Source: a virus. Taken from it: a stretch of 58,951 bases of DNA. The notes under the pieces are model-generated. The model was not told where the DNA came from and did not search any database. It saw nothing but the letters and a program-made list of their open reading frames with translations. The position numbers and the translations under genes are program-made. Where the stretch lies: IMG/VR virus record IMGVR_UViG_3300031227_000044, positions 1-58,951 of that record; one strand, 5' to 3'. Below, one piece after another: positions 1 to 58,951 of the stretch. Numbering within the stretch: position 1 is the stretch's first letter; every line of letters starts with the position of its first letter.

Positions 1-112
1 GCCTCAGTACAATCCAAAGCCGCTGCGCCACCGCTTCAGGCCCCTCTTCCGTAAGGTCCGGAGGATCAGGGTTCATGAAGCCGGTTTCCGGGTCAATTGG
101 TAGATCGCTCAT
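1..112 (-). CDS. Partial baseplate wedge protein, GPW/gp25-like (5' end only)
   Basis: The gene runs off the left edge, so only about 37 N-terminal residues are visible, beginning MSDLPIDPETGF. The stretch EAVAQRLWIVLR is compatible with the start of a W/gp25-type wedge protein, which joins the inner baseplate to the hub of contractile tails. Its ATG overlaps the stop codon of the spike gene by ATGA. The call rests mainly on position after hub and spike, where wedge genes normally lie; the fold itself cannot be judged from this fragment. Confidence 0.45.
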   Translation of the reverse strand, partial: MSDLPIDPETGFMNPDPPDLTEEGPEAVAQRLWIVLR

Positions 113-969
113 GGTATCAGCACCTTGTTGGTAGAAACGCCAAAGGAGTTTTTAGCCAATGGCGGGTCCTCTTCGTCAAACCGAGTCATCAGGCTCGTGA
201 GTTCCGCCTTGATCGTGTTAATGGGAGCCGGAACATCAATCGGGTTCCCACCGTACGTTGCCCCCGTGATGGCATCACAAAGGGCCTCCAGTTGCCCCAC
301 GATGGCCTGTAGCCAGCTTTTGAGAGGTGCGAGGGGTACGGGCAGGTTAGAAGCCTTTGGGCCGCCCAGGGCGCAATTACGGGACGGATTAAGAACGATG
401 TCTCCGGTATCACCACCGAGATAGACTTCGCTCTGGATGTTCTTCTCAGCCCACTCCAGCACAAGGCGAATGTCGTGGGGGTCCACGGTCGGGCCACCTT
501 CGCCCTTCGAACTGTCCGTGGTGGCCACTTTCGATACGAAGGGGAAGATCCCCGGTATCGCAATTGCATCATTCAGGTCGTGGTTCCTGGTGTCCTGCGG
601 ATCGTACGTCTCCCCAACGGCGTTTTCGTTTGCAAGCAAGAAGTTCGTCAAGGAGAAGTCGCTGAAGGTCAGGAGAACCAGCGAGCCCTTCATGATCGGC
701 ATGTACATGATCGCCTTCGGGCCACCTTCCGCAGAACTGTCCACCCGGGGCCACTGTACCGGAACGCTGTAGAGCATGGGGAAGTCGAACATATCCGAGT
801 GAGCCATCCCGGGGTAGATCAGCTTCGGAAGCGGCCACACGTTCACCGATTGGGTTTCTGCATTGTAGGAGTCCACCCGCCCAGGCATCGCCACGTACAG
901 CCCCTTGGCCATGCGCTCCATCATCATCCTCATGGCGTCACCAGCGGTGGATGCTCTGGGGTCTCTCAT
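109..969 (-). CDS. Baseplate spike protein, Gp138 N-terminal-domain type
   Basis: This 286-residue protein has an N-terminal OB-like region (about residues 20-150), with the segment GRVDSYNAETQSVNVWP typical of the Gp138_N family. Members form the trimeric spike at the tip of the tail tube that pierces the outer membrane. The C-terminal half is variable and may form the beta-helical tip. The gene sits between the hub and the wedge gene and overlaps both by ATGA, so it is co-translated in the baseplate operon. The family call is fairly sure; trimer and membrane puncture are inferred from family knowledge. Confidence 0.72.
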   Translation of the reverse strand: MRDPRASTAGDAMRMMMERMAKGLYVAMPGRVDSYNAETQSVNVWPLPKLIYPGMAHSDMFDFPMLYSVPVQWPRVDSSAEGGPKAIMYMPIMKGSLVLLTFSDFSLTNFLLANENAVGETYDPQDTRNHDLNDAIAIPGIFPFVSKVATTDSSKGEGGPTVDPHDIRLVLEWAEKNIQSEVYLGGDTGDIVLNPSRNCALGGPKASNLPVPLAPLKSWLQAIVGQLEALCDAITGATYGGNPIDVPAPINTIKAELTSLMTRFDEEDPPLAKNSFGVSTNKVLIP

Positions 970-1913
970 GTGCTCAGGTCCCTTGCTTCGATGGTTGCAG
1001 AACAGTTGGTCGAATGGCTATCCCCTGTCATGCGGACGCTCACGATCTGCCGATCCGGCTGATCCGCCAAACTGATCCGGTAGTGAGGAAGAAGGTACTC
1101 GACCAGCATCATCTTGAATCGAACTCCAGGTAGCTTCTGTCCACGGGCCTCATAGATTTCAATCCGCTCTGGCGTGGAGAGCAGCCCGTTGCTGAAGCTG
1201 AAGACCTTCGCGGCGGCGCCCTGGGGCTCAAGGGGCTGTCCCCCGATGGAGAAGTGGGGGGTTCCATCCTGAATCGAGTAGTCCAGGCCAAGCGGAACCG
1301 CAATCTTAGCAAGCTCGTCTCCAATGCGACCCACCATGGCCTTGCCCCGCTCGAAGGTGGAAACACCCGCGCTTCCTTCCGCATCTTCAGCGGAAGTCTT
1401 CTTGAAGGAGTCTTTTATCTCGTCAATAAGCGTCTTCAGGACCGTCTTGTTCGCCTTCTTGTATTGCTCAATGGTGTCTTCCATGGCCTTTTTAATTGAA
1501 GTCCCGGGCGCATAGCTTTTCGGAAAGTGCTGCGAGGAGTCCTTCTTGCCGTCACGGAATGTCAGGCTCGTCACCCAGTCCGTGCCCTCCATGGCGCTCG
1601 ACCCAAGCGTGACATCCCCAGATCCAGCCTCAAACATTTTCGCATCATACTCAGCATTGGATGAGCCCAGAAGATCAAAGCCATCACCGAGATACCCGAA
1701 GTAGATTACAATCTCGTCGATGACTTCGCATATTTGGGCACGGCTTGTAGGATTCAGGTTGTAAATCTTGGCCCGAACCGTGTTCAGGTCCTCGTTCATG
1801 GTCTTGGATATCGAGAAGGCCAGGCGCAGATCGCGGCTATAGATCTGCCTTTCGGTCCCATCCTTGAACCGCAGCTTGAATTTGATTGACCTATTAAATG
1901 CTGGCTGACTCAT
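966..1913 (-). CDS. Baseplate hub protein (gpD/gp44-like)
   Basis: This 315-residue protein probably forms the hub that links tail tube and spike. The N-terminal part (FKDGTERQIYSRDL, then AFSISKTMNEDLN and TVRAKIYNLNP) is typical of the first hub domain in simple myophages. The start at MSQPAFNRSI was chosen because it overlaps the preceding plug gene by only 20 bases; an upstream ATG would overlap by over 80. No strong ribosome binding site is visible, so translational coupling is likely. The order plug, hub, spike supports the call; the sequence similarity alone is moderate. Confidence 0.6.
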   Translation of the reverse strand: MSQPAFNRSIKFKLRFKDGTERQIYSRDLRLAFSISKTMNEDLNTVRAKIYNLNPTSRAQICEVIDEIVIYFGYLGDGFDLLGSSNAEYDAKMFEAGSGDVTLGSSAMEGTDWVTSLTFRDGKKDSSQHFPKSYAPGTSIKKAMEDTIEQYKKANKTVLKTLIDEIKDSFKKTSAEDAEGSAGVSTFERGKAMVGRIGDELAKIAVPLGLDYSIQDGTPHFSIGGQPLEPQGAAAKVFSFSNGLLSTPERIEIYEARGQKLPGVRFKMMLVEYLLPHYRISLADQPDRQIVSVRMTGDSHSTNCSATIEARDLST

Positions 1914-2223
1914 AAAACAGTCCGCAAGGGCCGGCGAAACCAAGCTGGTCTTCACCGGCCGAGATGCCCGTCCCAAGGCGGTTGAGGATTACGATTCTTC
2001 CGTCAGGAAGGCTCGTCACTAGGACGTTTCGAAAGGGGTTCCAGTCTGCAACAAGCTTGAAGCCCTGGATCAGCGGAACACCGATCTCAGAAAGGAGGTC
2101 GGCAAAGTACCGATCAACACGGGCATTATAGACGACTCTGATTCTGTAGCGTGATCCGTCGAGTGACGTAACGTTGTCCTGGGCAACCACCCCGGACCTT
2201 ACGCTGATTTCCTTGACTGCCAT
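1894..2223 (-). CDS. Baseplate plug protein, Pam3 gp18-like
   Basis: This 109-residue protein matches the small plug family described from cyanophage Pam3. It has a beta-rich core with a SLDGSRYRIRVVYNARVDRYF region, followed by IGVPLIQGFKLVADWNP and a PDGRIVILN strand. The plug is thought to fill the hub lumen between tape measure and spike before ejection. It lies directly between the Dit-like and hub genes, which is the Pam3-type order. Its start overlaps the stop of the Dit-like gene by a single base. Confidence 0.65.
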   Translation of the reverse strand: MAVKEISVRSGVVAQDNVTSLDGSRYRIRVVYNARVDRYFADLLSEIGVPLIQGFKLVADWNPFRNVLVTSLPDGRIVILNRLGTGISAGEDQLGFAGPCGLFYESASI

Positions 2224-2804
2224 CAGGGCTCCTTATCTTCCACAGCGTCCGTTTCGGCATCGTCGGCAGGCTTGTCGTCCGCAACACCACTCTCCCCACC
2301 CTGGAGGTCGATGACCGTGACCTTCTTCATTCGAATGTTGAACTCCATGGCACGGCCAGTACGCTCAGAAAGCGGCATCCGAAGACTCGTGATGTAGTAG
2401 TCAATGTAGTAATCCCTTGCGGTCGTGATGTTGAATGCCGACTTCGCCGCCATCTTGTCTCTAAAAAACTCGTAGGCGTTCTTGGCCGGAATTACCGTAC
2501 TGGCATCATCTGAAAACAATGAATCAACGCCACTGGCAAATGCGGCAAAGGGGTTCGGGTTTAGGTCAACGGGCGTGTCCGAAATGATCCCCTCGATTTC
2601 AAGCTCAGGGGGAGACATGATGATGTGGTCGTTCACAACCGAACCGTCCTCGATATTCAGATCAGTGATCCGGGCCGATTGCGAATACCCTTCACGTACA
2701 GTTGCATCCACGGAAAGCCAAACGTCCCCATACGTTCCGGTAGCGCCAACGCCAACGGCAATCACTGTCTTGTGCGGAGGGTCTATGACGCTAATGATGC
2801 TCAT
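2223..2804 (-). CDS. Dit-like distal tail/baseplate protein
   Basis: The 193-residue protein carries the Dit-like N-terminal signature: a hydrophobic opening, then VDATVREGYSQSARITDL and a conserved VNDHIIMSPPELEIEG stretch. In myophages of this type it forms the first ring of the baseplate, attached to the tail tube end. The C-terminal roughly 25 residues are acidic and probably disordered. It overlaps the tape measure stop by ATGA. Family assignment is good; its exact ring position is inferred from order. Confidence 0.7.
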   Translation of the reverse strand: MSIISVIDPPHKTVIAVGVGATGTYGDVWLSVDATVREGYSQSARITDLNIEDGSVVNDHIIMSPPELEIEGIISDTPVDLNPNPFAAFASGVDSLFSDDASTVIPAKNAYEFFRDKMAAKSAFNITTARDYYIDYYITSLRMPLSERTGRAMEFNIRMKKVTVIDLQGGESGVADDKPADDAETDAVEDKEP

Positions 2805-4846
2805 TTTCCATTCGTCGTTGGTGCCAGCGTGTCGCCGGTCGTGCTTGTGAGAAGATCAATGAAAGTGCTGTTGTAATCCGATACGGCTTCTTTCCGCTCG
2901 AAATCTTGCAAAGCGTCGAAAGCAGACTGCTCATCCTTGACATTAAGAATGACTGTCTGGCCGTTCCTTTCGATGACAACGGTTTTTTGGCCTGTTTTTG
3001 GATTTACGCCAGAAACGAAAGCTTCCCTTGATTGCCCTGTCTCACCGCCAAACTGCTGGAAGGCCCCGACCATGCCGCCAATGGGGCTCATTCGGTCCTT
3101 CGGGAATAGCCCTTCTAATACCCGCTTCAGGACTCCAGGTGCGTGCATGAGTTGTGCGGCCATAGGGGCAAGCGGACCAAAGAGGAAGAACCAAAGGATG
3201 CCACCGTACTGATCCAGCTTCTCGTTTATTCCACTGAAAAAATCAGTGAGACCCCGAAGGGAGTCCTTTATCTTCTGGACAGTATCGGGAAACACCTTTC
3301 CCCATGCCTTGACGGCTTCGATTGCTTCGTAAATTGCAACTGCAACGAGGACAATGGTGACGATAATCATCGTTACGGGCGCCACTACCGCCAAGATGAC
3401 CAGCAGGAGGACGCCCATCATTGCGGCCAAGTTGTTCCCCCAGTATTCGGAAACACCCAAGGCCCTTGCTAGATCCTGAAAAGCGTTCTCAGCCCCGTGA
3501 GCACCACCGATCAGGTCCTCGATCACAAGGAACAGGAGAATAAGAGAAGCTGCGGCGATCAGGGGCCCAAGGATGAGCTTGCCGAATGCCGTTGCAGCGG
3601 TCCACCCTAGCCTGCCCATCGCCACAGTAACGAGCATGATGCCCATCTGAAGAAAGCCGAAAAGCCCCGTGAGGGTCACGATGGCCAAACCGAAAGAGAT
3701 GAAGGTGGCCACGAAGTCCTTGATCGCAGGGTGCTTGTCTAGGAACACTCGAATGTTGTGGACAAAAATCCGGAGATTATCCGCCATTGCACCAAAGGCC
3801 TTGTTCTTGTCGATGGATGCAACGAGGGCCCTGAAGGCCGCCTGGAACTGATTTATCTTTTGTGTTCCGGTTTCCATCCGGGTGAGGAACCCTGCCTCAA
3901 GATGGTCGCCAGACTCGGCTATTTTTTGGATGTAGCCTTCCAGAACTTCGGCCTCTCGCATCAGAATGGGCACGTAGGCGTTTCCAACACGTCTTCCGAA
4001 AATGTGCATCAAGATTTGAGCACGACTGGCCTTCGTATACTTCCCCATTGTCTTGGAAAGGGTCTGGAAAATTACGTTGAGGTTCTTGAACCCACCGGTT
4101 TTTGGATCCACGAAGTCGTTTACGTCCAGCCCGATGCCTTCCAGCGCTTCCTTGGCTCGACCCTTGCCAGACATCATGAGGGCCATACCGGAGAACAACC
4201 TGGTTCCAAGCTGGGCACCTGACACCGACAGGACAGACATGGCCGTGAGGGTCCCGAGGATTTGATCCAGCGGCTGCTGCATCAGCACGGCAAGGGGAAT
4301 GGCCTTGTTCATCGCGTCCGCAATTTCTTCGATGAAGTTGGGGCCTGTTTTCGATGCGACAAAGATCATGTTTGCGATTTTCTGAAGCGGCATGTCCTTG
4401 AAGGCAATCGATGACTTCTGGATAGCACGAGCAGTCTTGAGAGGATCGGCCTCCCCGACCTTCTTCAGCTTGTTCACGACCTCCAAAAGATCGAGAAACT
4501 TCGCTTCAAGCGGATCGATTCCAAGGTTGATGATGTTCCGCATGTCATCGTGGATTTCCTCGAAACTGACGCCGAACTTCTCAGACATGTTCTTTGAAAC
4601 GCGGGCGAGCTTGCCCTGAAGCTGATCGAAGCTGTTGCCGGTGAGGTTCACCATCGCCATCACGCGGGCAAGGCTGTCCTCAAAGGCAAGAGAGGTCCCG
4701 AAGATGCCGGCGAACGCTGCGGCACCAGCAACCCCCATCGCAAGGAAGCCACGCTGTACGCGCATGACCAGGCGCTCCAACGCAAACAGATCATCATCGT
4801 TTACGTTGATGTCCCAGCCAATTCCAATGTTGCGAAGGACGGTCAT
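2801..4846 (-). CDS. Tail tape measure protein
   Basis: At 681 residues this is the longest structural protein. The N-terminal third resembles the TP901/PhageMin tail tape measure domain (about residues 50-260). A cluster of long hydrophobic segments follows (about 390-520), as expected for the part that enters the inner membrane during ejection. At about 1.5 angstrom per residue it predicts a tail near 100 nm. It lies directly after the frameshifting chaperone genes, the canonical position, and its ATG overlaps the frameshift extension's stop by ATGA. Confidence 0.88.
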   Translation of the reverse strand: MTVLRNIGIGWDINVNDDDLFALERLVMRVQRGFLAMGVAGAAAFAGIFGTSLAFEDSLARVMAMVNLTGNSFDQLQGKLARVSKNMSEKFGVSFEEIHDDMRNIINLGIDPLEAKFLDLLEVVNKLKKVGEADPLKTARAIQKSSIAFKDMPLQKIANMIFVASKTGPNFIEEIADAMNKAIPLAVLMQQPLDQILGTLTAMSVLSVSGAQLGTRLFSGMALMMSGKGRAKEALEGIGLDVNDFVDPKTGGFKNLNVIFQTLSKTMGKYTKASRAQILMHIFGRRVGNAYVPILMREAEVLEGYIQKIAESGDHLEAGFLTRMETGTQKINQFQAAFRALVASIDKNKAFGAMADNLRIFVHNIRVFLDKHPAIKDFVATFISFGLAIVTLTGLFGFLQMGIMLVTVAMGRLGWTAATAFGKLILGPLIAAASLILLFLVIEDLIGGAHGAENAFQDLARALGVSEYWGNNLAAMMGVLLLVILAVVAPVTMIIVTIVLVAVAIYEAIEAVKAWGKVFPDTVQKIKDSLRGLTDFFSGINEKLDQYGGILWFFLFGPLAPMAAQLMHAPGVLKRVLEGLFPKDRMSPIGGMVGAFQQFGGETGQSREAFVSGVNPKTGQKTVVIERNGQTVILNVKDEQSAFDALQDFERKEAVSDYNSTFIDLLTSTTGDTLAPTTNGK

Positions 4847-5109
4847 GTTGAACTACCTTTTTTCTTGGCCTTTTCCGCCTGTTGGCGCTCGGCCTCTTCC
4901 ATCAAGTCAAGGTATTCGTTGAGATCAAAGACCCACTCGGGAGAAATTCTGTCCAGTTCTTCGATGGAAACGACTTTCTTCACGACGAGCCGTAGAAGGG
5001 GCATTTTCCAGGCTAGGTGCTCCGGTATCTCTACGGAGCAACTTTCGCTTCCGGATCGCTTTCGTCTTTCGGCGTTTCTCTCGTGATACTCCGAAAGGCG
5101 CCGAAAAAA
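4843..5109 (-). CDS. Frameshift extension of the tail assembly chaperone (-1 frame)
   Basis: In the -1 frame relative to the chaperone gene there is an open frame without its own start. It runs from a slippery site to a TGA that overlaps the tape measure ATG. The predicted extension begins RRLSEYHERNAERRKR and ends with an acidic, coiled-coil-like segment (DLMEEAERQQAEKAKKK). A slip would give a fusion of about 238 residues, like gpG-gpGT of lambda or gp41/42 of Mu. The open frame is seen directly; use of the slip is inferred from the canonical heptamer and from conserved gene order. Confidence 0.72.
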   Translation of the reverse strand, partial: FFRRLSEYHERNAERRKRSGSESCSVEIPEHLAWKMPLLRLVVKKVVSIEELDRISPEWVFDLNEYLDLMEEAERQQAEKAKKKGSST

Positions 5110-5558
5110 TCCGGGAAGTTCGCCTCCAGGACAAACTTGACGATCTTGTAGAGGAGGACCATGTTGCCAGACCCAAACTGCTTTTCGAAGTTCGTGTCGT
5201 TGACAATGGCCCCATCAATGGAAGTTTTTTCGAGGATGTACTTGATGAACTTCAGGGCTTCATCTTCATCCATCGAATCGTAAAGTGCCGCAATGGCTTC
5301 ACCGATGAAGGAAAAGTCCACATCGGATTCGGCCAGGGTGTCGATGAAGGCCTTGGAGTCAATCGGCGCACCCTTTCCACCAGCAGCCTTCTGTGCGGCC
5401 TTCACGAAAACGTCCGTCAGGGGGCCAAGCGTAGCCCCGATGCTGCGCCCGATCCGGCCCAGGAACTTGTAGTGGACCTTGAATGCCTTGCTGGCCGAGA
5501 AGAAGGTGGTCTTGACTTCCAGACCATTGATCTCGGTATGGGCGTTATTAAACGACAT
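5031..5558 (-). CDS. Tail assembly chaperone (0-frame product)
   Basis: The 175-residue, largely helical protein lies between tail tube and tape measure, where chaperones that coat the tape measure are encoded. It contains FKVHYKFLGRIGRSIG near the N-terminus and an acidic helical core (SDVDFSFIGEAIAALYDSMDE). The start MSFNNAHTEI was chosen because AAGGAGG sits just upstream; longer forms would run deep into the tube gene. A slippery heptamer about 25 codons before its stop should yield a longer -1 product. Most copies probably end at the normal stop. Confidence 0.72.
   Translation of the reverse strand: MSFNNAHTEINGLEVKTTFFSASKAFKVHYKFLGRIGRSIGATLGPLTDVFVKAAQKAAGGKGAPIDSKAFIDTLAESDVDFSFIGEAIAALYDSMDEDEALKFIKYILEKTSIDGAIVNDTNFEKQFGSGNMVLLYKIVKFVLEANFPDFFGAFRSITRETPKDESDPEAKVAP
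5103..5109 (-). promoter_or_regulatory. Programmed -1 frameshift slippery heptamer
   Basis: On the coding strand the sequence is T TTT TTC, a canonical X XXY YYZ heptamer in the correct phase within GAT TTT TTC GGC. It joins the chaperone frame to the long -1 frame that ends at the tape measure start. No stimulatory pseudoknot was modelled. Confidence 0.7.
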
Positions 5559-5976
5559 TACCACCCTCCTTGAAGACGATCTCGCCGCAGTCGAAGATCC
5601 ATTCACGGTCCTTCTCTTCGGCCCCGAACTCGGCAGATGGCTGCTTGGACGGCCAACCGTCAGCCGCGACATGCTGCGAGTTGCCCGAGTTGTCCGTGAT
5701 GCTGATCGGCACTACGCCATCGCTGTTCTGCTTGTCCGTGTTGTAGATGGCCTGCAAGTCGGCGTTTGAGTCACTGGTCTGGTGCAGCGTGAAGGTGATC
5801 TTGCCGGTGTAGTTGTTCGCCTTGGCGCGGGACACGTGCCCATCGGCGCTCACGCGCTTGGACCAGGCATCCTCGTCATGTTCCACCTTGACGAACGAAT
5901 CTCGTGCAACGCCGGTAATGATGTTGCCATCCACCTCTACGGTGACATCGGCTGCATTGTATGTCAGGACAGGCAT
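5548..5976 (-). CDS. Tail tube protein, DUF3277-like (copy 2)
   Basis: This 142-residue protein shows the DUF3277 tail-tube pattern: ITGVARDSFVKVEHDEDAW, then a DGHVSRAKANNYTGKITF strand pair and a QTSDSNADLQAI motif. It would polymerise to form the inner tube through which DNA passes. The start MPVLTYN has an ideal AGGAGGT site seven bases upstream. The gene just upstream encodes a clear paralogue with the same motif order, so the phage has two tube-type proteins. Which one builds the main tube cannot be told from sequence. Confidence 0.72.
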   Translation of the reverse strand: MPVLTYNAADVTVEVDGNIITGVARDSFVKVEHDEDAWSKRVSADGHVSRAKANNYTGKITFTLHQTSDSNADLQAIYNTDKQNSDGVVPISITDNSGNSQHVAADGWPSKQPSAEFGAEEKDREWIFDCGEIVFKEGGNVV

Positions 5977-6006
5977 AGTCGACCTCCTCTTAAAATCCAC
6001 GAACCA

Positions 6007-6504
6007 TTAAAATCCAAGGATTACGTTTCCCAAGTTCAAAAGATCAACCGTTGCAAGGTCAAACGTCCAGCGGCGAACCATCAAGCCCTTCTTGAACTCG
6101 ATGTCGGCCGGTTTCTGAATCCATGCGGACAAAGACAGCCCAGTTGATCCACCTGAGATGTCGAGAACCAGTATCGGGACGATTCCGAACTTTCCCAACT
6201 CGTCGATGTATTGCAGCGTAGTAAGCAAAGCGTTCGATTCGCTGGTCTGCATCAGATCGATCGTCATGGTCCCGGTGAGGTCTTTGGCCATGACGCGGGT
6301 AACTTCCCCATTCACTCCAGACTTCTTTGTGAACGTGGGCTTGTCCCGGGAGATCCGAACGAAGCTTTCTGGCGCAAGGCCAATCAGCGGAATCGCACCA
6401 ATGATAATCTGGACAGACTTTGCATCGTAGGAACGGACGCCACCGAAGAAGGTGGTGGCCATGTCCCCTGCAAAATCTGATGGTGTCGGAATTCCGCCTA
6501 GCAT
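6007..6504 (-). CDS. Tail tube-like protein, DUF3277-like (copy 1)
   Basis: The 165-residue protein aligns by eye with the next gene along most of its length: SYDAKSV, LAPESFVRISRD, NGEVTRVMAKDLTGTMTI, QTSESNALL, VPILVLDISG and a terminal WTFDL. It is therefore a diverged tandem paralogue of the tail tube protein. It directly follows the sheath gene. The first 14 residues look weakly conserved, so MATTFFGG is an alternative start. One copy could form the tube and the other a tube initiator, terminator or sheath-tube adaptor. Confidence 0.65.
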   Translation of the reverse strand: MLGGIPTPSDFAGDMATTFFGGVRSYDAKSVQIIIGAIPLIGLAPESFVRISRDKPTFTKKSGVNGEVTRVMAKDLTGTMTIDLMQTSESNALLTTLQYIDELGKFGIVPILVLDISGGSTGLSLSAWIQKPADIEFKKGLMVRRWTFDLATVDLLNLGNVILGF

Positions 6505-6523
6505 CCCAAGGATCCCCTTTGCG

Positions 6524-8173
6524 TTACACGGACAGGTTCACGGTCATGCTGGTCACAAGAATCGCCCCGGCCACCGTGGCGTTACCCTCCACGTCCTTCA
6601 GGATGTGGTTGGCCAGGTCAGAAGTCGAGATGTCAACCCGCTTTGGCGCCGTCACGGAATACCCGGGGGCACCGTAGGTCTCGGCGTCACGGAAAAGGTA
6701 TTCGGTCTGGATGCCCTTCTCGAACCATGTGGTGATCTGGGCCTTGATGAGGGCAATGCCCGCATCGGTAAACGGAATTTTGGCATTGTTTGTGTATGCG
6801 TACAGGACGGACTCGGTAATCCGCGAGTACAGCCAGTCCCGGCCGGTAATGATGGCGATCCACTCCCCGGCCGCGACCTTGCCCGGCATGGTGACGAAGG
6901 ACCCGCCAACGGTCTCGTAGGTATTGCAGTTCTTCCCACCGGAGCCGAGCAGGAGGTCTCCGTAGCAGTTCGTCTCCTGGGTGGAGGTCAGGTTGTCGGT
7001 GGTGACGCTGGTAAGGGTCCAGTAGGCCCAGGCAGCGGTCTCCACATCAGGATCGAAGGTCAGCATCCGGCCGAACCATGAAACGTCAGACCACTGGTCA
7101 GCCGCTCCACCCCACGAATCGGCATGGTACTGGACCCATGTGCGGAAGTAGCTCAGGGCCTTGCACTGGGCGATGATGGTGGTGGTGTCATAGGTCACGG
7201 TGGTATCCGGGATGTTCGGGTCCGCGCTGACACAGCCGAAGATTTTGATCTTCTGTTCGATGTAGGCCGCGACGGTAAGCTGCTGATCGGAGTTCCTGTT
7301 CAGGATCGAAATCCCGTACCAGGCATCGTCCGCGTCCTGGATGGCCGAAAGGGCGGTTGCCCAACTCTCGGTGACTCCGGGGTAGGTCAGCGCGATGGCT
7401 CCGGTACCGGTCCCGTCCGTGTCGGCTTCCGCCGTGATGTCAGAACCGTCCTGCGTGGACACCACGTAGAACCAGTCGCTGGCCCCATCGTGGTAGGCGT
7501 ATGCAGCGCAATCTTCGGTTCCGGCGATGATGTCAGTAGCCAGAGAATCAGCCGTCAGGGCAGCAGTCCCCTGCGCGATGGCCGTGTAGTCCTCGCCATT
7601 GACCGTGACCTGGTAGGTCGTGAGAGCATCGTAGGCCGACACGTTGAACCGACCAGCCACGTTCTGGGTCAGGTAGGACCCATCCACAGCGGAGGGCAGA
7701 TCCAGAGCAGCGGTGGCGCCGTTCAACGCGATGGTGTAGATGCCATCGGTCAGGGCGGTTGCAATGGAGGGGGCGTAGGCGGCGTTGATCAGGCCCACGA
7801 TCCCGGTAGCAATCGACGCCAGGGTGGCGCCAATGCCGGAAGTGTATGTGTAGTCCACGCCATCAACCGTGTGGGTGTAGTCGGTGCTGTCCGCAACCGT
7901 CACGACCCGGCACACAGCAGTCGCGAGCCGCTGCCGGCCAATCTTGATGGAGGTCGGCTTGGGCTTCTGGGAGAAGTAAGCCGACACAGCCTTGTAGACC
8001 GCATGGTTGCTGTTGAAATGGTCATCGGTCAGGTCGGTGGCCTTCGTGTAGGACTTCGCCCGATCTGCAAATCCGGCGTGGGCGCCCGCAAGCAGCAGAA
8101 TTCCGAATCCAGCCTTTTCGACCGCCCCGGTTTGAAGATTGATGTCCAAGTTAATAATCTTGCTGATGTCCAT
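6524..8173 (-). CDS. Tail sheath protein, DUF3383-like
   Basis: The 549-residue protein begins MDISKIINLDINLQTG and continues FGILLLAGAH, typical of the DUF3383 sheath family, which forms the contractile outer tail layer. Two inserted domains (about residues 105-190 and 190-280) share a pattern of TDYTHTVDGVDYTYTSG or TTYQVTVNGEDYTA followed by a helical stretch; they probably decorate the outer surface. The conserved C-terminal half includes PDVETAAWAYWTL and a terminal VTSMTVNLSV. A good ribosome site (AAGGGAG) precedes the ATG. Confidence 0.85.
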   Translation of the reverse strand: MDISKIINLDINLQTGAVEKAGFGILLLAGAHAGFADRAKSYTKATDLTDDHFNSNHAVYKAVSAYFSQKPKPTSIKIGRQRLATAVCRVVTVADSTDYTHTVDGVDYTYTSGIGATLASIATGIVGLINAAYAPSIATALTDGIYTIALNGATAALDLPSAVDGSYLTQNVAGRFNVSAYDALTTYQVTVNGEDYTAIAQGTAALTADSLATDIIAGTEDCAAYAYHDGASDWFYVVSTQDGSDITAEADTDGTGTGAIALTYPGVTESWATALSAIQDADDAWYGISILNRNSDQQLTVAAYIEQKIKIFGCVSADPNIPDTTVTYDTTTIIAQCKALSYFRTWVQYHADSWGGAADQWSDVSWFGRMLTFDPDVETAAWAYWTLTSVTTDNLTSTQETNCYGDLLLGSGGKNCNTYETVGGSFVTMPGKVAAGEWIAIITGRDWLYSRITESVLYAYTNNAKIPFTDAGIALIKAQITTWFEKGIQTEYLFRDAETYGAPGYSVTAPKRVDISTSDLANHILKDVEGNATVAGAILVTSMTVNLSV

Positions 8174-8191
8174 TGCCCACTCCCTTATTGG

Positions 8192-9019
8192 TTAGGGTGA
8201 GGTTACTTCAAACTCTAGGTCATTCAGGTCGATCTCGACCTCTTCGATGGTGTCAATGGTCCCGAACCTTCTCAAGGACAGGCCAAACCGCACATCCATC
8301 TGGACCCGCTTTTCCGATTTTGTTTCGAGCATGGCCGTCAGGTCGTTGATCCCATACTCTAGTTGATACGCCAGATCGACAGCACCTTGATGCGCGTCCA
8401 GCGTGAGCTTAGTGTCCAGTTCAGGGCTGAACTCGTATCCCGGGGTGGCGCTCAGGGTGAAGTCGCCCACTCCAGAGCCGTCAGCGGCCTTCACGTCTCC
8501 TATATAGCCCACCCATGAGTCGAGTACGTCTGCGGAGTTCACGGCCGCTACAATCAAGTCTCGGATGCTCTGGGCGGTGGGGGCCAAACCCGATGTCACC
8601 GTCACGATCACATCATCGATGGTCACGGTGTAGTCCGTGCTTGCTTGAACGTCCGTTACCGAGATGGTTTCAATTTGGCGCTGGCGAAGAGACCGAACCA
8701 CGTCCGGGTCTTCAAGCGAAGCCCTCAAGTCCCGCATGGTATCCCGGGGCACGTCATCAATGCCGGTCTCGCCAATGACGAACAAGGAAACGACGAAGCT
8801 TCCGCTTCCAAGAATCTCTTGTCCGTATCCAGGTGATCCGGCAGCGGCTACAACGTGCTGGTACGTGTACTTCATCGGTGCATCGCTAAACATTCTGAGA
8901 AGGACGTAGGGCCGCGCCGGTCTGGGCTGGTTCTGAAAAGCCCAAATGATCCGCGTCAGGTTGCTCTGTGCAGCAACCCAACCGTAAAGCATTTCACGGA
9001 TGTCGGAGTTCTCGGCCAT
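8192..9019 (-). CDS. Tail/neck terminator protein (gp12-like neck terminator family)
   Basis: This 275-residue protein has the early motif QNQPRPARPYVLLRMFSDAP and the C-terminal VRFGLSLRRFGTIDTIEEVEID, as in neck terminator proteins of simple myophages. These cap the growing tail and join it to the head. Residues of about 120-215 form an inserted domain resembling those in the sheath (STDYTVTIDDVIVTVTSG). The gene stands immediately upstream of the sheath in the leftward operon, the usual place for a terminator. Confidence 0.6.
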   Translation of the reverse strand: MAENSDIREMLYGWVAAQSNLTRIIWAFQNQPRPARPYVLLRMFSDAPMKYTYQHVVAAAGSPGYGQEILGSGSFVVSLFVIGETGIDDVPRDTMRDLRASLEDPDVVRSLRQRQIETISVTDVQASTDYTVTIDDVIVTVTSGLAPTAQSIRDLIVAAVNSADVLDSWVGYIGDVKAADGSGVGDFTLSATPGYEFSPELDTKLTLDAHQGAVDLAYQLEYGINDLTAMLETKSEKRVQMDVRFGLSLRRFGTIDTIEEVEIDLNDLEFEVTSP

Positions 9020-9271
9020 CTATCTGCCCACCTTCTCCTGCTTCGGTTCCTTCAATTCCTTCTGCACCTTTGAAACGCTCTTTTCTTCTTCGATCTCGTG
9101 TATGTCCAGTCCACCGATTAAAACGAGTTGGAGGAACCGGCTGTTGTCATACAGGGCCTTCAGCTTTTCACTCGAAACCTTCACCCGTCCACCAGGTCGG
9201 AACACGACGAGCTTTCCGCCTACATCGAATCCCCGAACCCTGTTCTTCTCCAGGTTCATGACGATATACAT
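9020..9271 (-). CDS. Small neck-region protein of unknown function
   Basis: The 83-residue protein is not recognised. It has a compact basic N-terminal part (GGKLVVFRPGGRVKVSSEKLKALYDN) and a charged, Lys/Glu-rich tail that is probably helical or disordered. It lies between two neck-type genes, directly abutting the terminator start, with AAAGG ahead of its ATG. A minor head-tail joining role is possible but is based only on position. Confidence 0.55.
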   Translation of the reverse strand: MYIVMNLEKNRVRGFDVGGKLVVFRPGGRVKVSSEKLKALYDNSRFLQLVLIGGLDIHEIEEEKSVSKVQKELKEPKQEKVGR

Positions 9272-9283
9272 GAGTCGCCTTTC

Positions 9284-9640
9284 TTACGGGTTTACACGAG
9301 CGATGATGCACTCGTAGTGATCCAGGGCACCCATCTGGTATGGACGAACCTTGATGACTTCGTAGTCAGAGCCGTTCCACACCACCCGATCCGCTTCCGT
9401 TTTGGTATCCTGGTCGATTGTGCGAAGCAGGGTGTCCGTATAGACGGTTTGAAGCTCCTTCTCTCGATCTCCTTCAGGTAGGGTCAACACCTCGTCGCCA
9501 GACATGGGCTGCACTGACGCTTTAATGGTGAATGTCGTTGGCGTAACCGGCTGATAGACGCCCTTGACCAGAGCGGCAGCGGTGTAGCGCTTCACCGTAA
9601 TGCCAGATTCAAACTGCTCTTTGGGTTGCGGTATCGTCAT
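9284..9640 (-). CDS. Probable head-closure/neck protein
   Basis: The 118-residue, beta-rich protein has a pattern seen in phage neck stoppers: VTPTTFTIKASVQPMSGDE, then a central polar stretch with EADRVVWNGSDYEVIKV and YQMGALDHYE. Such proteins close the portal after packaging. Its start overlaps the upstream neck gene by ATGA, and AAGGTTGAG provides a ribosome site. Assignment is from gene order and the short strand pattern, so it is moderate. Confidence 0.5.
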   Translation of the reverse strand: MTIPQPKEQFESGITVKRYTAAALVKGVYQPVTPTTFTIKASVQPMSGDEVLTLPEGDREKELQTVYTDTLLRTIDQDTKTEADRVVWNGSDYEVIKVRPYQMGALDHYECIIARVNP

Positions 9641-10125
9641 TGTTTCTCAACCTTGAAGTCCGCACGTTCGGAAAGCTCTCTCAGGACATCCTTTGTTTTC
9701 TTGTTCAGAACCGGAGTTCCGCCGATCATGCCGTCAGAAAGAACGGTGTTGCTCATCTTGTCCTGCAACTTCTTCAGCGCGGTCTTGCCAACATCATCGA
9801 GGATGACATCTACTTGCTCGCCACCGACTAGGCGCCGGTAAAGGTCCGGGCCAAGGGCGTCCATGAAGAAAGCCTCGTTGTCGTCAAAGGTGCTGCGAAG
9901 CGGAGCAGAAGCCGGCATATTTTCGCTGCGGCTCCCGAACTCGCTCAGAACGGCCATTCTGAGTACCGAGGAGTCAGTTCCAGCCAGGTTCACGTTGTCG
10001 AACCACCCAACCACCACCTTGCGGCCATCCAGCTTGGAAAAGCCGTCCACGACGCCACGATACCCATGATCGACATCGGTGATAGTCATGGTGCTGTCGC
10101 CAGGTCTGGTAGTGCGTGTGGTCAT
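9637..10125 (-). CDS. Tail completion / virion morphogenesis-like neck protein
   Basis: This 162-residue protein shows the motif LRMAVLSEFGS followed by MPASAPLRSTFDDNEAFF, which resembles the A-x-x-x-E-F-G ... P-x-R-P-F-x-R pattern of HK97-gp10-like and virion morphogenesis proteins. These act in the neck during head-tail joining. The first ATG overlaps the adaptor gene by ATGA; a second in-frame ATG twelve codons later (MTITDVDHG) is a possible alternative start. The function is inferred from motif and order. Confidence 0.55.
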   Translation of the reverse strand: MTTRTTRPGDSTMTITDVDHGYRGVVDGFSKLDGRKVVVGWFDNVNLAGTDSSVLRMAVLSEFGSRSENMPASAPLRSTFDDNEAFFMDALGPDLYRRLVGGEQVDVILDDVGKTALKKLQDKMSNTVLSDGMIGGTPVLNKKTKDVLRELSERADFKVEKQ

Positions 10126-10529
10126 GTGTCGTTGCTCATCATGCCCACCTTGAACGAGGGCACAACACGGTCTGGATCGTCTGCCTGAGTCGCCTTATCA
10201 TCGATGCTGATTCCACCGGCATAGCCTCGTCCGCCAGTCCTTGCCGCGACTTTACGAAGACGTGCGGCCATCTCAAGGTACTTATCGACCCGCTTGGTAA
10301 GCCACGTAGCGATCTTGCCGGTCTTCTGGTCAGCATCTTTCGAGAACTCAGCAGCAATGGCCTCGCAGGCGGCAGCGGCGGCAAAATAGACCCCGCCGTG
10401 CTGGGTGATAAGCCAGTCGATTTCTTCATCTTGAATTAGTTGGTCGTTGGTATCGGTATCGCCACAGAGCAGACGAACCTGGTAGGTTTCATCCGTATCG
10501 AGTTGTGTGACATTGTAGGTCCAAGTCAT
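10122..10529 (-). CDS. Head-tail connector/adaptor protein (gp6-like)
   Basis: The 135-residue, mainly helical protein contains VRLLCGDTDTNDQLIQDEEIDWLI, typical of gp6-like connector proteins that assemble as a ring beneath the portal. A following Ala-rich helix and KRVDKYLEMAARLRKVAARTGG complete the fold. It is the first neck gene after the capsid gene block. The call is good for the family; ring stoichiometry is unknown. Confidence 0.65.
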   Translation of the reverse strand: MTWTYNVTQLDTDETYQVRLLCGDTDTNDQLIQDEEIDWLITQHGGVYFAAAAACEAIAAEFSKDADQKTGKIATWLTKRVDKYLEMAARLRKVAARTGGRGYAGGISIDDKATQADDPDRVVPSFKVGMMSNDT

Positions 10530-10547
10530 GGCGGTACTCTTTACTCA

Positions 10548-11036
10548 TTAGGAGGATTTGGAGACCCGTGGCCCCCCACTCTTTCTCGAACGAGCCGTCT
10601 TCCTTTTGCGAGTCGTGGTCTTCTTCTTCGCGACCCTCTTCCTTGGAGCAGCCTTCTTGACCACCTTCTTGGGCTTCTTCACGACCGTAGCCTCTTCGCC
10701 ATCCACCATAAAACCAGCAGCCGCTTCGGGCTCCACCACTGGGGTTGGCTTTTCTTCCGGCATGGCAAGAGCCTCCGGGGATTCAACAATAAGCTCGATG
10801 AATCCCCGGCGCTCCATACGTTTCAGAAACGGTGCGCGCCTCCCAGGGGGGATCGTCTGGCCGGCTTTCCAATCGCGTCCGATGGCTCGGAATGCTTTTA
10901 ACACGCGGTAGGATTGCCGAAATGGGAAGTTGCGTTCGGTCACGGGCTTGCCGCCCATTCCGCCAGAGAACCGGCGAAAAAGGGCCACGCAACTATTCCT
11001 GTGCTGATCCGCTGCCTGTGAAGCGTTGGGATTCAT
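10548..11036 (-). CDS. Head-region protein with histone-like basic C-terminal tail
   Basis: The protein of up to 162 residues has a small conserved-looking N-terminal part (NFPFRQSYRVLKAFRAIGRDW and FLKRMERRGFIELI). An extremely Lys/Arg/Ala-rich tail of about 60 residues follows, with repeats such as KKPKKVVKKAAP and KKKTTTRKRKTARSRK. Such tails bind DNA, as in histone H1-like proteins. It starts two bases after the capsid stop; an inner ATG (MGGKPVTER) is an alternative. I do not recognise the family. A role in the packaged head or in DNA condensation is inference. Confidence 0.6.
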   Translation of the reverse strand: MNPNASQAADQHRNSCVALFRRFSGGMGGKPVTERNFPFRQSYRVLKAFRAIGRDWKAGQTIPPGRRAPFLKRMERRGFIELIVESPEALAMPEEKPTPVVEPEAAAGFMVDGEEATVVKKPKKVVKKAAPRKRVAKKKTTTRKRKTARSRKSGGPRVSKSS

Positions 11037-11038
11037 GA

Positions 11039-12013
11039 TCAGGTCACGACGCCATCAAAGAACGTACCCAGAACGGTCGAGATGGCCTTCATGACAAAGG
11101 CGACCTCTGCCTCGATCCGCTCGGTGCCCAGTCCCAGGAGGTCCATCGGGAGGCGATTCACGCGAACCCCCATGGCGCCCGATCCCAGCAGTCCGGTCCA
11201 GTGGAAGGTGCGGCCCGCAGTGGGCTTTTTCTTTCCGGTTCCGGGCTCGGTGTAGCACAGCATGGCGTCTTTGCCGAAGATGAAGTCAGTGTACTCGGTA
11301 GCCCCTTCAGCGGCGGTGTTGATGACGCCCCAGGGCACCAGAATCCGGTCAACACCAAAGCACTGGGCCAAGGCGCTGTCCGTCACAACGGCGGGCGCCC
11401 CGGGGGTTCCACCGTACTGGATACGTTCCAAAACGTCAGGGTTGTCATTCAGGACCGCCCGGACAGGCGGGCTCAGGACCAGGGTGTTCATCTTGAGTCC
11501 GGTCAGGGCTCCGACGACCATCTGGGCATCGCTGATGTCTTTGATCGGGGTGGATGCGGCATTGTCCCAAACGGTGAAGTCCACGCCGCCAACCAGGTCG
11601 GTGTCCCAGATGCCGGTTGTGAAGAAGTTGTCCCGCCAGATGCGCTCTTTGAGAATCAGCATCTTTTGCATGACGAAATCGACGGCATCCCTGTCGGCGT
11701 CAAGAGGCTGGTCGGAGTTGACCCGATCCTCCTCGGTAACGTCCTTGTGGTATGCGTACTTCTCGCAGAAATACTGCTCGTTCGAGACCCTGTAGCCACC
11801 GCCTACGGACTCGGTAGCCGGGGCCCTTTTCTCGGCCGCGTCACGCCGGAAGTCGGCCATGTCGTAGATGGCGTAAAGGTCGGACTGCTTTTTGACCGAA
11901 ACATCCTGGAAGACCTGGCCGGCGATAAAGTTCGCCGGGTTCTGGAACATCGCCACGGACATATCCGTGAGGAAGCTGTCAACGTGAATCTGAGCGCGGG
12001 TGGGTTGAGCCAT
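11039..12013 (-). CDS. Major capsid protein
   Basis: The 324-residue protein lies after scaffold and decoration genes and has the pattern of HK97-fold major capsid proteins of the type found with decoration cements. Its N-terminal helix reads AQIHVDSFLTDMSVAMFQ, an E-loop-like segment follows, and SDAQMVVGALTGLKMNTLVLSP and a late GVRVNRLPMDLLG come later. It would form the icosahedral shell. High expression is expected from the upstream promoter before the scaffold gene. The assignment is strong by context and moderate by motif. Confidence 0.8.
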   Translation of the reverse strand: MAQPTRAQIHVDSFLTDMSVAMFQNPANFIAGQVFQDVSVKKQSDLYAIYDMADFRRDAAEKRAPATESVGGGYRVSNEQYFCEKYAYHKDVTEEDRVNSDQPLDADRDAVDFVMQKMLILKERIWRDNFFTTGIWDTDLVGGVDFTVWDNAASTPIKDISDAQMVVGALTGLKMNTLVLSPPVRAVLNDNPDVLERIQYGGTPGAPAVVTDSALAQCFGVDRILVPWGVINTAAEGATEYTDFIFGKDAMLCYTEPGTGKKKPTAGRTFHWTGLLGSGAMGVRVNRLPMDLLGLGTERIEAEVAFVMKAISTVLGTFFDGVVT

Positions 12014-12037
12014 CGGGATACTCCTTGTTGCTTACGG

Positions 12038-12400
12038 TTACAGGGCACCGTTTACAAAGACAGAAATGTATTCGCCGGCCACGCCGCCTTCCAGTGCGGT
12101 TGCAACGTGAACCCCACCGGCCACGGGGATGAGCGCAGCGTTTGCGTCGGATGTCAACGAAGCCCATGCCGTGACGGTGTTGCCCAGAAGAGCCTTCGAA
12201 AGTCCGTAGGTCATGACCTTCCCGGCACGGCCGGCCGCATTGGGGTCGTCCTGGAGAATGCCGATCCCGCCTTCCAGGTTTCCGGCCAGGGTAAAGGTCT
12301 TGGCTGTGGTTCCGGAACCCTTGACAGCAAGGAACTGAGCCGCGCTACGATCCGCGTCGGCCAGGAGGGAGATGGAAATGTTGATGCCTTCGGTAGCCAT
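12038..12400 (-). CDS. Head decoration (capsid cement) protein
   Basis: The 120-residue, Gly/Ala-rich beta protein has the repeated pattern typical of DUF2190-like cement proteins: GNLEGGIGILQDDPNAAGRAGKVMTYGLSKALLG. These bind the mature shell and stabilise it. It is encoded between scaffold and major capsid protein, as usual. GGAGG precedes the start codon. The family is probable and the role follows from it. Confidence 0.65.
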   Translation of the reverse strand: MATEGINISISLLADADRSAAQFLAVKGSGTTAKTFTLAGNLEGGIGILQDDPNAAGRAGKVMTYGLSKALLGNTVTAWASLTSDANAALIPVAGGVHVATALEGGVAGEYISVFVNGAL

Positions 12401-12412
12401 GGTTCAGCCTCC

Positions 12413-13168
12413 TTAGTTTCCGCCTTTTTCGGCAAGGTATTGATCGTAAAGACCGGGGTTCAGGTTCAAGACGGCCGTGAGGGCGTCACCGCGCTTCTCT
12501 GTGGGGTTGGCCTTGAGCCGTTCGGCCACCAGGGCGTCCACCTTGGCCTTAGCGCCACCGCTGGAATTGCCGGCGCTTCCGTGTGGATCCAGAAGGTGCT
12601 TCAGCGTCTCGGACTCGGCCATCTGGGCCCCGAGGGCCTTGAAGCAGACTTCCAGCTTCTTGAAGCTTTCCGGGTCCTTCTCGGAAATGCTCATGAAGAT
12701 CCCGCCCAGGATGTTGGCTTCCAAGCCAAGGAACGGGAAGGCTCCGGCCCGGATCGTCATGGCATCCAGGTTGCGCTGGCGCTCGGAAGCTTTCAGCGTG
12801 GCCAGGGTCTCGGCGTTTTCCTTGTTTGCGGCATCGGTCTCGGCCTTGTAGGCCCCGAGCTTCTTTTCCATGGCGACCCGGACATCTTCCGGCAGGCTGG
12901 CCAGGGGGTCGGGGTCAGCTTCCTTCGTGACCACCTTCTCGACGATCTTCTCCTGGATGGGCAGACCAGCCGCCTGCATGAAGGCCTTGGCAAAGGCTTC
13001 CTTGTCGGGGGCGTCGTCGGCGTACATGGAGAGCAGGGTCACGGCGCCGTCAACGACTTCCGCCTGGGAAGCTTCCAGACCGAGTGACCCGATTGCCGCA
13101 GTTGCTTCTTTCGAAAGCTTCTTTTCCTTGAGGGCCTTGATTACCTCGTCGGGAATGTTGAATGCCAT
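12413..13168 (-). CDS. Capsid scaffolding protein
   Basis: The 251-residue, Ala/Glu/Lys-rich, highly helical protein contains a central coiled-coil region (about residues 90-135) and a C-terminal basic helix (AKVDALVAERLKANP). These are general hallmarks of scaffolds that direct procapsid assembly and are removed by the head protease. It lies between the protease and the decoration protein. A promoter candidate with an inverted repeat stands just upstream. No sequence motif is decisive, so the call is by composition and order. Confidence 0.68.
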   Translation of the reverse strand: MAFNIPDEVIKALKEKKLSKEATAAIGSLGLEASQAEVVDGAVTLLSMYADDAPDKEAFAKAFMQAAGLPIQEKIVEKVVTKEADPDPLASLPEDVRVAMEKKLGAYKAETDAANKENAETLATLKASERQRNLDAMTIRAGAFPFLGLEANILGGIFMSISEKDPESFKKLEVCFKALGAQMAESETLKHLLDPHGSAGNSSGGAKAKVDALVAERLKANPTEKRGDALTAVLNLNPGLYDQYLAEKGGN

Positions 13169-13204
13169 TTCTTCCTCTCCTTATCGGGTAGATCGTTTCA
13201 ACGT

Positions 13205-13238
13205 GGTTATTCTCAAATGAAAATAACCCCTTTGTCAA
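13205..13238 (-). promoter_or_regulatory. Capsid-block promoter candidate with inverted repeat
   Basis: Reading leftward, TTGACA (13233-13238) is followed after 18 bases by GAGAAT (13209-13214), in the only sizeable gap of the head operon. An inverted repeat GGTTATT / AATAACC (13205-13211 and 13222-13228) overlaps the spacer and -10 region and could be an operator or hairpin. It would boost scaffold, decoration and capsid expression. Confidence 0.5.
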
Positions 13239-13259
13239 GCCAAAAACGTTTTCTGTGAT

Positions 13260-14183
13260 TTATCCAAAAATCTCGCTGAATTCTTCCGGTGTAATTATCC
13301 TGTCTATCACGCCAAGCTCCAGGGCCTGTTCTGCGTTCATCCAAAGTTCCCTTTTTCCGTCATCTTCCACGCCACGAACCTTGCGCTTCCACTCTTCTGC
13401 GGAAAGCTTCGAACGTTCTGCAAGCTGACCAAGGATGCGGTCTTCGAGGTCGTTGAAGAAGTCCACGTCCCCCTCCATGTCAGGGATTTTACCGCCCGTC
13501 ATGGCTGCAACTCCGTGGATCATGATCGTGGCGCTCGGAAGGGCATACCTCATGCCTTCGTCTGCCGCAATGGCCAGCATGTAGGCTCCGCAACTCGCGG
13601 CCTTGTCCATCACGATGGTCCTCACAACAGAACGGGACAGCCGCGCAAAATCAGCCATGGCAAGCAGCGAAAGAGGGCTACCTCCAGGTGAAGAAATCAG
13701 AACGTTGATCGGCCCTTCCGTGCCAGCGCTCCCCAATTGCCTCATCTGCCGAATGAAGGTCTGCATGGCCCAGTCATCAAAGCCGCGTACCCACACGTCC
13801 ATAGAACCGGGCTCGGCATCGGGCGTTCCGAACACTGACCAGTACGCTTTCGGGCCATAGGCCCACGCGGCAACAACGAGGTCCCACTTCTCAGCGTCAT
13901 ACCCGGCGCTCTCTTCGTTTTTTTCACAAACATCGAAGAACCGCTTGTCGGCCTCGACATGCCTTGCGGCAGGAAGGATGCTCATAACGAGCCACACGTT
14001 GCTCTGCTTCCCCATCGACTCCACGGCGAAGTACCAGTGGCCCCAGTCATCCGAAGCCTTTACGATTCGCCAGTTGTCCTTCGCCGCGATCTCGTTCAGA
14101 TGCTTCGGGTCTTTCCGCTTGGTCTTGGACTCGTATGCGCGACAAACGAGGCTCGAAACTTCCTTGTCATTCAGAAGGTTCAT
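13260..14183 (-). CDS. Head maturation protease, ClpP-like serine protease
   Basis: The 307-residue protein has an extra N-terminal region of about 145 residues, followed by a ClpP/SppA-type domain: ISSPGGSPLSL, the nucleophile serine in DKAASCGAYM, and the histidine in ATIMIHG. It should cleave scaffold and capsid proteins during head maturation. The start MNLLNDKEVSS was chosen because AGGAG lies seven bases upstream; it overlaps the portal stop by 17 bases. The third catalytic residue is probably an Asp/Glu in the following acidic stretch but was not fixed. The long N-terminal extension is unusual for the family. Confidence 0.78.
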   Translation of the reverse strand: MNLLNDKEVSSLVCRAYESKTKRKDPKHLNEIAAKDNWRIVKASDDWGHWYFAVESMGKQSNVWLVMSILPAARHVEADKRFFDVCEKNEESAGYDAEKWDLVVAAWAYGPKAYWSVFGTPDAEPGSMDVWVRGFDDWAMQTFIRQMRQLGSAGTEGPINVLISSPGGSPLSLLAMADFARLSRSVVRTIVMDKAASCGAYMLAIAADEGMRYALPSATIMIHGVAAMTGGKIPDMEGDVDFFNDLEDRILGQLAERSKLSAEEWKRKVRGVEDDGKRELWMNAEQALELGVIDRIITPEEFSEIFG

Positions 14184-15537
14184 CGTCATTCTCCTGTGGA
14201 GTGGTTTCTGGCTCATCGGGAACCGGGGTTGCTTCTTCCTCTTCCGGCGAAACCTCTGGCATCCGGGCTGCACGTCTCAGAAACGCCTTGTCTGCCGGGG
14301 TGGTGAAGGTGATGTTCGATTTGAACAGCTTGTTGATGTAGTTCGCAAGTTCTTCCAGATTCGGAATGTCGATCACGCCAGGAACGAGTTGCGGCGGGTT
14401 CTCGGTATCGTATCCGTTGAGTTCCAGAAGCTTCGGGATGGCATGTCGGTTGATCGGTGCGGCGATGGATTCCAGGAAAGACTCCAGGGCGATTGCGAAC
14501 AGGCGAGTCTTGTTGGCGCTCAGGGCAAAACTCCCGACTCGCTCGTGGCCCAGAAGAATAAAATCGGCCAGCATCGTCATGGCGATTCGCTGATCGTACC
14601 TGGCAATGATGGATCCGGTGTCGAAATCCTTCTTCCCGCTGGAATCTTTGGACAGAAGCCTCAAGTTGAAGAGTTTGTTCCCGTCATCATCATATGCCAT
14701 CGGGAAAACAATGCCCTCCTGCTCGTCCCTGCGGATACGTGTAGCGAGGTCCTTGAAGTCCTGATATTGCTGCTTTTCTGCCGGTGATGCGTTTGGGCTA
14801 GTTAGGTCGGCCGGAACCTCGATGACGGGTAGGCCAACCAGGTCCCGCTCTACCCCGACTCCCTCAAGGTTCTCGATGTTCTTTTTGAAATACCAGGGCC
14901 GATAGGCGCCTCTCAGAACCGCTCTGCCTTCAGGGTTGTTGTACCGGGCGGTCGTTCGGAACAAGAGGCTTTTCTCGGACGGGATAAAGACCTGCTCGTA
15001 GTCAGGCGGCGCGTTCTGGTACATGCCCAGGATATCGCCGGTCTTCGGTTCGATTTCCCACTTGTCCAGCGTTTTCTGCGACCGTATCCCAAACGCTTTC
15101 CACCCGATCATGTTGTCGGCGTATCGGCTGTTGAACTTTGGGTTATTGTTAGGCCCCTTCCGGATCTTGTAGACGATCTCGTGCCAGGACCACCCGTACT
15201 GGAGCATGGTCAGGATCTCGTCAACCGTATCGGGCCACGGGTTGTCCATGTCGTTGAACAGCGCGGTTCTGATCAGGAAGACCTCCTGACTCTCATTGCT
15301 TCCCGCATCTCCCTTCTGTCCTTCGCCTGGCTCGATGCGCCACGTCGCCCTCTTGAGCAGATTCGTTACCGCAAATAGCATCCCGTTCACGATTGGATCG
15401 TTCGACGCCATTTCATCGTAAACCTTGACGGCATTCCGTCCCTGGAGTGCTGGCAAGAACTCCTCTGAAACAACACCGGAAAACTGCTTCAGTCCGGGCC
15501 GGCCGATTTGACCCATGTTGACTCTTGCTCTTGGCAT
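14167..15537 (-). CDS. Portal protein
   Basis: The 456-residue protein lies directly after the large terminase. It shows portal features: YDEMASNDPIVNGMLFAVTNLLKRATW early on, a helical clip/wing region and an acidic, Pro-rich C-terminal tail. It resembles the DUF935/phage portal group. The dodecameric ring at one capsid vertex binds terminase and is the DNA channel. Its ATG overlaps the terminase stop (TAATG). The gene order terminase-portal-protease-scaffold-capsid supports the call strongly. Confidence 0.82.
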   Translation of the reverse strand: MPRARVNMGQIGRPGLKQFSGVVSEEFLPALQGRNAVKVYDEMASNDPIVNGMLFAVTNLLKRATWRIEPGEGQKGDAGSNESQEVFLIRTALFNDMDNPWPDTVDEILTMLQYGWSWHEIVYKIRKGPNNNPKFNSRYADNMIGWKAFGIRSQKTLDKWEIEPKTGDILGMYQNAPPDYEQVFIPSEKSLLFRTTARYNNPEGRAVLRGAYRPWYFKKNIENLEGVGVERDLVGLPVIEVPADLTSPNASPAEKQQYQDFKDLATRIRRDEQEGIVFPMAYDDDGNKLFNLRLLSKDSSGKKDFDTGSIIARYDQRIAMTMLADFILLGHERVGSFALSANKTRLFAIALESFLESIAAPINRHAIPKLLELNGYDTENPPQLVPGVIDIPNLEELANYINKLFKSNITFTTPADKAFLRRAARMPEVSPEEEEATPVPDEPETTPQENDDEPSE

Positions 15538-16979
15538 TACATTTTCCTCCAGGTACTTTCACGCCTTGCGGCCCAAACTCTTGCGGTTGGAACGGGGCCG
15601 GATCGTGCCATCAATTCCAGAATACAGTAAATAACTGTATCCATTCTGTCAAAGTGTTGGCCCTTCGTGGCTCTACGGGCCGTCACGGTAGCGCGGTCGT
15701 CGTCTCCGGTGAAGGAGCACATCTGGTCCTCAAGAATCGGGAAGACGCCAACGTGATGAACCTTCCCCTGCTCGTACAAAGCCGCCACTGGTTCGCCACG
15801 AGTCTTCTTGCCCTTTGTGGCGTGAATGATTCTGACGATGGCCTTTGGGTCCGCAGCCTTGATGGTGGACAGGACCATCTCACCACCGTTGTTCGACTCC
15901 CCGATGATCTTGGATGCGCCAAGGCCCTTGTACGCCTGGACCGCCTTCCTGGCCCACCCTTCCGGAGAAAGGTGATACCCATTCGAGGAGAAAACGTAGT
16001 AGTGGCCACGATGATCGATTCCGGCGCCCGAAACGGCCGTCTCATCAGCCCCGGCATAATGGCTCATGGCTGGATCCACCGCGATCACGATGCGCTTCAT
16101 GTCCTGGTGTCGAGCATCAAAGTCCCGGTTCAACTCGACCCAATCACGCTCGAAGAGGGCTCCCTCAACGTCCTTTACCCACTTGCCTTTAAGCTCCTGG
16201 TCCCCAAGGCGCGTACCGTCGAACTTTGCGTAGAGGTAGTCCTTCATGTCGTCTGGGAGATCCGTGTTGTCCTTTGTCTCGGCTTCCGTAACCACCGTCG
16301 TCGCTTCTGATTCGAGTTCTTTGACGAAAGGCCGCTGCTTCGGGGTGGTGGTAACGATGACCTGCGGATATTTTCCAATCCGAAGGCCGAACATGGCCAT
16401 TTCCCACGACTCTTTATTCCACAGGGCAAGCTCGTCAGCCCAGATCAGCGACCACTCAGGGCCGTTCCACCTATCGGGGTTCTCCGACCCAATGAGCTTG
16501 ATCCGTCCACCGTTTATGTGCCAGGCTTCACCATTCGCCCGATTGTACTTTTTGAACTGGTTTCTGAAAAGAGACCACAGGCCAGACCGTCCTTCCATGC
16601 AGACATCTCGTGCAGCCGCGAAAGACGGTGCTCCAATGCCAACCCGTGCATCGGAGCCATACTTTTTAAGATGCTCAATCACGTAGGTCGAGCCACCAAA
16701 GGTCTTTCCAGCACCACGGCCGGTTCTAAGCACCCAAATCTTCCATGGCCGGGTAATTATCTCACCGATACGTTCTTCTTCTGGAACATCTTTCAGAAGT
16801 CGGATGACCTTCTTGCCCTTTACTTCATCGACGTGAACCGTCACGTCTCCGGGCGGGATCTGCCATGGGTGGATGTGGTCAAGGTGAGAAGCGTAGCCGG
16901 CACTCTTTTCACTTACGGCCAGTCGGCGCCGTAGCTCCATCTCTGCTGCGGCTTGACACTGAATTGGATCAAGAACCAT
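15537..16979 (-). CDS. terL: Terminase large subunit
   Basis: The 480-residue protein is the packaging motor. The N-terminal ATPase has Walker A GRGAGKT (residues 87-93), Walker B SLIWADE (about 177-183) and the coupling motif TTTP (about 210-213). The C-terminal RNase H-like nuclease starts with VIAVDPAMSHY, whose Asp (about 302) is the likely first metal ligand. Length and motif spacing fit the Terminase_6 family. It is coupled to the upstream gene by TAATG and to the portal in the same way. Confidence 0.92.
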   Translation of the reverse strand: MVLDPIQCQAAAEMELRRRLAVSEKSAGYASHLDHIHPWQIPPGDVTVHVDEVKGKKVIRLLKDVPEEERIGEIITRPWKIWVLRTGRGAGKTFGGSTYVIEHLKKYGSDARVGIGAPSFAAARDVCMEGRSGLWSLFRNQFKKYNRANGEAWHINGGRIKLIGSENPDRWNGPEWSLIWADELALWNKESWEMAMFGLRIGKYPQVIVTTTPKQRPFVKELESEATTVVTEAETKDNTDLPDDMKDYLYAKFDGTRLGDQELKGKWVKDVEGALFERDWVELNRDFDARHQDMKRIVIAVDPAMSHYAGADETAVSGAGIDHRGHYYVFSSNGYHLSPEGWARKAVQAYKGLGASKIIGESNNGGEMVLSTIKAADPKAIVRIIHATKGKKTRGEPVAALYEQGKVHHVGVFPILEDQMCSFTGDDDRATVTARRATKGQHFDRMDTVIYCILELMARSGPVPTARVWAARRESTWRKM

Positions 16980-17758
16980 TACTGATTCTTTCGGATGTGC
17001 TCTGCTCTAAGGCGTTCCAGGTCGAAGTTGCCCTTCTTCACGTCTTCCAGCCTGGCGCCCAGCTTTAGGGCTTCCAATTCTTCCAGGCTCATCTTCTTCA
17101 CGTCAAAGTGGTTATCCACGTTCCCCGGATCCTTGCCGATGGATTCCGCGATGTGCTCCACCGCACTCCTGCCCAGGGTATTGGCGACCTCCACGACCTT
17201 TGCCGCAGCCCTGGCCATCGTGGGGATGTCCGAGACCCGGAAGCTGGACGTGGGCTTGATAACTATCGTGATGCCGCCTTCGTCTTCAATGACCTCTTCT
17301 TCGACAATGGGGATGTCCAGCATCTGGGCCGCACGTTTGAGCATCTGGTCGGCCAACGCGACCATTTCTTGCGACTTCTCCCACTCCTGCACCTTCAGGT
17401 GGGCAGCAAAATTCTCAAACTCGCTGGCATGGAACTCGGCCAACTGCAACACCTTTCCATCGAACGACTTCTGGACGCTTCTCCAGTAGGCTTGCCGGCG
17501 ATGGGCCCAGTAGAGTTTGGTATTTGCTTGGTTCCATTGGGTCCGCATGGCTGCATTGAACGGTTGGTTGTGTTCGTTGCACCACATGGAGCACACACGG
17601 GAGATTATTGGAAGGCGTCTTGGGCTGAACCTGACGTAGAACTGAAACCACTGGAACTGCTTGTCCGACTCAAGCTCATGTTGGTCCCATGGGTTCTTGC
17701 CGGGCTCTCTGTCCATGAGGTCGGAAAGGATCAGTTTTTTTATCAGGTTCTCGTCCAT
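16979..17758 (-). CDS. Putative terminase small subunit
   Basis: The 259-residue protein is not clearly recognisable by motif. The N-terminal half is rich in Trp and aromatic residues (FQWFQFYVRFSPRRLP, WAHRRQAYWRSVQKS) and may be a DNA-binding helical domain; the middle and C-terminus look like coiled coils. It is the first gene of the head operon and is coupled to the large terminase by TAATG, the standard place for the small subunit that recognises packaging sites. The ATG lies only seven bases from a strong -10 box, so the mRNA may be leaderless. Confidence 0.5.
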   Translation of the reverse strand: MDENLIKKLILSDLMDREPGKNPWDQHELESDKQFQWFQFYVRFSPRRLPIISRVCSMWCNEHNQPFNAAMRTQWNQANTKLYWAHRRQAYWRSVQKSFDGKVLQLAEFHASEFENFAAHLKVQEWEKSQEMVALADQMLKRAAQMLDIPIVEEEVIEDEGGITIVIKPTSSFRVSDIPTMARAAAKVVEVANTLGRSAVEHIAESIGKDPGNVDNHFDVKKMSLEELEALKLGARLEDVKKGNFDLERLRAEHIRKNQ

Positions 17759-17765
17759 GGGGTAA

Positions 17766-17795
17766 ATTGTACAGATAGTTATTTGGAAAGGTCAA
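17766..17795 (-). promoter_or_regulatory. Late structural operon promoter
   Basis: Reading leftward, TTGACC is followed after 18 bases by TACAAT, each box matching the sigma70 consensus at five of six positions. It sits just ahead of the terminase gene block and just after a terminator, so it probably drives the whole head-tail operon. Confidence 0.65.
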
Positions 17796-17800
17796 GGAAG

Positions 17801-17858
17801 AAATAAAACGGGCCGGCCAGCGATGAGGCGTGATGGTCCTGTTATCGCCGGCCAGCCC
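17801..17858 (-). terminator. Rho-independent terminator for leftward transcripts
   Basis: The two arms (17844-17858 and 17810-17824) form a 15-bp stem when G-U pairs are allowed, starting GGGCUGGCC on the leftward RNA. The loop is 19 bases, and G UUUU A UUU follows. It would stop transcripts from the lysis block before the terminase promoter. Confidence 0.65.
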
Positions 17859-17939
17859 CAAGGAAAGAAACCACGCAAGAGGAAAGGTATCATTACCGCA
17901 AAAGCTTGTCAATCATCGAAAGATTCCAACGCCACCACA

Positions 17940-18752
17940 TCATCCAAAGGTGCTGATAATGCCCTTGATTTCCTGGTGGGCTCGTTTTAGATTGCTGTGG
18001 TAGTTGTTCTTTAGGGATCCAGGCCCGTTGTACCTACGTGCGATTCTTTTGTAGTTCGGATCATCGCTTCGGAACTCTTCGAGCAGGCCGCGGTCAAGGC
18101 CAATGAAGTGGGCAAATACCTCGAACTGTCTTTCCAAATCCCCCTGGTCTTGGAGGTAATCCACCGACAGGCCGCATCGGTCCACGTTAAATCCCATGAT
18201 CTGGAATAGGCCGAAAGAGGTGGAGTAGAATCTGCGTTCGCGGTCGTCAAGGCTAGGATTGCTGTCCCACACATGGCTTTCAAATCGAACCCTTCCGATG
18301 CCGGCCGTTTCAACCTGAATGATCGCCAAGGCCAGCCCCTGGTTAAGGCCCATTTCGGCAATGTCGCCGGAGTCCACCAATGCCTGGTAATAGGTCATGT
18401 AGCTTTCTGTCGCCGGCATGGCGGTGAGGCTCTGAAGCCGATCCAGGAACTCCACGTTGACCTGGGCGATCACTTCGTCGGCCATGAGGAGCTTCTGCTC
18501 GATCACACCAAGCATTGCTGCTGGATCAAAGGTGTCGGCCTGCAACTCTTTGCAGAACTGGAGAAGGCCCCGGCCTGTCCCAACACCCATCTTTCCGTCA
18601 ATAACAGCGGAACCGCTCATGTCGGTGGAGTAGCACAGGTAGACGAGACCCCGCTGAAGGGCGTAGGGCAATCGGTCTCTGATTTCCCAATACTTCACAA
18701 ATGTCTCTGGGTCCGTGTCGAGCAGTTGCGTGATCCACTTTCTTACGTCCAT
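17940..18752 (-). CDS. Endolysin, N-acetylmuramidase family
   Basis: The 270-residue protein has a C-terminal N-acetylmuramidase domain (about residues 135-270): LALAIIQVETAG with the likely catalytic Glu148, RFESHVW, TSFGLFQIMGFN and IARRYNGPG. It should cut the glycan strands of host peptidoglycan for lysis. The N-terminal about 110 residues contain GSAVIDGKMGVGTGRGLLQF, reminiscent of a peptidoglycan-binding repeat. No signal peptide is seen, so export probably needs a holin that I could not identify. The start has GGGGAGA at good spacing. The gene ends the leftward lysis block, just before a terminator. Confidence 0.82.
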   Translation of the reverse strand: MDVRKWITQLLDTDPETFVKYWEIRDRLPYALQRGLVYLCYSTDMSGSAVIDGKMGVGTGRGLLQFCKELQADTFDPAAMLGVIEQKLLMADEVIAQVNVEFLDRLQSLTAMPATESYMTYYQALVDSGDIAEMGLNQGLALAIIQVETAGIGRVRFESHVWDSNPSLDDRERRFYSTSFGLFQIMGFNVDRCGLSVDYLQDQGDLERQFEVFAHFIGLDRGLLEEFRSDDPNYKRIARRYNGPGSLKNNYHSNLKRAHQEIKGIISTFG

Positions 18753-18765
18753 TTGAAGTCTCCCC

Positions 18766-19800
18766 TCAGGTGCCTGCTTTGCGAAGGCGTAATTTGCGTG
18801 TCTGGATTTTCGGCTGTGGCTCTCTTTGGTCTTTGTCGATGTGATGAAGCTGCCCGCCCGCCAAGACCTCGACCTCACCACGCTTTACCGCCGCCAGAAG
18901 GTCCGTAATGGCCTGCTCTCGGATTGCATGGTTGCGGGTATGGGTAGCGTCATATCCCCAGTTGTGGTCCGCAGGCGTGGCTACACAGTCGCTTCGTCTC
19001 AATCCGGCGCTGTCCGCGATTTTCTGTGCCGTTTCTCGCAGGGTTTCAATGGCCCATGGTTCTGGCTCGAAGTCAGCAGCGTCAGTGGTCGTTCCCGTCA
19101 CGGTCACTAGCGCACGGTCATCGCCAGCTTCTTCCGCTATACCAACCAGGCTATCGTTCTCACCAGAAACAGGGTGAACAACCGGTGCTTCTAACTCGAC
19201 CCCTGCGGTCCGAAACGCCTCCAGACTCCTGCTGAAATCATCCATCGAAAGTGCGCTGGACGACATTGCCTGCTGAAGCATTGTTCTTTGCACGGCATTT
19301 TCATAGCGCCGGGCCCGTTCAGCGTCAAATCGAGCCCTTACGCCAGCGGTGATGTCCTGAACAATTTCTACGCCCGTACGCTCCGTGGCCTGGCTCCGAT
19401 CATGCTCTACCACGGCATGGTCCTCGATCAGCTTGCCGACGAAAGGCCGTGCTGGGCCAATGCTTCCAAGACGAAGCATGTGTCCGTTCAGAGAAAAGAC
19501 GCGCCGTCTTGGTTGGGGAATTTCGCCCTTGAGGCCAAGAAGTTGTACCAGATCATCAGCGTGTGCAAGAGTTGCTGTCCTGAAGTACACGTTCTGCGTT
19601 TCCGCCAAGGCAATCGCGTAGGCAAGCTGGAAAGTGGTACGGCCAGATCCAATTGGTGCGCGGCGGAGTCTACCGGTGAGGGCTTCTGTATCGATTTCAA
19701 CCAGCCTGGCCCAGTGGGATTGAAGCCTATTTGGCTCAAAGCCAAGACACCGGATAGCCCGCATAGTGTGGGCACGTAACAGATATTCGTCATTTGCCAT
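18766..19800 (-). CDS. Unknown protein with P-loop-like N-terminus
   Basis: The 344-residue protein is not recognised. Near the N-terminus RAPIGSGRTTFQLAYAIALAE looks like a Walker A loop followed by a helix. The next strand, QNVYFRTATLAHADDLVQLLG, resembles the adenine-side strand of ATPases, but no Walker B partner is obvious. The middle is helical and Arg/Glu-rich; the C-terminus is basic (QTRKLRLRKAGT). The start MANDEYLL has GAGG nearby and overlaps the upstream HTH gene. It lies between the endolysin and a small HTH gene. Lysis, packaging or regulation are all possible. Confidence 0.6.
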   Translation of the reverse strand: MANDEYLLRAHTMRAIRCLGFEPNRLQSHWARLVEIDTEALTGRLRRAPIGSGRTTFQLAYAIALAETQNVYFRTATLAHADDLVQLLGLKGEIPQPRRRVFSLNGHMLRLGSIGPARPFVGKLIEDHAVVEHDRSQATERTGVEIVQDITAGVRARFDAERARRYENAVQRTMLQQAMSSSALSMDDFSRSLEAFRTAGVELEAPVVHPVSGENDSLVGIAEEAGDDRALVTVTGTTTDAADFEPEPWAIETLRETAQKIADSAGLRRSDCVATPADHNWGYDATHTRNHAIREQAITDLLAAVKRGEVEVLAGGQLHHIDKDQREPQPKIQTRKLRLRKAGT

Positions 19801-19981
19801 CTTGTGTGTCCTCATTGGCCCGGAGCCATGCGGTCAGGCGACTGCGCCGTACCCGGATGGTTCCCCCGACCCGAGTGACCCCCATCTCCTTGACAAGGCC
19901 ATACACCTTGGACCGCCCCACCTTCAACTCCTTGGCGATCTCCTTGGGAGTCATGAGTTCGTCTTTGTCGTGCTTGCCCAT
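19790..19981 (-). CDS. Small HTH DNA-binding protein (excisionase/MerR-like)
   Basis: The 63-residue protein has the pattern ELMTPKEIAKELKVGRSKVYGLVKEMGVTRVGGTIRVRRSRLTAWL. This is a winged HTH of the excisionase (HTH_17) class: a recognition helix around GRSKVYGLVKE and a basic wing. It probably binds DNA as a regulator or architectural factor. The start MGKHDKDEL is preceded by GGAAG at suitable spacing. It lies just after the lipoprotein gene and overlaps the next gene. Without an integrase nearby, an excision role is not supported. Confidence 0.75.
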   Translation of the reverse strand: MGKHDKDELMTPKEIAKELKVGRSKVYGLVKEMGVTRVGGTIRVRRSRLTAWLRANEDTQDGK

Positions 19982-19983
19982 GT

Positions 19984-20700
19984 TCACTTCCACCACTGGT
20001 AGAGGTCGTCGCACACGATGAGGCATCCCGACATCTCCGGGTCGCAACGGCCACTACAGTCCGTATCGATGAGGCATTCCACATTGTCTTCCAGACAGTC
20101 TCGGGAGCATCGGTAGTGGGGCAGGCGGTCAAAACACTCCCACAGAACCGTGCAGTCCAGCAGCCCGTACTGCATTGCAAGGCCGCACTGGCGAGAGCAG
20201 ATGATCCGGCCACAGCTTTGCGGAACCGGAAACATTACGCAGCATTCGGAGTAGCAGCCCTGGAATGGAAGGCTGGCTTCGTAAGTGCAGGCACTCCAAT
20301 CTTCTTCCGGGCAGGACGTTCCGGTGTCGTCGTCATCATTATCGTCATTGTCATCGTTGTCGTCGTTATTGTCGTTGTCGTCATCATCATTGTCATCATC
20401 GTCGTCATCGTCCAACGTGCCAGTCAGGAACCAGGGTGGCCTTTCGTCATCGCCGTCATCATCATCGCCATACCCCCCAAAGGCCACACAGCAGCCTGTA
20501 CTGGCCCCGGCGTCCTTCTGGCACACATAGCCCCGGCCCATCGCGATAGTGCACTCAGCGGTAAGGGCGCAGGCGTAGCAGCCATCGTCGTCGTCGTCGT
20601 CGTCGCCACAGCACGACAGGCTAATTACGATGAAGAACACAATGCCGATCAGGAGAAACCAGGCCCAGCAACCATTACCGTATCCATTATCTTGTCTCAT
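19984..20700 (-). CDS. Cysteine-rich lipoprotein with poly-aspartate linkers
   Basis: The 238-residue protein starts with a lipoprotein signal: a hydrophobic FLLIGIVFFIVISLSCC segment with a lipobox-like LSLSC, immediately followed by CGDDDDDDD. A small Cys-rich domain, a long Asp/Asn tract and a second Cys-rich domain follow; 26 cysteines in total suggest disulfides. It would be anchored in the envelope and project outward, and the Asp tracts may bind calcium. AGGAGGT precedes the ATG, and a promoter candidate lies upstream. It resembles surface lipoproteins of some delta-type bacteria, so recent acquisition from a host is plausible. Superinfection exclusion or a lysis role is only a guess. 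Confidence 0.7.
   Translation of the reverse strand: MRQDNGYGNGCWAWFLLIGIVFFIVISLSCCGDDDDDDDGCYACALTAECTIAMGRGYVCQKDAGASTGCCVAFGGYGDDDDGDDERPPWFLTGTLDDDDDDDNDDDDNDNNDDNDDNDDNDDDDTGTSCPEEDWSACTYEASLPFQGCYSECCVMFPVPQSCGRIICSRQCGLAMQYGLLDCTVLWECFDRLPHYRCSRDCLEDNVECLIDTDCSGRCDPEMSGCLIVCDDLYQWWK
20326..20412. repeat. Asp/Asn-coding trinucleotide repeat tract
   Basis: An imperfect run of GTC, ATC, GTT and ATT triplets on the plus strand encodes the Asp/Asn linker of the lipoprotein on the minus strand. The repeat is prone to slippage, so its length may vary in frame between isolates. Confidence 0.85.
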
Positions 20701-20720
20701 CTTGTACCTCCTATGCGGAA

Positions 20721-20750
20721 AGAATGGCACAATCCGGTACAGGATGTCAA
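20721..20750 (-). promoter_or_regulatory. Promoter candidate for the lipoprotein/lysis block
   Basis: Reading leftward, TTGACA is followed after 18 bases by CATTCT, preceded by TG in extended -10 position. An AT-rich stretch lies upstream of the -35. It stands about 20 bases ahead of the lipoprotein start in the only gap of this block. The -10 match is weak (three of six). Confidence 0.4.
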
Positions 20751-20877
20751 GCTTTAATACAATTAAGGGAGTTTTGAGGAACAACTGGCCGGTAATACTG
20801 GTGATAAGCGGAGCGAACAGGAACATCCGGAGGGCGCCACAGGGCCTGGCTCTACCCTCCATGTGTGTCAGATATGC

Positions 20878-22071
20878 TTACACGGGTTCCACGAATCCCT
20901 CGTCAGTTATGGGTCGCCAGATTATGTGAAAGTGCATCTTGCCGCCGACTTGGCTGCCGGTAACGTTCCACCGGATAAAGGTGTCAAAGTCCACGTCTGC
21001 ATTCAACACAATGCTTCTCTTTTTAGGATCCACGCCTTTATCGACGGTAGGCGACCCTGCATTGAAAAGCGTTACTTTTTTACCTGGGTCCTCCGTCTTC
21101 ATTGCTATGGTTCCCACCGGGGCTGTGCTAAGGTCTGCCCCATTATCGAGGGTCATGTCCTCTTGAGCGGGAGATCCGCCACCCGCTGTCCATAGATCAA
21201 AATAAGCATCCGTATTCGTGCCCACCAAAGCGCTTGTGTCAACATGCCCGAAAATTTCCAGGACCTCTACTGCCCCCGTTACCTGGAATAAATTGTATTC
21301 AGTATCAGCACTCATCGTTATCAGTTTGTATTTTGTTTCTGGATAAGCAAATCTGGTCCAGACATTAGCATTATCTACGTCAACCCATCTGCCGTCTCCA
21401 CCACCTGTTGAGCAGTCAACGACCGTCCAATTGGTAGTGGCGGCACCAAGGTAATACCCCGATGTTTGATGTCCGCTGGAGGTGCAGTCACTGAGAATTC
21501 CCGTATTCGAACCGGTGACGTTGAAGCCATAAGTAGCCGCGTCCCCAACAGTACCGCAACCGTATAATCCTGCCTGTGCTCCCGTTACGTTAAATCCTGA
21601 AAAAGTATTCGCAGGGAATCCCGCCAAACAATTATTCAGGATAGCGCCTTCTCCGGTAATTTGGTAGCAATCTGCCCCGTCAACCACTTTGACATTATTA
21701 AGAACGCACTCGTCCCCGCTTACAAGTGTCCCCCCGGCGGCACTGTCTGGAGTTATCCTTAAGAAGCCATCAATTTCACATGAATTGCCCGATACGATTA
21801 GGCCCGTACCAGATGCGGGGTCAATAAGTGTTCCTCTTTCGCACCACATCTCACACGAACTACAAGCTAAATTAAGATTTAGCTCTGTGTACGTCCCTGC
21901 CGTAACGTTCAAAGCGTCACCACTGGACATTGCAGCGATTCCCGCTTTTATTGTTTCGAAGGCAGATTTTGGGGTTTTGCCTGAGTTGGTGTTGCTCCCG
22001 GTCCCTTTGTTTACGTACCAAATACCACCACCAAATTTCGGAATCTGTAAAGTATTGTTTATATAAGACAT
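20878..22071 (-). CDS. Beta-helix tail spike / receptor-binding-type protein
   Basis: The 397-residue protein opens with IWYVNKGTGSNTNSGKTPKSAFETIKAGIAA, the classic start of right-handed parallel beta-helix (pectate-lyase-like) spikes. Short repeated turns with buried Val/Ile and Asn/Cys ladders follow (ITGEGAILNNC, FNVTGAQAGLYGC, FNVTGSNTGILSDC). The last 150 residues form a separate beta-rich cap. It probably sits at the virion periphery and binds or degrades host surface glycan; no catalytic residues are clear. It lies immediately downstream of the tail fibre gene and shares its lower GC content. Confidence 0.62.
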   Translation of the reverse strand: MSYINNTLQIPKFGGGIWYVNKGTGSNTNSGKTPKSAFETIKAGIAAMSSGDALNVTAGTYTELNLNLACSSCEMWCERGTLIDPASGTGLIVSGNSCEIDGFLRITPDSAAGGTLVSGDECVLNNVKVVDGADCYQITGEGAILNNCLAGFPANTFSGFNVTGAQAGLYGCGTVGDAATYGFNVTGSNTGILSDCTSSGHQTSGYYLGAATTNWTVVDCSTGGGDGRWVDVDNANVWTRFAYPETKYKLITMSADTEYNLFQVTGAVEVLEIFGHVDTSALVGTNTDAYFDLWTAGGGSPAQEDMTLDNGADLSTAPVGTIAMKTEDPGKKVTLFNAGSPTVDKGVDPKKRSIVLNADVDFDTFIRWNVTGSQVGGKMHFHIIWRPITDEGFVEPV

Positions 22072-22084
22072 CTAATCGATCTCC

Positions 22085-24049
22085 TTAGACAACGAATAAA
22101 TCCGACCCATTACAATAAACAGTAATCGAATCGTAATCACCAGTAATAACGGCTGTAGCCTGGCCATCAATTGTCTGACCACCTTCTGTAGTAAGCGTAA
22201 TGTTGAAGGCGGAAGCATTGCCACTAGCATCCTTAATAACTAAATAACGACCGGAGGTCATCTGTGCTGTTTTCCAATCAATAGCACAAGTACCAGCAGC
22301 AGTACGTGTAACATGGAGGATATCATCTGCAAGGAGTAGATCATAATTAGCTACGTTTACGGTTGTGACCGCTTTAAAGCGGTCTGCCTTTGCATCAACA
22401 GCGGTCTTCACTGCCTTCTGAGTAACCAAGCTCGTGTCTACGTTACCAGCAAGATCAGTCTTGATCAGCGTGATCCCAGGACCGGCCAACTCACCGATCC
22501 TGACAGCACCAACTAGAGTAGCTTCATCTGGATTATAGGCCAGGATTACGTCGCCTTCTGCTCCATCAACTCCACCACCACCATCTTCTTCACCAGCAAG
22601 TCCACCATAAATATAATTATCTCCGCCATCTCCGCCATCACCTGATGTATCGGCATCACCCCCAGGGCCCGCTCCTAATCGTATACCACCACCCTTAAAT
22701 CCACCACCGACTCCACTTGGCCCTCCTCCACCAGAACCCATAAAGATTATATCGCCAGAGTCAGAGTCTTCACTACCAGTAAATAATGCGATACGAAAAT
22801 CGGAAGAAGATACCCCTCCTAAAACAATTAATCCCCCAGGTATACCATAAGGAGTCCCATCTGATAATGCAAATAGCTCTTCACCAGAGCCGTTTATGGT
22901 AGGGTCTAATACTATTTTGCCATATTCTGAACCACTTGTTTTATCCATTATCTGTGTATATACACCGCCATACTCTACTTTATTTGGTGTTGCTGCATCG
23001 TCATAACCATATAGAGCAATTTGACCAGCTATATCACCCTCACTTGGAGCTGTATCGGAACTTTGCACGAACAATAGGTTAGCAGCATATACTCCTCTTT
23101 CTGCTATGGTCATTTTTTCAACACCAGCCATACTGAAATGATAAACTCCAGGAGTCCCTGCGCCTGAAGTGGTTCGTGTGTCAATTTTAATATGACTTAA
23201 TTTCTGTGCTCCAACATCATAAACTGACTGAATTGTTAGTGCATCTGAAACACTAGAGCCCAACGATATAACTGGATTTCCATCATTCGTGGCATCATAA
23301 ATTTCTAAATCTGTCAATCCTGTTATATCATGACCATCTACATCTAATGTCGCATCCAATTTACCATCTGCGCCAATAATGTTGTTGATCGCAGCCCGGA
23401 CTTCGGTATCAAGAACATGTTGGTCGTCGGCCAGAAGGCCTGAGAGAGCGGTAACGGAGATTTCATCTGTCCCGCCGTTCTCGTGGCTCCCATGGTGGCC
23501 TTGTGGCGCGTTGTTGGCGGTCACGTCCGCAAGAGCCTCCATGCCATCGAGTTTCGTCTTGTCGGCCCCGGACATGAGGCCGGAATTGCCGGCTGCAATC
23601 GCATCGGCAATCGTGTCCCCACCGCCCGTGACGTGGGTTGCAGCATGGTCTTTCGGTGGCTGGTCGTCGGCAAGTTCGCCGCTCAGGCCGGCCACGTTGA
23701 TCTCGTCACCGCCGCCGTTCTGGTGGGTCGCTGCATGAAGTTGGGCATGGTGGTCGTCAGTGGTCTGCCCGCTCGTGGAAGCATGGGGAAGGGTCCCGGT
23801 GTGATCCACTCCATCAATGGCATGGGCCTGGTTGTGATGATCGTTCGCCGTCTTTCCGGAAGTAGAAGCATGGGGCAACGTGCCCGTATGGGCCGACCCA
23901 GAGATATCATGGGCAAGAGGTGTCTGGGCATCGCCAGCAAGACCGGACAGCCCCGCGATGGAAACTTCGTCAGCCCCACCATTCTCATGCGTGGGCGCGT
24001 GGACACCAGGCACTCCGCCGTTCGTCTTGGGTGTTATGCGAATAGTCAT
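22085..24049 (-). CDS. Tail fibre protein with repeat shaft
   Basis: The 654-residue protein has an N-terminal third built of repeats such as THENGGADEVSIAGLSG, HTGTLPHASTSG and HENGGTDEISVTALSGLLADDQ, common in trimeric phage fibre shafts. A beta-rich distal region with a Gly-rich loop cluster (SGGGGPSGVGGGFKGGG) follows, and a C-terminal domain ends GDYDSITVYCNGSDLFVV. The start MTIRITPKTN follows the upstream stop by a few bases. The distal two thirds are coded by visibly AT-richer DNA than the shaft, pointing to a swapped receptor-binding module. Confidence 0.75.
   Translation of the reverse strand: MTIRITPKTNGGVPGVHAPTHENGGADEVSIAGLSGLAGDAQTPLAHDISGSAHTGTLPHASTSGKTANDHHNQAHAIDGVDHTGTLPHASTSGQTTDDHHAQLHAATHQNGGGDEINVAGLSGELADDQPPKDHAATHVTGGGDTIADAIAAGNSGLMSGADKTKLDGMEALADVTANNAPQGHHGSHENGGTDEISVTALSGLLADDQHVLDTEVRAAINNIIGADGKLDATLDVDGHDITGLTDLEIYDATNDGNPVISLGSSVSDALTIQSVYDVGAQKLSHIKIDTRTTSGAGTPGVYHFSMAGVEKMTIAERGVYAANLLFVQSSDTAPSEGDIAGQIALYGYDDAATPNKVEYGGVYTQIMDKTSGSEYGKIVLDPTINGSGEELFALSDGTPYGIPGGLIVLGGVSSSDFRIALFTGSEDSDSGDIIFMGSGGGGPSGVGGGFKGGGIRLGAGPGGDADTSGDGGDGGDNYIYGGLAGEEDGGGGVDGAEGDVILAYNPDEATLVGAVRIGELAGPGITLIKTDLAGNVDTSLVTQKAVKTAVDAKADRFKAVTTVNVANYDLLLADDILHVTRTAAGTCAIDWKTAQMTSGRYLVIKDASGNASAFNITLTTEGGQTIDGQATAVITGDYDSITVYCNGSDLFVV
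23420..24001 (-). repeat. Coding repeats of the fibre shaft
   Basis: About 190 codons contain diverged repeats of two kinds, H-x3-H-x-N-G-G-x-D-E-[IV]-x-V-x-x-L-S-G and HTGTLPHASTSG. Both are visible as DNA similarity. They can support recombination with other fibre genes. Confidence 0.75.
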
Positions 24050-24053
24050 GACA

Positions 24054-24404
24054 TCAACCCCCCAGGGCTTGCCACTGAAGCTTCTGCCCAGCAGTGTCGG
24101 ATATCGCGTACAGCTTCTCCACATCCAGGAATGCACTCGAGCCAGGCTCCCAGTCACCGCTGTACACGATCGACTGGCTCTTCTCGATCGACACCGCCCC
24201 ACCGGCCACCACGCCACTGTTGCCAATCGAGATCGTGGCAGTCGCGGAGTTCCCGTTCGGCGCCACACCATCGGTGCTCTGGAACACCACCGACTGCACC
24301 TTCTCCAAATCACTGATCTGGCCAGGTGCGATAATGAGACCAGCAGCCACCGCACTCACCTCGATCTCGCCCTGAGCCAATATCTCCAATGTGAAGTCTG
24401 CCAT
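24054..24404 (-). CDS. Small fibre-associated beta protein of unknown function
   Basis: The 116-residue protein begins MADFTLEILAQGEIEVSAVAAG and has two similar halves, each with ISDLEKVQSVVFQS- or VSIEKSQSIVYSG-type strands, suggesting an internal duplication. It could be a virion decoration or a fibre attachment protein. It is the first gene of the fibre transcription block and ends five bases before the fibre start. GGAGGG lies upstream of the chosen ATG. The family is not recognised. Confidence 0.55.
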   Translation of the reverse strand: MADFTLEILAQGEIEVSAVAAGLIIAPGQISDLEKVQSVVFQSTDGVAPNGNSATATISIGNSGVVAGGAVSIEKSQSIVYSGDWEPGSSAFLDVEKLYAISDTAGQKLQWQALGG

Positions 24405-24463
24405 CGCTTCAAGCCCTCCACTCTGAGTGAAAAATGTCAATACCTACAGCCTCTAAATCAAAA

Positions 24464-24492
24464 CCCTAAAACATTATTTCCATACTTGTCAA
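24464..24492 (-). promoter_or_regulatory. Weak promoter candidate ahead of the fibre block
   Basis: A leftward TTGACA (24487-24492) stands in the gap between the methyltransferase and the fibre genes, with a poor -10 (TTAGGG at 17 bases). A second TTGACA occurs about 50 bases further on. Fibre genes need a start point here, but the match is weak. Confidence 0.25.
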
Positions 24493-24527
24493 GGGGGAAG
24501 GTCTGGGCGGGTATTATGGAGGGAAGG

Positions 24528-25685
24528 TTAAAGGGCCAGGTTCAGCCGCCCCTGCGCCGCGTATGGCTCGATTTGCTTCCGGGCCATCTCGCAGTATTCG
24601 GGGTTTGTTTCGATGCCTTTAAACTTTCGGCCAAGCTTGACCGCAGCAACGCCGCTTTTCCCCGATCCGCAGAACGGGTCCAGCACCGTATCCCCGATCC
24701 GCGAACCGGCAAGGATCATCCTGGTAACAAGCTTTTCGGGCCAGACCGCGAAATGCGCCCCCGGGAATGGCTGTGTCGGGATGGTCCAGACGTTGCGGGC
24801 GTTCCGGCCGGCAGGATGGCAGGCTTTTGTAATGTCGGTGGCAAGCGTCTGTCCGCCTGGGCCGTTGGTCCACTTGTGGTTTTCGCTACGTCCTCGCCCG
24901 ACACGGGCCAACGAATCGTCTTTGTGTGGTTCTCTTATCGCGTCCGCGTCGTAGTAGTACCTTTCCGACTTGGCCAGCAAAAACACGTGCTCATGCGAGG
25001 ATGTCGGCCTATCGGTTACGCTTTCCGGCATACAGTTGGGCTTGTGCCATATGATGTCCGACCGCAGATACCAGCCATCGGCCTGCAATGCGAAGGCAAC
25101 GCGCCACGGGATGCCCACGAGGTCCTTGTGCTTCAGGCCAAGGGAAGAAGCATCGTTTTCACGCCGAACAGGTGACTGTTCCTGCGCTTTTCCGCCGGCA
25201 AGCCCGGTTGTACCGTGTCCGCTGTGTGACTTTTTGTGGCCAATGGAGCAGTAAGAGTCCCCTAAGTTCAGCCACAGCGTCCCGTCATCTCGCAGGACCC
25301 GCTTGGCCTCCCGGAAGATGGCCACCAGGTGCTCCACGTAGAGTTCCGGGGTAGGCTCAAGGCCGAGTTGCCCCAACCAGGCCCCGCACTTCTGGCAGAA
25401 CTGCCCGCTTCCGGCTGTCTGGCCCTTGCCAGCGGCGTCGGCTGACTTCCACTTGGTTTGCTCAACCTGCCCCGGGTGGTGAGATGGACCGATGTCGCCC
25501 CACTGGTGCTCACAGGCAGGATCGCCACCCCACTCGGCCGGCTCACCCCCGTAGTCCCTTAGACCCCAATAGGGCGGAGACGTGGCCAGCATTTGAACCG
25601 ACCCCGACTCCATGCCAGCCATCACGTCCAGGCAGTCGCCTTCGATGACAGAATGAGTTACCAGTGGATCAGGCTTTGTTTCCAA
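24528..25685 (-). CDS. DNA methyltransferase (N6-adenine / N4-cytosine type, SPPY)
   Basis: The protein has the catalytic motif SPPYWGLRDYGG and, near the C-terminus, the SAM-binding DPFCGSGKSGVAA. This order (catalytic motif first) is the beta-class arrangement. A central insert contains CEHQW and FCQKCGAWLG, probably a zinc site in the target-recognition region. It methylates an unknown DNA sequence, probably to protect phage DNA. I place the start at a TTG after the promoter; a GTG at 25754 would lie upstream of the promoter's own start point and lacks a ribosome site. It is the first gene of the leftward block facing the control region. Confidence 0.85.
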   Translation of the reverse strand: METKPDPLVTHSVIEGDCLDVMAGMESGSVQMLATSPPYWGLRDYGGEPAEWGGDPACEHQWGDIGPSHHPGQVEQTKWKSADAAGKGQTAGSGQFCQKCGAWLGQLGLEPTPELYVEHLVAIFREAKRVLRDDGTLWLNLGDSYCSIGHKKSHSGHGTTGLAGGKAQEQSPVRRENDASSLGLKHKDLVGIPWRVAFALQADGWYLRSDIIWHKPNCMPESVTDRPTSSHEHVFLLAKSERYYYDADAIREPHKDDSLARVGRGRSENHKWTNGPGGQTLATDITKACHPAGRNARNVWTIPTQPFPGAHFAVWPEKLVTRMILAGSRIGDTVLDPFCGSGKSGVAAVKLGRKFKGIETNPEYCEMARKQIEPYAAQGRLNLAL

Positions 25686-25720
25686 ATAAACCGCCAATGC
25701 AAGATCGTGGTGGGGAGAAC

Positions 25721-25750
25721 AATATAAACCAAAGCGCAGAAGGATGTCAA
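25721..25750 (-). promoter_or_regulatory. Leftward promoter of the methyltransferase gene
   Basis: TTGACA, an 18-base spacer and TATATT form a near-consensus sigma70 promoter reading leftward. The sequence TTGACATCCT is shared with the lipoprotein promoter candidate. It lies inside the longest possible reading of the methyltransferase frame, so the real start should be downstream. Confidence 0.65.
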
Positions 25751-25754
25751 GCAC

Positions 25755-26289
25755 AACTCAACTTGTAAGGATCGCTTACAGGTTCGGAATGAATCAGCAG
25801 GGGGGGGGACCAAACCGAACCCTCTTACGCACGAATGCAGAATCCGGGCCAACTTGTCACTAACGAAACGCCAGTTGTGAGGCACAAGCTATCTTGTCAA
25901 TAACGAATGAGACACAAAATTCAGTTCCCCGATATCATCGGACATCTGACAAAATCTCACAACACCAACCCGGGGGATTTTTTCGGATTCAAAATCTCGG
26001 AACCAGGAACCAGGGGAATTGAAGAAAGGGGGCGGCGGAAACCCAGAGGTAGACCAGAGAGACCAGAGAGACACCCCTGTCCGGACCACAATTCTGAATT
26101 CCTGGCGGACAATGGATTTGCGTCTTGAGGCCCCCAATACCTCTAAAGCTTTTGTTCCCACCCTTACCCCCATTACTTTTAGGATTTGGATCGCCAGAAG
26201 GTAGGGAAGGTCCCCGGCTCGCGCTTGTGGCGCTCGGCCCCTAACATCTGTTAGCGTGCAGGCTCCCGGGCTGACCAAACAAACCTTAA
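25755..26289. other. Divergent intergenic region, no credible gene
   Basis: About 535 bases between leftward and rightward transcription units contain no reading frame with a ribosome site. Visible elements are a run of nine G (25800-25808), two similar CTTGTCA-x-TAACGAA sequences about 40 bases apart, and a short tandem repeat AGACCAGAG near 26052. It could hold regulatory sites or a replication or packaging signal; none is identified with confidence. Confidence 0.5.
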
Positions 26290-26334
26290 TGTGATTTGAC
26301 AATCACACGAACATTCCAATTAATCGCACATTAA
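26290..26334. promoter_or_regulatory. Palindromic operator candidates ahead of the early promoter
   Basis: Two inverted repeats lie 12 bases apart: TGTGATT-N4-AATCACA (26290-26307) and TTAAT-N5-ATTAA (26320-26334). A TTGACA (26296-26301) lies within the first, so repressor binding could block a second, weaker promoter. They are immediately upstream of the main early promoter. Confidence 0.45.
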
Positions 26335-26347
26335 CAGAACTTTATAC

Positions 26348-26376
26348 TTGACAACCTAGCCTTGCCAGTCTAGAAT
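26348..26376 (+). promoter_or_regulatory. Main rightward early promoter
   Basis: TTGACA, 17 bases and TAGAAT give a near-consensus sigma70 promoter that starts the long rightward gene run. The first 13 bases around the -35 (CTTGACAACCTAG) recur exactly in a second promoter candidate at 33.49 kb. Confidence 0.75.
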
Positions 26377-26401
26377 AACAACATCACCTATAGGAGACAA
26401 C

Positions 26402-26461
26402 ATGGAAATCATCGCGTATCTGTTAACCGTCGCCGTCTTGGCCGTCATCGTCAACATCTAG
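26402..26461 (+). CDS. 19-residue hydrophobic leader or membrane peptide
   Basis: The reading frame encodes MEIIAYLLTVAVLAVIVNI, a single hydrophobic helix. TAGGAG is ideally placed six bases before the ATG, and the main early promoter lies 25 bases upstream, so it is the first translated frame of the early transcript. A hairpin begins eight bases after its stop. It could be a small inner-membrane peptide, or a leader whose translation controls the following hairpin. The frame and signals are seen directly; the function is not known. Confidence 0.6.
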   Translation: MEIIAYLLTVAVLAVIVNI

Positions 26462-26468
26462 CATCAAG

Positions 26469-26486
26469 GCAGGCGGCGAGCCCTGC
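26469..26486 (+). other. Hairpin following the leader peptide
   Basis: GCAGG and CCTGC form a stem around an eight-base loop, with further GG/CC pairing possible outside. There is no U-run, so it is not a simple terminator. Its position directly after a tiny ORF suggests attenuation or mRNA processing. Confidence 0.4.
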
Positions 26487-26518
26487 GCCGTTCACCTTGA
26501 AACCAGATGGAGGATACC

Positions 26519-27622
26519 ATGGGCCACGTTCTAGCCATTGCCATCTTGTGCGGTCAGGCCTGGGCTGTCCGTTGGCTGATCTTGACCATGTTGCGCCAGT
26601 CGGAGATCAACAGGCAAGCGCGTGCAGCAGCACCCAAGGGTCCACACAGGCGGAGCGGTCCCCGGAAACCAGCCAAGGTGGAGCCTGAAGCGGTCCCCAT
26701 GGCCCAAAGGGTAACAGCCCCTGCCAAGCGTACCCTGATCAGCCCGGAAGAGGTGCAGGCCAACCTGGACGCCATCAAGGCCAAAGAGTTTCTGGCCGTC
26801 CACCGTTCCGAAGTAGGGCAAGCCCTGGCAAGCCTAGGTTACAGCAGGCAAGAAACCGCTCCCTACCTTGCGAGCCTGTTGACCGTGGACGACGTAGCAA
26901 GCACAATCAAGGCCTATTTGCAGTGCAGGCAACCGAAACGAGTGCAGGCAAGCCCTAGCGCACACAATGAAGTTAAACAGGCCGAAAGAGTTGAGTTAAA
27001 GCCCCCTGTGGATAACTCTGAAGTTGAGCGGATTCAAAGGCCTTTGCCTGTGCAAAACCCAAAACCCATTACCGTTAAAGCGCCCGATCAAACCAAGTTA
27101 AAAGCACACTACAACGGCAAGGGCTTTAAAGACTTCGGCCCTGATAGCAAGATCACTACCATGTCCAAAGGAATGGCAGTACAGGCGCTGGTGGACAATC
27201 CGATCAATGGATACTTCCTCGAAAACGCCCCTCTTAATGTTACCCTTACGGGTAACGTTAAAGACTACATCTTGGAGCAGATCAGAGAGCACCACATCAA
27301 GGGCAGGAAGCTTCCTGAATACTGGACAGACCGGATTATTCAGGCCCTGGACCTTTGCGTGATGGAACAAATCAGGGTTTACAATGGCAAGTACGCACCG
27401 GCCGGCATTATCAAAAAGGCAATCGAAGAACGGTTTCCCGTATACTTTCCAGACACTTGGGATTTTGATTGCACGCTAGCAAGCAAACCAACAGGGCTTT
27501 CAAGCGGTGAAGTTGACGCATTAAACCATGAAATGGATGCGCTAGCACGCAAAAACAAAGAACTAGAATCCAGACTACAGGCAATCCAGACCACGGACGA
27601 TACCAGCGATTGCCCTTTCTAG
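26519..27622 (+). CDS. Membrane-anchored early protein with RuvA-C/UBA-like segment
   Basis: The 367-residue protein begins with one hydrophobic helix (MGHVLAIAILCGQAWAVRWLILTML), then a basic, Pro-rich linker. A three-helix segment follows (LAVHRSEVGQALASLGYSRQETAPYL) that looks like a RuvA C-terminal or UBA-type fold. The rest includes a conserved-looking helical domain (KDYILEQIREHHIKG, LDLCVMEQIRVYNGKYA) and a coiled-coil tail. The ATG with GGAGG five bases upstream was chosen. It is the first long early gene. I do not recognise the family; an inner-membrane location with a cytoplasmic domain is inferred. Confidence 0.65.
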   Translation: MGHVLAIAILCGQAWAVRWLILTMLRQSEINRQARAAAPKGPHRRSGPRKPAKVEPEAVPMAQRVTAPAKRTLISPEEVQANLDAIKAKEFLAVHRSEVGQALASLGYSRQETAPYLASLLTVDDVASTIKAYLQCRQPKRVQASPSAHNEVKQAERVELKPPVDNSEVERIQRPLPVQNPKPITVKAPDQTKLKAHYNGKGFKDFGPDSKITTMSKGMAVQALVDNPINGYFLENAPLNVTLTGNVKDYILEQIREHHIKGRKLPEYWTDRIIQALDLCVMEQIRVYNGKYAPAGIIKKAIEERFPVYFPDTWDFDCTLASKPTGLSSGEVDALNHEMDALARKNKELESRLQAIQTTDDTSDCPF

Positions 27623-27673
27623 CGCCAAGGTGGCACCTAGGGTGGACAAACTATCAACGAGGTAGGCAAGGGT

Positions 27674-27892
27674 ATGGCTAACATGACCAAAGGGCAGCAA
27701 GGCACCTTAGCGGGACGATTTGAACGGGTAACAGGAAAGGCACTCCGCCCCCTTGGCACCGATGCACAGCCCAGCTTGTGGGACAAACAGGCAAGGCCAA
27801 CCTTTCCCGTGCCTGCACAGAGCACAAAGAAGGGCAGTGATTCCAAAGCCATGCCTGTTGTCGACCAGGAAAAACAGGAGCCCTTATGCTGA
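27674..27892 (+). CDS. Small early protein of unknown function
   Basis: The 72-residue protein is basic and polar (TKGQQGTLAGRFERVTGKALRPLG) with no recognised domain and is probably largely disordered. A weak GAGG/AAGGG precedes the ATG. After its stop there are about 200 bases without a convincing gene, including an AT-rich stretch (AAATTATAATATATAC) and purine-rich sequence ahead of the next ribosome site. Confidence 0.45.
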   Translation: MANMTKGQQGTLAGRFERVTGKALRPLGTDAQPSLWDKQARPTFPVPAQSTKKGSDSKAMPVVDQEKQEPLC

Positions 27893-28093
27893 CCAGGGCC
27901 ACCCCCAACGGACCCAATTTGCAGGGACATGGGACCAGCAAAACGGCCAGTTTGCACGCTGAAAACAGGGGCCGGGAGCACGGAAATACAGAAAGGGCCC
28001 GCTACCTAAAGGAAATTATAATATATACTACCCTTCCCAGTCTTCTCCTAAAGAGTTTCCCTCTTAGCAGAAGAAAGAGAGAGAGGAAAAACC

Positions 28094-28357
28094 ATGAACG
28101 AGTCGGTAGTTCATCCGTTGGAGTGCTTGGAAGCGTGGCCGGAGTTGTTCGGGCCGTTTGCTAGTGCGTGGAGCAAGTTGTCAGAGATGGCCGAGGCCGT
28201 GCCCGGTAGCGCTTCGGAACTTGGTGCGCATTGTGCGGATCGGTTGGAGACTGCCGCGGCTGATCTGATGCGCGTAAACCATGACGGGGACCACACGGAA
28301 AAGATCCAGGCATTGAGAGAGGCCGCGCGGATATTCCGTGGCCGTTTCTGCAACTAA
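28094..28357 (+). CDS. Small helical early protein
   Basis: The 87-residue acidic protein is predicted helical throughout (CLEAWPELFGPFASAWSKLSEMAEAVPG, ELGAHCADRLETAAADLMRV, KIQALREAARIFRGRFCN). It has a purine-rich GAGAGAGGAAAAACC ribosome site. No family is recognised. It starts a group of three short genes before the next promoter. Confidence 0.6.
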   Translation: MNESVVHPLECLEAWPELFGPFASAWSKLSEMAEAVPGSASELGAHCADRLETAAADLMRVNHDGDHTEKIQALREAARIFRGRFCN

Positions 28358-28377
28358 CACCTTCTGGAGGAAATCAG

Positions 28378-28599
28378 ATGGAATCTTTCAAATTCTACGT
28401 TGTCCGGACTGCCTTTCATGGTGGCGGGATTGTTTCCAAACACAAGACCATTGAGCGGGCACGTCAAGCGCTCTCGATTGCCCGAACGGGTGATTGCACT
28501 TGCGGGTGTGCTGGTGTGGTGGCGGTCGAAGACTATCACCGGATCAGCAGCAACCCGGACACGTGCCGACCGTCCGACCTTTTACGCACGGAGCGTTAA
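28378..28599 (+). CDS. Small protein of unknown function
   Basis: The 73-residue protein has a compact alpha/beta look (FKFYVVRTAFHGGGIVSKHKTIERARQALSIA), then a CTCGCAG cysteine cluster. The strand-helix opening resembles small phage proteins that process or display data-type modules, but no family is certain. GGAGG is well placed upstream, and the stop is one base before the next gene's start. Confidence 0.6.
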   Translation: MESFKFYVVRTAFHGGGIVSKHKTIERARQALSIARTGDCTCGCAGVVAVEDYHRISSNPDTCRPSDLLRTER

Positions 28600-28600
28600 C

Positions 28601-28888
28601 ATGAAAATTAATCGCTTTACCAGATCCCTCCAGCACCCTTTCCGGCGTCTTTGCCGTTGGGCCGGGGCCGTCGAAGAGGCACGGCAACTGCGGGAGCGGT
28701 GCCACCTGGCACGGCAGGGAATCATCCGGGGCGACTGTGCCAGCTCGTGCCCCGACAAGGTGGAAGGCTTGAACGCGGCACCCGGGGCGACTCTGGATGT
28801 AGCCGTGGGCGCTTGCCGGATCTTTTACCCGGCCTGCCCGACCCTGGCGCTTATAGAACAACTCGATACTCGGCACGATTGGGAATAA
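28601..28888 (+). CDS. Cysteine-containing small protein of unknown function
   Basis: The 95-residue protein has a basic N-terminal helix (INRFTRSLQHPFRRLCRWAG). Spaced cysteines (C-x8-C, then DCASSC and ACRIFYPAC) could bind metal or form disulfides. The ATG was chosen because GGAG lies eight bases upstream; an earlier in-frame start would overlap the previous gene completely. It ends just before a strong promoter, so it closes the first early transcript segment. Confidence 0.55.
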   Translation: MKINRFTRSLQHPFRRLCRWAGAVEEARQLRERCHLARQGIIRGDCASSCPDKVEGLNAAPGATLDVAVGACRIFYPACPTLALIEQLDTRHDWE

Positions 28889-28894
28889 AAACAC

Positions 28895-28923
28895 TTGACA
28901 ACCAGCAAGGGACCTAGTACACT
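28895..28923 (+). promoter_or_regulatory. Early promoter with palindromic -10 region
   Basis: TTGACA, 17 bases and TACACT. The -10 lies inside CTAGT-AC-ACTAG, a perfect short palindrome, and the 11-mer TAGTACACTAG recurs exactly at the 43.6 kb promoter. A shared regulator may act at both. Confidence 0.6.
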
Positions 28924-28952
28924 AGTGACCAACATCAAGAGAGGATTCAAAT

Positions 28953-31049
28953 ATGAACGAAAACCCGTACATTGCAAGCGCGACCTATTCGCCCGAAGAT
29001 AACAAGCTCCGGATTTGCATGTTCTCTGATGACCGCTTGGAAAAGGATCTTTACGACCGGGTGAGGAAGGTTGGTTATCGTTGGGCCCCGCGTCAAAAGA
29101 TTTTCATTTGCCCCGCTTGGAATCCTGCGGCCGAGGATCTGGCCCTGGAATTTGCCGGGGAGATCGACGACGAAAACAGCACGATGGAGGAGAGAGCGGC
29201 CGAGCGGGCCGAGCGGTTCGAGCAGTACAGCGAGAAGCGGCAAGCAGATGGAGACCGGGACAGCGCCAACGCGGACCAAATAGCGCAACGATTCGCCGGG
29301 GGGCAGCCGATCCTAGTGGGCCACCACTCCGAGAAGAAAGCCCGCAAGGACGCGGAGCGCATTGATACCAGTATGCACCGGGCCTTGAAGATGTGGGAAA
29401 CGTCCGAATATTGGAAGCAACGCGCGGCCGGAGCCCTTCACAATGCAGAGTATAAGCAACTCCCCGGCGTCCGGGCCCGACGTATCAAGAAACTGGCCGC
29501 AAGCCTGCGGAAGAGCAAGAAATACCTGGACAAATCCGAAGCAGGATTGAAGGCGTGGACCGCCGACAATCTCACTCCTGAACGGGTAGCCTTTCTGATC
29601 GGCCATGATTCCCTCGTGTCCATGGAGCTATACCTTGCCCATCGGGACGGCAAGGTGACCGACGAGGAGGCGAAGGGGCGAAGGGTACGAGGTGCCCGGG
29701 TGGCAATCGCCTATTATCTCCGATGGATTCGGCACTATGAGCACCGACTCACCTATGAACGCGCCCTCATGGCCGAAGATGGCGGGATGAAGGCCGAAGG
29801 GATCGACATCAAGCCAGGCGGGAAGGTCTGTTACCTGGGCGAATGGCTCACGGTCATCAGGACAAATCGCCGAGACGGTGAACTCGTCAGCGTGACAACC
29901 ACCAGCCCGGCCGGCATGACCTACCGGAGCACCTACCCGGTCCCGGCCGAAGCCATCACGGACTATACCGCCCCGACCGACGACGACGCCAAGAAGATCA
30001 GGAAGGCCAAAGCGAGGCCCCCGATTTGCAACTACCCAAAAGAGGGGACATATCCGGTCAAGTGGGAGGCATGGCAAGCAGAGCACACGGACTATCGAGG
30101 GATGCGGGTAGTTGAGGCCACGACCGAACACGGAGCGCACCGGGTCCGGACTATGCTGGGCTCCCATATCGGCCTGCATGGAGACATGAACAAGCGCCAC
30201 AGCTACCATTCCGTTTTCATCACCGACAAGCCCGAGAAGCAGCCCCCGGCCCCTCCGGAGCAACCCGAGGAACAAGAGACGCTTTCAAGCATGAAGGCAG
30301 ACCACGAACTGGCCGCACGGGTGGCACAGGGAGCACCGAAGCGGAGAGAGTACAAGCCCAGCCCCACCCGTGAGAAGATCAACCAGGCCCGGGACACCAT
30401 CAAGGCAGGGATCAAGGTTGTGAGCGCCCCGACCCTTTACCCAACGCCCAAGGAGATAGCCCGGCGTATGGTCGAAATGGCCGGGGGTGTCTGCATCGCT
30501 GGACACCGAGTCCTTGAGCCTAGCGCCGGAACCGGAAACTTGATCAAGGCAGCGGTAAACACTGCAACGGGTTTTGATTGCGTCCGGGTAGTTGCGGTCG
30601 AAATCAACCACGACTTGGCCGGGGCCCTGCGGGGCATGCGCAGCAAGTTTCTTTATGGCACCGAGAGCAACTTTGAAATTCACCAGGGCGACTTCTTAGA
30701 TATGACCCCGAAGGACTTGGGAGACTTCAACACAATCATAATGAATCCGCCTTTCAACAAGGGCGCGGACATCAAGCACATCGAACACGCAACGAGTTTT
30801 CTCAAGCCTGGCGGAACGCTGGTGGCCCTGTGTGCCAACGGACCCCGGCAGCGGTCGGCATTCATGGACAAGGCCGAGCATTGGGAAGACCTCCCGGAAG
30901 GGTCATTCAAAGAAGCAGGGACGGGCGTAAACGTGGCCCTGATGGTGCTGCGGGGAGAGCAGAAGACCGAGCAGCCCGAGGCCAGAGAAGAAAAGAAAGG
31001 GGCACCGGCTCCAAACCCCAAGGCAATCCAGCAACTTGGGCTATTTTAG
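28953..31049 (+). CDS. DUF3560 - DNA methyltransferase fusion protein
   Basis: The 698-residue protein joins two parts. The N-terminal part has the DUF3560 signature (RAERFEQYSEKRQ, then QPILVGHHSEKKARKDAERID and MHRALKMWETSEYWKQRAAGA). The C-terminal part (about residue 510 onward) is a class I SAM methyltransferase, with VLEPSAGTGNLIKA and the catalytic NPPFNKGADIKHIEHA of the N6-adenine group. The middle carries a small beta domain and a charged linker. It probably modifies phage or host DNA early in infection; DUF3560 may add specificity. It is the first gene after its own promoter. Confidence 0.82.
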   Translation: MNENPYIASATYSPEDNKLRICMFSDDRLEKDLYDRVRKVGYRWAPRQKIFICPAWNPAAEDLALEFAGEIDDENSTMEERAAERAERFEQYSEKRQADGDRDSANADQIAQRFAGGQPILVGHHSEKKARKDAERIDTSMHRALKMWETSEYWKQRAAGALHNAEYKQLPGVRARRIKKLAASLRKSKKYLDKSEAGLKAWTADNLTPERVAFLIGHDSLVSMELYLAHRDGKVTDEEAKGRRVRGARVAIAYYLRWIRHYEHRLTYERALMAEDGGMKAEGIDIKPGGKVCYLGEWLTVIRTNRRDGELVSVTTTSPAGMTYRSTYPVPAEAITDYTAPTDDDAKKIRKAKARPPICNYPKEGTYPVKWEAWQAEHTDYRGMRVVEATTEHGAHRVRTMLGSHIGLHGDMNKRHSYHSVFITDKPEKQPPAPPEQPEEQETLSSMKADHELAARVAQGAPKRREYKPSPTREKINQARDTIKAGIKVVSAPTLYPTPKEIARRMVEMAGGVCIAGHRVLEPSAGTGNLIKAAVNTATGFDCVRVVAVEINHDLAGALRGMRSKFLYGTESNFEIHQGDFLDMTPKDLGDFNTIIMNPPFNKGADIKHIEHATSFLKPGGTLVALCANGPRQRSAFMDKAEHWEDLPEGSFKEAGTGVNVALMVLRGEQKTEQPEAREEKKGAPAPNPKAIQQLGLF

Positions 31050-31082
31050 GCGACTGAACACCAACCGCGAAAGGGTAGGGAC

Positions 31083-31283
31083 ATGAAGCGAAAAGGCAAG
31101 CATCCATGCGGCGTTTTCTTCCAACTCTTCCGGCTCCACTGCTACCACAGGGTGGCGGGTTCGGATCGCGAGGAGAAGGGACGCTGCAAGGTGGGTGGCG
31201 TGGTGGTCTGGACCGAAAGATGCTGCCGGTGCGGGAAAGAAAGAACGAAGACCTGGGACACGGAGATCATGGGAGATGCGTAG
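31083..31283 (+). CDS. Small Cys/His-rich protein (phage zinc-finger type)
   Basis: The 66-residue protein has HPCGVFFQLFRLHCYH and a later CCRCGKERTKTW, spacing that suits a zinc site. The WTERCCRCGKE end resembles DUF1660-type phage proteins that bind zinc. GGTAGGGAC lies before the ATG. A role in binding nucleic acid or host protein is only a family-type guess. Confidence 0.5.
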   Translation: MKRKGKHPCGVFFQLFRLHCYHRVAGSDREEKGRCKVGGVVVWTERCCRCGKERTKTWDTEIMGDA

Positions 31284-31314
31284 AAACCAGTAGCCTTTGG
31301 GGAGGAAAGAAGCG

Positions 31315-31542
31315 ATGACAACCAAGGCCAACGACATTCAGAAAGACCACCCGGAGCTTCGGGCCGGGGAAGTGTGGCTTAAGAACCACGATACCGACAA
31401 AGACAAACACTTCGGGGACGGCTACTCAACCCTGCGTGTAGGGCGGGTGGCCATGGATATGCACGGAGCTGCGGTCCCGGGGTACGTGCCTGTGTTCGTT
31501 TCACGGGAGGAGTTCGACGAGCACAAGAAGCGGGCCCTGTAA
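31315..31542 (+). CDS. Small early protein of unknown function
   Basis: The 75-residue protein (after start choice at MTTKANDIQKDHPELR) has a beta-like centre: EVWLKNHDTDK, then GYSTLRVGRVAMDMHG and VPVFVSREEFDEHKK. GGGGAGG stands ten bases upstream of this ATG; an upstream TTG is less likely. No family is recognised. Confidence 0.55.
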   Translation: MTTKANDIQKDHPELRAGEVWLKNHDTDKDKHFGDGYSTLRVGRVAMDMHGAAVPGYVPVFVSREEFDEHKKRAL

Positions 31543-31609
31543 CTAGCCTTTGCCGGTGCGGTCCACTGGGCCGCGCCGAGAGAGACTACCACCACGGGAG
31601 GGTTAAATC

Positions 31610-31891
31610 ATGAAGAGTCTGGTCAAGGTGTCTTTTTGGTGCCGAACAAACAGAGACCGTGAGGATGATGCTTCGGACGCGGGGAGCATCACGGTTCCCC
31701 AGGCCCACGCCGCCCGCATTGCCCGCGAGATCGACGCCACGGGCAGCTATAGGCCCACCCCGAAGGCCGATCCGGTCCAGGCAAAGAACCAGTTCGGGAA
31801 CCCGGCCGCGACCTTTCACGGAACCGTTGCGGACTACCCGTCCGGAAGGGTTTTGACCTTTTCGGGACACGACACGCCAGGGGAGGATTAG
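31610..31891 (+). CDS. Small early protein of unknown function
   Basis: The 93-residue protein opens MKSLVKVSFWCRTNRDRED and has a helix (VPQAHAARIAREIDATG) followed by a beta-like end (ATFHGTVADYPSGRVLTFSG). GGGAGGG precedes the start. No family is recognised; the layout of strand, helix and strands suggests a compact fold. Confidence 0.55.
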   Translation: MKSLVKVSFWCRTNRDREDDASDAGSITVPQAHAARIAREIDATGSYRPTPKADPVQAKNQFGNPAATFHGTVADYPSGRVLTFSGHDTPGED

Positions 31892-31894
31892 ACC

Positions 31895-32104
31895 ATGATC
31901 GCCAAGGCTTACGGCGCACCATACAGCCACGAAGGGGAAGTGATCGGCAGCCCGACCACCCGCAGGGAAGCCCGGGACCTGGCCGAGCAGAACCTGACCA
32001 CCCGCGACCAGCGAGTGCGGGTTTTCTGGAACCTGACAGATCCCGCAACCGTTTGGTTCTTCCAATTGGACGACGACGGGGACGTTGACGAGATCGAAAC
32101 CTAA
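31895..32104 (+). CDS. Small early protein of unknown function
   Basis: The 69-residue, acidic protein contains a helix (TTRREARDLAEQNLTTRDQRVRVFW) and an Asp-rich end (FFQLDDDGDVDEIET). It starts three bases after the preceding stop, with GGGGAGG upstream, so the two are translated together. No family is recognised. Confidence 0.55.
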   Translation: MIAKAYGAPYSHEGEVIGSPTTRREARDLAEQNLTTRDQRVRVFWNLTDPATVWFFQLDDDGDVDEIET

Positions 32105-32120
32105 CCAGGAGGGAAGCAAG

Positions 32121-32405
32121 ATGACTGAGGCAGTGGGACCGAACAAGCTTTTAGGCATATGCCATCCGGGGTGCGAAAAGTGTAAACATCAGAAATGGCT
32201 AAAAAATTGCGTCGGGCCGTCGATAGATCCATTGTGTTATCACCCCCAAGGAAAAAGCCCATCATGGAGTACTTTTTATGGCCGATTGCCTGACGAATAT
32301 CCCAAAATAGAGAATGTCAACGGGCACGGACAGTGCACCCTTTTTGAGCCTAATTGGTGGCAGCGTGTTTTGATTAAATTCAGACCGAATAAGAGGGAAG
32401 AATGA
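32121..32405 (+). CDS. Small Cys-rich protein, metal-binding type
   Basis: The 94-residue protein has CHPGCEKCKHQKWLKNC near the start, then LCYHP and QCTLFEPNWW. The pattern of paired cysteines with Trp and C-x2-P is a looser version of the Cys4 family repeated at 38.8-41.9 kb. The start with AGGAGGG was chosen over an earlier one inside the previous gene. It probably binds zinc; its partner is unknown. Confidence 0.55.
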   Translation: MTEAVGPNKLLGICHPGCEKCKHQKWLKNCVGPSIDPLCYHPQGKSPSWSTFYGRLPDEYPKIENVNGHGQCTLFEPNWWQRVLIKFRPNKREE

Positions 32406-32581
32406 GATTCACCGCACCCGTCCGGGAGGAGTTGATCCAGGCCAGGCTGAACTTTGCCGAGCAGGCAGACGCGGAGGCCCACGACCTTGACCGGGGCCCT
32501 AACGTGTACGCCGTTGACCGGTTGGCCAAGTTGAACGAGAAGATCGCAGCCCTGGACCTGATACTTTCCCAGGGATTTTAG
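32402..32581 (+). CDS. 59-residue helical protein
   Basis: The frame MRFTAPVREELIQARLNFAE... ends LIQAR- and LNEKIAALDLILSQ-type helices and is probably a two-helix hairpin or coiled coil. Its ATG overlaps the previous stop by ATGA, the same coupling used throughout this region, and a ribosome site follows for the next gene. It is short but well supported by coupling. Confidence 0.6.
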   Translation: MRFTAPVREELIQARLNFAEQADAEAHDLDRGPNVYAVDRLAKLNEKIAALDLILSQGF

Positions 32582-32591
32582 GAGGGACACC

Positions 32592-32780
32592 ATGATTAAG
32601 TGTGCACAAGACCTGGACCCCGGCGACGTTCTGTTGATCGACGGAAAGTTACGCCGAATCACAAGGATCAGCCGATTAGTGCGGGGCGTTACCATCCCGG
32701 ATCGGATCACCCTTTCCTTTGCCAGTGGATTCGACATCATCTCGACAGCATACAGAAAATTCGAAGTCAAGGAGGACTAG
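32592..32780 (+). CDS. Small protein of unknown function (beta-rich)
   Basis: The 62-residue protein begins MIKCAQDLDPGDVLLIDGKLRRI, a small beta-barrel-like opening often seen in phage accessory proteins. RITLSFASGFDIISTAYRKFEV follows. GGAGGG lies well before the ATG. The function is unknown. Confidence 0.6.
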   Translation: MIKCAQDLDPGDVLLIDGKLRRITRISRLVRGVTIPDRITLSFASGFDIISTAYRKFEVKED

Positions 32781-32782
32781 CC

Positions 32783-33148
32783 ATGGGAAACTCTCGACCC
32801 CTTTTTCTTCTCGCCTGTGTAGTCGCCTGCTTTTCCTACATGATGCTCATCCAGATGACCCACCAGGACGACGAGGATTTGATTTGCGCGGCTGTCGTGA
32901 CCGACCACCACCCAACGGACACCTGGCCCCTTGTGTTCGAGGTGCGCGTGACCTCGGGCCGTTTCAGGGCGGGGGACGACATCTTGATCGAGGGAGTTGA
33001 GGCCACCATCGAGGAGCGCTGGACTCCCAATGGGGACACGGGGACCGAGATTTGGCGGTTAACTGGCGGTGACACCATCTGTCCCTTCCCCAGTGAGCCG
33101 ATCCCGGACTGGACAAGAGCATCCATAACCCTGGACACGGAGGACTGA
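32783..33148 (+). CDS. Membrane-anchored small protein
   Basis: The 121-residue protein has an N-terminal hydrophobic segment (FLLACVVACFSYMMLIQM) that acts as a signal anchor. A hydrophilic beta-rich domain (WPLVFEVRVTSGRFRAGDDILIEGVEATIEERW) presumably faces the periplasm. CAAGGAGG precedes the start. It could be an envelope protein that alters the host surface early in infection. No family is recognised. Confidence 0.58.
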   Translation: MGNSRPLFLLACVVACFSYMMLIQMTHQDDEDLICAAVVTDHHPTDTWPLVFEVRVTSGRFRAGDDILIEGVEATIEERWTPNGDTGTEIWRLTGGDTICPFPSEPIPDWTRASITLDTED

Positions 33149-33369
33149 TGGAACCACCGAGAAGCCTTTTGATTTGCCACGAGTGCAAAAGCCCAGAGAA
33201 TCTAAAGGCTTATTCCCGTGACTGCACCGTGAACGTCATCTTGGGGACGATGATCGGGGAGATGCGGATTTTCTGCCCGTACTGCAACCACGAGACCATC
33301 ATCGTGGACGGCGAGATCGCGTCCTGTCATTACAGCTACTCCACGCCATTCTATGCAAAAGGAAAATGA
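33148..33369 (+). CDS. Small zinc-ribbon-like protein
   Basis: The 73-residue protein has CHECKSPENL and FCPYCNHETI, two C-x2-C pairs about 40 residues apart, as in zinc ribbons. Beta strands lie between. It overlaps the preceding stop (TGATG). Zinc ribbons of this sort often bind nucleic acid or transcription proteins, but no specific partner is evident. Confidence 0.6.
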   Translation: MEPPRSLLICHECKSPENLKAYSRDCTVNVILGTMIGEMRIFCPYCNHETIIVDGEIASCHYSYSTPFYAKGK

Positions 33370-34004
33370 ACGTGCTACCATACCGGCCTGCTACCCACCC
33401 CATTCACCGGCCCGGGGGGCTAAACCCCCTAAACCATTCCCCTGGGTCGGTGTCCTACCTTTTCCCGGGACACGTAAAAAGAAAGCTTGACAACCTAGAC
33501 TATCCGCGCTACGTTCTTGGCAGCAGCAAACAAGGGACCACGCAACCCATGGACATGCTCAGAAGACAAAACATGGAAATCCACGACGCTTTGAGCGGTT
33601 CCATATGCTGGTTTAATGACCCGACTTACTACAGCACCCCAGCACCCCCCCCAAATCAAAATCTTTTCGCCAAAAAACATTCTGTAACCAAGGGACATTA
33701 CAGCAGAAAAGGGCAAGTTGATTTTTTAAAAATTCCTTATAATTTAGGTCGATTCCTTATAAGTACTTTTTTTACCGTGCTTTTTATCCTGTTATTCCGT
33801 GGACATGGAGCGGTTTTTACTCCGGGAAGAATCGAGTTAAAAGTGTTCCGTTTTGGTCTCCCAGGTCTATATATTATACATATACTACTCCGTCCAACAT
33901 TCAGGACTGCTCTCATAGATCTACTACCCTTCTCGGAACCTACAAGACATACACTGTTTAGTTTAACTAGCTTAAAATCGGCAAAAAGGAAAACTAAATT
34001 ATGA
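33366..34004 (+). CDS. Doubtful 212-residue ORF across an AT-rich control-like region
   Basis: The frame starts and ends with ATGA overlaps to its neighbours, which argues for a gene. Against it, the translated protein has odd composition (early Pro/His-rich part, then Phe/Leu-rich FLISTFFTVLFILLF). It also crosses a promoter candidate and an AT-rich stretch unlike the coding DNA around it. If real, it would be a membrane protein. I rate it as more likely non-coding, with the promoter and AT-rich tract as the true content. Confidence 0.3.
   Translation: MNVLPYRPATHPIHRPGGLNPLNHSPGSVSYLFPGHVKRKLDNLDYPRYVLGSSKQGTTQPMDMLRRQNMEIHDALSGSICWFNDPTYYSTPAPPPNQNLFAKKHSVTKGHYSRKGQVDFLKIPYNLGRFLISTFFTVLFILLFRGHGAVFTPGRIELKVFRFGLPGLYIIHILLRPTFRTALIDLLPFSEPTRHTLFSLTSLKSAKRKTKL
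33487..33515 (+). promoter_or_regulatory. Promoter candidate for the Ycf46-like cluster
   Basis: TTGACA, 17 bases and TACGTT. The -10 is weak, but the 13-mer CTTGACAACCTAG is identical to that of the main early promoter. It lies about 490 bases ahead of the ATPase gene. Confidence 0.5.
33640..34000. other. AT-rich tract with direct repeats
   Basis: This stretch is far richer in A and T than its surroundings. It contains a perfect 11-base direct repeat ATTCCTTATAA at 33732 and 33752, exactly 20 bases apart, and several TATA-like runs (TATATATTATACATAT). It may be a regulatory region for the ATPase cluster or a melting element of an origin. Neither is shown. Confidence 0.5.
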
Positions 34005-35479
34005 CACCATGCGTTAGTACCATCGTGAACCACGTCCTGGCCAGCTACCCGGTGATCTACGTCGAGACTGACGAACCCTTCCGTGCGGAGCGGGAATTGA
34101 CCGAGCACTTGAAGGCCCAGGAGATCGAGTCCTCGCACTGGGACATTGAAACCGGGCTCAAGGGCGTAGATGGGGTCGCGGAGGGATCGGACAACCCCAC
34201 TGGACCCATGGCCTACCTCACCAAGCGTTCGGCCACTGTGGGGCAGCCTGCGGCCGTCCTTGCCCATAACCTGCACCGGTTCTGGGACGATCCGGAAGTG
34301 TCTCAGGCAATCATCAACGGTTCGCAAATCTGGAAGGGGTCGGAGAAGACCCTGATTCTGATCGGGACCCCGGCGCCGTCAATCCCGGTCGAGTTGTCCA
34401 AGGTCATCCAGCTATTGCCCTTCGACCTCCCGGACGCCGACCAGCGGGAAACGCTTTTGAAGGTGCTGATCGACGAGAACAAGGACAGGATGAAGGAGAG
34501 ACCAACACCGAAACAGATCAAGCAGATCGCGGAAGCGGGGTCCGGTCTTACTCTCGACGAGCTTGAGAGCGCATCCGCCCTGGCGTTTGCCAAGAGCAAG
34601 AAAATCGAGCCTCGGGACGTCATGGCGCAAAAGGCCCAGATGATCCGCAAGAATCCGTGCCTTGAGTATTACCAGCCGGAAGACGATAGGGGCTTGGCAG
34701 CCCTGGCCGGCCTGGAGAACCTGAAGCGGTTCATGCTCGACACGGCGCGGAGTGGGTACGCCCGGGGGGTTTTGCTTCTCGGTGTGCCCGGGACAGGAAA
34801 AAGTGAAACGGCCAAGGGTCTGGGCAGTGAGTTGGGGATCCCGACCATCATCCTGAACATGGGCCGGTTGTTCGGGAGCCTGGTCGGGGAGAGTGAGCAG
34901 CGCACCGAGGCAGCCCTGCGGGTGATCGATGCCGTGTCCCCGTGTGTGCTCATGATCGACGAGATCGAGAAGGCGTTGTCCGGAATGAGCGGCAGCGGAA
35001 AATCTGACTCCGGGGTGAGCAGCCGAGTGTTCGGCACCTTCCTGTCGTGGTTGCAAGATCACGAATCCAACGTGTACGTGATCGCTACCTGCAACGACAT
35101 CATGGCCCTGCCCCCCGAGTTCAGCCGGGCCGAGCGTTGGGATGCCGTGTTCTTTCTCGACTTGCCCAACGAGACGGAGAAGCGGGCCATCTTCGAGATG
35201 TACCGGGACAAATTCAAGTTGCCGGCCAAGACCGAGATGCCGTTGGCCATCGACTACACCGGGGCCGAGATCAGGTCGCTGTGCAGGACCGCCAAGATGC
35301 TGAACATCACGCCGATCCAGGCCACTAAGTACGTGATCCCGATTGCCAAGAGCCGGTCCGAGATGATCGCCGGCTTGAGGAAGTGGGCCGAGCACCGGGC
35401 CGTGCCGGCCACGGACGCCCAGGTGGATGATGTCGTGACCGCAACCCGCAAGATGAAAACCAGGAAGGGGACGAAGTGA
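34001..35479 (+). CDS. AAA+ ATPase, Ycf46-like
   Basis: The 492-residue protein has a non-ATPase N-terminal half and a single AAA+ domain. Walker A is GVPGTGKS (261-268), the pore-type loop is MGRLFGSLVGESEQRTE (about 287-303), Walker B is VLMIDEIEKA (about 316-325), and the Arg-finger region is SRAERWD. The whole central stretch closely follows the Ycf46 family of plastids and cyanobacteria, with SSRVFGTFLSWLQ as a hallmark. It would form a ring that remodels or threads a protein substrate. It heads an operon with DUF1257 and two DUF2997 genes. Its biochemical target is unknown. Confidence 0.85.
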   Translation: MTPCVSTIVNHVLASYPVIYVETDEPFRAERELTEHLKAQEIESSHWDIETGLKGVDGVAEGSDNPTGPMAYLTKRSATVGQPAAVLAHNLHRFWDDPEVSQAIINGSQIWKGSEKTLILIGTPAPSIPVELSKVIQLLPFDLPDADQRETLLKVLIDENKDRMKERPTPKQIKQIAEAGSGLTLDELESASALAFAKSKKIEPRDVMAQKAQMIRKNPCLEYYQPEDDRGLAALAGLENLKRFMLDTARSGYARGVLLLGVPGTGKSETAKGLGSELGIPTIILNMGRLFGSLVGESEQRTEAALRVIDAVSPCVLMIDEIEKALSGMSGSGKSDSGVSSRVFGTFLSWLQDHESNVYVIATCNDIMALPPEFSRAERWDAVFFLDLPNETEKRAIFEMYRDKFKLPAKTEMPLAIDYTGAEIRSLCRTAKMLNITPIQATKYVIPIAKSRSEMIAGLRKWAEHRAVPATDAQVDDVVTATRKMKTRKGTK

Positions 35480-36054
35480 TGGAATGCTGCACAGTCGATC
35501 AGATGATGGCGTTCCGCCCATGCGGGTGGGACAAGGACGACGATGGCAAGCACTACACGCCGCAACGTGTTGCAGCCTTGTGGGCGGGGCGTGAGACCCT
35601 GACCGCCATGGACATGCTGGACCTGGACATCCCGGCAGATGATAGGCTGTGGGCTGTGCTACGGCCGGAATTGATCCCGGAAAAGATGCTCCATGAATTG
35701 GCTTGCGATTTCGCCGCCGCAACGCTCTACATCTGGGAAAAGAAATACCCAAATGACAAGCGGCCCCACAACACCATCGCGGTGAAGCGGCTATGGATTC
35801 GCGGTGAGGCAACGGATGATGAGTTGGCCGCCGCACGGGCCGCAGCCGGGGACGCAGCCGGGGCCGCAGCCGGGGACGCAGCCTGGGTCGCAGCCGGGGT
35901 CGCAGCCTGGTTCGCAGCCGGGGTCGCAGCCGGGGCCGCCGCAGGGGCCGCCGCATGGGCCGCATGGGCCGCAGCCGGGGACGACGCACGGGACGCCCAG
36001 GTTGACATGGTGCGCGAGGCGCTGAAACAGGCCGAGAAAGGAAAAGAATCATGA
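35479..36054 (+). CDS. Alanine-rich repeat protein (phage/immunity-type family)
   Basis: The 191-residue protein has a helical N-terminal part with FRPCGWDKDDDGKHYTPQRVAALW. The characteristic HELACDFAAATL and KRLWIRGEATDDELAAARAAA stretch follows, as in phage and bacterial proteins often labelled putative immunity proteins. The C-terminal part is an Ala/Gly/Trp-rich array of short repeats (GDAAGAAAGDAAWVAAG). It is coupled to the ATPase stop by TGATG. It may be an adaptor or substrate of the ATPase, given the operon; that is inference. Confidence 0.6.
   Translation: MECCTVDQMMAFRPCGWDKDDDGKHYTPQRVAALWAGRETLTAMDMLDLDIPADDRLWAVLRPELIPEKMLHELACDFAAATLYIWEKKYPNDKRPHNTIAVKRLWIRGEATDDELAAARAAAGDAAGAAAGDAAWVAAGVAAWFAAGVAAGAAAGAAAWAAWAAAGDDARDAQVDMVREALKQAEKGKES
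35835..35995 (+). repeat. Alanine-coding tandem repeats
   Basis: Imperfect tandem copies of GCAGCCGGGGNCGCAGCC-like units encode the Ala-rich array. They look length-variable and recombination-prone. Confidence 0.75.
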
Positions 36055-36440
36055 GTCACTACACACAAATCACTACGAACATGGTGGACCAGGAGTGCAT
36101 CATCCAGGCCCTGATGGACCAGGGCTTTACCCGTGACCAGATCGAGGTCCACGACCAGCCGGCTGTGCTGCACGGGTATGAGGAGAAGCGCCGGGCCAAC
36201 ATCATCATTCGGAAGCGCCACACCGGGGGGTACGGGGACCTGGGGTTGCTCAAGAACCCCGAGACCGGACGGTACGAGTTGATCGTGGACGACCTCGACC
36301 AGGGGCGCCGGTTCGACAAGGGCAAGCTGCTCGGAAGGTACGCATACCACAAGGCCATCAGGGCGGTGAAGAAGAAGGGGCTCCGGTACCAGGAAGCGCG
36401 TGATGGGAATGGCCGGATTCTTTTGACCGTCGAGATGTAG
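36051..36440 (+). CDS. DUF1257 protein (Ycf35-like)
   Basis: The 129-residue protein starts MSHYTQITTNMVDQECIIQALMDQG and has the DUF1257 pattern: an EEKRRANIIIRKRH strand, a GYGDLGLLKN loop, and RYELIVDDLDQG. Plastid and cyanobacterial Ycf35 belong to this family. The biochemical role is unknown. It sits in the same operon as the Ycf46-like ATPase and overlaps the Ala-rich gene by ATGA, so a joint complex is likely. The family match is good. Confidence 0.8.
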   Translation: MSHYTQITTNMVDQECIIQALMDQGFTRDQIEVHDQPAVLHGYEEKRRANIIIRKRHTGGYGDLGLLKNPETGRYELIVDDLDQGRRFDKGKLLGRYAYHKAIRAVKKKGLRYQEARDGNGRILLTVEM

Positions 36441-36451
36441 GGAGGCACCGG

Positions 36452-36646
36452 ATGAAAAAGCAAAAGCTCATGATCTTCATTGACGAAACAGCAGACCCCG
36501 TGACCGTTGTGGCGTCCGGGTTCACCGGATACGCGGGACGGACATGCGGTGAGGAGATGGACTTCCTGGTTGACGCCATCGGGGAAAGGGTTCCGCAGCC
36601 CGTTCAGTTTGGGGATCAGCAACCACCGGAGAAAGGTGAAGCATAA
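36452..36646 (+). CDS. DUF2997 protein, copy 1
   Basis: The 64-residue protein has the DUF2997 pattern, in which a first strand MIFIDETADPVTVVASGF leads to GYAGRTCGEEMDFLVDAIG. The C-terminal tail is Pro/Gln-rich. It follows DUF1257 with GGGAGG at good distance. DUF2997 proteins are small companions of DUF1257 in several bacteria, as I recall. A second, clearly related copy lies two genes downstream. Confidence 0.72.
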   Translation: MKKQKLMIFIDETADPVTVVASGFTGYAGRTCGEEMDFLVDAIGERVPQPVQFGDQQPPEKGEA

Positions 36647-36942
36647 TGGCAACGATCAATTGGAAGGCAAAAGCGCAGAAGGCTGAGAAGCTACTGCACC
36701 AGAGGCGTGAACTGCTTCTACAGGCAAGAGACCTAGCCATAGAAGCGGCAAAATATGGAAACGAATGTTCAGAGGGCCGCTTTGCCGATCTTCCCGCACG
36801 CATGGTCGGGCACAACGTCATTGGCAATGTTGAAGGGATGAAGTTTGTAGCGCACAGGACCAAGACTCAAGCGAGAGAAGGCCGAGATCTGCTGGACGCT
36901 GCACACGACTTCCTGGATAGTTTCAAACGGGGGGGCAAGTGA
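36646..36942 (+). CDS. Small helical protein between two DUF2997 genes
   Basis: The 98-residue protein has a basic helical N-terminus (NWKAKAQKAEKLLHQRRELLLQARDLA) and a second helical end (KTQAREGRDLLDAAHDFLDSF). Its ATG overlaps the DUF2997 stop (TAATG). It is probably co-translated with its neighbours and part of the same complex, but no domain is known. Confidence 0.6.
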   Translation: MATINWKAKAQKAEKLLHQRRELLLQARDLAIEAAKYGNECSEGRFADLPARMVGHNVIGNVEGMKFVAHRTKTQAREGRDLLDAAHDFLDSFKRGGK

Positions 36943-36943
36943 G

Positions 36944-37144
36944 ATGGCAAAGCAGATGACAATCACGATTGACGACACCACCGGCGAGACATCCGTGGAG
37001 ATGGCCGGGTTCAAGGGACGGTCATGCACGGATGCCAGCCGGTTCATCGAGCAGGCCCTGGGGACCGTGGCCCAGCGGAAGCGCAAGAAGGCGTTCTACG
37101 CGGTGGACAAGCTGGGCGAGAAGAACAAGGAAGTTTGCGGCTAG
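36944..37144 (+). CDS. DUF2997 protein, copy 2
   Basis: The 66-residue protein reads MTITIDDTTGETSVEMAGF and then GRSCTDASRFIEQALG, a better match to DUF2997 than copy 1. It shares the strand, GF-x-G-x-x-C turn and helix with copy 1. The C-terminal part is basic. It closes the DUF1257 group and starts two bases after the previous stop. Confidence 0.75.
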   Translation: MAKQMTITIDDTTGETSVEMAGFKGRSCTDASRFIEQALGTVAQRKRKKAFYAVDKLGEKNKEVCG

Positions 37145-37168
37145 ACCGCACCAAAAGGAGACCACGCC

Positions 37169-37519
37169 ATGACCGTTACGGCAAAGAGGCTCACTGATTT
37201 AAAAGAGCTGTCCAAAGATATGAGTAAAAGGCAAGCGATGATAATTGCGGATCGGCAAGCAGTCCATGGAAGCATGGATGATAAATATTCCTATCAAGAG
37301 CAGGAGGCCGCATGGGCAAAGCTCTTTCTCCTTGCCCACTACGGAGTGCCCGACGCCCAGTGGATGCGGTTGCGCGATACGGCCCAGGCAGCCTTTGACA
37401 AGTTCAAGAGGGTTCCCAAAAACTGGGGCACGCCAGAACTTGCGAACCTTGCCAAGGCCCTGGCCAAGATCATGGAACTATTCAGACGAGTGGAGGAGGA
37501 AAGAGATGTGCATGTATGA
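37169..37519 (+). CDS. Helical protein of unknown function
   Basis: The 116-residue protein is predicted all-helical (RLTDLKELSKDMSKRQAMIIAD, QEQEAAWAKLFLLAHYGVP, LANLAKALAKIMELFRRVEEE). AAAGGAG lies ahead of the ATG. No family is recognised. It may continue the operon of the DUF1257 group, as no promoter intervenes. Confidence 0.58.
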   Translation: MTVTAKRLTDLKELSKDMSKRQAMIIADRQAVHGSMDDKYSYQEQEAAWAKLFLLAHYGVPDAQWMRLRDTAQAAFDKFKRVPKNWGTPELANLAKALAKIMELFRRVEEERDVHV

Positions 37520-37558
37520 GGACAACGCCTATTAACTTTTCAATTAAGGAGAATCGAG

Positions 37559-37969
37559 ATGCCTTCAAAAAGATGGACCGAAAAAGAAGATTATGCCTTA
37601 ACCGAAATGCTGAAACGGTACAGGGAGAAGGAAGGGCAAACAAGGGTCATCAGCATCGAGGCGTGGTCCAGCTTCGCCGAATCCCTAAACAATCTTTACG
37701 GCGAAAACAGAACATTCAACTCCTGCATGTCACGGATGCAACGGTTGCAAAAAACCGGTAAGAAGGAAAGGCAAAGCCCCCCGGTATTTAACCAGCCGAT
37801 TGTGCTCCTTAACGACCGGAGCGCAGACCCGCCGGAAAAAGAACCCGCGCCAAATACGGACCTTTTTGAGCTTCGCCGCACGGCGATCTTGGCCCGCATT
37901 CGCAAACTGGCGAAAGACATGAAAACCACAGCGGACGCCTTGCTTGAACTTCTGATCGATGAAATCTGA
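37559..37969 (+). CDS. SANT/Myb-like DNA-binding protein
   Basis: The 136-residue protein starts with KRWTEKEDYALTEMLKRYREKEG. IEAWSSFAESLNN and RTFNSCMSRMQRLQKTG follow, the spacing of a Myb/SANT-type three-helix domain with its Trp-type core. A Pro-rich linker and a C-terminal helix (ARIRKLAKDMKTTADALLELL) may oligomerise. AAGGAGA is well placed. It is a candidate regulator of early or middle phage genes. Confidence 0.62.
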   Translation: MPSKRWTEKEDYALTEMLKRYREKEGQTRVISIEAWSSFAESLNNLYGENRTFNSCMSRMQRLQKTGKKERQSPPVFNQPIVLLNDRSADPPEKEPAPNTDLFELRRTAILARIRKLAKDMKTTADALLELLIDEI

Positions 37970-37982
37970 AAGGAGAAACGGG

Positions 37983-38294
37983 ATGCCTGACCATAAACGA
38001 CAGGATGAAGCTTTAGATAAGTACATAACCAGGCAAATGCGTAACGCCCTCAATGAGTCCCATTACAAGGGCATGAGGGAAGGCGTCAAGAGGTACGCCA
38101 CTCAGCCCCGAGCAAATGGAAAATGGTTTGTCGGCAGCCGCAACACGACGCTCAAGGAAGCCCTGGCCGAGATCGACAAGGAAGAAGAGGCCAAGCAACC
38201 GACGCCCAAGGATTCTCCTTTCGACCGAAAAGAATCAGGGCACAAACCAACGATCTACATAAACGTCCCAACGACAAAGAAGACAGTAACATGA
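37983..38294 (+). CDS. Small basic protein of unknown function
   Basis: The 103-residue protein (from the ATG with AGGAG seven bases upstream) begins MPDHKRQDEALDKYITRQMRN. It has a helix-rich first half, a beta-like GKWFVGSRNTTLKEALAEI, and a Pro/Lys-rich tail. It overlaps the next gene by ATGA. No family is recognised. Confidence 0.55.
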   Translation: MPDHKRQDEALDKYITRQMRNALNESHYKGMREGVKRYATQPRANGKWFVGSRNTTLKEALAEIDKEEEAKQPTPKDSPFDRKESGHKPTIYINVPTTKKTVT

Positions 38295-38506
38295 TTAAGC
38301 TCACCGACGCCGAACGGCTCAAGAGGCTCAACGGAAAGGCAAGCCTTCACATCATCGACCTGCTCATTCTGTGGTATCCGAAGGGGCGACGCGGGGTAAA
38401 GCAACTCCTGATCGACCTGGCCAGGAAGCGCCACAAGTTAACCTGGTTCGACGCGTGGCTGATGGACACCGAAGGAACTTCACCGTCAAATTTCAGGAGT
38501 AAATGA
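38291..38506 (+). CDS. Small protein of unknown function
   Basis: The 71-residue protein reads LTDAERLKRLNGKASLHIIDLLILWY, then RRGVKQLLIDLARKRHKLTWFDAW. It is helical and basic in the second half. The start is coupled by ATGA. No domain is identified. Confidence 0.55.
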   Translation: MIKLTDAERLKRLNGKASLHIIDLLILWYPKGRRGVKQLLIDLARKRHKLTWFDAWLMDTEGTSPSNFRSK

Positions 38507-38700
38507 AAATGGCTTTCGATGAAAACGGATCAATGCGTGAGTTATGCATTCAGCAGGGGTACGTCCCGGAAGGATGCCAAATGGACGGGTTTATGATTAT
38601 GGCATTCATAAACAGCGCAAAAGACCCCTGCGATGGATGTAAAGAGGACAAGCTAAAATGCGGTGGAAGGCCAACGCGGGCGGAGGTCAACGATGTCTGA
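38503..38700 (+). CDS. Small Cys-containing protein
   Basis: The 65-residue protein has ELCIQQGYVPEGC, then a CDGCKEDKLKCGG cluster. It is probably metal-binding and leads into a series of small Cys-rich genes. The coupled ATGA start and a second ATG two codons later (better spaced to AGGAG) are both possible. Confidence 0.55.
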   Translation: MKMAFDENGSMRELCIQQGYVPEGCQMDGFMIMAFINSAKDPCDGCKEDKLKCGGRPTRAEVNDV

Positions 38701-38848
38701 ATTCGAGTGCTACTGCGGTGCGATCATGATCCACGGCGTGTGCCCGAAGTGCGGCAACAAATACCCGGCCTACATGGACGGCCTGAGCGAAAACGAGATC
38801 GTGGCACGGGATCAGGCGGATGAACAACCGGAGGACGAAGAAGAATGA
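38693..38848 (+). CDS. 51-residue zinc-ribbon protein
   Basis: The protein contains CYCGAIMIHGVCPKCGNKYPAY, a short zinc ribbon with two cysteine pairs, then an acidic tail (ADEQPEDEEE). GGAGG is six bases before the ATG, and it overlaps the previous gene by eight bases. Confidence 0.58.
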   Translation: MSEFECYCGAIMIHGVCPKCGNKYPAYMDGLSENEIVARDQADEQPEDEEE

Positions 38849-39126
38849 AAGAAACTTGCAAAACCTGCGACCACTGGGATGCTGAAAGTTACCAAAAACA
38901 TTGCGATGCCAAGGATCGATGGATTAAGGAAAGGGATGAGTTAAACACGTTGTCAGGAGGGAGAACCATTCCGTTCACTATTTGGGCTCAGAAAATGTCC
39001 GAAGATCCGGGAACGCCAACGGGCGACTGCCGACGCTTCCCTCAGATCGTAAAAAAAGCCCCGGGCGATTACTGTGGTGAACACAGAACAACGCCGAAAA
39101 ACAACGAACCGGAGGGAAGCGAATGA
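38845..39126 (+). CDS. Cys4 small protein, CxxCxxWD family member 1
   Basis: The 93-residue protein has CKTCDHWD near the start, then GDCRRFPQ and YCGEH. It is one of several small proteins here that share the order C-x2-C-x2-[WF], C-x3-P, and C-x2-[WH], presumably a Cys4 metal site. It begins by ATGA overlap. The family is widespread in phages to my knowledge, without known function. Confidence 0.62.
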   Translation: MKETCKTCDHWDAESYQKHCDAKDRWIKERDELNTLSGGRTIPFTIWAQKMSEDPGTPTGDCRRFPQIVKKAPGDYCGEHRTTPKNNEPEGSE

Positions 39127-39386
39127 AGTTTTTCAAATTCCTAAAACGCAAGAAGCAAACGGCCATACTTATGCCCCGTGATGAAAGGGGTACGTGCTGG
39201 AATTGCGAGTTTGGTCTTGTGAAGACCGATTTTCAAGACAAGGTTCCTATGGTCAAATGCGGTATAACGGCTCAAATTCGCCATGACAGTTCCTATGAAA
39301 AGGATGGCGATGGCATGACCTGCGGCGATTGGAGAAGGACCACGGACGAAGTGATCAGAACGCCGATAAACGCGGAGGACGAATGA
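39123..39386 (+). CDS. Cys4 small protein, diverged family member 2
   Basis: The 87-residue protein starts basic (MKFFKFLKRKKQT). It has CWNCEFGLV, VKCGIT and MTCGDWRRT, which fits the same four-cysteine order with changed spacing. It is coupled on both sides by ATGA. A membrane-touching basic N-terminus is possible. Confidence 0.58.
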   Translation: MKFFKFLKRKKQTAILMPRDERGTCWNCEFGLVKTDFQDKVPMVKCGITAQIRHDSSYEKDGDGMTCGDWRRTTDEVIRTPINAEDE

Positions 39387-39598
39387 AAAAATGCTGTGAG
39401 ACGTGTGCGGCATGGGACATAAAAGCACAGTGGGCTTCCGTTCACGAATCGACTGACAAGGACACTGCCTATTGCTACGATCCGCAAGCATCCATGGCAT
39501 TTGGACCTTCAACCAACAAGGACTTCGGGGAACTTTGTACCCACTGGATCGCCCGCAACCGAGTATCCCCGAGCCCGGATTACTCGAAACGGAAATAA
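39383..39598 (+). CDS. Cys4 small protein, family member 3
   Basis: The 71-residue protein reads CCETCAAWDIKAQW, then AYCYDP and LCTHWIARN, a close relative of members 1 and 4. It starts with the ATGA overlap. The C-terminus is basic. A downstream stretch of about 75 bases holds only a very short basic frame and the next ribosome site. Confidence 0.6.
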   Translation: MKKCCETCAAWDIKAQWASVHESTDKDTAYCYDPQASMAFGPSTNKDFGELCTHWIARNRVSPSPDYSKRK

Positions 39599-39675
39599 CC
39601 CCAAACCAATCGTTTATGAAATGGCTCAAGTCAAAGAAGAAAAGTAAGCAATGAATAACCACGAAGGAGCCAGCG

Positions 39676-39921
39676 ATGTCCAGGCGAACATATAACGAAT
39701 TTGCGTGCTCCGTCATTGAGGTAGAGGTTGCCGGAAAACTTGTTGATTTGAGAAACGCCAAGGGGTTCGCCGTCGAGGCAACGAGGGAGCATCCGATCAC
39801 AACAGGAACCTTTACGATCATCAAAAGAGACGGAAGCCGAGAGGAAGTCAAGGGCAGGCCAATCACCGTCAGGGACAAGGAAACAAAACGACTCATTGCA
39901 ATGGAGGAACCAGCACCATGA
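39676..39921 (+). CDS. Small beta-rich protein of unknown function
   Basis: The 81-residue protein has alternating strands (FACSVIEVEVAGKLVDLRNAKG, TGTFTIIKRDGSREEVKGRP). AAGGAG is well placed, and the end overlaps the ATPase gene by ATGA. No family is recognised. It may work with the downstream ATPase. Confidence 0.58.
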   Translation: MSRRTYNEFACSVIEVEVAGKLVDLRNAKGFAVEATREHPITTGTFTIIKRDGSREEVKGRPITVRDKETKRLIAMEEPAP

Positions 39922-41177
39922 AACCACAGACCATCATTCGGCTTGAAGCCGAGAACGTGAAGGGGATCAGGGCAATCGAGATCACGCCAGACGGCGGACC
40001 CGTGGTAGTCGTGGGGGGAGAGAACGAGGCCGGCAAGTCATCGGTCTTGGATTCAATCGCCTATGCCCTGGCCGGTAAAGGTGCGCTCCCATCCAGGCCC
40101 ATCAGGGACGGCGAAGAGAAGGCCCACGTCATCTTGGAAACAGAGGAGATCGTTGTCACCAGGAGGTTCACCGAGAAGGGGACAAGCCTGGTCGTGACGG
40201 GCAAGGACGGCGCCAAGTTCACCAGCCCCCAGACGATGCTCGACAAGCTGACCGGCGCCCTTTCCTTTGACCCCCTGGACTTTGCAAGGCAGAAGGCATC
40301 GGTGCAGATGGCCACGCTCAAGAACCTCGTGGGCCTCGACTTCGCCGACCTGGACGAGCAGCGCGGGAGTATTTACGCGCAACGGACAGTGACGAACGGA
40401 AATGCCCGATCCTTCAAGGCCCAGCTTGAAGCCACGCTTTTCAACGAGGGTGTGCCCGACAAGGAGGTGTCGTTGTCCGAACTCATCGCCGAGCGGGACC
40501 GGTGCCAGGCGCACAACGCCATCATCGGGAAGCTGGAAAGAACCATCAAGCAGGAAGAGGATGAGGTTGCTCGACAGAAAATTAGAATGGGGCTTCTGAA
40601 AGCCGAGTTGCAAACGGCTACATCTAAGGTCGATGCCGCTGTGGCGCGGCGAAGACAAGCCGTTGGCTCAGTGGATGTCATGGGCAAGCTCATGGACACA
40701 GACGCCATCACGGCCAAGATCGAGTCCGCCGAGGGCACCAACCGGAAGGTCCGGGAGAACGGGCAGTACAGGGCCCTGGGCGCACAGTATGTGGCAACCG
40801 GGAAAGAAGCGGACGACATGACGGGCCAGATCCAGGACATCGACGACAAGAAGGCAACCATGCTGGCCGAGGCCGACTTCCCGGTGGAGGGGCTTGGCCT
40901 GGGCGAGAACGGAGTCGAGATCAAAGGCGTACCCCTCGACCAGTGTTCGGGCGCACAGCGATTGAAGTTGTCCGTTGCGATGGGGTTGGCCATGAATCCC
41001 ACGTTGCGGGTGCTGCTGATCCGGGACGGCTCGTTTCTGGGGGACAACAACCTGGCGACCATTTCCGAGATGGCATCGGAGGCCGGGGCGCAGATCTGGA
41101 TCGAACGTGTGGGCGAAGACGACAACGTGACGGTCATCATCGAAGATGGGTGCGTCAAACAAGGAGAAGAGTCATGA
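39918..41177 (+). CDS. RecF/Rad50-like ABC-type ATPase
   Basis: The 419-residue protein has the SMC/RecF head layout: GGENEAGKSS (Walker A, 33-42) after a strand-rich start, and a central coiled coil (about residues 170-260). Near the end a signature motif CSGAQRLKLSVAMGLA is followed by LRVLLIRDGSFLGD. The expected acidic Walker B pair is reduced (RDG instead of DE), so ATP hydrolysis may be altered. In phages such proteins accompany recombination genes. The neighbours (annealing protein, nuclease, SSB, RusA) fit this. It is coupled by ATGA to both sides. Confidence 0.78.
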   Translation: MKPQTIIRLEAENVKGIRAIEITPDGGPVVVVGGENEAGKSSVLDSIAYALAGKGALPSRPIRDGEEKAHVILETEEIVVTRRFTEKGTSLVVTGKDGAKFTSPQTMLDKLTGALSFDPLDFARQKASVQMATLKNLVGLDFADLDEQRGSIYAQRTVTNGNARSFKAQLEATLFNEGVPDKEVSLSELIAERDRCQAHNAIIGKLERTIKQEEDEVARQKIRMGLLKAELQTATSKVDAAVARRRQAVGSVDVMGKLMDTDAITAKIESAEGTNRKVRENGQYRALGAQYVATGKEADDMTGQIQDIDDKKATMLAEADFPVEGLGLGENGVEIKGVPLDQCSGAQRLKLSVAMGLAMNPTLRVLLIRDGSFLGDNNLATISEMASEAGAQIWIERVGEDDNVTVIIEDGCVKQGEES

Positions 41178-41518
41178 GCATATTAAAAGGCGTTATGGAC
41201 CGGTTGGGTCGGGACTTAGGGTTGGCCCACGCGGTCCTAGATCTTTTGATGGACACAGAAGCCCCGGACCACGCGATGCTACAAGATCGACGGATTTTAA
41301 GGATTGCAGAGCACGGCTACCCGACAGAGGAAGGCTGGTATTGGGTATCGGATCCCGGTAGAGCAGCCGGGCACCGCCTCGTGGTGAGGAGGATCGAGAA
41401 GGCGGCAAGCGGAACGCAGTTGGAGGTTGTTGGAAACTGCTTGCTTGACAAGTTTCTGGACGATGGCGGCAAGATCTTCGGCGGGCCGATCCCCAGGCCC
41501 GAGGAGGAAGGGCTATGA
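41174..41518 (+). CDS. Small protein of unknown function
   Basis: The 114-residue protein starts MSILKGVMDRLGRDLGLAH and has an acidic helical first half. A beta-like second half follows (GWYWVSDPGRAAGHRLVVRRIEK, EVVGNCLLDKFLDDGG). The start was chosen for its ATGA coupling and AAGGAGA. No family is recognised. Confidence 0.55.
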   Translation: MSILKGVMDRLGRDLGLAHAVLDLLMDTEAPDHAMLQDRRILRIAEHGYPTEEGWYWVSDPGRAAGHRLVVRRIEKAASGTQLEVVGNCLLDKFLDDGGKIFGGPIPRPEEEGL

Positions 41519-41919
41519 AGAAAGTATGCGAGACTTGCGCGGTATGGGATAACGCATCTTCCCAGGGCGACCCGGAAGGCGAATGGGGGCCATGCTGTCT
41601 TAACCCGCCAACGCTTATTGTCAGGTTAAGCCCAGAGGAAACCAACAATCAGGCGGCAGTAGATTTTGATCCGCTTGGCCACTACCCCAAGACAAGCAGC
41701 CACGACTCATGTGGTCAGTGGACGCCCCGCGAAATCGGCACATGCGGAGAGTGCCGGTGGTGGGATTGGCGTGGAAGCGACCAAAAAGAAGCCGACGACA
41801 AGGGCTGTTGTCTCGTTAGGGCACCTTCTGGATCGCCTTGGTTTCCAGCGACGGCAATCGGTCAAGTGGGCTGCGGCGACTGGGAACCGAAACCGGAAGG
41901 CGACGAGGACAAGCCATGA
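41515..41919 (+). CDS. Cys4 small protein, family member 4 (tandem double domain)
   Basis: The 134-residue protein holds two copies of the local Cys4 module: CETCAVWD ... CCLNPP ... SCGQWTP, then CGECRWWDW ... CCLVRAPS ... GCGDWEP. This duplication within one gene shows the module is a unit. It is coupled by ATGA on both sides. Its function is unknown; zinc binding is a reasonable inference from the cysteine spacing. Confidence 0.62.
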   Translation: MKKVCETCAVWDNASSQGDPEGEWGPCCLNPPTLIVRLSPEETNNQAAVDFDPLGHYPKTSSHDSCGQWTPREIGTCGECRWWDWRGSDQKEADDKGCCLVRAPSGSPWFPATAIGQVGCGDWEPKPEGDEDKP

Positions 41920-42236
41920 AGAAGCCCCTCCACCTCGACCGCGCCAAGGCAATCTACTTCCAGGTCTTCAACGTACCCATGCCCAAGCACGTAGCCGAAT
42001 GCTTTCATGCCGTGCTGACCACGGGCAAGGCCACGCAAACCCGGGAGGACAGCCGGCTCGAAGGCTTCACGGCCATACCGCTCATCATCGGAATCATGTA
42101 CGCCAAGCGGTGCAGGCCCTATACGCTCGTGTCGTCTAACTTCCACCAGGCGAGGGTGCTGCGGACCATACGGGACAACCCCATGGTACTGTCGGCCCCG
42201 AAGCGCCGTTACCTCACGATCAAGATGGAAGCGTAG
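41916..42236 (+). CDS. Small basic protein of unknown function
   Basis: The 106-residue protein is basic, with KPLHLDRAKAIYFQVFNVPMPKHVAECFHAVLTTG and RPYTLVSSNFHQARVLRTI. It has a helix-rich look, starts with the ATGA coupling and ends ahead of a gap of about ten bases. No family is recognised. Confidence 0.55.
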   Translation: MKKPLHLDRAKAIYFQVFNVPMPKHVAECFHAVLTTGKATQTREDSRLEGFTAIPLIIGIMYAKRCRPYTLVSSNFHQARVLRTIRDNPMVLSAPKRRYLTIKMEA

Positions 42237-42245
42237 GGGGCCGAC

Positions 42246-42722
42246 ATGGCGGTACGGCGAATCTCAGACCCATATGACGCCCAGGCGATTCTTTCCATGT
42301 CCGCGCCAGGTGATGTCCTGGAGTTCATGAACAAGACGTATTATCTTGACGCGGAAAACTTCAAATTAAAGAACCACCAGACGCTTGTATTCAACGACAC
42401 CGAGATAGATGTAGGAACGTATGGGCTGGGAATAGTTGTTCCGATAAACACGGAATGCATCATGAGGGGAAAGCTCTCCATGCCCTTCCATGGAGTGTAC
42501 GTTTCCAGCCGCGCCAACCTCCATCTGGAGCTAAGAAATTCAACGGTCAGCATCTACAAGGGCGACGGGATAACCGGACGACACGCAATAATCCAGGGGT
42601 GGGCCAACGGGCAGGCGGTGAACAACCCTGATCGCCTGGAGCTTGTTCATAATCCCGAGGCGAGAAGGCAGCCGGAACCCCCAGTCAGGATGCTCACACG
42701 ACGCTTGAGGTCGCGCAAATGA
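42246..42722 (+). CDS. Beta-helix-like small protein with RMLTRRLRSRK tail
   Basis: The 158-residue protein has a series of strands and turns (DVLEFMNKTYYLDAENFKL, LVFNDTEIDVGTYGLGIVV, MRGKLSMPFHGVYVSSRANLHL) that resembles a short solenoid. The last residues, RMLTRRLRSRK, recur exactly at the end of the next protein. It begins with a weak ribosome site after the preceding stop. The function is unknown. Confidence 0.55.
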   Translation: MAVRRISDPYDAQAILSMSAPGDVLEFMNKTYYLDAENFKLKNHQTLVFNDTEIDVGTYGLGIVVPINTECIMRGKLSMPFHGVYVSSRANLHLELRNSTVSIYKGDGITGRHAIIQGWANGQAVNNPDRLELVHNPEARRQPEPPVRMLTRRLRSRK

Positions 42723-42997
42723 TCAACCACCAAGAAACAAAAGCTTGGATCACGTTAGCCGATGGCAGAACGCTGGAGGTGCTGGTGAAGCAGGTTACAA
42801 CTACCCCGCGCCCCGCTTTCACATCAACGATTGAACACGGCATGGAGGTCCACTGGGGGGCGGGTGACACCGAGATAACGATAGCGGGCCACATTCTTCA
42901 AGAGCACGACGCGCCACCAGAGCTTGGCAATGAAGTGGAAGAAGTAAACCTTCCCATGCACCGTATGCTTACCCGAAGGCTGAGGTCGCGCAAATGA
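42719..42997 (+). CDS. Small protein sharing the RMLTRRLRSRK tail
   Basis: The 92-residue protein has a strand-rich first half (KAWITLADGRTLEVLVKQVTT, EVHWGAGDTEITIAGHIL). It ends RMLTRRLRSRK, identical to the preceding protein's end. It is coupled by ATGA on both sides. The basic tail may bind nucleic acid or a shared partner. Confidence 0.58.
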   Translation: MINHQETKAWITLADGRTLEVLVKQVTTTPRPAFTSTIEHGMEVHWGAGDTEITIAGHILQEHDAPPELGNEVEEVNLPMHRMLTRRLRSRK

Positions 42998-43353
42998 CAG
43001 ACCCGACATACAACGCAACCGCGATCTTGAACATGGCCCTGGTGGATCTGCGTAACCAGGACCGACCGCCACCACACCCGATCATCAGGGCGATGGAACG
43101 GTACGGCCTGGCACTCACGACGGAAGACTTACGGGACGCCACACGCGACATCGAAAATAGCGTAGGGGTAAAGGGCCCGTACCTTGGCCAGGGTCGCCGC
43201 ATCTACTACATCAAGATCAAGAACGTGACGTGCAGAATAGTTTACAACCAGTCACACAAACACATCGTGACCTTCCTGCCCCCGACTGGTCCCTTGGTAT
43301 GCAAGAAAAAGTTTTGCCCGACAAAGAGCATGAGAAGGAGATACGCATCATGA
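42994..43353 (+). CDS. Small protein of unknown function
   Basis: The 119-residue protein has a helical start (NATAILNMALVDLRNQDRPPPHPIIRAMERYG). A beta-like end follows (IYYIKIKNVTCRIVYNQSHKHIVTFLPP), with three cysteines near the C-terminus. The strand end recalls small RelE-like toxin folds, but that is only a shape impression. It overlaps the next gene by ATGA. Confidence 0.52.
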   Translation: MTDPTYNATAILNMALVDLRNQDRPPPHPIIRAMERYGLALTTEDLRDATRDIENSVGVKGPYLGQGRRIYYIKIKNVTCRIVYNQSHKHIVTFLPPTGPLVCKKKFCPTKSMRRRYAS

Positions 43354-43592
43354 GCCCCGAATTGCATGGACGACTGACGTTATCGGAATCATCCCAGTAC
43401 CTGGAAGAACAGCACGGTAAGGTCGTGTCCCCCCACACCCTGAGCGTACAGCACAGAAACGGCCGACTCGAAACCAAGCTGGTCCTCGGACGCCTGACGG
43501 TAACGAAGTCCGAGCTTGACCGGTACGCCCGCGAGAGTGCTGGTAAGCGCCGGCTTCGCAAGAACACGAGCCGTGGTAGGAAAAAGAGTTGA
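43350..43592 (+). CDS. Small HTH DNA-binding protein (excisionase-like)
   Basis: The 80-residue protein has RLTLSESSQYLEEQHGKVVSPHTLS, then ETKLVLGRLTVTKSELDRYAR and a very basic tail (GKRRLRKNTSRGRKKS). The layout of helix-turn-helix plus wing is that of HTH_17 proteins. It ends just before the 43.6 kb promoter, so it may regulate that site or the other early promoters. Confidence 0.65.
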   Translation: MSPELHGRLTLSESSQYLEEQHGKVVSPHTLSVQHRNGRLETKLVLGRLTVTKSELDRYARESAGKRRLRKNTSRGRKKS

Positions 43593-43611
43593 TCGCTACC
43601 ACATAAACCTC

Positions 43612-43652
43612 TTGACAATGGCACAAGGTCCGTAGTACACTAGGTCCGTAGT
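43612..43652 (+). promoter_or_regulatory. Early promoter with direct-repeat operator
   Basis: TTGACA, 18 bases and TACACT. A perfect 10-base direct repeat GGTCCGTAGT (43627-43636 and 43643-43652) brackets the -10. The 11-mer TAGTACACTAG matches that at 28.9 kb. Both features suggest regulation by a small DNA-binding protein. Confidence 0.62.
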
Positions 43653-43681
43653 TGAGATCGACAAACAAAAGGGGAAACGAG

Positions 43682-43900
43682 ATGCCGAAGGTGATGGTGG
43701 ACAACAAGCAGATCGCCAAGATGGACCAGGCTTTGAACCACGGGCTCATCACAGGTGTGGGCGCGGGCAAGAGGGCAAGGGGAAGCCGAGCGGTACTGTT
43801 GCGCCGGATTCTGGACAAAGCCCTGGAGGGCAGCCCAAAGGACATCGCCAGAAGGCATTCAGACGCAAACCAGAAGTTTGAGACAAAAGACCTCGATTAG
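43682..43900 (+). CDS. Small basic protein, possible ribbon-helix-helix type
   Basis: The 72-residue protein is the first gene after the 43.6 kb promoter. It has a short strand-like opening (MPKVMVDNKQIAKMDQAL), a Gly/Arg-rich turn and a helix (RAVLLRRILDKALEG). This fits a small DNA-binding regulator, but no signature is decisive. AGGGGAAACGAG precedes the start. Autoregulation of its own promoter is possible. Confidence 0.5.
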   Translation: MPKVMVDNKQIAKMDQALNHGLITGVGAGKRARGSRAVLLRRILDKALEGSPKDIARRHSDANQKFETKDLD

Positions 43901-43928
43901 AAGACCGTAGCGAAAAGGAATCACGCAC

Positions 43929-44039
43929 ATGGGCCGGGTCGCAATCAAGACATCTCTGATCGCAAAATCGTGGTGGGTTGAGCCATCGGGAGATCCTTGC
44001 GGCCCGGTCCCTGCTTTATTTAAACGACAAAGGAGATAG
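43929..44039 (+). CDS. 36-residue possible small protein
   Basis: The frame encodes MGRVAIKTSLIAKSWW and then GDPCGPVPALFKRQRR. AAAAGGAATCACGCAC is a reasonable ribosome site, and its stop falls two bases before the next ATG, with the AGGAGATAG region doubling as the next ribosome site. The composition is basic. It is short, so the evidence is limited. Confidence 0.4.
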   Translation: MGRVAIKTSLIAKSWWVEPSGDPCGPVPALFKRQRR

Positions 44040-44041
44040 CC

Positions 44042-45241
44042 ATGTCAGACGAAAATCACGAAGTCGAAGCCTTCCAGCCCCTTGAGGCCGAGCTTTTACC
44101 GAAGGAGCATCAGGCCGTACAGGCGCCCACCATCGACTACCACATGTTCGAGGTGGCGCATCGGATGGGCGACCGCGACCTGGGCCTCATCAAGGACAGG
44201 GTTGAGTACGAGGCGTCCCAGAGCCCGAGCGACATGACCTACCAGTGGTCCGCAGGCGGCTCGATCATCAAGGGCGCGACGATCAAGCTGGCCAACATCA
44301 TCGCCCGGAACTTCAAGTGGATCGCCGTGGACACCCAGGTCATATCCGAAAACTCCCGTGAGTGGAAGATCAAGGCCGTCATTGTTGACTTCCAGGAAGG
44401 GCAAATCTATGGCCGAATCTTCGTGCAGCGCAAGAGCCAGAGGGCGGGCGGCAAGATGGATGAAGCCCGCGCCGAAGACATCGCCTTTCAGATCGGCCAG
44501 AGCAAGGCGGTTCGCAACGTGGTGCTGAATTACGCCCCGCCCTTCATCGTGGACGCGGCAATCGAAGCGGCCGAGCAGGGAACGCTGACCAAGATTCGCA
44601 AAATGGGCCTTGAGAAGGCCATCCAGAGATCCACGAAATACCTGGCCACATTCAAGATCGGCGAAGCCCGCATCGCCGGCAAGCGCGGGAAGCCCTTTAA
44701 GGAGTTCCTGGATTCGGACGTGCTGGCCCTGTGGGGCGACTGCACGGCGATCAAGGAGGGGCAGATCGGAGCCGACGCCGCCTTCCCCGAGATCAAGGAC
44801 GTGCCGGAACCCAAGGCCAAGCCGAAGCCCGCTCCCAAGCCCGCGCCCAAGGCAGCACCCGCCCCCAAGCCCAAGGCCAAGCCTGCACCGAAGCCGGCCC
44901 CGGAGCCCGATCCGGAACCCACACCGGGGGTGGATGACGAGCCCCCCGAAGATACCGCCCCGGGCGACGACCTGTTCGATGACCTGGATCCCGAGTCCGC
45001 CCCCGAACCGGAGCCCGAGCCTGAACCGGAGCCTGAAGGTGTGCCGGATGAAGACGTGGCCATGGACCTTGAGGTAAGGCTCGTCGGCCTTGAAGACGAG
45101 TACGGCAAGGAGCGGGTTGGCAAATACCTGGATGCGGTCCTGGACGCCGGATGGAACAATTCCACCAACACCGAGAAGTCCAACGCGATGGCCATGGCTC
45201 GGGATGCGTTTGAGCAGGCAAAGAAGAACAGCGAGAAATAG
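44042..45241 (+). CDS. Putative single-strand annealing / recombination protein
   Basis: The 399-residue protein has a folded first half (about residues 25-220): QWSAGGSIIKGATIKLANIIARNFKWIAV, VIVDFQEGQIYGRIFVQRK, and AFQIGQSKAVRNVVLNYAPPFIVDAA. This pattern occurs in phage annealing proteins that assess DNA with recombination nucleases. A long PKPAPK linker and an EPEPEPE acid tract precede a helical C-terminus. Neighbours (nuclease, SSB, RusA) support a homologous recombination role. AAAGGAG is optimal. The exact family is not fixed. Confidence 0.55.
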   Translation: MSDENHEVEAFQPLEAELLPKEHQAVQAPTIDYHMFEVAHRMGDRDLGLIKDRVEYEASQSPSDMTYQWSAGGSIIKGATIKLANIIARNFKWIAVDTQVISENSREWKIKAVIVDFQEGQIYGRIFVQRKSQRAGGKMDEARAEDIAFQIGQSKAVRNVVLNYAPPFIVDAAIEAAEQGTLTKIRKMGLEKAIQRSTKYLATFKIGEARIAGKRGKPFKEFLDSDVLALWGDCTAIKEGQIGADAAFPEIKDVPEPKAKPKPAPKPAPKAAPAPKPKAKPAPKPAPEPDPEPTPGVDDEPPEDTAPGDDLFDDLDPESAPEPEPEPEPEPEGVPDEDVAMDLEVRLVGLEDEYGKERVGKYLDAVLDAGWNNSTNTEKSNAMAMARDAFEQAKKNSEK

Positions 45242-45259
45242 GTCCTTTACAACCGAACA

Positions 45260-45333
45260 GCGGCTGCGGCTCCACGCGGGAGAGTAGGCGAATCAGCCCC
45301 CGCCGGCGGTCGGTTCAAATCCGGCCAGTCGCT
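45260..45333 (+). tRNA. tRNA-like element (degenerate tRNA or remnant)
   Basis: Within a 119-base gap lie a seven-base acceptor pair GCGGCTG / CAGTCGC (one G-U) at the correct 74-base spacing and a canonical T arm (GTCGG TTCAAAT CCGGC). The D arm is poor (CTC/GAG core), and the anticodon arm gives only GGCG/CGCC with a ten-base loop, so no anticodon is certain. It may be a tRNA remnant, a tRNA-like regulator or a chance match; the first two seem more likely given the precise T arm. Confidence 0.35.
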
Positions 45334-45360
45334 TAGACTTGAAAGGAATGGAGTAACCCA

Positions 45361-46593
45361 ATGCCTGATCCACAATACAGCCGTAGACAGCTATTCACGC
45401 ACTCGAACGTCCAGGCCTTTGAAGAGTGCCCCCAGCACTTCCGGTTCGAGTACCTGGACAAGCCCCCCGACGACATCGAGGACCGGGCTTCCGAGTACGC
45501 CCGTAGGGGGACTACGTTTCATGAAGCCGTGGCCAAGTACCTGAACGACCAAAGCGAAGAAAAGCTTCTTTGGGTGTGGACCTCTGGTAAAGAAGAAGCC
45601 TTTAGGCTCTCCCCCGCAGAAGACCAGGCTCCGCTGTTTGATTTATTCAAGACGTTCGAGGAGAAGTACGGCAATCCGCCCAACATTGCCACGGAGGACG
45701 CGGTCCTCGTCGGTGCTGAAGTCCCCTTCATGTTGGACGCTAAAGGCGCTCTCACGAAGGATATGGATGCCGCACGGGTGGCCGGCACCATCGATCTCCT
45801 GTACCGTGATGGCGACTCCCTGGTGGTCCAGGACTGGAAGACCGGCAACACGTTCGACATGGACACGCCCATCGAGTTGAACCACCAGATGCGCCTGTAC
45901 TGCTACGCTGCTGCGCTCATGTTCCCGGACGCACCGCTCATCAGGCCGATCATCGACTACATCCGGCTGGACGGAACGTATCCGGGTAAGCCCATCGACT
46001 TTCCCCGCGAGACCTTCACGGACACGACCTGGCCCTGGATGGCAGCGCGAACCAACCGTGTGAACGAGGCGATCCAGGAGAAGAAGTTCCCCGCCAGGCC
46101 CAACCAGAACTGCGGCTACTGCGTGGTACGGGACAAGTGCAAGACGTTCCAGAACGCTTTGGCCACATTGCCCGACGAGGCCAAGCTGGACCGCCCCGGG
46201 CAGGTACTGAAGTTGATCCACCTTTGCGACCAGGCCCAGGCACGGCTCAACGAGTACCGTGGCGCGATCCGGCAGTACGTCCAGGACCATGGCCCGATCA
46301 TCGACGAGGAGGCCAGCAAGGCTTTCAAGTTCGTGCCCAATCCCCGGTACGCCGCCGACACCGATACGGTCGTGAAGGCCCTGCTGTCCATGGGGCTGGA
46401 AAACGACGAAGGGAAGCTTGACGGCGCTGCTATCCGGTCAAAACTGAAAATCTCCAAGACCCTGGCCACATCCCTCGTGAAGAAGTACACGCCATCCAAA
46501 TCAGCAGAGCGCAAGGACGCCACGACCAAGATCATCAAGCTCTACGAGAAAACACAGGGCAACCCCAAGCTCACATGGGTCAAAGAGGGATAA
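45361..46593 (+). CDS. PD-(D/E)XK nuclease, RecB/Cas4-like
   Basis: The 410-residue protein has the RecB-type nuclease core GTIDLLYRDGDSLVVQDWKTG (about residues 143-163), with the catalytic D...D-x-K triad visible. Cysteines occur early (FEECPQHFRFEY) and late (NCGYCVVRDKC), and could hold an iron-sulfur cluster as in Cas4/AddB. It should resect DNA ends for recombination with the adjacent annealing protein. The C-terminal about 130 residues are helical and unfamiliar. It is placed before the SSB gene. Confidence 0.82.
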   Translation: MPDPQYSRRQLFTHSNVQAFEECPQHFRFEYLDKPPDDIEDRASEYARRGTTFHEAVAKYLNDQSEEKLLWVWTSGKEEAFRLSPAEDQAPLFDLFKTFEEKYGNPPNIATEDAVLVGAEVPFMLDAKGALTKDMDAARVAGTIDLLYRDGDSLVVQDWKTGNTFDMDTPIELNHQMRLYCYAAALMFPDAPLIRPIIDYIRLDGTYPGKPIDFPRETFTDTTWPWMAARTNRVNEAIQEKKFPARPNQNCGYCVVRDKCKTFQNALATLPDEAKLDRPGQVLKLIHLCDQAQARLNEYRGAIRQYVQDHGPIIDEEASKAFKFVPNPRYAADTDTVVKALLSMGLENDEGKLDGAAIRSKLKISKTLATSLVKKYTPSKSAERKDATTKIIKLYEKTQGNPKLTWVKEG

Positions 46594-46597
46594 CGCA

Positions 46598-46987
46598 TTG
46601 GATTATTCAGACGTAACCCTCCTGGGCCGAATAGTAAAACAGCCGGAACTTCTGGTCACGCAATCGGGCAAGCACTACTGCGAATTTATCGTGGCCATAA
46701 ACAAGCGAACCATCTGGGCCGGCAAGGTGCACCACCGCGTTTCTTACGTGGACTGCACGGCATGGGAGCGGATAGCGATCAGCGTTTCAGAGCGCACGGC
46801 CAAGGGCTCACGGGTGTTCGTAAAGGGCCCGATAGAAACCTCGAACTACAAGCGGGACGACGGCTCTTACCACAAAAAAACGTGGGTGACGGCAGTGTTC
46901 TTTGTGGCTCTTGACGAAGTGGAAGAGGCAGAGGGCGATGGCGAACGCGAACCCAGAAGCACACTTGACGATGAATTTGGAGGATAA
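46598..46987 (+). CDS. ssb: Single-stranded DNA-binding protein (TTG start)
   Basis: The 129-residue OB-fold protein shows VTLLGRIVKQPELLVTQSGKHYCEFIVAINK, then VSYVDCTAWERIA, KGSRVFVKGPIETSNYKRDDGSYHKKTWVTAV and the acidic C-terminal tail DDEFGG. It protects ssDNA and recruits partners by the tail. A TTG start four bases after the nuclease stop is used with AGAGGGA; no ATG fits. The family is clear. Confidence 0.85.
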   Translation: MDYSDVTLLGRIVKQPELLVTQSGKHYCEFIVAINKRTIWAGKVHHRVSYVDCTAWERIAISVSERTAKGSRVFVKGPIETSNYKRDDGSYHKKTWVTAVFFVALDEVEEAEGDGEREPRSTLDDEFGG

Positions 46988-46988
46988 G

Positions 46989-47255
46989 ATGGCGAATGAA
47001 AAGGATGTAGGCGCAGTTGATCCCGAGAAAACCCAGGCCGAGCTTGACTTGGAAAAGCTCAAGATCGAGAACGCCAGGATGGATGAAGAGTGTACGATTC
47101 TCAGCAAGATGGTTGCGTTCGCCAGCCGGAAGCTGGATGTCGCCCAGGCGCAGACAGCTGAGGTATGTGAAAGGTGCCCCAAGATTGCCACAGATCAATG
47201 CGACGGCACCTGCCCCCTGTTCGTCGTTTCCGCCATCCTGCTGGACATCAAATGA
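46989..47255 (+). CDS. Coiled-coil protein with C-terminal Cys cluster
   Basis: The 88-residue protein has a helical coiled coil (TQAELDLEKLKIENARMDEE), then CERCPKIATDQCDGTCPLF, a Cys4 cluster close to the C-terminus. GGAGG is ideally placed. It is coupled to RusA by ATGA and could be a small replication or recombination partner. No family is recognised. Confidence 0.6.
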   Translation: MANEKDVGAVDPEKTQAELDLEKLKIENARMDEECTILSKMVAFASRKLDVAQAQTAEVCERCPKIATDQCDGTCPLFVVSAILLDIK

Positions 47256-47857
47256 AAGCCGTATCCTTCACCGTACCGGGTCCGTGCAAGGCCCATGCCC
47301 GTGGCAGGGCGGCACTGGGCGGCAGAGCGCGAATGGGCGAGAGAGACATCCAGGTTGCCAGAAGCGTTGTCCGCAGGCTCAGGGATGGCGGGACCGTTGA
47401 AGTAACCCCACGCCGCATAGACTTCTTCGAGAGATTCTTGGCCGATGCAGTACGGGGTCATGGAAGGCCGTTTGTCTACCCCGAGAAGGAGTCGGCCAAG
47501 TACGAGAAGGTGGTGGCCCAGTACGCCAATAACGCCATGGTCCGTGCTGAAATCTACAAGCCCATGGAGGGCCAGCTAATCGCCACCATCATGGTCTTCC
47601 GACTAATCCCGAAGAACACGCCGAAGTGGTTACGCGCCCTCATGCTGGATGGTGTCCTTCGGCCGATCATCAAGCCCGACATCGACAACCTTGAGAAGGG
47701 GATCCTGGATGCCATGAACGGCATCGTCTACAAGGACGACTGCCAGATCGTTGGGTGGGGCCCTGGACACGGCAAGTGGTACGACGATGGTGATGGCGTC
47801 AGGGTAGAGGTGTCCGTGGAAGAGATGTACACGCCAAGCCGGCAGGAGAAGTCATGA
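47252..47857 (+). CDS. rusA: RusA-like Holliday junction resolvase
   Basis: The 201-residue protein has the RusA opening FTVPGPCKAHARGR, the middle YEKVVAQYANNA and the catalytic motif KPDIDNLEKGILDAMNGIVYKDDCQIV, with the Asp cluster that holds magnesium. It should cut four-way junctions and help clear branched DNA before packaging. It has an insertion of about 60 residues between the first strand and the catalytic core; usual RusA proteins have about 120 residues. It ends the recombination set. Confidence 0.85.
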   Translation: MKAVSFTVPGPCKAHARGRAALGGRARMGERDIQVARSVVRRLRDGGTVEVTPRRIDFFERFLADAVRGHGRPFVYPEKESAKYEKVVAQYANNAMVRAEIYKPMEGQLIATIMVFRLIPKNTPKWLRALMLDGVLRPIIKPDIDNLEKGILDAMNGIVYKDDCQIVGWGPGHGKWYDDGDGVRVEVSVEEMYTPSRQEKS

Positions 47858-48066
47858 AGGAGCAAGGCGACGGTTGGATGATTCGGAGCCCCTTTGTGGG
47901 GGACATGGAGCACACATACAAAGATCACAGGAGTATTTGCATCGAACTTTTCGTGGTGAACTGGCCAAAATTCAAAAATGTTCCGACTGATCTAGCGTGG
48001 TGTCGCCTTAAATACCAAGGCTTCAAATGCGTCAAGGCTCACGTCGGGCCGGGATGGAGGGGATGA
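47854..48066 (+). CDS. Small protein of unknown function
   Basis: The 70-residue protein has a FVGDMEHTYKDHRSICIELFVVNW strand region and a basic C-terminus (CRLKYQGFKCVKAHVGPGWRG). It is coupled to RusA by ATGA. No family is recognised. Confidence 0.55.
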   Translation: MKEQGDGWMIRSPFVGDMEHTYKDHRSICIELFVVNWPKFKNVPTDLAWCRLKYQGFKCVKAHVGPGWRG

Positions 48067-48944
48067 TGAATCCATCAAAAATCTGTTGGGTAGCCAAAGC
48101 CCCCGGTGGTCCAGGGTTCACCTGGAATCCCGTTACGGGTTGCAACCACGGTTGCCCGTTCTGCTATGCCCGGGCCTTTGCAATGCGCAAAATGGGTAGG
48201 TATAAACAGACCGGGTTCAACCCCACGTTCCACTCGGACCGCTTGGGTGAGCCGGCCAAGGTGAAAAGGCCGAGCTTCGTTTTCCTGGGGTCCATGGCCG
48301 GATTATTTGAAGCGGAAAACGTTCTATGGAAGTGGTATGATCACGAAAGCAATTATCGGCATTTTCATTATCAGGGAAAGCCGATCCTCACTCAGCATGA
48401 AATATATAAAGACATCCTCGACGCCATCGAGGCCGCCCCGCAGCACACGTTTGTTGTCCTGACAAAAGGCCCAGCGACCGCGAAGCGGATTATCAAGGAC
48501 GTCGGCCGGCCGCTGCCCCCGAACTTTATTCTTGGGGTGTCGGTCGAGGATCAGGCGACAGCAGATGAACGGATACCCGCCCTGCTGTCCATCCCGGGAC
48601 TTGCAAAAAGAGTTGTCAGTTACGAGCCTGCATTGGGGCCGGTGGACTTTGAATCCATTGCAGACCCCGTAAAAAAATATCGGTCTGCTTTTTCCTTTGC
48701 CGATCCATCCGGCATGGGAAACGGCCCATCCGTACCAAGAGACGCTATGCCAGGTATCGACTGGTTAATCATCGGCCCACAATCCGGCCGTGGTGCTGTG
48801 CCGACCAATCCCCAGTGGGTAGGGGATGCCGTGACACAAGCAAGGTGGAACGGGGTGCCCGTATGGGTCAAGGACGCGATGCCACCGCGCAAAACAGGAA
48901 TGTGGCCGCAAGAGCATCTGTGGAAAGGAGCCAACCGTGGATAA
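48066..48944 (+). CDS. DUF5131 (phage Gp37/Gp68) radical-SAM-like protein
   Basis: The 292-residue protein has TWNPVTGCNHGCPFCYARAFA near the start, a C-x3-C-x2-C cluster as in radical SAM enzymes that hold a 4Fe-4S centre. YEPALGPVDF and WLIIGPQSGRGAVPTNP, typical of DUF5131, follow. The family occurs in many phages; its substrate is not known to me. It may modify a nucleotide or protein. A GGAGGGG ribosome site lies ahead; ATGs at 48063 and 48066 are both possible. Confidence 0.78.
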   Translation: MNPSKICWVAKAPGGPGFTWNPVTGCNHGCPFCYARAFAMRKMGRYKQTGFNPTFHSDRLGEPAKVKRPSFVFLGSMAGLFEAENVLWKWYDHESNYRHFHYQGKPILTQHEIYKDILDAIEAAPQHTFVVLTKGPATAKRIIKDVGRPLPPNFILGVSVEDQATADERIPALLSIPGLAKRVVSYEPALGPVDFESIADPVKKYRSAFSFADPSGMGNGPSVPRDAMPGIDWLIIGPQSGRGAVPTNPQWVGDAVTQARWNGVPVWVKDAMPPRKTGMWPQEHLWKGANRG

Positions 48945-49194
48945 AAAAGCCGACCAACCTGTTGACGCCACCGGAAAGGTCCCGTGCCCGCTTTGCAATG
49001 CCCCGATGGATGCAAACACAACATTCCGGGTTAGACTTCCTGCGATCAACGCCGCTGGCCCGGAATTGTTGGAAGCTTGCAAGACCGCGCGGGATTGGCA
49101 CAGCGTGGATGGCGACCACATAAGAGGCCCGGTACGGCAACAGCTTATTGACGCGATCAACGCCGCCGAACCTAAGCCGACCGATGAAACCTGA
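48937..49194 (+). CDS. Small protein with CPLC motif (GTG start)
   Basis: The 85-residue protein starts at GTG with AGGAG seven bases upstream. It has VPCPLCNAPMDANTTF, half a zinc ribbon, then helices (GPELLEACKTARDW and RQQLIDAINAAEP). The second half recalls phage proteins with the motif LLEA-x2-[AT], commonly found in host-interaction genes. It overlaps DUF5131 by eight bases. Confidence 0.55.
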   Translation: MDKKADQPVDATGKVPCPLCNAPMDANTTFRVRLPAINAAGPELLEACKTARDWHSVDGDHIRGPVRQQLIDAINAAEPKPTDET

Positions 49195-49846
49195 AAAGCA
49201 AACCGGGATCATGTTCAAACCCGAAAACATCGGCAAGCTTCCGTGGAAGGGCGGCGACGGTAGCAAGACGCAGACGCGGCGGATTATCAAGACGAAGCCG
49301 TATGGAAACTTTGTTGATATAAAAACCGATCTTGGGTACCCGGCAAGCAAGGGCAAGCTGTGGGCGGGCTTTGGCAACCCCCTCGACCCATCATATATCA
49401 AGAGCCCATACGGCGAACCTGGCGATCTTCTGTACCTCAAGGAAAAACTATGGGACAGCAGGCGCGGAGTGGCCACCTATGCTTCGGACGGCTTGCCCGT
49501 CATGGTCAACGGAGAATCGCTTGACTGGCGTTGGAGCCGAAACACCCTATCCCCCATGTTCATGCCGAAAAAAGCCGCCCGTATTTGGTTTGAAATCGTA
49601 TCCGTTCGGGTCGAAAGAATCCAGGACATAACAGAGGAAGATGCGCGGGCGGAAGGTATGGAGCCGCTACCATCGCACGGTGCCTGGTGCGATCCTGCAA
49701 AAGGACGCGAGGGCCATTGGAGCTACCGCAGGGCGCTGTCCGCTAAATGGAACGAGATCAACGGCAAGCGCGGTTACGCCTGGGATGATAACCCGTGGGT
49801 GTGGGTGCTGACATTTAAACAGGCCGAAAGGCCGGGGAGTGAATGA
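49184..49846 (+). CDS. ASCH-domain phage protein
   Basis: The 220-residue protein has the ASCH layout: KTQTRRIIKTKPYG, a GEPGDLLYLKEKLW strand, WRWSRNTLSPMFMPKKAARIWFEIVSVRVERIQDITEEDARAEG, and WDDNPWVWVLTF at the end. ASCH domains (PUA-related) bind RNA or modified bases. This long phage form is common beside DUF5131. The start at 49184 is a compromise; MFKPENIG at 49211 is an alternative. It overlaps the previous gene by 11 bases. Confidence 0.78.
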   Translation: MKPEKQTGIMFKPENIGKLPWKGGDGSKTQTRRIIKTKPYGNFVDIKTDLGYPASKGKLWAGFGNPLDPSYIKSPYGEPGDLLYLKEKLWDSRRGVATYASDGLPVMVNGESLDWRWSRNTLSPMFMPKKAARIWFEIVSVRVERIQDITEEDARAEGMEPLPSHGAWCDPAKGREGHWSYRRALSAKWNEINGKRGYAWDDNPWVWVLTFKQAERPGSE

Positions 49847-49847
49847 T

Positions 49848-50111
49848 ATGAGCATACCAGCATACGGTTACTGGCCGGACGACGTGAGGCAGGAAGCTGT
49901 CAATGCGGGAGAAGAAACCCATTGGAGGGATAGGTTTGCCAAAGAATGCAGTGGCTTTATCAACATGACGTTCTGGCCCATGAAGGGTCATGATGTTATT
50001 ACGGAAGAAGCGGCCAGGACAGTGGTTGAGATGGTATGCAAAATCAAGAGAGAAAATAGAGAACTAGCCACAACACAAAACACCGACGCCGAACCGGAGG
50101 ACACCCCATGA
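49848..50111 (+). CDS. Small protein of unknown function
   Basis: The 87-residue protein has an aromatic start (MSIPAYGYWPDDVRQEAV) and a helical end (ARTVVEMVCKIKRENRELA). GGGGAGTG provides a ribosome site at about eight bases. It overlaps the next gene by ATGA. No family is recognised. Confidence 0.55.
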   Translation: MSIPAYGYWPDDVRQEAVNAGEETHWRDRFAKECSGFINMTFWPMKGHDVITEEAARTVVEMVCKIKRENRELATTQNTDAEPEDTP

Positions 50112-50512
50112 GCGACCCAATGACACCCGAACGACTTGAGGCGATCAGGGATCGGTGCGAAAAAGCACAAAAGGGCTTTCACGTTGTTCGTACATCTATG
50201 TTGAACGAATTATTGTTAGTGTCCGAACAGCGGTCAATCCAAATGCCGAAAAACGACGCCATCTTTTTTGCCAACGCCTGGACCGACATCCCCCTACTCC
50301 TTGCCGAGGTGGCCCGGCTCAAGGCTTTTGCCAAAAGCGAATACTTCCTGGGAGCTAATGAAGGCGCGGTACGGCAATCTGATCATGACAAAATTGACTT
50401 TAAAAAATACCAGGCCAAAATCGACCGGCTCACGGTCGAAAACCAGGCGCTCAAGGATGCGATTGCAGCGCTCAAGGTTGTCAACTTAAAAGACGATGGG
50501 GGGTTGTCATGA
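50108..50512 (+). CDS. Phage Ea22-type helical protein
   Basis: The 134-residue protein opens MSDPMTPERLEAIRDRCEKA and has DAIFFANAWTDIPLLLAEVARL, the motif shared by many phage accessory proteins of the Ea22/host-interaction type. It ends in a coiled coil (YQAKIDRLTVENQALKDAIAAL). The opening is echoed in the next gene (MSDPIRLS). It is coupled by ATGA on both sides. The function is unknown. Confidence 0.58.
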   Translation: MSDPMTPERLEAIRDRCEKAQKGFHVVRTSMLNELLLVSEQRSIQMPKNDAIFFANAWTDIPLLLAEVARLKAFAKSEYFLGANEGAVRQSDHDKIDFKKYQAKIDRLTVENQALKDAIAALKVVNLKDDGGLS

Positions 50513-50901
50513 GCGACCCAATTAGACTTTCCACTGAGGTCTGGGAGAGTATTTTTGCCAAGTGGAGAAGAGATCTGCTTTGCCATCCTGGGAAAATAGT
50601 CATTTCGCCAGAGGGGCTTGATCGGCTGTATGAACACAACGCCGCGCTCCTATCCGAAGTGGACCGGCTCACGAAAGAATCGGAAAAGCTAAAGGATGCC
50701 AACAAAAAGCAGCCTCAAATTTGCGCCTTTTGCGGGGAAGAGGATGCCACTCTCCATTGCGAGCATTGCGATAAGCACTTTTGCTCACAATGCGATACCA
50801 CACCCCAGCCGTGGACGGACGTTGACCTGTGCCCGGAATGCTGCAAAGCGGAACTGGCCGGCCGAAAGAAAATGGCAACACAAAATACCCCCAAGCCATG
50901 A
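50509..50901 (+). CDS. B-box/RING-like zinc protein
   Basis: The 130-residue protein has a helical first half (LYEHNAALLSEVDRLTKESEKLK), then a dense cluster: CAFCGEEDATLHCEHCDKHF, followed by CSQC, LCPECC. The order CxxC, CxxC, CxxC, CxxC with HF resembles a B-box zinc finger. In eukaryotes such domains mediate protein contacts; in phages a host-target adaptor role is only a guess. It is coupled by ATGA. Confidence 0.62.
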   Translation: MSDPIRLSTEVWESIFAKWRRDLLCHPGKIVISPEGLDRLYEHNAALLSEVDRLTKESEKLKDANKKQPQICAFCGEEDATLHCEHCDKHFCSQCDTTPQPWTDVDLCPECCKAELAGRKKMATQNTPKP

Positions 50902-51125
50902 GCCACCCCGTAAGCCACGGAAGGCCTTGGCCCATGCAGAGACATGCCAAGCGCAACATTGTCGCCCTGTTGGCCATCCTCGTGCTCTACGCAGCCTTTC
51001 TGGTGGTGGCTGCTACGTGTGAAATCTCAAGTGACAACGAACTGGGCTACTGGTACGAAGATCAGCATAACTTATCGGCATGGGCCGTTTACCAACAGAA
51101 GGAGACGAAAGATGCTCGGAAATGA
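50898..51125 (+). CDS. Small single-pass membrane protein
   Basis: The 75-residue protein has a basic N-terminus (HGRPWPMQRHAKRN), then the hydrophobic segment IVALLAILVLYAAFLVVAATC and an acidic outer tail. This gives an N-in orientation with the tail outside the inner membrane. It starts by ATGA and overlaps the next gene by 14 bases. It could act at the envelope early in infection. Confidence 0.6.
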   Translation: MSHPVSHGRPWPMQRHAKRNIVALLAILVLYAAFLVVAATCEISSDNELGYWYEDQHNLSAWAVYQQKETKDARK

Positions 51126-52083
51126 TCGCTTGGAAAAGATGCTGGAAAATGCGGGGGCCACGCCCAAGCAGGTTGAAACAGTCATGGAGGACTATTCCGC
51201 AGCCTGCGCCCGGATCGACGCCGCCACCCCGATGGTGGACGTGACGGTGGGGAAGATGGTGGTCACGGAAGACAAGATCAAGTTGGACGTGACGTGCCCC
51301 AACACCGACGCCAACTACTCCATGCTCAGGCGGATCACTGGCGCGGCCAGGCTCGTTCGGATCCAGACCGACTTCATTACCGTGGGCGAAGGCAAGAAGA
51401 AGGCCGGGGGCGAAGGCCAACCGGAACTTCCCACCAACAAGGAACCCGAGGTGCCGACCGAGGCCCCACCCGTGGAGCCCAAGGTCGAAGCCTACACGGG
51501 ACCCATTTGCAGCAAGAGGCGTGCGCTCCTGCCCGAGGCCAAGGGAACGGTGGCGGTACGCTACAACGGCCCGGAACTCACGCTTGATACCACCAGCGGC
51601 GTGTTTGTCTTTGCCGACAACAACGAGTTCGCGGTCCAAAAGCTGACCAGTAAGACCTTTGAAGTCCTCCAGTGCGACAAGGACGACAACAACCCGGACT
51701 CTCCCCCGAGAACAGTACGGATCCCCAAGGAGCGTAGAGAGTCCTTCACGGCTATCCCGGACCCCAGTTTGGCCACATACCAAGATCCCACGGCCGAGGA
51801 GCCTGAGCCCCCTGAGCCCGAGACCAAGCCCATCGACAAGAAGCCGTCCCAGAAGGCAAAGATCGACCTCATCTACAACATCGGCCAGGCCAAGATCGAC
51901 TTGCCAGAGGGAACCTTCATGCCCTTCACGAAGTTCCGGGTGGTGGAGATGAACGCCGATGGCCAGATTGTCATCCGGGAGATCCCGGACGTTTCCACAG
52001 GAGAACCGATCACCCAGGGAGATGGCGTCCCGTTCCCGATGAGCACGGAACTGTTCGACGAACTCTTTGCCAACAACGACTGA
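51112..52083 (+). CDS. Unknown protein with Pro/Glu linkers
   Basis: The 323-residue protein has a helical opening (RLEKMLENAGATPKQVETVMEDYSAACARID). Two beta-rich parts (TVAVRYNGPELTLDTTSGVFV and TKFRVVEMNADGQIVIREI) are separated by acidic, Pro-rich linkers. AAGGAG is eight bases ahead of the chosen ATG. It stands directly before the replication initiator; no family is recognised. A role in replication is suggested only by context. Confidence 0.6.
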   Translation: MLGNDRLEKMLENAGATPKQVETVMEDYSAACARIDAATPMVDVTVGKMVVTEDKIKLDVTCPNTDANYSMLRRITGAARLVRIQTDFITVGEGKKKAGGEGQPELPTNKEPEVPTEAPPVEPKVEAYTGPICSKRRALLPEAKGTVAVRYNGPELTLDTTSGVFVFADNNEFAVQKLTSKTFEVLQCDKDDNNPDSPPRTVRIPKERRESFTAIPDPSLATYQDPTAEEPEPPEPETKPIDKKPSQKAKIDLIYNIGQAKIDLPEGTFMPFTKFRVVEMNADGQIVIREIPDVSTGEPITQGDGVPFPMSTELFDELFANND

Positions 52084-52105
52084 CATGCGACAACGGGGTT
52101 GATCG

Positions 52106-52849
52106 ATGCCTAGAAGCGGCATGTTAGTTGATATCGACAAGGCACTGGCGGACAGGCGCCTTCAGCGGGCCGGATCCTCGGCAACGGGGGTCTGGTTCCG
52201 CTGCCTGCTTTTCATGTTCGCCGGGGGCAGGCGTGGATCATGGACCGGATCGGAAAGGGAAATGCTCGACACCCTTTCGGTGGACCGCTCTGAATGGAAC
52301 GACTTCGTACACCAGATACAAGAGTACGGGTTCGGCCAATTCGTCCAGAAGGGCAAGGTCGTGACGATGACGGCGCCCCTGGAGATCATCATGGAGGCAC
52401 CGCCTGGGTCATTGCCAGCCCAAGACGGCCTCTCACTGGGCCTGGAGCCCGGCGAGGACCCAGAGGCAGTCAAGAGACTCAAACCGCCCTACAAGGCCAT
52501 CATGGAGCTTTGGAACAAGCTTTGTGCCAACCCAAGTGTCGGGCTACCCAAGTGCCTTAAGATTTCCGGCACGAGAAGCGATCACGTCAGAGCCCGGTGG
52601 AGAGAAAACCCGGACATCGTGTGGTGGAGGGAACTCTTCACCAAGATATCCCTGAGTTCGTTCCTCACTGGGAAGAAGAAGACCGCGAGGGGATACTTCC
52701 GGGCGTCGTTTGACTTTGCCACAGACCCATCCAAGACCATACGCATCTTAGAAGGAGCGTACGATGACCGACCAGGACAAAACGGAAACGGTGGAGGGAC
52801 GAGATCAATCGAGGACCAGCCAGGTGGAAAGAATTACACCTACGATTGA
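52106..52849 (+). CDS. Phage replisome organiser / initiator protein
   Basis: The 247-residue protein has a winged-helix-type first half (TGVWFRCLLFMFAGG, EREMLDTLSVDRSEWNDFVHQI). Its C-terminal domain has AIMELWNKLCANPS, SDHVRARWREN, SLSSFLTG and the closing ILEGAYDDR pattern seen in phage primosomal initiators. It should bind the origin and recruit the loader encoded next. The two genes overlap by 86 bases, which couples their synthesis. The origin may lie within this gene or in the AT-rich tract at 33.7 kb. Confidence 0.68.
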   Translation: MPRSGMLVDIDKALADRRLQRAGSSATGVWFRCLLFMFAGGRRGSWTGSEREMLDTLSVDRSEWNDFVHQIQEYGFGQFVQKGKVVTMTAPLEIIMEAPPGSLPAQDGLSLGLEPGEDPEAVKRLKPPYKAIMELWNKLCANPSVGLPKCLKISGTRSDHVRARWRENPDIVWWRELFTKISLSSFLTGKKKTARGYFRASFDFATDPSKTIRILEGAYDDRPGQNGNGGGTRSIEDQPGGKNYTYD

Positions 52850-53657
52850 CAACCAGCCCGACACCCCCAAGCCCGCCCCGGCCTTTTGCCCGAAGCACGG
52901 AACCGTCCTGGCCCCTATGTGGACGGGCGTTCTTAACCAGATGCTCCCCAACACCATGAAGCAGTACGGGGAAATGGGTAAGGCCAAGTGGGTGCATGAG
53001 CTTTGCCCAGAATGCGAGAGGGAAAGGAGCGTAAGCGATCTAAAGACCAGGCAGAGGAAGGCGCGGATCGCCCAGACATCCCCGTTCGGAGAGAAGTTCG
53101 ACGACGCCACGTTTGAAAACTACACCTGCAAAACGGATGCGATGAAGAAGGTCAGGAATGAAGTCAGGTCCTGCGTCAGCACGGCCATCAGCGGAGAGCC
53201 ACCAGCCCCGAGAAACGTGCTGTTCCTTTGTGGCAACACCGGGACGGGCAAGACCCACTTGATGGAGTCGGCCTTCAAGCAGATGGCTGAAGCCCAGTGC
53301 CGGGTGCTGGCCTTTGAGCGTACGGCCATCATTCACCAGATGAAGACTCACATGAGCATCAGCCAAGAGAGCGGCATCGCCGGGTACGCAAAGCAAATCT
53401 GCTCCACACCACTTCTTCTGCTGGACGACTTTGAGCCCAGGCATTGGGATGACCAGTCGCAGGCAGATCGTGAGATCATCTTCGAGTTGTTCAACACGAT
53501 CTACAAGATGCGTACCCGCACGATCATCACGTCGAACATCAAGGAGTCTGACTTCAAGAGCAGGATCGGGAAGCCGGCCGCATCACGCTTTACCGAGATG
53601 AGGGAAAAGATCATCATGTCCTGGGGAGACAAACGAGAAGAAAAGAGGTTGATATGA
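52764..53657 (+). CDS. DnaC/IstB-like helicase loader
   Basis: The 297-residue protein has an N-terminal zinc-type region (FCPKHG ... LCPECERE) and a C-terminal AAA+ domain, with GNTGTGKTH (Walker A), LLLLDDFEP (Walker B) and sensor RTIITSNIKESDF. It should load the host DnaB helicase at the phage origin. AAGGAG lies ahead of its ATG inside the initiator gene, so the 86-base overlap is real. No phage helicase is seen, which fits use of the host's. Confidence 0.85.
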   Translation: MTDQDKTETVEGRDQSRTSQVERITPTIDNQPDTPKPAPAFCPKHGTVLAPMWTGVLNQMLPNTMKQYGEMGKAKWVHELCPECERERSVSDLKTRQRKARIAQTSPFGEKFDDATFENYTCKTDAMKKVRNEVRSCVSTAISGEPPAPRNVLFLCGNTGTGKTHLMESAFKQMAEAQCRVLAFERTAIIHQMKTHMSISQESGIAGYAKQICSTPLLLLDDFEPRHWDDQSQADREIIFELFNTIYKMRTRTIITSNIKESDFKSRIGKPAASRFTEMREKIIMSWGDKREEKRLI

Positions 53658-53875
53658 GCGACGACAAACCGAGAACCGGCAAGTGGGCCCACACAGAGTT
53701 CAACGTGATCGAGGATCTACCTGGTGGGGCCATCTTCATCTACAATGACCAGCGATGCTTCAAGGGGTTGACCAAGCGCAAGTGCTTCACGCTGAACGAC
53801 CATGAGGAGGTCGTCATCCCGGCAGGGGAACGGGTCGAAGTGCCGGCGAAGAAGGAGCATGACCATGGACGATGA
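53654..53875 (+). CDS. Small beta-rich protein of unknown function
   Basis: The 73-residue protein has AIFIYNDQRCFKGLTKRKCFTLNDHEEVVIPAGERVEVP, a compact beta fold with two cysteines. It is coupled to the loader by ATGA. No family is recognised. Confidence 0.58.
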   Translation: MSDDKPRTGKWAHTEFNVIEDLPGGAIFIYNDQRCFKGLTKRKCFTLNDHEEVVIPAGERVEVPAKKEHDHGR

Positions 53876-54083
53876 AAGCGCAGGACAGGCAGCGGAAAGG
53901 GGCATCATGGAACACCTGGCCTACGATAAAGAGAAGGGCTACCAGACCAATTGGGACTTCGTGCGGCTGGACGTTGTTAGCTATTTGTGGGAGATGCACG
54001 AATTGTTTATGGGCGATGCGATCAAGGTCTACGGGAAAGCGAAAAGGAAACACGAATCAGTCCTTGATCCAACCACGACTTAG
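53865..54083 (+). CDS. Last rightward gene, small helical protein
   Basis: The 72-residue protein is acidic and helical (GQAAERGIMEHLAYDKEKGY, RLDVVSYLWEMHELFMGDAIKV). GAAGGAG precedes the start within the previous gene. Its 3' end overlaps the convergent leftward epimerase gene by 27 bases, so the two transcription units meet tail to tail without a visible terminator. Confidence 0.58.
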   Translation: MDDESAGQAAERGIMEHLAYDKEKGYQTNWDFVRLDVVSYLWEMHELFMGDAIKVYGKAKRKHESVLDPTTT

Positions 54084-54962
54084 GTAGTCTGCAATCGTCT
54101 TGGTCAGTCCACTACGAAGGTCAGTCTTGGGCGTCCAGTCCAGTTCTTCCTCTGCCGTCACGAAGTCCATGCACGACAGCGGGTTTCCGCCCGACTCAGA
54201 AGAGTAATGCAGAACCTCGATTTTGTCCGTGACCAATTCTTCGATCATCGACCACAACTTGTTGACGGACGTGGCAATGCTGGTCGAGACATTCACGGTT
54301 TTCCCGTCCCCTACTTTCCCGGCCATCCGGAACGCCAACACAACGTCATCCACGTATACGAAGTCCCGCTGCTGTTCGCCCGATCCCTTGATGGCCGCAG
54401 CCCGTCCCTCCAGTGCAGCCTTCAGGAAAGACCCCACCACGGCCTTAGGCTTCCACTGGTGCCCATATACGTTGCTGAGCCGTATGATCGTAGCCCGAAG
54501 GCCCTTCTGCTCATACAGGCGAATGTACTCCTCACTCGCGGACTTCGTGATGCCATAGGCGCTTCTCCACGGCGCCTCTTGAGGACTCCACCGGTCTTGC
54601 GGAAGACTGTACATGGCCCCGGTGCCGGCGAAGACCAGCTTGGCTCCACAGGCCAGGCAGGAACCAGCCGTCGCCACGGTCGCCTCGATGTTCGACTGGA
54701 TCCCCTTCCGCAGGATATCGAGGTCAAGCGAAGAGGCTATCCCGGATTCAGCGGCCAAATGAAAAACCACATCCGGGTTGAACTCCCGAATTGCTCTCTG
54801 GGCCTCCGGGGTTTCCAGTCTCGCTTGAATATGGTTGGACCACGGCCTTGGAAAAGGAAGGGGCAGGAGGTCCACCGTGAGAACATGGTGGGCTTCTTGT
54901 TCCAGGCTTGCGGCCAGGTGTCCCCCGATGAACCCTGCCGCCCCTGTTACCACGGCCTTCAT
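54057..54962 (-). CDS. NAD-dependent sugar epimerase/dehydratase (extended SDR)
   Basis: The 301-residue protein has the Rossmann motif GAAGFIGGHLA, DVVFHLAAESG in the second strand region and the catalytic pair in YGITKSASEEY. It would convert a nucleotide sugar, perhaps like UDP-glucose 4-epimerase; the substrate cannot be told. The start with ATGA overlap to the next leftward gene was chosen over a GTG upstream. It is the last gene of the glycan cluster. Confidence 0.8.
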   Translation of the reverse strand: MKAVVTGAAGFIGGHLAASLEQEAHHVLTVDLLPLPFPRPWSNHIQARLETPEAQRAIREFNPDVVFHLAAESGIASSLDLDILRKGIQSNIEATVATAGSCLACGAKLVFAGTGAMYSLPQDRWSPQEAPWRSAYGITKSASEEYIRLYEQKGLRATIIRLSNVYGHQWKPKAVVGSFLKAALEGRAAAIKGSGEQQRDFVYVDDVVLAFRMAGKVGDGKTVNVSTSIATSVNKLWSMIEELVTDKIEVLHYSSESGGNPLSCMDFVTAEEELDWTPKTDLRSGLTKTIADYLSRGWIKD

Positions 54963-56119
54963 AGACGCCACTGCACTTTGGGCAGGATGGAATCCTGGCA
55001 GTCACGAATCCGATCCGCATGAGGAGCCAGGTCGGACAACATGGCCAGCAATTCAGCCTTCATGTCATGGGTGGGTACATAGCCCAGGTCGAGGAGCTTT
55101 TGATGGTCAGGCTCGTAGAAATGTTCTTCTGCTTCTTTCCTTGGGTTCTGGACGGCCTGGATCGCAATCTCCCTCTCGAACACTTCCTGGCCGGCTTCCG
55201 CAACGGCTTCCGCCAACTCGGTGATGCCGTAGATGTCCTCAAACTGGTTGACGACCCGGTATTCACCTTCCGCAGGGGGCTTCTCCAGCAGCAGCGTCAT
55301 GCACTGGATGGAGTCCCGCAGAGTCAGAAACCCCCGAATCTGGCGACCCTTGCCGTAAGGGGTCAGGGGCAGCCCGATGGTAGCTTGAGCACAGAAGCGA
55401 TTGATGACCGTCCCGAACGCTTCGTCGAAGTCGAACCGGGTACATAGTCCGGGATCCAACATGGTCTCGTCCGTCTTGGTTCCGTAGACCGGGCCCTGCA
55501 TGATGTCGGTGGACCGGAAGCCCCACGCTTTGCACACGAGAGCGATGTTGGTTGAGTCGTGAACTTTGGTGGCATGGTAGAAGCTGCCCGCAGCTTTGGG
55601 GAACGGGACGGTGGCGGTGTGGCCCTTGTAGCTCATCTCGCAGAACCCTTCAGCAATGGGCATCCCGGGCGTTCCATATTCGCCCATCGTTCCCAGCTTC
55701 AGCAGGTGGGTTTTCGGGCAAGCCTTTTGCATGGCCCAGAGCAACGACAGGGTGCCGTTGATGTTGTTGTCGTGGGTGAAGCGGGCGTGTTCGAAATCAA
55801 TCATGGAGTACGGAGCCGATGGCATCTCGCCCAGGTGAACGATTGCGTCCGGTTGGAAGATTTCCAGCAAGTTAACCACCACGGCATGATTCCGAACGTC
55901 AATTTCCTGGTAGTCAATAGATTTTCCGGTCTTGTCTTGAAAGATTCCCAGACGCTCCCTCATGGGAAGAATGGGCAACGCCGAGACACTTCCCATCTCC
56001 GCTACCATGTCCCGGCGACTCCCGTTGTCGATGCCAAAAACATCATGACCGCGCTGCGCCAGGTGCATTGCCAGGGGCCAACCAAGATAGCCGTCCATTC
56101 CGATGATGAAAATCTTCAT
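54959..56119 (-). CDS. UDP-sulfoquinovose synthase (SQD1)-like enzyme
   Basis: The 386-residue protein has the long family signature of SQD1: IIGMDGYLGWPLAMHLA, VHLGEMPSAPYSMIDFE, KLGTMGEYGTPGMPIAEG, SFYHATKVHDSTNIALVCKAWG and PYGKGRQIRGFLTLRDS. SQD1 makes UDP-sulfoquinovose from UDP-glucose and sulfite. The catalytic Thr in LGTMGEYGTP and the Tyr-Lys in YHATK are retained. It is unexpected in a phage and may make a sulfonated sugar for a glycan. Coupling by ATGA joins it to neighbours. The family is near certain; the product is inferred. Confidence 0.85.
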   Translation of the reverse strand: MKIFIIGMDGYLGWPLAMHLAQRGHDVFGIDNGSRRDMVAEMGSVSALPILPMRERLGIFQDKTGKSIDYQEIDVRNHAVVVNLLEIFQPDAIVHLGEMPSAPYSMIDFEHARFTHDNNINGTLSLLWAMQKACPKTHLLKLGTMGEYGTPGMPIAEGFCEMSYKGHTATVPFPKAAGSFYHATKVHDSTNIALVCKAWGFRSTDIMQGPVYGTKTDETMLDPGLCTRFDFDEAFGTVINRFCAQATIGLPLTPYGKGRQIRGFLTLRDSIQCMTLLLEKPPAEGEYRVVNQFEDIYGITELAEAVAEAGQEVFEREIAIQAVQNPRKEAEEHFYEPDHQKLLDLGYVPTHDMKAELLAMLSDLAPHADRIRDCQDSILPKVQWRL

Positions 56120-56928
56120 TTCAGTCTTTCCATGTGCGAGGTGTATAACGCCTGTGCTTCTTCGACACTAGAACAAGGAAAGAGCAACAAGGAGGCGTGT
56201 TCTCTGGCCCCTTTCGTGCGCTTCCCACCCGGCATCCACTGTAGCTCTATTTCGTCAAACTTCTTCTCAGCCGGGGGCCGGGGCCTGGTGGCCCGAATTT
56301 CCCCCCCGACAAATTGGCCTTGAGTTGACGACAACGATTCGACGATCAGGCCAAACCCTTCCGAGGTGCCCATAGCGCATCCCCAGCCGTGGCCAGTAAA
56401 CCCAACCTTCAGTCGTTGCGGAATCGGGGCCTCCACCATCGGCTCAACGGCCAGAGGCTCCCATGCCTTCTGCTCGTCAGATCGAATGCCCATGTACGTT
56501 GGCCTCACTGCCCCAACGGCGTATCTTTGCGTAGCCCCTCCTGGAGCGAGGAAGCAAATCGAAGTGTCCCCAGATGATTCGATATCTCGCAAATACATGC
56601 GGCTTACATCGATCCTCAACACTCTTGGGTCATCGGTTTCCATCAGAACGGTTCTGAACTCTTGAGTGTCCCCCCGACCTTCTTCCGTGCGGGACTCCCC
56701 CCTTATCAGTATCCCGGATTTGGTTCGGACAACCTTGGCGTCTTCGCAATACAGCCCTCCGAGGAAGTGATTAGCAGACCGATATTTTTGATCTACCCGT
56801 ACCTCTGGGAACAACTCGATAACCTCGTGGAGGGCGCCCCTGTCCGACAGGACGCCATCTTTGCCCGAAAATCGAATCAATCCTCTTGAAAGAACTTCAA
56901 CCGTATAATGTGAAGTTGAAATCTCCAT
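56116..56928 (-). CDS. Beta-rich protein of unknown function in the glycan cluster
   Basis: The 270-residue protein has many beta strands (STSHYTVEVLSRGLIRFSGKDGV, VVRTKSGILIRGES, LRIDVSRMYLRDIE) and a late GFTGHGWGCAMGTSEGFGLIVESL. It resembles a carbohydrate-binding or mutarotase-like sandwich in general pattern only. The start was set at MEISTSHYT, two bases after the upstream stop, because longer forms would overlap that gene entirely. Its glycan role is inferred from context. Confidence 0.55.
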   Translation of the reverse strand: MEISTSHYTVEVLSRGLIRFSGKDGVLSDRGALHEVIELFPEVRVDQKYRSANHFLGGLYCEDAKVVRTKSGILIRGESRTEEGRGDTQEFRTVLMETDDPRVLRIDVSRMYLRDIESSGDTSICFLAPGGATQRYAVGAVRPTYMGIRSDEQKAWEPLAVEPMVEAPIPQRLKVGFTGHGWGCAMGTSEGFGLIVESLSSTQGQFVGGEIRATRPRPPAEKKFDEIELQWMPGGKRTKGAREHASLLLFPCSSVEEAQALYTSHMERLK

Positions 56929-56930
56929 CG

Positions 56931-57557
56931 TCAGCGCTTTCTCCACACATAGAGAGTAATGACTCTGTTGTTGAAATCTCTCGTCATCGTCAGGAATGGA
57001 TACAGGGAAGGAGGTGTGGCCTTGCGAACCTCTGAGGTCGTCAGATAGGAACGTATTTGTTTCCGATTCCGTTCGTCTTGATACCAATCCAAGGCGACGT
57101 AACCCCCTGGCCTTAGCAACTCCGAGGATCGAGACAAGAATTCGTCGGGCCCTTGTTCGAGATCGTACCAAGAATCCATGCAGCTAATCAGGCCCAAAGA
57201 CGCTGGGGCCATACCGTCCAAGGGGTCTAGCTTGCTTCCCTGTCGGAACTCTGCTGGTATTCCAACCTTGTCCCACAGACCTTTGGCGATCAGGCCCTTG
57301 GATGCGTCATAGTCCGTGCCGATCAGATTGCGGTAGCCCATGTCGCCGATGTAGGCCAGCCAGAAGCCAACGCCACAGCACACGTCCACAATCGGGGCAT
57401 CTTTCGGAAGGCTCGGAAGAACATGACCCCTGAGGTTTGAGATAATCCACCCACCGGACTGCCTGGGGTTTCGACGGAGGAAATATCCCAAATACCGATC
57501 CCGAAGTTCAGGGGCCAGGTCCTCCAAGGCCGCTTGGATTTTATCTCCTATCTCCAC
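56931..57557 (-). CDS. SAM-dependent methyltransferase
   Basis: The 208-residue protein has a class I fold with APIVDVCCGVGFWLAYIGDMG (motif I), LIGTDYDASKGLI and a later LLRPGGYVALDWYQ. In its setting it may methylate a sugar or lipid head group. It overlaps the adjacent GT-MT gene by ten bases. The substrate is unknown. Confidence 0.72.
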   Translation of the reverse strand: MEIGDKIQAALEDLAPELRDRYLGYFLRRNPRQSGGWIISNLRGHVLPSLPKDAPIVDVCCGVGFWLAYIGDMGYRNLIGTDYDASKGLIAKGLWDKVGIPAEFRQGSKLDPLDGMAPASLGLISCMDSWYDLEQGPDEFLSRSSELLRPGGYVALDWYQDERNRKQIRSYLTTSEVRKATPPSLYPFLTMTRDFNNRVITLYVWRKR

Positions 57558-58891
57558 AGTTCCACCGCCATGAGATCCCTGGTTACTTTTGTCTGCCCGC
57601 GATGAACGACCATGCGGGCCGGCTTGACGGCTTCAAACAGCTTGGTCCAGGACTTCTCGCGAAGGCGCTGATAGATGAACCCGGACTGAATCAGGGTCTT
57701 GTCCTCGGGCAAAAGGTCTACCCCGAATACGCGCACAATCAATACCGTGCCGGTTATCCTCCAAAGTTCCGAGATGGCAGTGGGGATTTTGTCGAGAGGC
57801 AAGTGCGGAAGCACCGCCGCACAGTTGACGAACGGATGGCTGCGTGTTTTCTGCTTGCTCTTGAAGATGTCGTCCAGTTCAACGTCGATGGCCGGGAATC
57901 TTTCTCGGGCCCGGAGAAGCATATCCCTGGTAACGTCCACGCCCTTGTAGGACAATTTCAAAACCTTGGATAACTCGGGGTAGTCTTCGCCAGTACCGCA
58001 GCCGAAATCAAGCACTGTTGACGACCCGGACTCGGGCGCCACATCATGGAGGATATCGTAGTAAAGCTTCCGCCGTTCCTGCTGGTTAGGGTCATTCTTC
58101 CAGAAATCCTCAACCGCTTCTCGTGCAGGAGCCTGCTCCCATCGCTGCCACCACCGATCATCGAATATCCGCTCCAACTCCTTCAGGGAGTTTGTCCAGG
58201 AAATCCCCCGGCTCCGAACTTCAGCGATCCGCTTGGGCGCATCCTGCACTCGCTGGAGTTGAAAGACCTCTGGCACATGAAAGCCCTTGATCCCATTCCT
58301 GAGCATGTGCCAGACGACCCGCCATTCCTCGTGCTCGGGGAAGGAGCGATCCAGGTAGGGCGATACCGTCTCCCAGGCGGATCGACGGTAGGCATAGTAG
58401 GAACCCCTGAACAGGTTGGCCTTGCTGCGGTCCTGGATCATCTGAGATGTCCGGACAATCTCATCGCCTGCCTTATGAGAGCCGTCACTCTGGTCCACCA
58501 TGAACTGAGCTTGGATGTCGGTATGGACGAAGCCCACATCAGCGGCCACGCTGTCGAGGGGAAGGGGCCCCAAGGCCAAATCGTCATCGTCAAGATTGAC
58601 AATCCAATCCCCGGAAGCCTTGTCGAAAAGACCAAATCTGGCCCTTGCCAAGTCTTTGCGCTGGTCCGTCCCACCGAGAATCTTGATTTCCACGCCGGGG
58701 CGCCCACGCAAAGCCGCACGACTCACTCTGGCGATGTCGGCATGATCGTAGCCGTACTTCCCGGATGACACTTGCGGGCTGATGCCGAAGAGGATTTCAT
58801 TCGGCAGCGCGTATTTCAGAAGCGACTCGATGGCTTCCTGCACAACCTTGAAGTCTGGTTGGGAGATAAGCATACAGGCGGTGACTTTCAT
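57548..58891 (-). CDS. Glycosyltransferase-methyltransferase fusion
   Basis: The 447-residue protein has two parts. The first (about residues 1-250) is GT-A like: a CMLISQPDF start, RKDLARARFGLFDKASGDWIVNLDDDD with a DxD-type metal site and a later SFPEHEEWRVVWHML. The second (about 280-447) is a class I methyltransferase with STVLDFGCGTGEDYPELS. Together they could add and then methylate a terminal sugar. The gene is coupled by ATGA to the partial gene upstream. The family calls are good; the acceptor is unknown. Confidence 0.78.
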   Translation of the reverse strand: MKVTACMLISQPDFKVVQEAIESLLKYALPNEILFGISPQVSSGKYGYDHADIARVSRAALRGRPGVEIKILGGTDQRKDLARARFGLFDKASGDWIVNLDDDDLALGPLPLDSVAADVGFVHTDIQAQFMVDQSDGSHKAGDEIVRTSQMIQDRSKANLFRGSYYAYRRSAWETVSPYLDRSFPEHEEWRVVWHMLRNGIKGFHVPEVFQLQRVQDAPKRIAEVRSRGISWTNSLKELERIFDDRWWQRWEQAPAREAVEDFWKNDPNQQERRKLYYDILHDVAPESGSSTVLDFGCGTGEDYPELSKVLKLSYKGVDVTRDMLLRARERFPAIDVELDDIFKSKQKTRSHPFVNCAAVLPHLPLDKIPTAISELWRITGTVLIVRVFGVDLLPEDKTLIQSGFIYQRLREKSWTKLFEAVKPARMVVHRGQTKVTRDLMAVELWR

Positions 58892-58951
58892 TTCAATGCC
58901 TCCAAGATTTGGCTTCCAACTGTTTGGCGATCAAACAGAAGGCCGCGTTTT
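58888..58951 (-). CDS. Partial gene, probable glycosyltransferase C-terminus
   Basis: Only the last 20 residues are visible (RGLLFDRQTVGSQILEALK). The G-x-LF start and helical end resemble the C-terminal end of GT-B glycosyltransferases. Its stop overlaps the next start by ATGA. The rest lies outside the window. Confidence 0.35.
   Translation of the reverse strand, partial: KRGLLFDRQTVGSQILEALK

What the first reader, a model, noticed from the sequence alone, without database searches (positions are those of the whole stretch)
19984..20700. Poly-aspartate, 26-cysteine lipoprotein in a phage
A lipobox is followed at once by seven Asp, then two Cys-rich domains joined by a slippage-prone Asp/Asn tract. 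Such architecture resembles host surface lipoproteins and is unusual in phage genomes. It could change the surface of infected or lysogenic cells (exclusion of other phages) or help outer membrane disruption.
Basis: partly seen in the sequence, partly recalled or inferred. Interest (0 to 1): 0.62.

Follow-up and report, generated by a model that had tools for sequence, protein, structure and literature searches.

The report
Host-type Asp/Cys-rich lipoprotein in phage
A tailed phage from metagenomic sequence carries a copy of a cysteine-rich, aspartate-tethered lipoprotein type that otherwise occurs in the chromosomes of the uncultured phylum Candidatus Lernaellota, which points to that phylum as its host and suggests that the phage remodels the surface of cells it infects, perhaps to keep other phages out.

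Summary
In detail: window 19984-20700 (-) encodes a 238-aa protein with signal peptide, lipobox-like S-L-S-C-C-G, seven Asp, a 6-Cys motif, an Asp/Asn tract and a 17-Cys C-terminal domain (26 Cys in all), behind a perfect AGGAGG. No phage, plasmid, Pfam, PHROG or IMG/VR relative was found. Both Cys domains have homologues in genomes of Ca. Lernaellota (GTDB FEN-1099). The 6-Cys module recurs in at least 11 Lernaellota proteins, mostly between Asp tracts. The 17-Cys domain is present, with almost the same Cys spacing, in two Lernaellota lipoproteins; one (genome G007) shares the whole layout and lies in ordinary chromosome. Profiles of host sequences alone pick this one ORF out of 17,718 phage ORFs. 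So it is a cellular lipoprotein type carried by a phage (moron-like), and the phage probably infects Lernaellota. Function is inferred: envelope or surface display, most likely superinfection exclusion like T5 Llp, also encoded just downstream of a receptor-binding gene. A spanin role is disfavoured. The slippage claim is weak: the long tract uses mixed codons. Expression, localisation and host are untested.

The parts
19984..20700 (-). lipoprotein gene, 238 aa, 26 Cys (ATG 20700, TGA 19984)
20707..20712 (-). Shine-Dalgarno AGGAGG
   Evidence: sequence directly
20745..20750 (-). TTGACA, possible -35 of an own promoter (no good -10; not called by the promoter scan)
   Evidence: scan negative; weak
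20614..20700 (-). signal peptide with hydrophobic core (residues 1-29)
   Evidence: hydropathy 2.12 over 19 residues
20608..20613 (-). Cys30-Cys31, predicted lipidation site (S-L-S-C-C-G)
   Evidence: sequence; Lernaellota homologues have A-L-S-C, T-G-S-C, L-F-S-C at this place
20584..20604 (-). poly-Asp run D33-D39
20488..20580 (-). domain 1: 6-Cys module CxxCx4ECx4GxG[WY]xC...CC
   Evidence: alignment A1 with 11 Lernaellota proteins; host-only profile E=1.6e-5
20326..20412 (-). Asp/Asn linker (residues 97-125)
   Evidence: the (N)DD style matches genomes G006/G007
20011..20313 (-). domain 2: 17-Cys domain
   Evidence: alignment A2 with L226 and L208; 16 invariant Cys; host-only profile E=5.2e-7
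19790..19981 (-). HTH_17 / excisionase-like regulator starting just after the lipoprotein stop
20878..22071 (-). virion fibre-type protein immediately upstream of the lipoprotein gene
   Evidence: phrog_17885 tail fibre, E=2.9e-5; 75% identical protein in the structural module of L277

Best explanation
The gene is a phage-borne member of a modular family of Asp-tethered, Cys-rich lipoproteins of Candidatus Lernaellota, acquired from (or shared with) the host and kept as an accessory (moron-like) gene in the leftward structural gene block of a myophage that most likely infects Lernaellota. Proposed working: the protein is exported by Sec, lipidated at Cys30 (or 31) and sorted like the host's own lipoproteins to the outer envelope. 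The poly-Asp and Asp/Asn tracts act as extended anionic tethers, and the two disulfide-rich domains fold into stable knobs displayed away from the membrane. There it most likely occupies, blocks or mimics a host surface component so that infected or lysogenic cells no longer adsorb the same or related phages (superinfection exclusion, as T5 Llp or T1-type Cor lipoproteins do). Shown: gene anatomy, homology of both domains to Lernaellota lipoproteins, chromosomal location of a host homologue, no relative found in other phage records searched. Inferred: host identity, lipidation, surface display, exclusion function.
For: Domain 1: 11 Lernaellota proteins with the same 6-Cys signature, mostly flanked by Asp tracts. 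Profile hits in a Lernaellota genome reach E=1e-14 with further unseen copies, while five other poly-Asp-bearing genomes give nothing below E=0.04 and only 5 of 189 Myxococcota genomes have weaker hits. Domain 2: found by plain protein search in Lernaellota G007 at E=5.8e-4; L208 and L226 share the Cys spacing, 0 of 20,000 shuffles as good. Profiles built from host sequences only rank this ORF first and alone among 17,718 ORFs from the window and 80 other viral loci (E=1.6e-5 and 5.2e-7). L226 lies in ordinary chromosome beside cytochrome-bd-like, rubrerythrin-like and ferritin-like genes. No relative in other viral records. Its place just downstream of a virion fibre gene parallels T5 llp, 'adjacent and downstream to pb5' (PMC9586334). 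Acidic residues after the lipid Cys drive surface export in Bacteroidetes (SDDDD; PMC5080379).
Against: No CRISPR spacer match (one third of the window against 7 genomes) and no TerL relative in Lernaellota confirm the host; the capsid match in G004 is distant (32%). Domain identity is only about 27% (domain 2), so transfer is not recent, or the true donor is unsampled. The fibre homologue in L277 lies between capsid and connector-type genes, so it may be a head or collar fibre and not a receptor-binding protein, which weakens the Llp analogy. No function is known for any Lernaellota relative. Surface export by an acidic signal is shown only in Bacteroidetes. No integrase was seen among the genes searched, so lysogeny is open.
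Confidence: 0.42

Rival explanations
1. Envelope-fitness moron: the lipoprotein supplies the host's own (unknown) lipoprotein function, e.g. binding a substrate, metal or neighbour cell, to infected or lysogenic cells, with no role against other phages.
For: Both domains are host-type and modular; the host chromosomal homologue sits by cytochrome-bd-like and rubrerythrin/ferritin-like genes; one 6-Cys module type recurs in many different Lernaellota proteins.
Against: Domain 2 was found in only two of seven Lernaellota genomes, so not an evident core function; the position is inside the phage structural block.
Confidence: 0.28
2. Lysis accessory (outer-membrane spanin or disrupting lipoprotein), because the muramidase gene is a few genes downstream.
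For: Same strand and gene block as the muramidase 17940-18752; no other membrane protein seen nearby.
Against: No C-terminal transmembrane segment (needed for a u-spanin), no i-spanin-like gene with N-terminal TM next to it, no PHROG lysis match; the homologue is an ordinary chromosomal gene.
Confidence: 0.1
3. Virion structural or adsorption protein (Cys-rich adhesin) displayed on the particle.
For: It lies between a fibre gene and packaging genes; the fibre is a structural module in L277.
Against: Signal peptide and lipobox direct it to the envelope; absent next to the same fibre gene in L277 and from 39 related virus records.
Confidence: 0.06
4. Calcium-binding or anionic surface coat: poly-Asp tracts bind divalent cations and alter cell-surface charge or aggregation.
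For: 46 net negative charges; Asp/Asn runs.
Against: The tracts differ in length and make-up between relatives and look like tethers; no calcium-binding motif match in Pfam.
Confidence: 0.14

Closest known systems
Ca. Lernaellota lipoprotein L226 (genome G007, contig 22, 59056-59385)
   Same: Signal peptide, lipobox, poly-Asp, small Cys motif, Asp tract, 17/18-Cys C-terminal domain with CC and CLIDTDC motifs; Cys spacing nearly identical
   Different: About 27% identity in domain 2; its small Cys motif is of another type; chromosomal and not in a phage
Ca. Lernaellota proteins with the 6-Cys module (e.g. L206, L219, L228, L196)
   Same: Same 6-Cys module after a lipobox and Asp tract
   Different: Followed by other C-terminal domains; the phage module has a six-residue insertion before the final CC
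T5 Llp / T1-type Cor superinfection-exclusion lipoproteins
   Same: Phage-encoded lipoprotein directly downstream of a fibre/receptor-binding gene; disulfide-constrained (PMC9586334)
   Different: Much larger (238 aa), two Cys domains, Asp tethers, host-type; no sequence match; target unknown
Bacteroidetes lipoprotein export signal (SDDDD, K-(D/E)2)
   Same: Acidic run just after the lipidated Cys (PMC5080379)
   Different: Other phylum; longer Asp run; surface export not tested

Membership tests
Lernaellota Asp-tethered Cys-rich lipoprotein family (defined here) | signal peptide and lipobox followed by an Asp tract | tested here: met
   hosts
Lernaellota Asp-tethered Cys-rich lipoprotein family (defined here) | 6-Cys module CxxCx4ECx4GxG[WY]xC..CC | tested here: met
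   host-only profile E=1.6e-5, sole significant hit among 17,718 ORFs
Lernaellota Asp-tethered Cys-rich lipoprotein family (defined here) | 17-Cys C-terminal domain with conserved spacing | tested here: met
   16 invariant Cys; E=5.2e-7; 0/20,000 shuffles
Superinfection-exclusion lipoprotein (Llp/Cor-like in function) | phage-encoded lipoprotein gene directly downstream of a receptor-binding/tail-tip gene | tested here: inconclusive
   Downstream of a fibre-type gene, but that gene's role in receptor binding is unproven
Superinfection-exclusion lipoprotein (Llp/Cor-like in function) | expression blocks adsorption of the same phage | not testable with these tools
   needs an experiment
Llp/Cor by sequence | sequence similarity to Llp/Cor | tested here: not met
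   no tblastn match among 50,697 phage records; no PHROG match
Two-component or unimolecular spanin | paired i-spanin gene, or C-terminal TM in a lipoprotein | tested here: not met
   hydropathy scan of the window

The most novel reading that the evidence does not exclude
A phage of the uncultured phylum Ca. Lernaellota encodes a mimic, built from the host's own lipoprotein modules and Asp tethers, that is displayed on the surface and blocks or decoys the phage's receptor: surface conversion by a domain-shuffled host lipoprotein, and a first sequence link between a phage and this phylum.
Probability: 0.3. Interest if true: 0.65.

Novelty: new variant of a known kind. Interest (0 to 1): 0.45.

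Why it matters
It gives a testable host assignment for a phage of an uncultured phylum for which I found no phage report in the papers held. It defines two undescribed disulfide-rich modules (6-Cys and 17-Cys) of Lernaellota lipoproteins, and it suggests that phages there alter the host surface by carrying the host's own type of tethered lipoprotein, a variant of lipoprotein-based superinfection exclusion known mainly from coliphages.

Tried and rejected
Whole-protein searches in viral contigs, phages, plasmids and genome contigs gave nothing: exact peptide seeds and low-complexity masking hide such relatives. Pfam, PHROGs and PDB by sequence: only Asp-tract noise or nothing. Poly-Asp-driven hits in Lernaellota were not counted unless the Cys domains matched. 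CRISPR link: the best match outside low-complexity sequence (28/30 nt, L271) is a Walker A motif of an IstB-like gene, not a spacer. TerL in Lernaellota: none. Spanin, virion-protein and slippage readings were rejected or lowered as stated.

Full report
What is there. The window is a virus record of 58,951 bp holding a contractile-tailed phage: sheath, tape measure, major head protein, portal and terminase are identified. The leftward block contains, in order of transcription, a methyltransferase, fibre-type genes, the lipoprotein, an HTH_17 regulator, an unknown protein, a muramidase, a 259-aa protein without matches, the large terminase and the portal. The lipoprotein ORF 19984-20700 (-) has a perfect AGGAGG and ends 2 nt before the ATG of the HTH gene. 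The 177-bp gap upstream is, with a 181-bp gap between the muramidase and the 259-aa gene, one of the two largest gaps in this stretch. It holds a TTGACA 50 nt before the ATG, but no convincing -10, and the promoter scan does not call it, so an own promoter is possible but not shown.

In detail: signal peptide, S-L-S-C-C-G, seven Asp, six Cys, Asp/Asn tract, seventeen Cys, 26 Cys in all. The long tract uses mixed codons, so 'slippage-prone' applies at most to the short poly-Asp run.

Search for relatives. Direct searches found nothing in IMG/VR, INPHARED phages, PLSDB plasmids, the genome collection, Pfam or PHROGs. FEN-1099 is the GTDB name of Ca. Lernaellota, also called Podoxiota (PMC11382960); that this MAG belongs to it rests on its bin name. 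Four of the five Cys-rich CGD7 lipoproteins in that set are from this MAG. The same pattern in 2.9 million viral contigs gave 7 stretches, none with a signal-peptide-like region.

Searches within the seven held genomes of that phylum found homologues of both domains. Domain 1: proteins in most of the genomes carry C-x2-C-x4-E-C-x4-G-x-G-[WY]-x-C-...-CC, usually between Asp tracts, often right after the lipobox and sometimes near the C-terminus (alignment A1). Domain 2: L226 in G007 (E=5.8e-4 by plain protein search) and L208 in G002. The Cys spacings are 7-10-3-0-8-4-3-10-5-8-3-6-5-3-6-3 (phage), the same with one shorter loop and one extra Cys (L226), and 7-10-3-6-4-3-10-5-8-3-6-... (L208). 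Sixteen Cys are invariant. Shuffles never reach the shared run of spacings (0 of 20,000). Profiles built only from host sequences pick the phage ORF as the sole significant hit among 17,718 ORFs of the window and 80 other phage loci (E=1.6e-5 and 5.2e-7). The domain-2 host sequences were themselves found through the phage query, so that second figure is not wholly independent; the spacing test and the shared layout are the main support there.

L226 lies among genes that read as cytochrome bd subunits, rubrerythrin, desulfoferrodoxin, ferritin-like and Fur/PerR-like proteins (identified by reading the sequences, not by a family search). It is thus most likely an ordinary chromosomal gene, not a prophage gene. 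Five other genomes with poly-Asp lipoproteins lack domain 1 (best E=0.04), and 5 of 189 Myxococcota genomes have weaker domain-1-like hits, so the module is strongly enriched in, but perhaps not exclusive to, Lernaellota. Asn as spacer in the Asp tracts, as in the phage, is typical of G006/G007 (0.40-0.50) and rare in G001-G003 (0.02-0.04). This hints at the sub-lineage, with the caveat that many of these loci were chosen with the phage protein as query.

Phage relatives. Large-terminase relatives are distant (best 45%), and 39 related virus records lack domain 2 (the same profile does find the two host copies). The neighbouring 397-aa fibre protein has a 75% identical homologue in L277, where it lies between the capsid gene and connector-type genes, with the next gene 30 bp downstream and no lipoprotein. 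The lipoprotein is therefore accessory to the window's lineage. No integrase was found among the genes searched; replication genes of O/DnaC type, a RusA resolvase and an exonuclease are present.

Mechanism. Sec export and lipidation follow from the signal peptide. By analogy with the Bacteroidetes export signal SDDDD (PMC5080379) the Asp run could favour surface display; this is not tested in Lernaellota. The best-supported role is change of the host envelope. Among such roles superinfection exclusion is the most likely, because phages repeatedly encode exclusion lipoproteins directly downstream of receptor-binding or tail-tip genes (T5 llp downstream of pb5; PMC9586334), and here the lipoprotein follows a fibre-type gene. 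Whether that fibre binds the receptor is open. A spanin role is disfavoured: no C-terminal TM, no partner gene.

Confidence by step: a lipoprotein homologous to Lernaellota lipoproteins, about 0.93; the phage infects Lernaellota, about 0.7; displayed at the surface, about 0.6; acts in exclusion, about 0.4. Novelty: a new variant of a known kind (phage-encoded envelope lipoprotein), with domains that no searched library describes and a new host link; no paper I found in the held library reports a phage of this phylum.

Noticed in passing
L277:947-4614: In another virus record the window's fibre pair lies shortly after the major capsid gene, so window 20878-24355 may encode head or collar fibres and not tail fibres.
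   Followed up: partly
window 44650-45040: Low-complexity stretch inside ORF 44042-45241 that gives many short DNA matches to all seven Lernaellota genomes.
   Followed up: no
L225 (G004 contig 149, 756-1106): A 323-aa ORF in a Lernaellota genome resembles the window's major head protein (32%, E=3.5e-7): a possible prophage fragment.
   Followed up: no
window 28953-31049: 698-aa protein joining a DUF3560 domain to a methyltransferase-like domain.
   Followed up: no
window 54057-58891: Nucleotide-sugar epimerase pair and a methyltransferase at the right end: possible surface-glycan modification genes carried by the phage.
   Followed up: no
L234, L237, L239: In some Lernaellota proteins the 6-Cys module sits near the C-terminus after an Asp tract, e.g. 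in repeat proteins with DVNxDGYDDV motifs; it may be an attachment or sorting tag.
   Followed up: partly
window 20116-20757 (+): Antisense ORF of Val/Ile runs is only the mirror of the Asp/Asn codons; not a gene.
   Followed up: yes

Follow-up and report, generated by a model that had tools for sequence, protein, structure and literature searches.

Does a phage encode an enzyme that makes sulfoquinovose, and if so, what would the sugar be used for? This sugar is an established component of photosynthetic membranes and of some archaeal glycoproteins. The question arises from a gene near one end of the linear viral record IMGVR_UViG_3300031227_000044, the whole 58,951 nt of which we refer to as the window. 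The record carries genes for a portal protein, large terminase, tail sheath, tape measure and baseplate hub, and represents an uncultured phage. The gene lies in a run of five open reading frames on the minus strand, in which neighbouring frames overlap by 4-13 nt or are separated by a 3-nt gap, an operon arrangement. The original prediction, an SQD1-like enzyme in a phage glycan cluster, was partly confirmed as an observation and partly supported in its interpretation. The five features are as follows.

54057-54971, minus strand: SDR-family NDP-sugar epimerase, 304 residues from a GTG start (ATG at 54962), Pfam PF01370 E 6e-41, also phrog_540
54959-56119, minus strand: SQD1/Agl3-family enzyme, putative UDP-sulfoquinovose synthase, 386 residues, from NF041015, SQD1 crystal sequences, a residue table and trees
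56116-56928, minus strand: orphan protein of about 270 residues from ATG 56928, no detectable family, start chosen from the sequence
56931-57557, minus strand: class I SAM-dependent methyltransferase, 208 residues, PF13489 E 2e-7 and PF13649 E 4e-6
57548-58891, minus strand: 447-residue protein with a C-terminal class I methyltransferase and a weakly GT2-like N-terminus, from PF13649, PF00535 and the upstream sequence

Only 60 bases of contig lie ahead of the first gene of the cluster, which may therefore be truncated. The contig ends have no exact terminal repeat of at least 15 bases, and a scan of viral contigs with the large terminase returned relatives of at most 45% identity.

The protein at 54959-56119 is, judging from its sequence, a genuine member of the SQD1/Agl3 family. 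Its frame is intact and full-length: it aligns with all 384 positions (1-384) of the NCBIfam model for UDP-sulfoquinovose synthase, NF041015 (E 7.2e-160, 532 bits), matches the SQD1 crystal sequence (PDB 1qrr) at E 1e-110 and is 45% identical to Arabidopsis SQD1 over the whole length. The score is 43 bits below the curated equivalog cut-off of 575 bits, which none of the 10 viral records tested passed (best 543 bits). In a maximum-likelihood tree the protein falls inside a clade with a support of 99 that contains Agl3-like archaeal proteins; the SQD1 clade and the rhizobial outgroup fall outside it. A GalE/RmlB-type identity was considered and ruled out by the tree, which groups the protein with SQD1 and Agl3-like proteins and not with such epimerases, and by the competing models, which reach 38 bits (dTDP-glucose dehydratase) and 27-32 bits (GalE) compared with 532. 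The closest cellular relatives are bacterial, with up to 59% identity.

The claim that the catalytic motifs are kept holds for all but one of the key residues, so that loss of key residues, a check proposed with the prediction, gives an ambiguous answer. The window protein retains His95, Thr144-Met-Gly-Glu-Tyr148, Tyr181 and Lys185, which are near-invariant across the viral set and whose counterparts have been tested by mutation in Agl3 (T144A retained activity, PMC4388408). The exception is Arg101 of Agl3, which is Pro100 in the window protein, and proline occupies this position in 78 of 80 viral relatives and 61 of the 80 nearest cellular relatives. The characterised proteins that we checked, Arabidopsis SQD1 and Agl3 (from its mutagenesis primers), have arginine there. 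To our knowledge, no enzyme of the Pro type has been assayed. The Agl3 mutant R101A is inactive and does not form even the 5,6-ene intermediate (PMC4388408), so Arg101 is not a specific sulfite switch. Archaeal relatives of the Pro type (L194-L197) score above the curated NF041015 cut-off, and arginine at this position may therefore not define the family. Three changes between Arg and Pro suffice to explain the tree, in which Arg-type Agl3-like rows lie within the Pro-type proteins. We note that, in the accessible part of a glycoproteomic study of Nitrososphaerota, no sulfoquinovose is reported for these archaea, which is neutral on the function of the Pro-type (PMC12153357).

The other genes of the operon fit the predicted glycan cluster to different degrees. 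The NAD-dependent epimerase, whose start overlaps the SQD1-like gene, is as expected (phrog_540, nucleotide-sugar epimerase, E 3.8e-57); it has YxxxK, and T-G-A where 4,6-dehydratases have T-D-E. The methyltransferase at 56931-57557 is likewise as expected. In the proposed fusion of a glycosyltransferase with a methyltransferase at 57548-58891, which has a good Shine-Dalgarno sequence ahead of its ATG, the methyltransferase domain is clear (PF13649 E 9.8e-11, residues 293-379). The glycosyltransferase half is fainter, with a GT-A-like DDDD motif and a PF00535 match confined to the 30 residues around it (76-105; E 0.0025, or 9e-5 in a one-record search) that scores 18.2 bits against a cut-off of 23.3. 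The frame at 56116, proposed as a probable second glycosyltransferase, matched nothing in Pfam, NCBIfam, PDB sequences or viral contigs, which leaves that assignment unsupported. It most likely starts at ATG 56928, as a longer frame from a TTG at 57171 would overlap the methyltransferase by 241 nt. AlphaFold models computed without an alignment have a pLDDT of 38 for this orphan and 35 for the fusion protein, too low for the models to be informative. Scans of viral contigs with the orphan, the fusion protein and the epimerase as queries found no relatives.

The SQD1/Agl3 family itself is widespread in viruses, occurring on at least 95 other environmental viral contigs. Among the isolated phages in INPHARED, the cluster had no DNA match and the SQD1-like protein no tblastn match, and L147 gave a partial 30% match at most. 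The commonest neighbours in related viruses are GT2 glycosyltransferase, methyltransferase and epimerase genes, and the same kind of cluster adjoins virion genes in several other viral contigs (L086, L087 and L092). A glycan role is supported by these recurrent neighbours together with the operon of the window.

Would the Pro-type enzymes use sulfite? (P)APS reductase produces sulfite, and a gene for it lies within two genes of a Pro-type SQD1 gene in two independent viral lineages (L089 and L094). Both reductases score above the curated cut-off, contain the CC, CxxC and GECGIH motifs and are the only PF01507 genes among 47 viral records tested; the chance of both lying so close to SQD1 is about 0.005, in a small sample of two lineages. 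On a Rhodobacteraceae plasmid, SQD1, sulfotransferase and PAPS reductase genes stand in a row. We found no PAPS reductase in the window, and this phage would have to rely on sulfite supplied by its host. The reductase linkage in other viruses and the archaeal Pro-type proteins above the cut-off favour sulfite use by Pro-type enzymes, as far as gene content and sequence can indicate.

With a little more confidence than doubt, we read the gene as a phage UDP-sulfoquinovose synthase of the Pro100-type SQD1/Agl3 branch, which would feed a methylated, sulfonated glycan of the virion or host surface. Bound NAD+ would oxidise UDP-glucose at C4, dehydration would give the 5,6-ene, host-derived sulfite, presumably as the nucleophile, would be added at C6, and C4 would be reduced again to yield UDP-sulfoquinovose. 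The adjoining SDR enzyme might then epimerise this product or make a partner sugar, and building and capping the glycan would fall to both methyltransferase domains together with the likely glycosyltransferase domain. The product would be carried on virion tail proteins or a host surface molecule. Counting against this reading are the replacement of Arg101 by Pro, the 43-bit shortfall, the lack of a PAPS reductase in the window, the weak glycosyltransferase half and the fact that no glycosyltransferase accepting sulfoquinovose was identified.

A diverged Pro100-type enzyme might instead oxidise and dehydrate UDP-glucose or another UDP-hexose with no sulfite added, so that the 5,6-ene is released or receives another nucleophile and the SDR neighbour finishes the synthesis of an uncommon sugar, deoxy- or 6-substituted. 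We consider this rather unlikely, although the prevalence of Pro100 speaks for it, and Agl3 releases the 5,6-ene when sulfite is absent (PMC4388408). The pairing of SQD1 with an SDR gene, which recurs at Pro-type loci of bacteria and in other phages, points the same way, with an adjacent SDR partner in 10 of 61 Pro-type and 0 of 19 Arg-type cellular loci (Fisher p 0.055). However, the R101A phenotype, the reductases beside Pro-type genes and the nesting of Arg-type rows all argue against this reading.

The sulfolipid headgroup of plants and bacteria is a product of SQD1 homologues, and the gene after a rhizobial SQD1 copy (L170), which has arginine at the Agl3-101 position, encodes a glycosyl transferase. 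An auxiliary metabolic gene feeding host sulfolipid or general sulfur metabolism is nevertheless improbable: the neighbours in the window are methyltransferase, glycosyltransferase-like and SDR genes with no recognised lipid sulfoquinovosyltransferase, GT2 and methyltransferase clusters lie near virion genes in related viruses, and the nearest bacterial relatives, including SQD1-SDR pairs, sit in polysaccharide-type clusters, such as that of L008 with its flippase.

Phage DNA, as glycosylated hypermodified bases, was also among the proposed targets. One clade, made up of viruses only (28 non-redundant rows), does have its SQD1-like gene within the replication module, where it usually follows a dCMP deaminase gene immediately, with ParB, polA and primase genes nearby. 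However, a thymidylate-synthase-family (hydroxymethylase) gene was found in 0 of 21 records tested and the window gene is in an opposite-strand operon outside the replication module, making this target very improbable. Least credible is host contamination or an assembly chimera joining a bacterial polysaccharide cluster to the phage contig: the cluster occupies one end of the contig and bacterial proteins are the nearest matches to its SQD1, but the five genes broadly resemble the phage's own genes in GC and GC3, the last cluster gene overlaps a neighbouring plus-strand phage frame by 27 nt, and other viral contigs have such clusters beside virion genes.

These observations suggest that phages may produce sulfonated sugars with which they decorate virions or hosts. 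More broadly, and with somewhat more doubt than confidence, we propose that Pro100-type UDP-sulfoquinovose synthases have passed from cells to phages on several occasions and that, in many phage lineages, they provide UDP-sulfoquinovose or an epimerised form of it with which virions or host envelopes receive a sulfonated decoration; some of these viruses would have a dedicated sulfite-making reductase next to the synthase. If true, phages would be producers of sulfonated sugars, linking sulfate reduction to phage glycan coats. A large natural branch that replaces an arginine essential in Agl3 also raises a biochemical question.

Compared with known systems, Arabidopsis SQD1 (PDB 1qrr/1i24) is a collinear full-length homologue that shares the Rossmann, T-M-G-E-Y and YxxxK motifs, but it serves the plastid sulfolipid pathway and has arginine at the Agl3-101 position, whereas the window protein has proline and lies in a phage glycan operon. 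Bacterial Pro-type pairs (L003, L005, L008, L010, L025 and L040) have an SDR epimerase directly downstream, as in the window; they differ in being cellular, their neighbours in L008 include flippase and glycosyltransferase-type genes, and their function is putative. A putative UDP-sulfoquinovose synthase was published earlier for a Mu-like virus from the Cariaco Basin (PMC7785012), the same gene family on a viral contig; relative to the accessible part of that report, which concerns one gene in one virus, the active site, the family branch, the operon partners and the breadth across viruses are new here. Agl3 of Sulfolobus acidocaldarius belongs to the same family and retains Arg101 in place of Pro100, and Agl3-like archaeal proteins share the well-supported clade of the window protein. 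The role of Agl3 in protein N-glycosylation provides a precedent for the use of this family in glycan synthesis.

The window is a linear IMG/VR virus record of 58,951 bases with genes for a portal, large terminase, tail sheath, tape measure and baseplate hub, and therefore represents a contractile-tailed phage. At its right end, five minus-strand ORFs read from 58891 to 54057, spaced by 4-13 nt overlaps or a 3-nt gap. The first starts 60 bases from the contig end, and GC and GC3 of the five broadly match the phage's remaining genes.

57548-58891 (-), protein whose C-terminal part is a clear methyltransferase and whose N-terminus is weakly GT2-like
56931-57557 (-), methyltransferase
56116-56928 (-), orphan protein of ~270 aa inside the glycan operon
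54959-56119 (-), SQD1-like protein of 386 aa, covering the full NCBIfam UDP-sulfoquinovose synthase model
directly after the SQD1-like gene (-), SDR NDP-sugar epimerase

A plus-strand module with a DUF5131 protein (48027-48944, PF07505, E 2.5e-38) adjoins the operon, and a DNA methyltransferase (24528-25754 (-), phrog_67, E 1e-67) lies apart from it. The original prediction of a full-length SQD1-like protein beside an epimerase and a methyltransferase is borne out. The SQD1-like protein matches the whole family model with 532 bits (E 7.2e-160; curated cut-off 575), against at most 38 bits for general epimerase and dehydratase models. Among solved structures, those of Arabidopsis SQD1 match best (E 1e-110), and identity to SQD1 is 45%. 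The partner epimerase retains YxxxK and is without the D-E pair that marks 4,6-dehydratases (PMC8987622). The predicted glycosyltransferase-methyltransferase fusion stands for its methyltransferase half, but its other half is only weakly GT2-like. A second glycosyltransferase is unsupported, as the orphan belongs to no recognisable family, and no relative was detected for it in Pfam, among PDB sequences or by a pattern scan of viral contigs.

The catalytic motifs, also predicted to be kept, are present at H95, T144, M145, G146, E147, Y148, Y181 and K185, but Pro100 replaces Arg101 of the archaeal enzyme Agl3, a position and EQRSAP setting that we took from primers printed in PMC4388408. In Agl3, alanine at His95, Arg101, Met145, Tyr182 or Lys186 abolishes activity, Glu147 and Tyr148 mutants are strongly impaired, and T144A remains active (Zolghadr et al., PMC4388408). 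The main rival explanation is that the proline-carrying (Pro-type) enzyme has diverged and adds no sulfite. However, R101A loses even the sulfite-free reaction (PMC4388408), so Arg101 is not established as a sulfite-binding residue as such. Proline occupies this position in 78 of 80 viral proteins and 61 of 80 nearest cellular relatives, and the curated cut-off is exceeded by four Pro-type proteins from archaea (L194-L197). SQD1 and its bacterial neighbours have arginine instead, as do Thermoplasmata, most Agl3-like Thermoproteota and a rhizobial gene.

Two trees were built by a quick method with SH-aLRT support only and the trait column excluded. The window protein falls in a mixed bacterial and viral Pro-type group (support 93-96), closest to viral L091, L092, L095 and L105 (81-89). 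As the original prediction required, this group is nested within the SQD1/Agl3 family, in a 99-supported clade with the Agl3-like set (defined by scores above the family cut-off and the FAEQRSAP/KMGTMGEY motifs printed for Agl3, which itself has no row). Viral proteins are scattered over several separate positions; for the viral Pro label, the starred branches require five or more changes in one tree and three or more in the other, and the Arg/Pro state needs three in the second tree. Twenty-eight non-redundant viral proteins form a virus-only clade (most of L097-L139, L147 and L157).

No PAPS reductase gene is present in the window. Two related viral contigs carry one on the same strand, within two genes of the SQD1-like gene:

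L089:9063-9770 (near-copy in L088), complete (P)APS reductase adjoining the SQD1-like gene
L094:9357-10004, complete (P)APS reductase adjoining the SQD1-like gene

With 188 and 179 bits, both exceed the curated phosphoadenylyl-sulfate reductase cut-off of 154; they contain CC, CxxC and GECGIH motifs and are the sole PF01507 genes among 47 viral SQD1 records. The chance of both lying within 1.2 kb of SQD1 is ~0.005, a rough estimate that ignores the gene's rarity in phages. Isolated phage records contain almost no relatives of the L089 reductase. On a Rhodobacteraceae plasmid (L173, CP081099.1, Arg-type), an SQD1-family gene, a sulfotransferase and a PAPS reductase are consecutive. These associations support, only indirectly, sulfite use by the family, Pro-type members included.

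Within four genes of the SQD1-like gene, related viruses most often carry GT2, methyltransferases, GT-1-like proteins and epimerases. A same-strand SDR gene is a neighbour in 10 of 61 Pro-type versus 0 of 19 Arg-type cellular loci (Fisher p 0.055), bacterial L008 adding a polysaccharide flippase, and also in viral L086, L087, L092, L095/L096, L101 and L159, of which L086 and L087 show a start/stop overlap like the window's. Alongside the observed enzyme family, catalytic residues, operon and breadth across viruses, the most likely reading is that the phage makes UDP-sulfoquinovose or a derived sugar for a virion or host-surface glycan. Sulfite would be the nucleophile, the partner epimerase would convert this sugar or supply a second one, and a transferase would move the sugar to an acceptor.

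Other viruses differ in layout. In 11 of 12 loci (L125, L137, L140-L146, L154, L156 and L158), a phage glycosyltransferase of phrog_14945 (~230-260 aa) lies directly upstream, a candidate sulfoquinovosyltransferase. NeuB and a cytidylyltransferase are the commonest neighbours in another viral group. NeuB-family genes lie within two genes of SQD1-like genes in L104, L124, L133, L149, L151, L153, L155 and L159, and a neighbour set drawn partly from such loci also contains cytidylyltransferases and sulfotransferases, a hint of nonulosonic acid glycans made by phages. In the virus-only clade, the gene mostly sits within a conserved replication module (e.g. L147:7059-17536; Sak4-like, phrog_6802 protein, dCMP deaminase, 83-aa protein, ParB-like/DNA-methyltransferase protein, DNA polymerase, primase), and GT2 genes are located elsewhere in most genomes. 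The deaminase occurs at 29 loci of this type, directly upstream of the SQD1-like gene at 26.

A profile-guided scan found relatives on at least 95 viral contigs, and in all 80 retained the frame is open across the match; tblastn found no such gene in INPHARED phages. The family's presence in viruses is not new, since one report describes a Mu-like virus from the Cariaco Basin with a putative UDP-sulfoquinovose synthase (PMC7785012).
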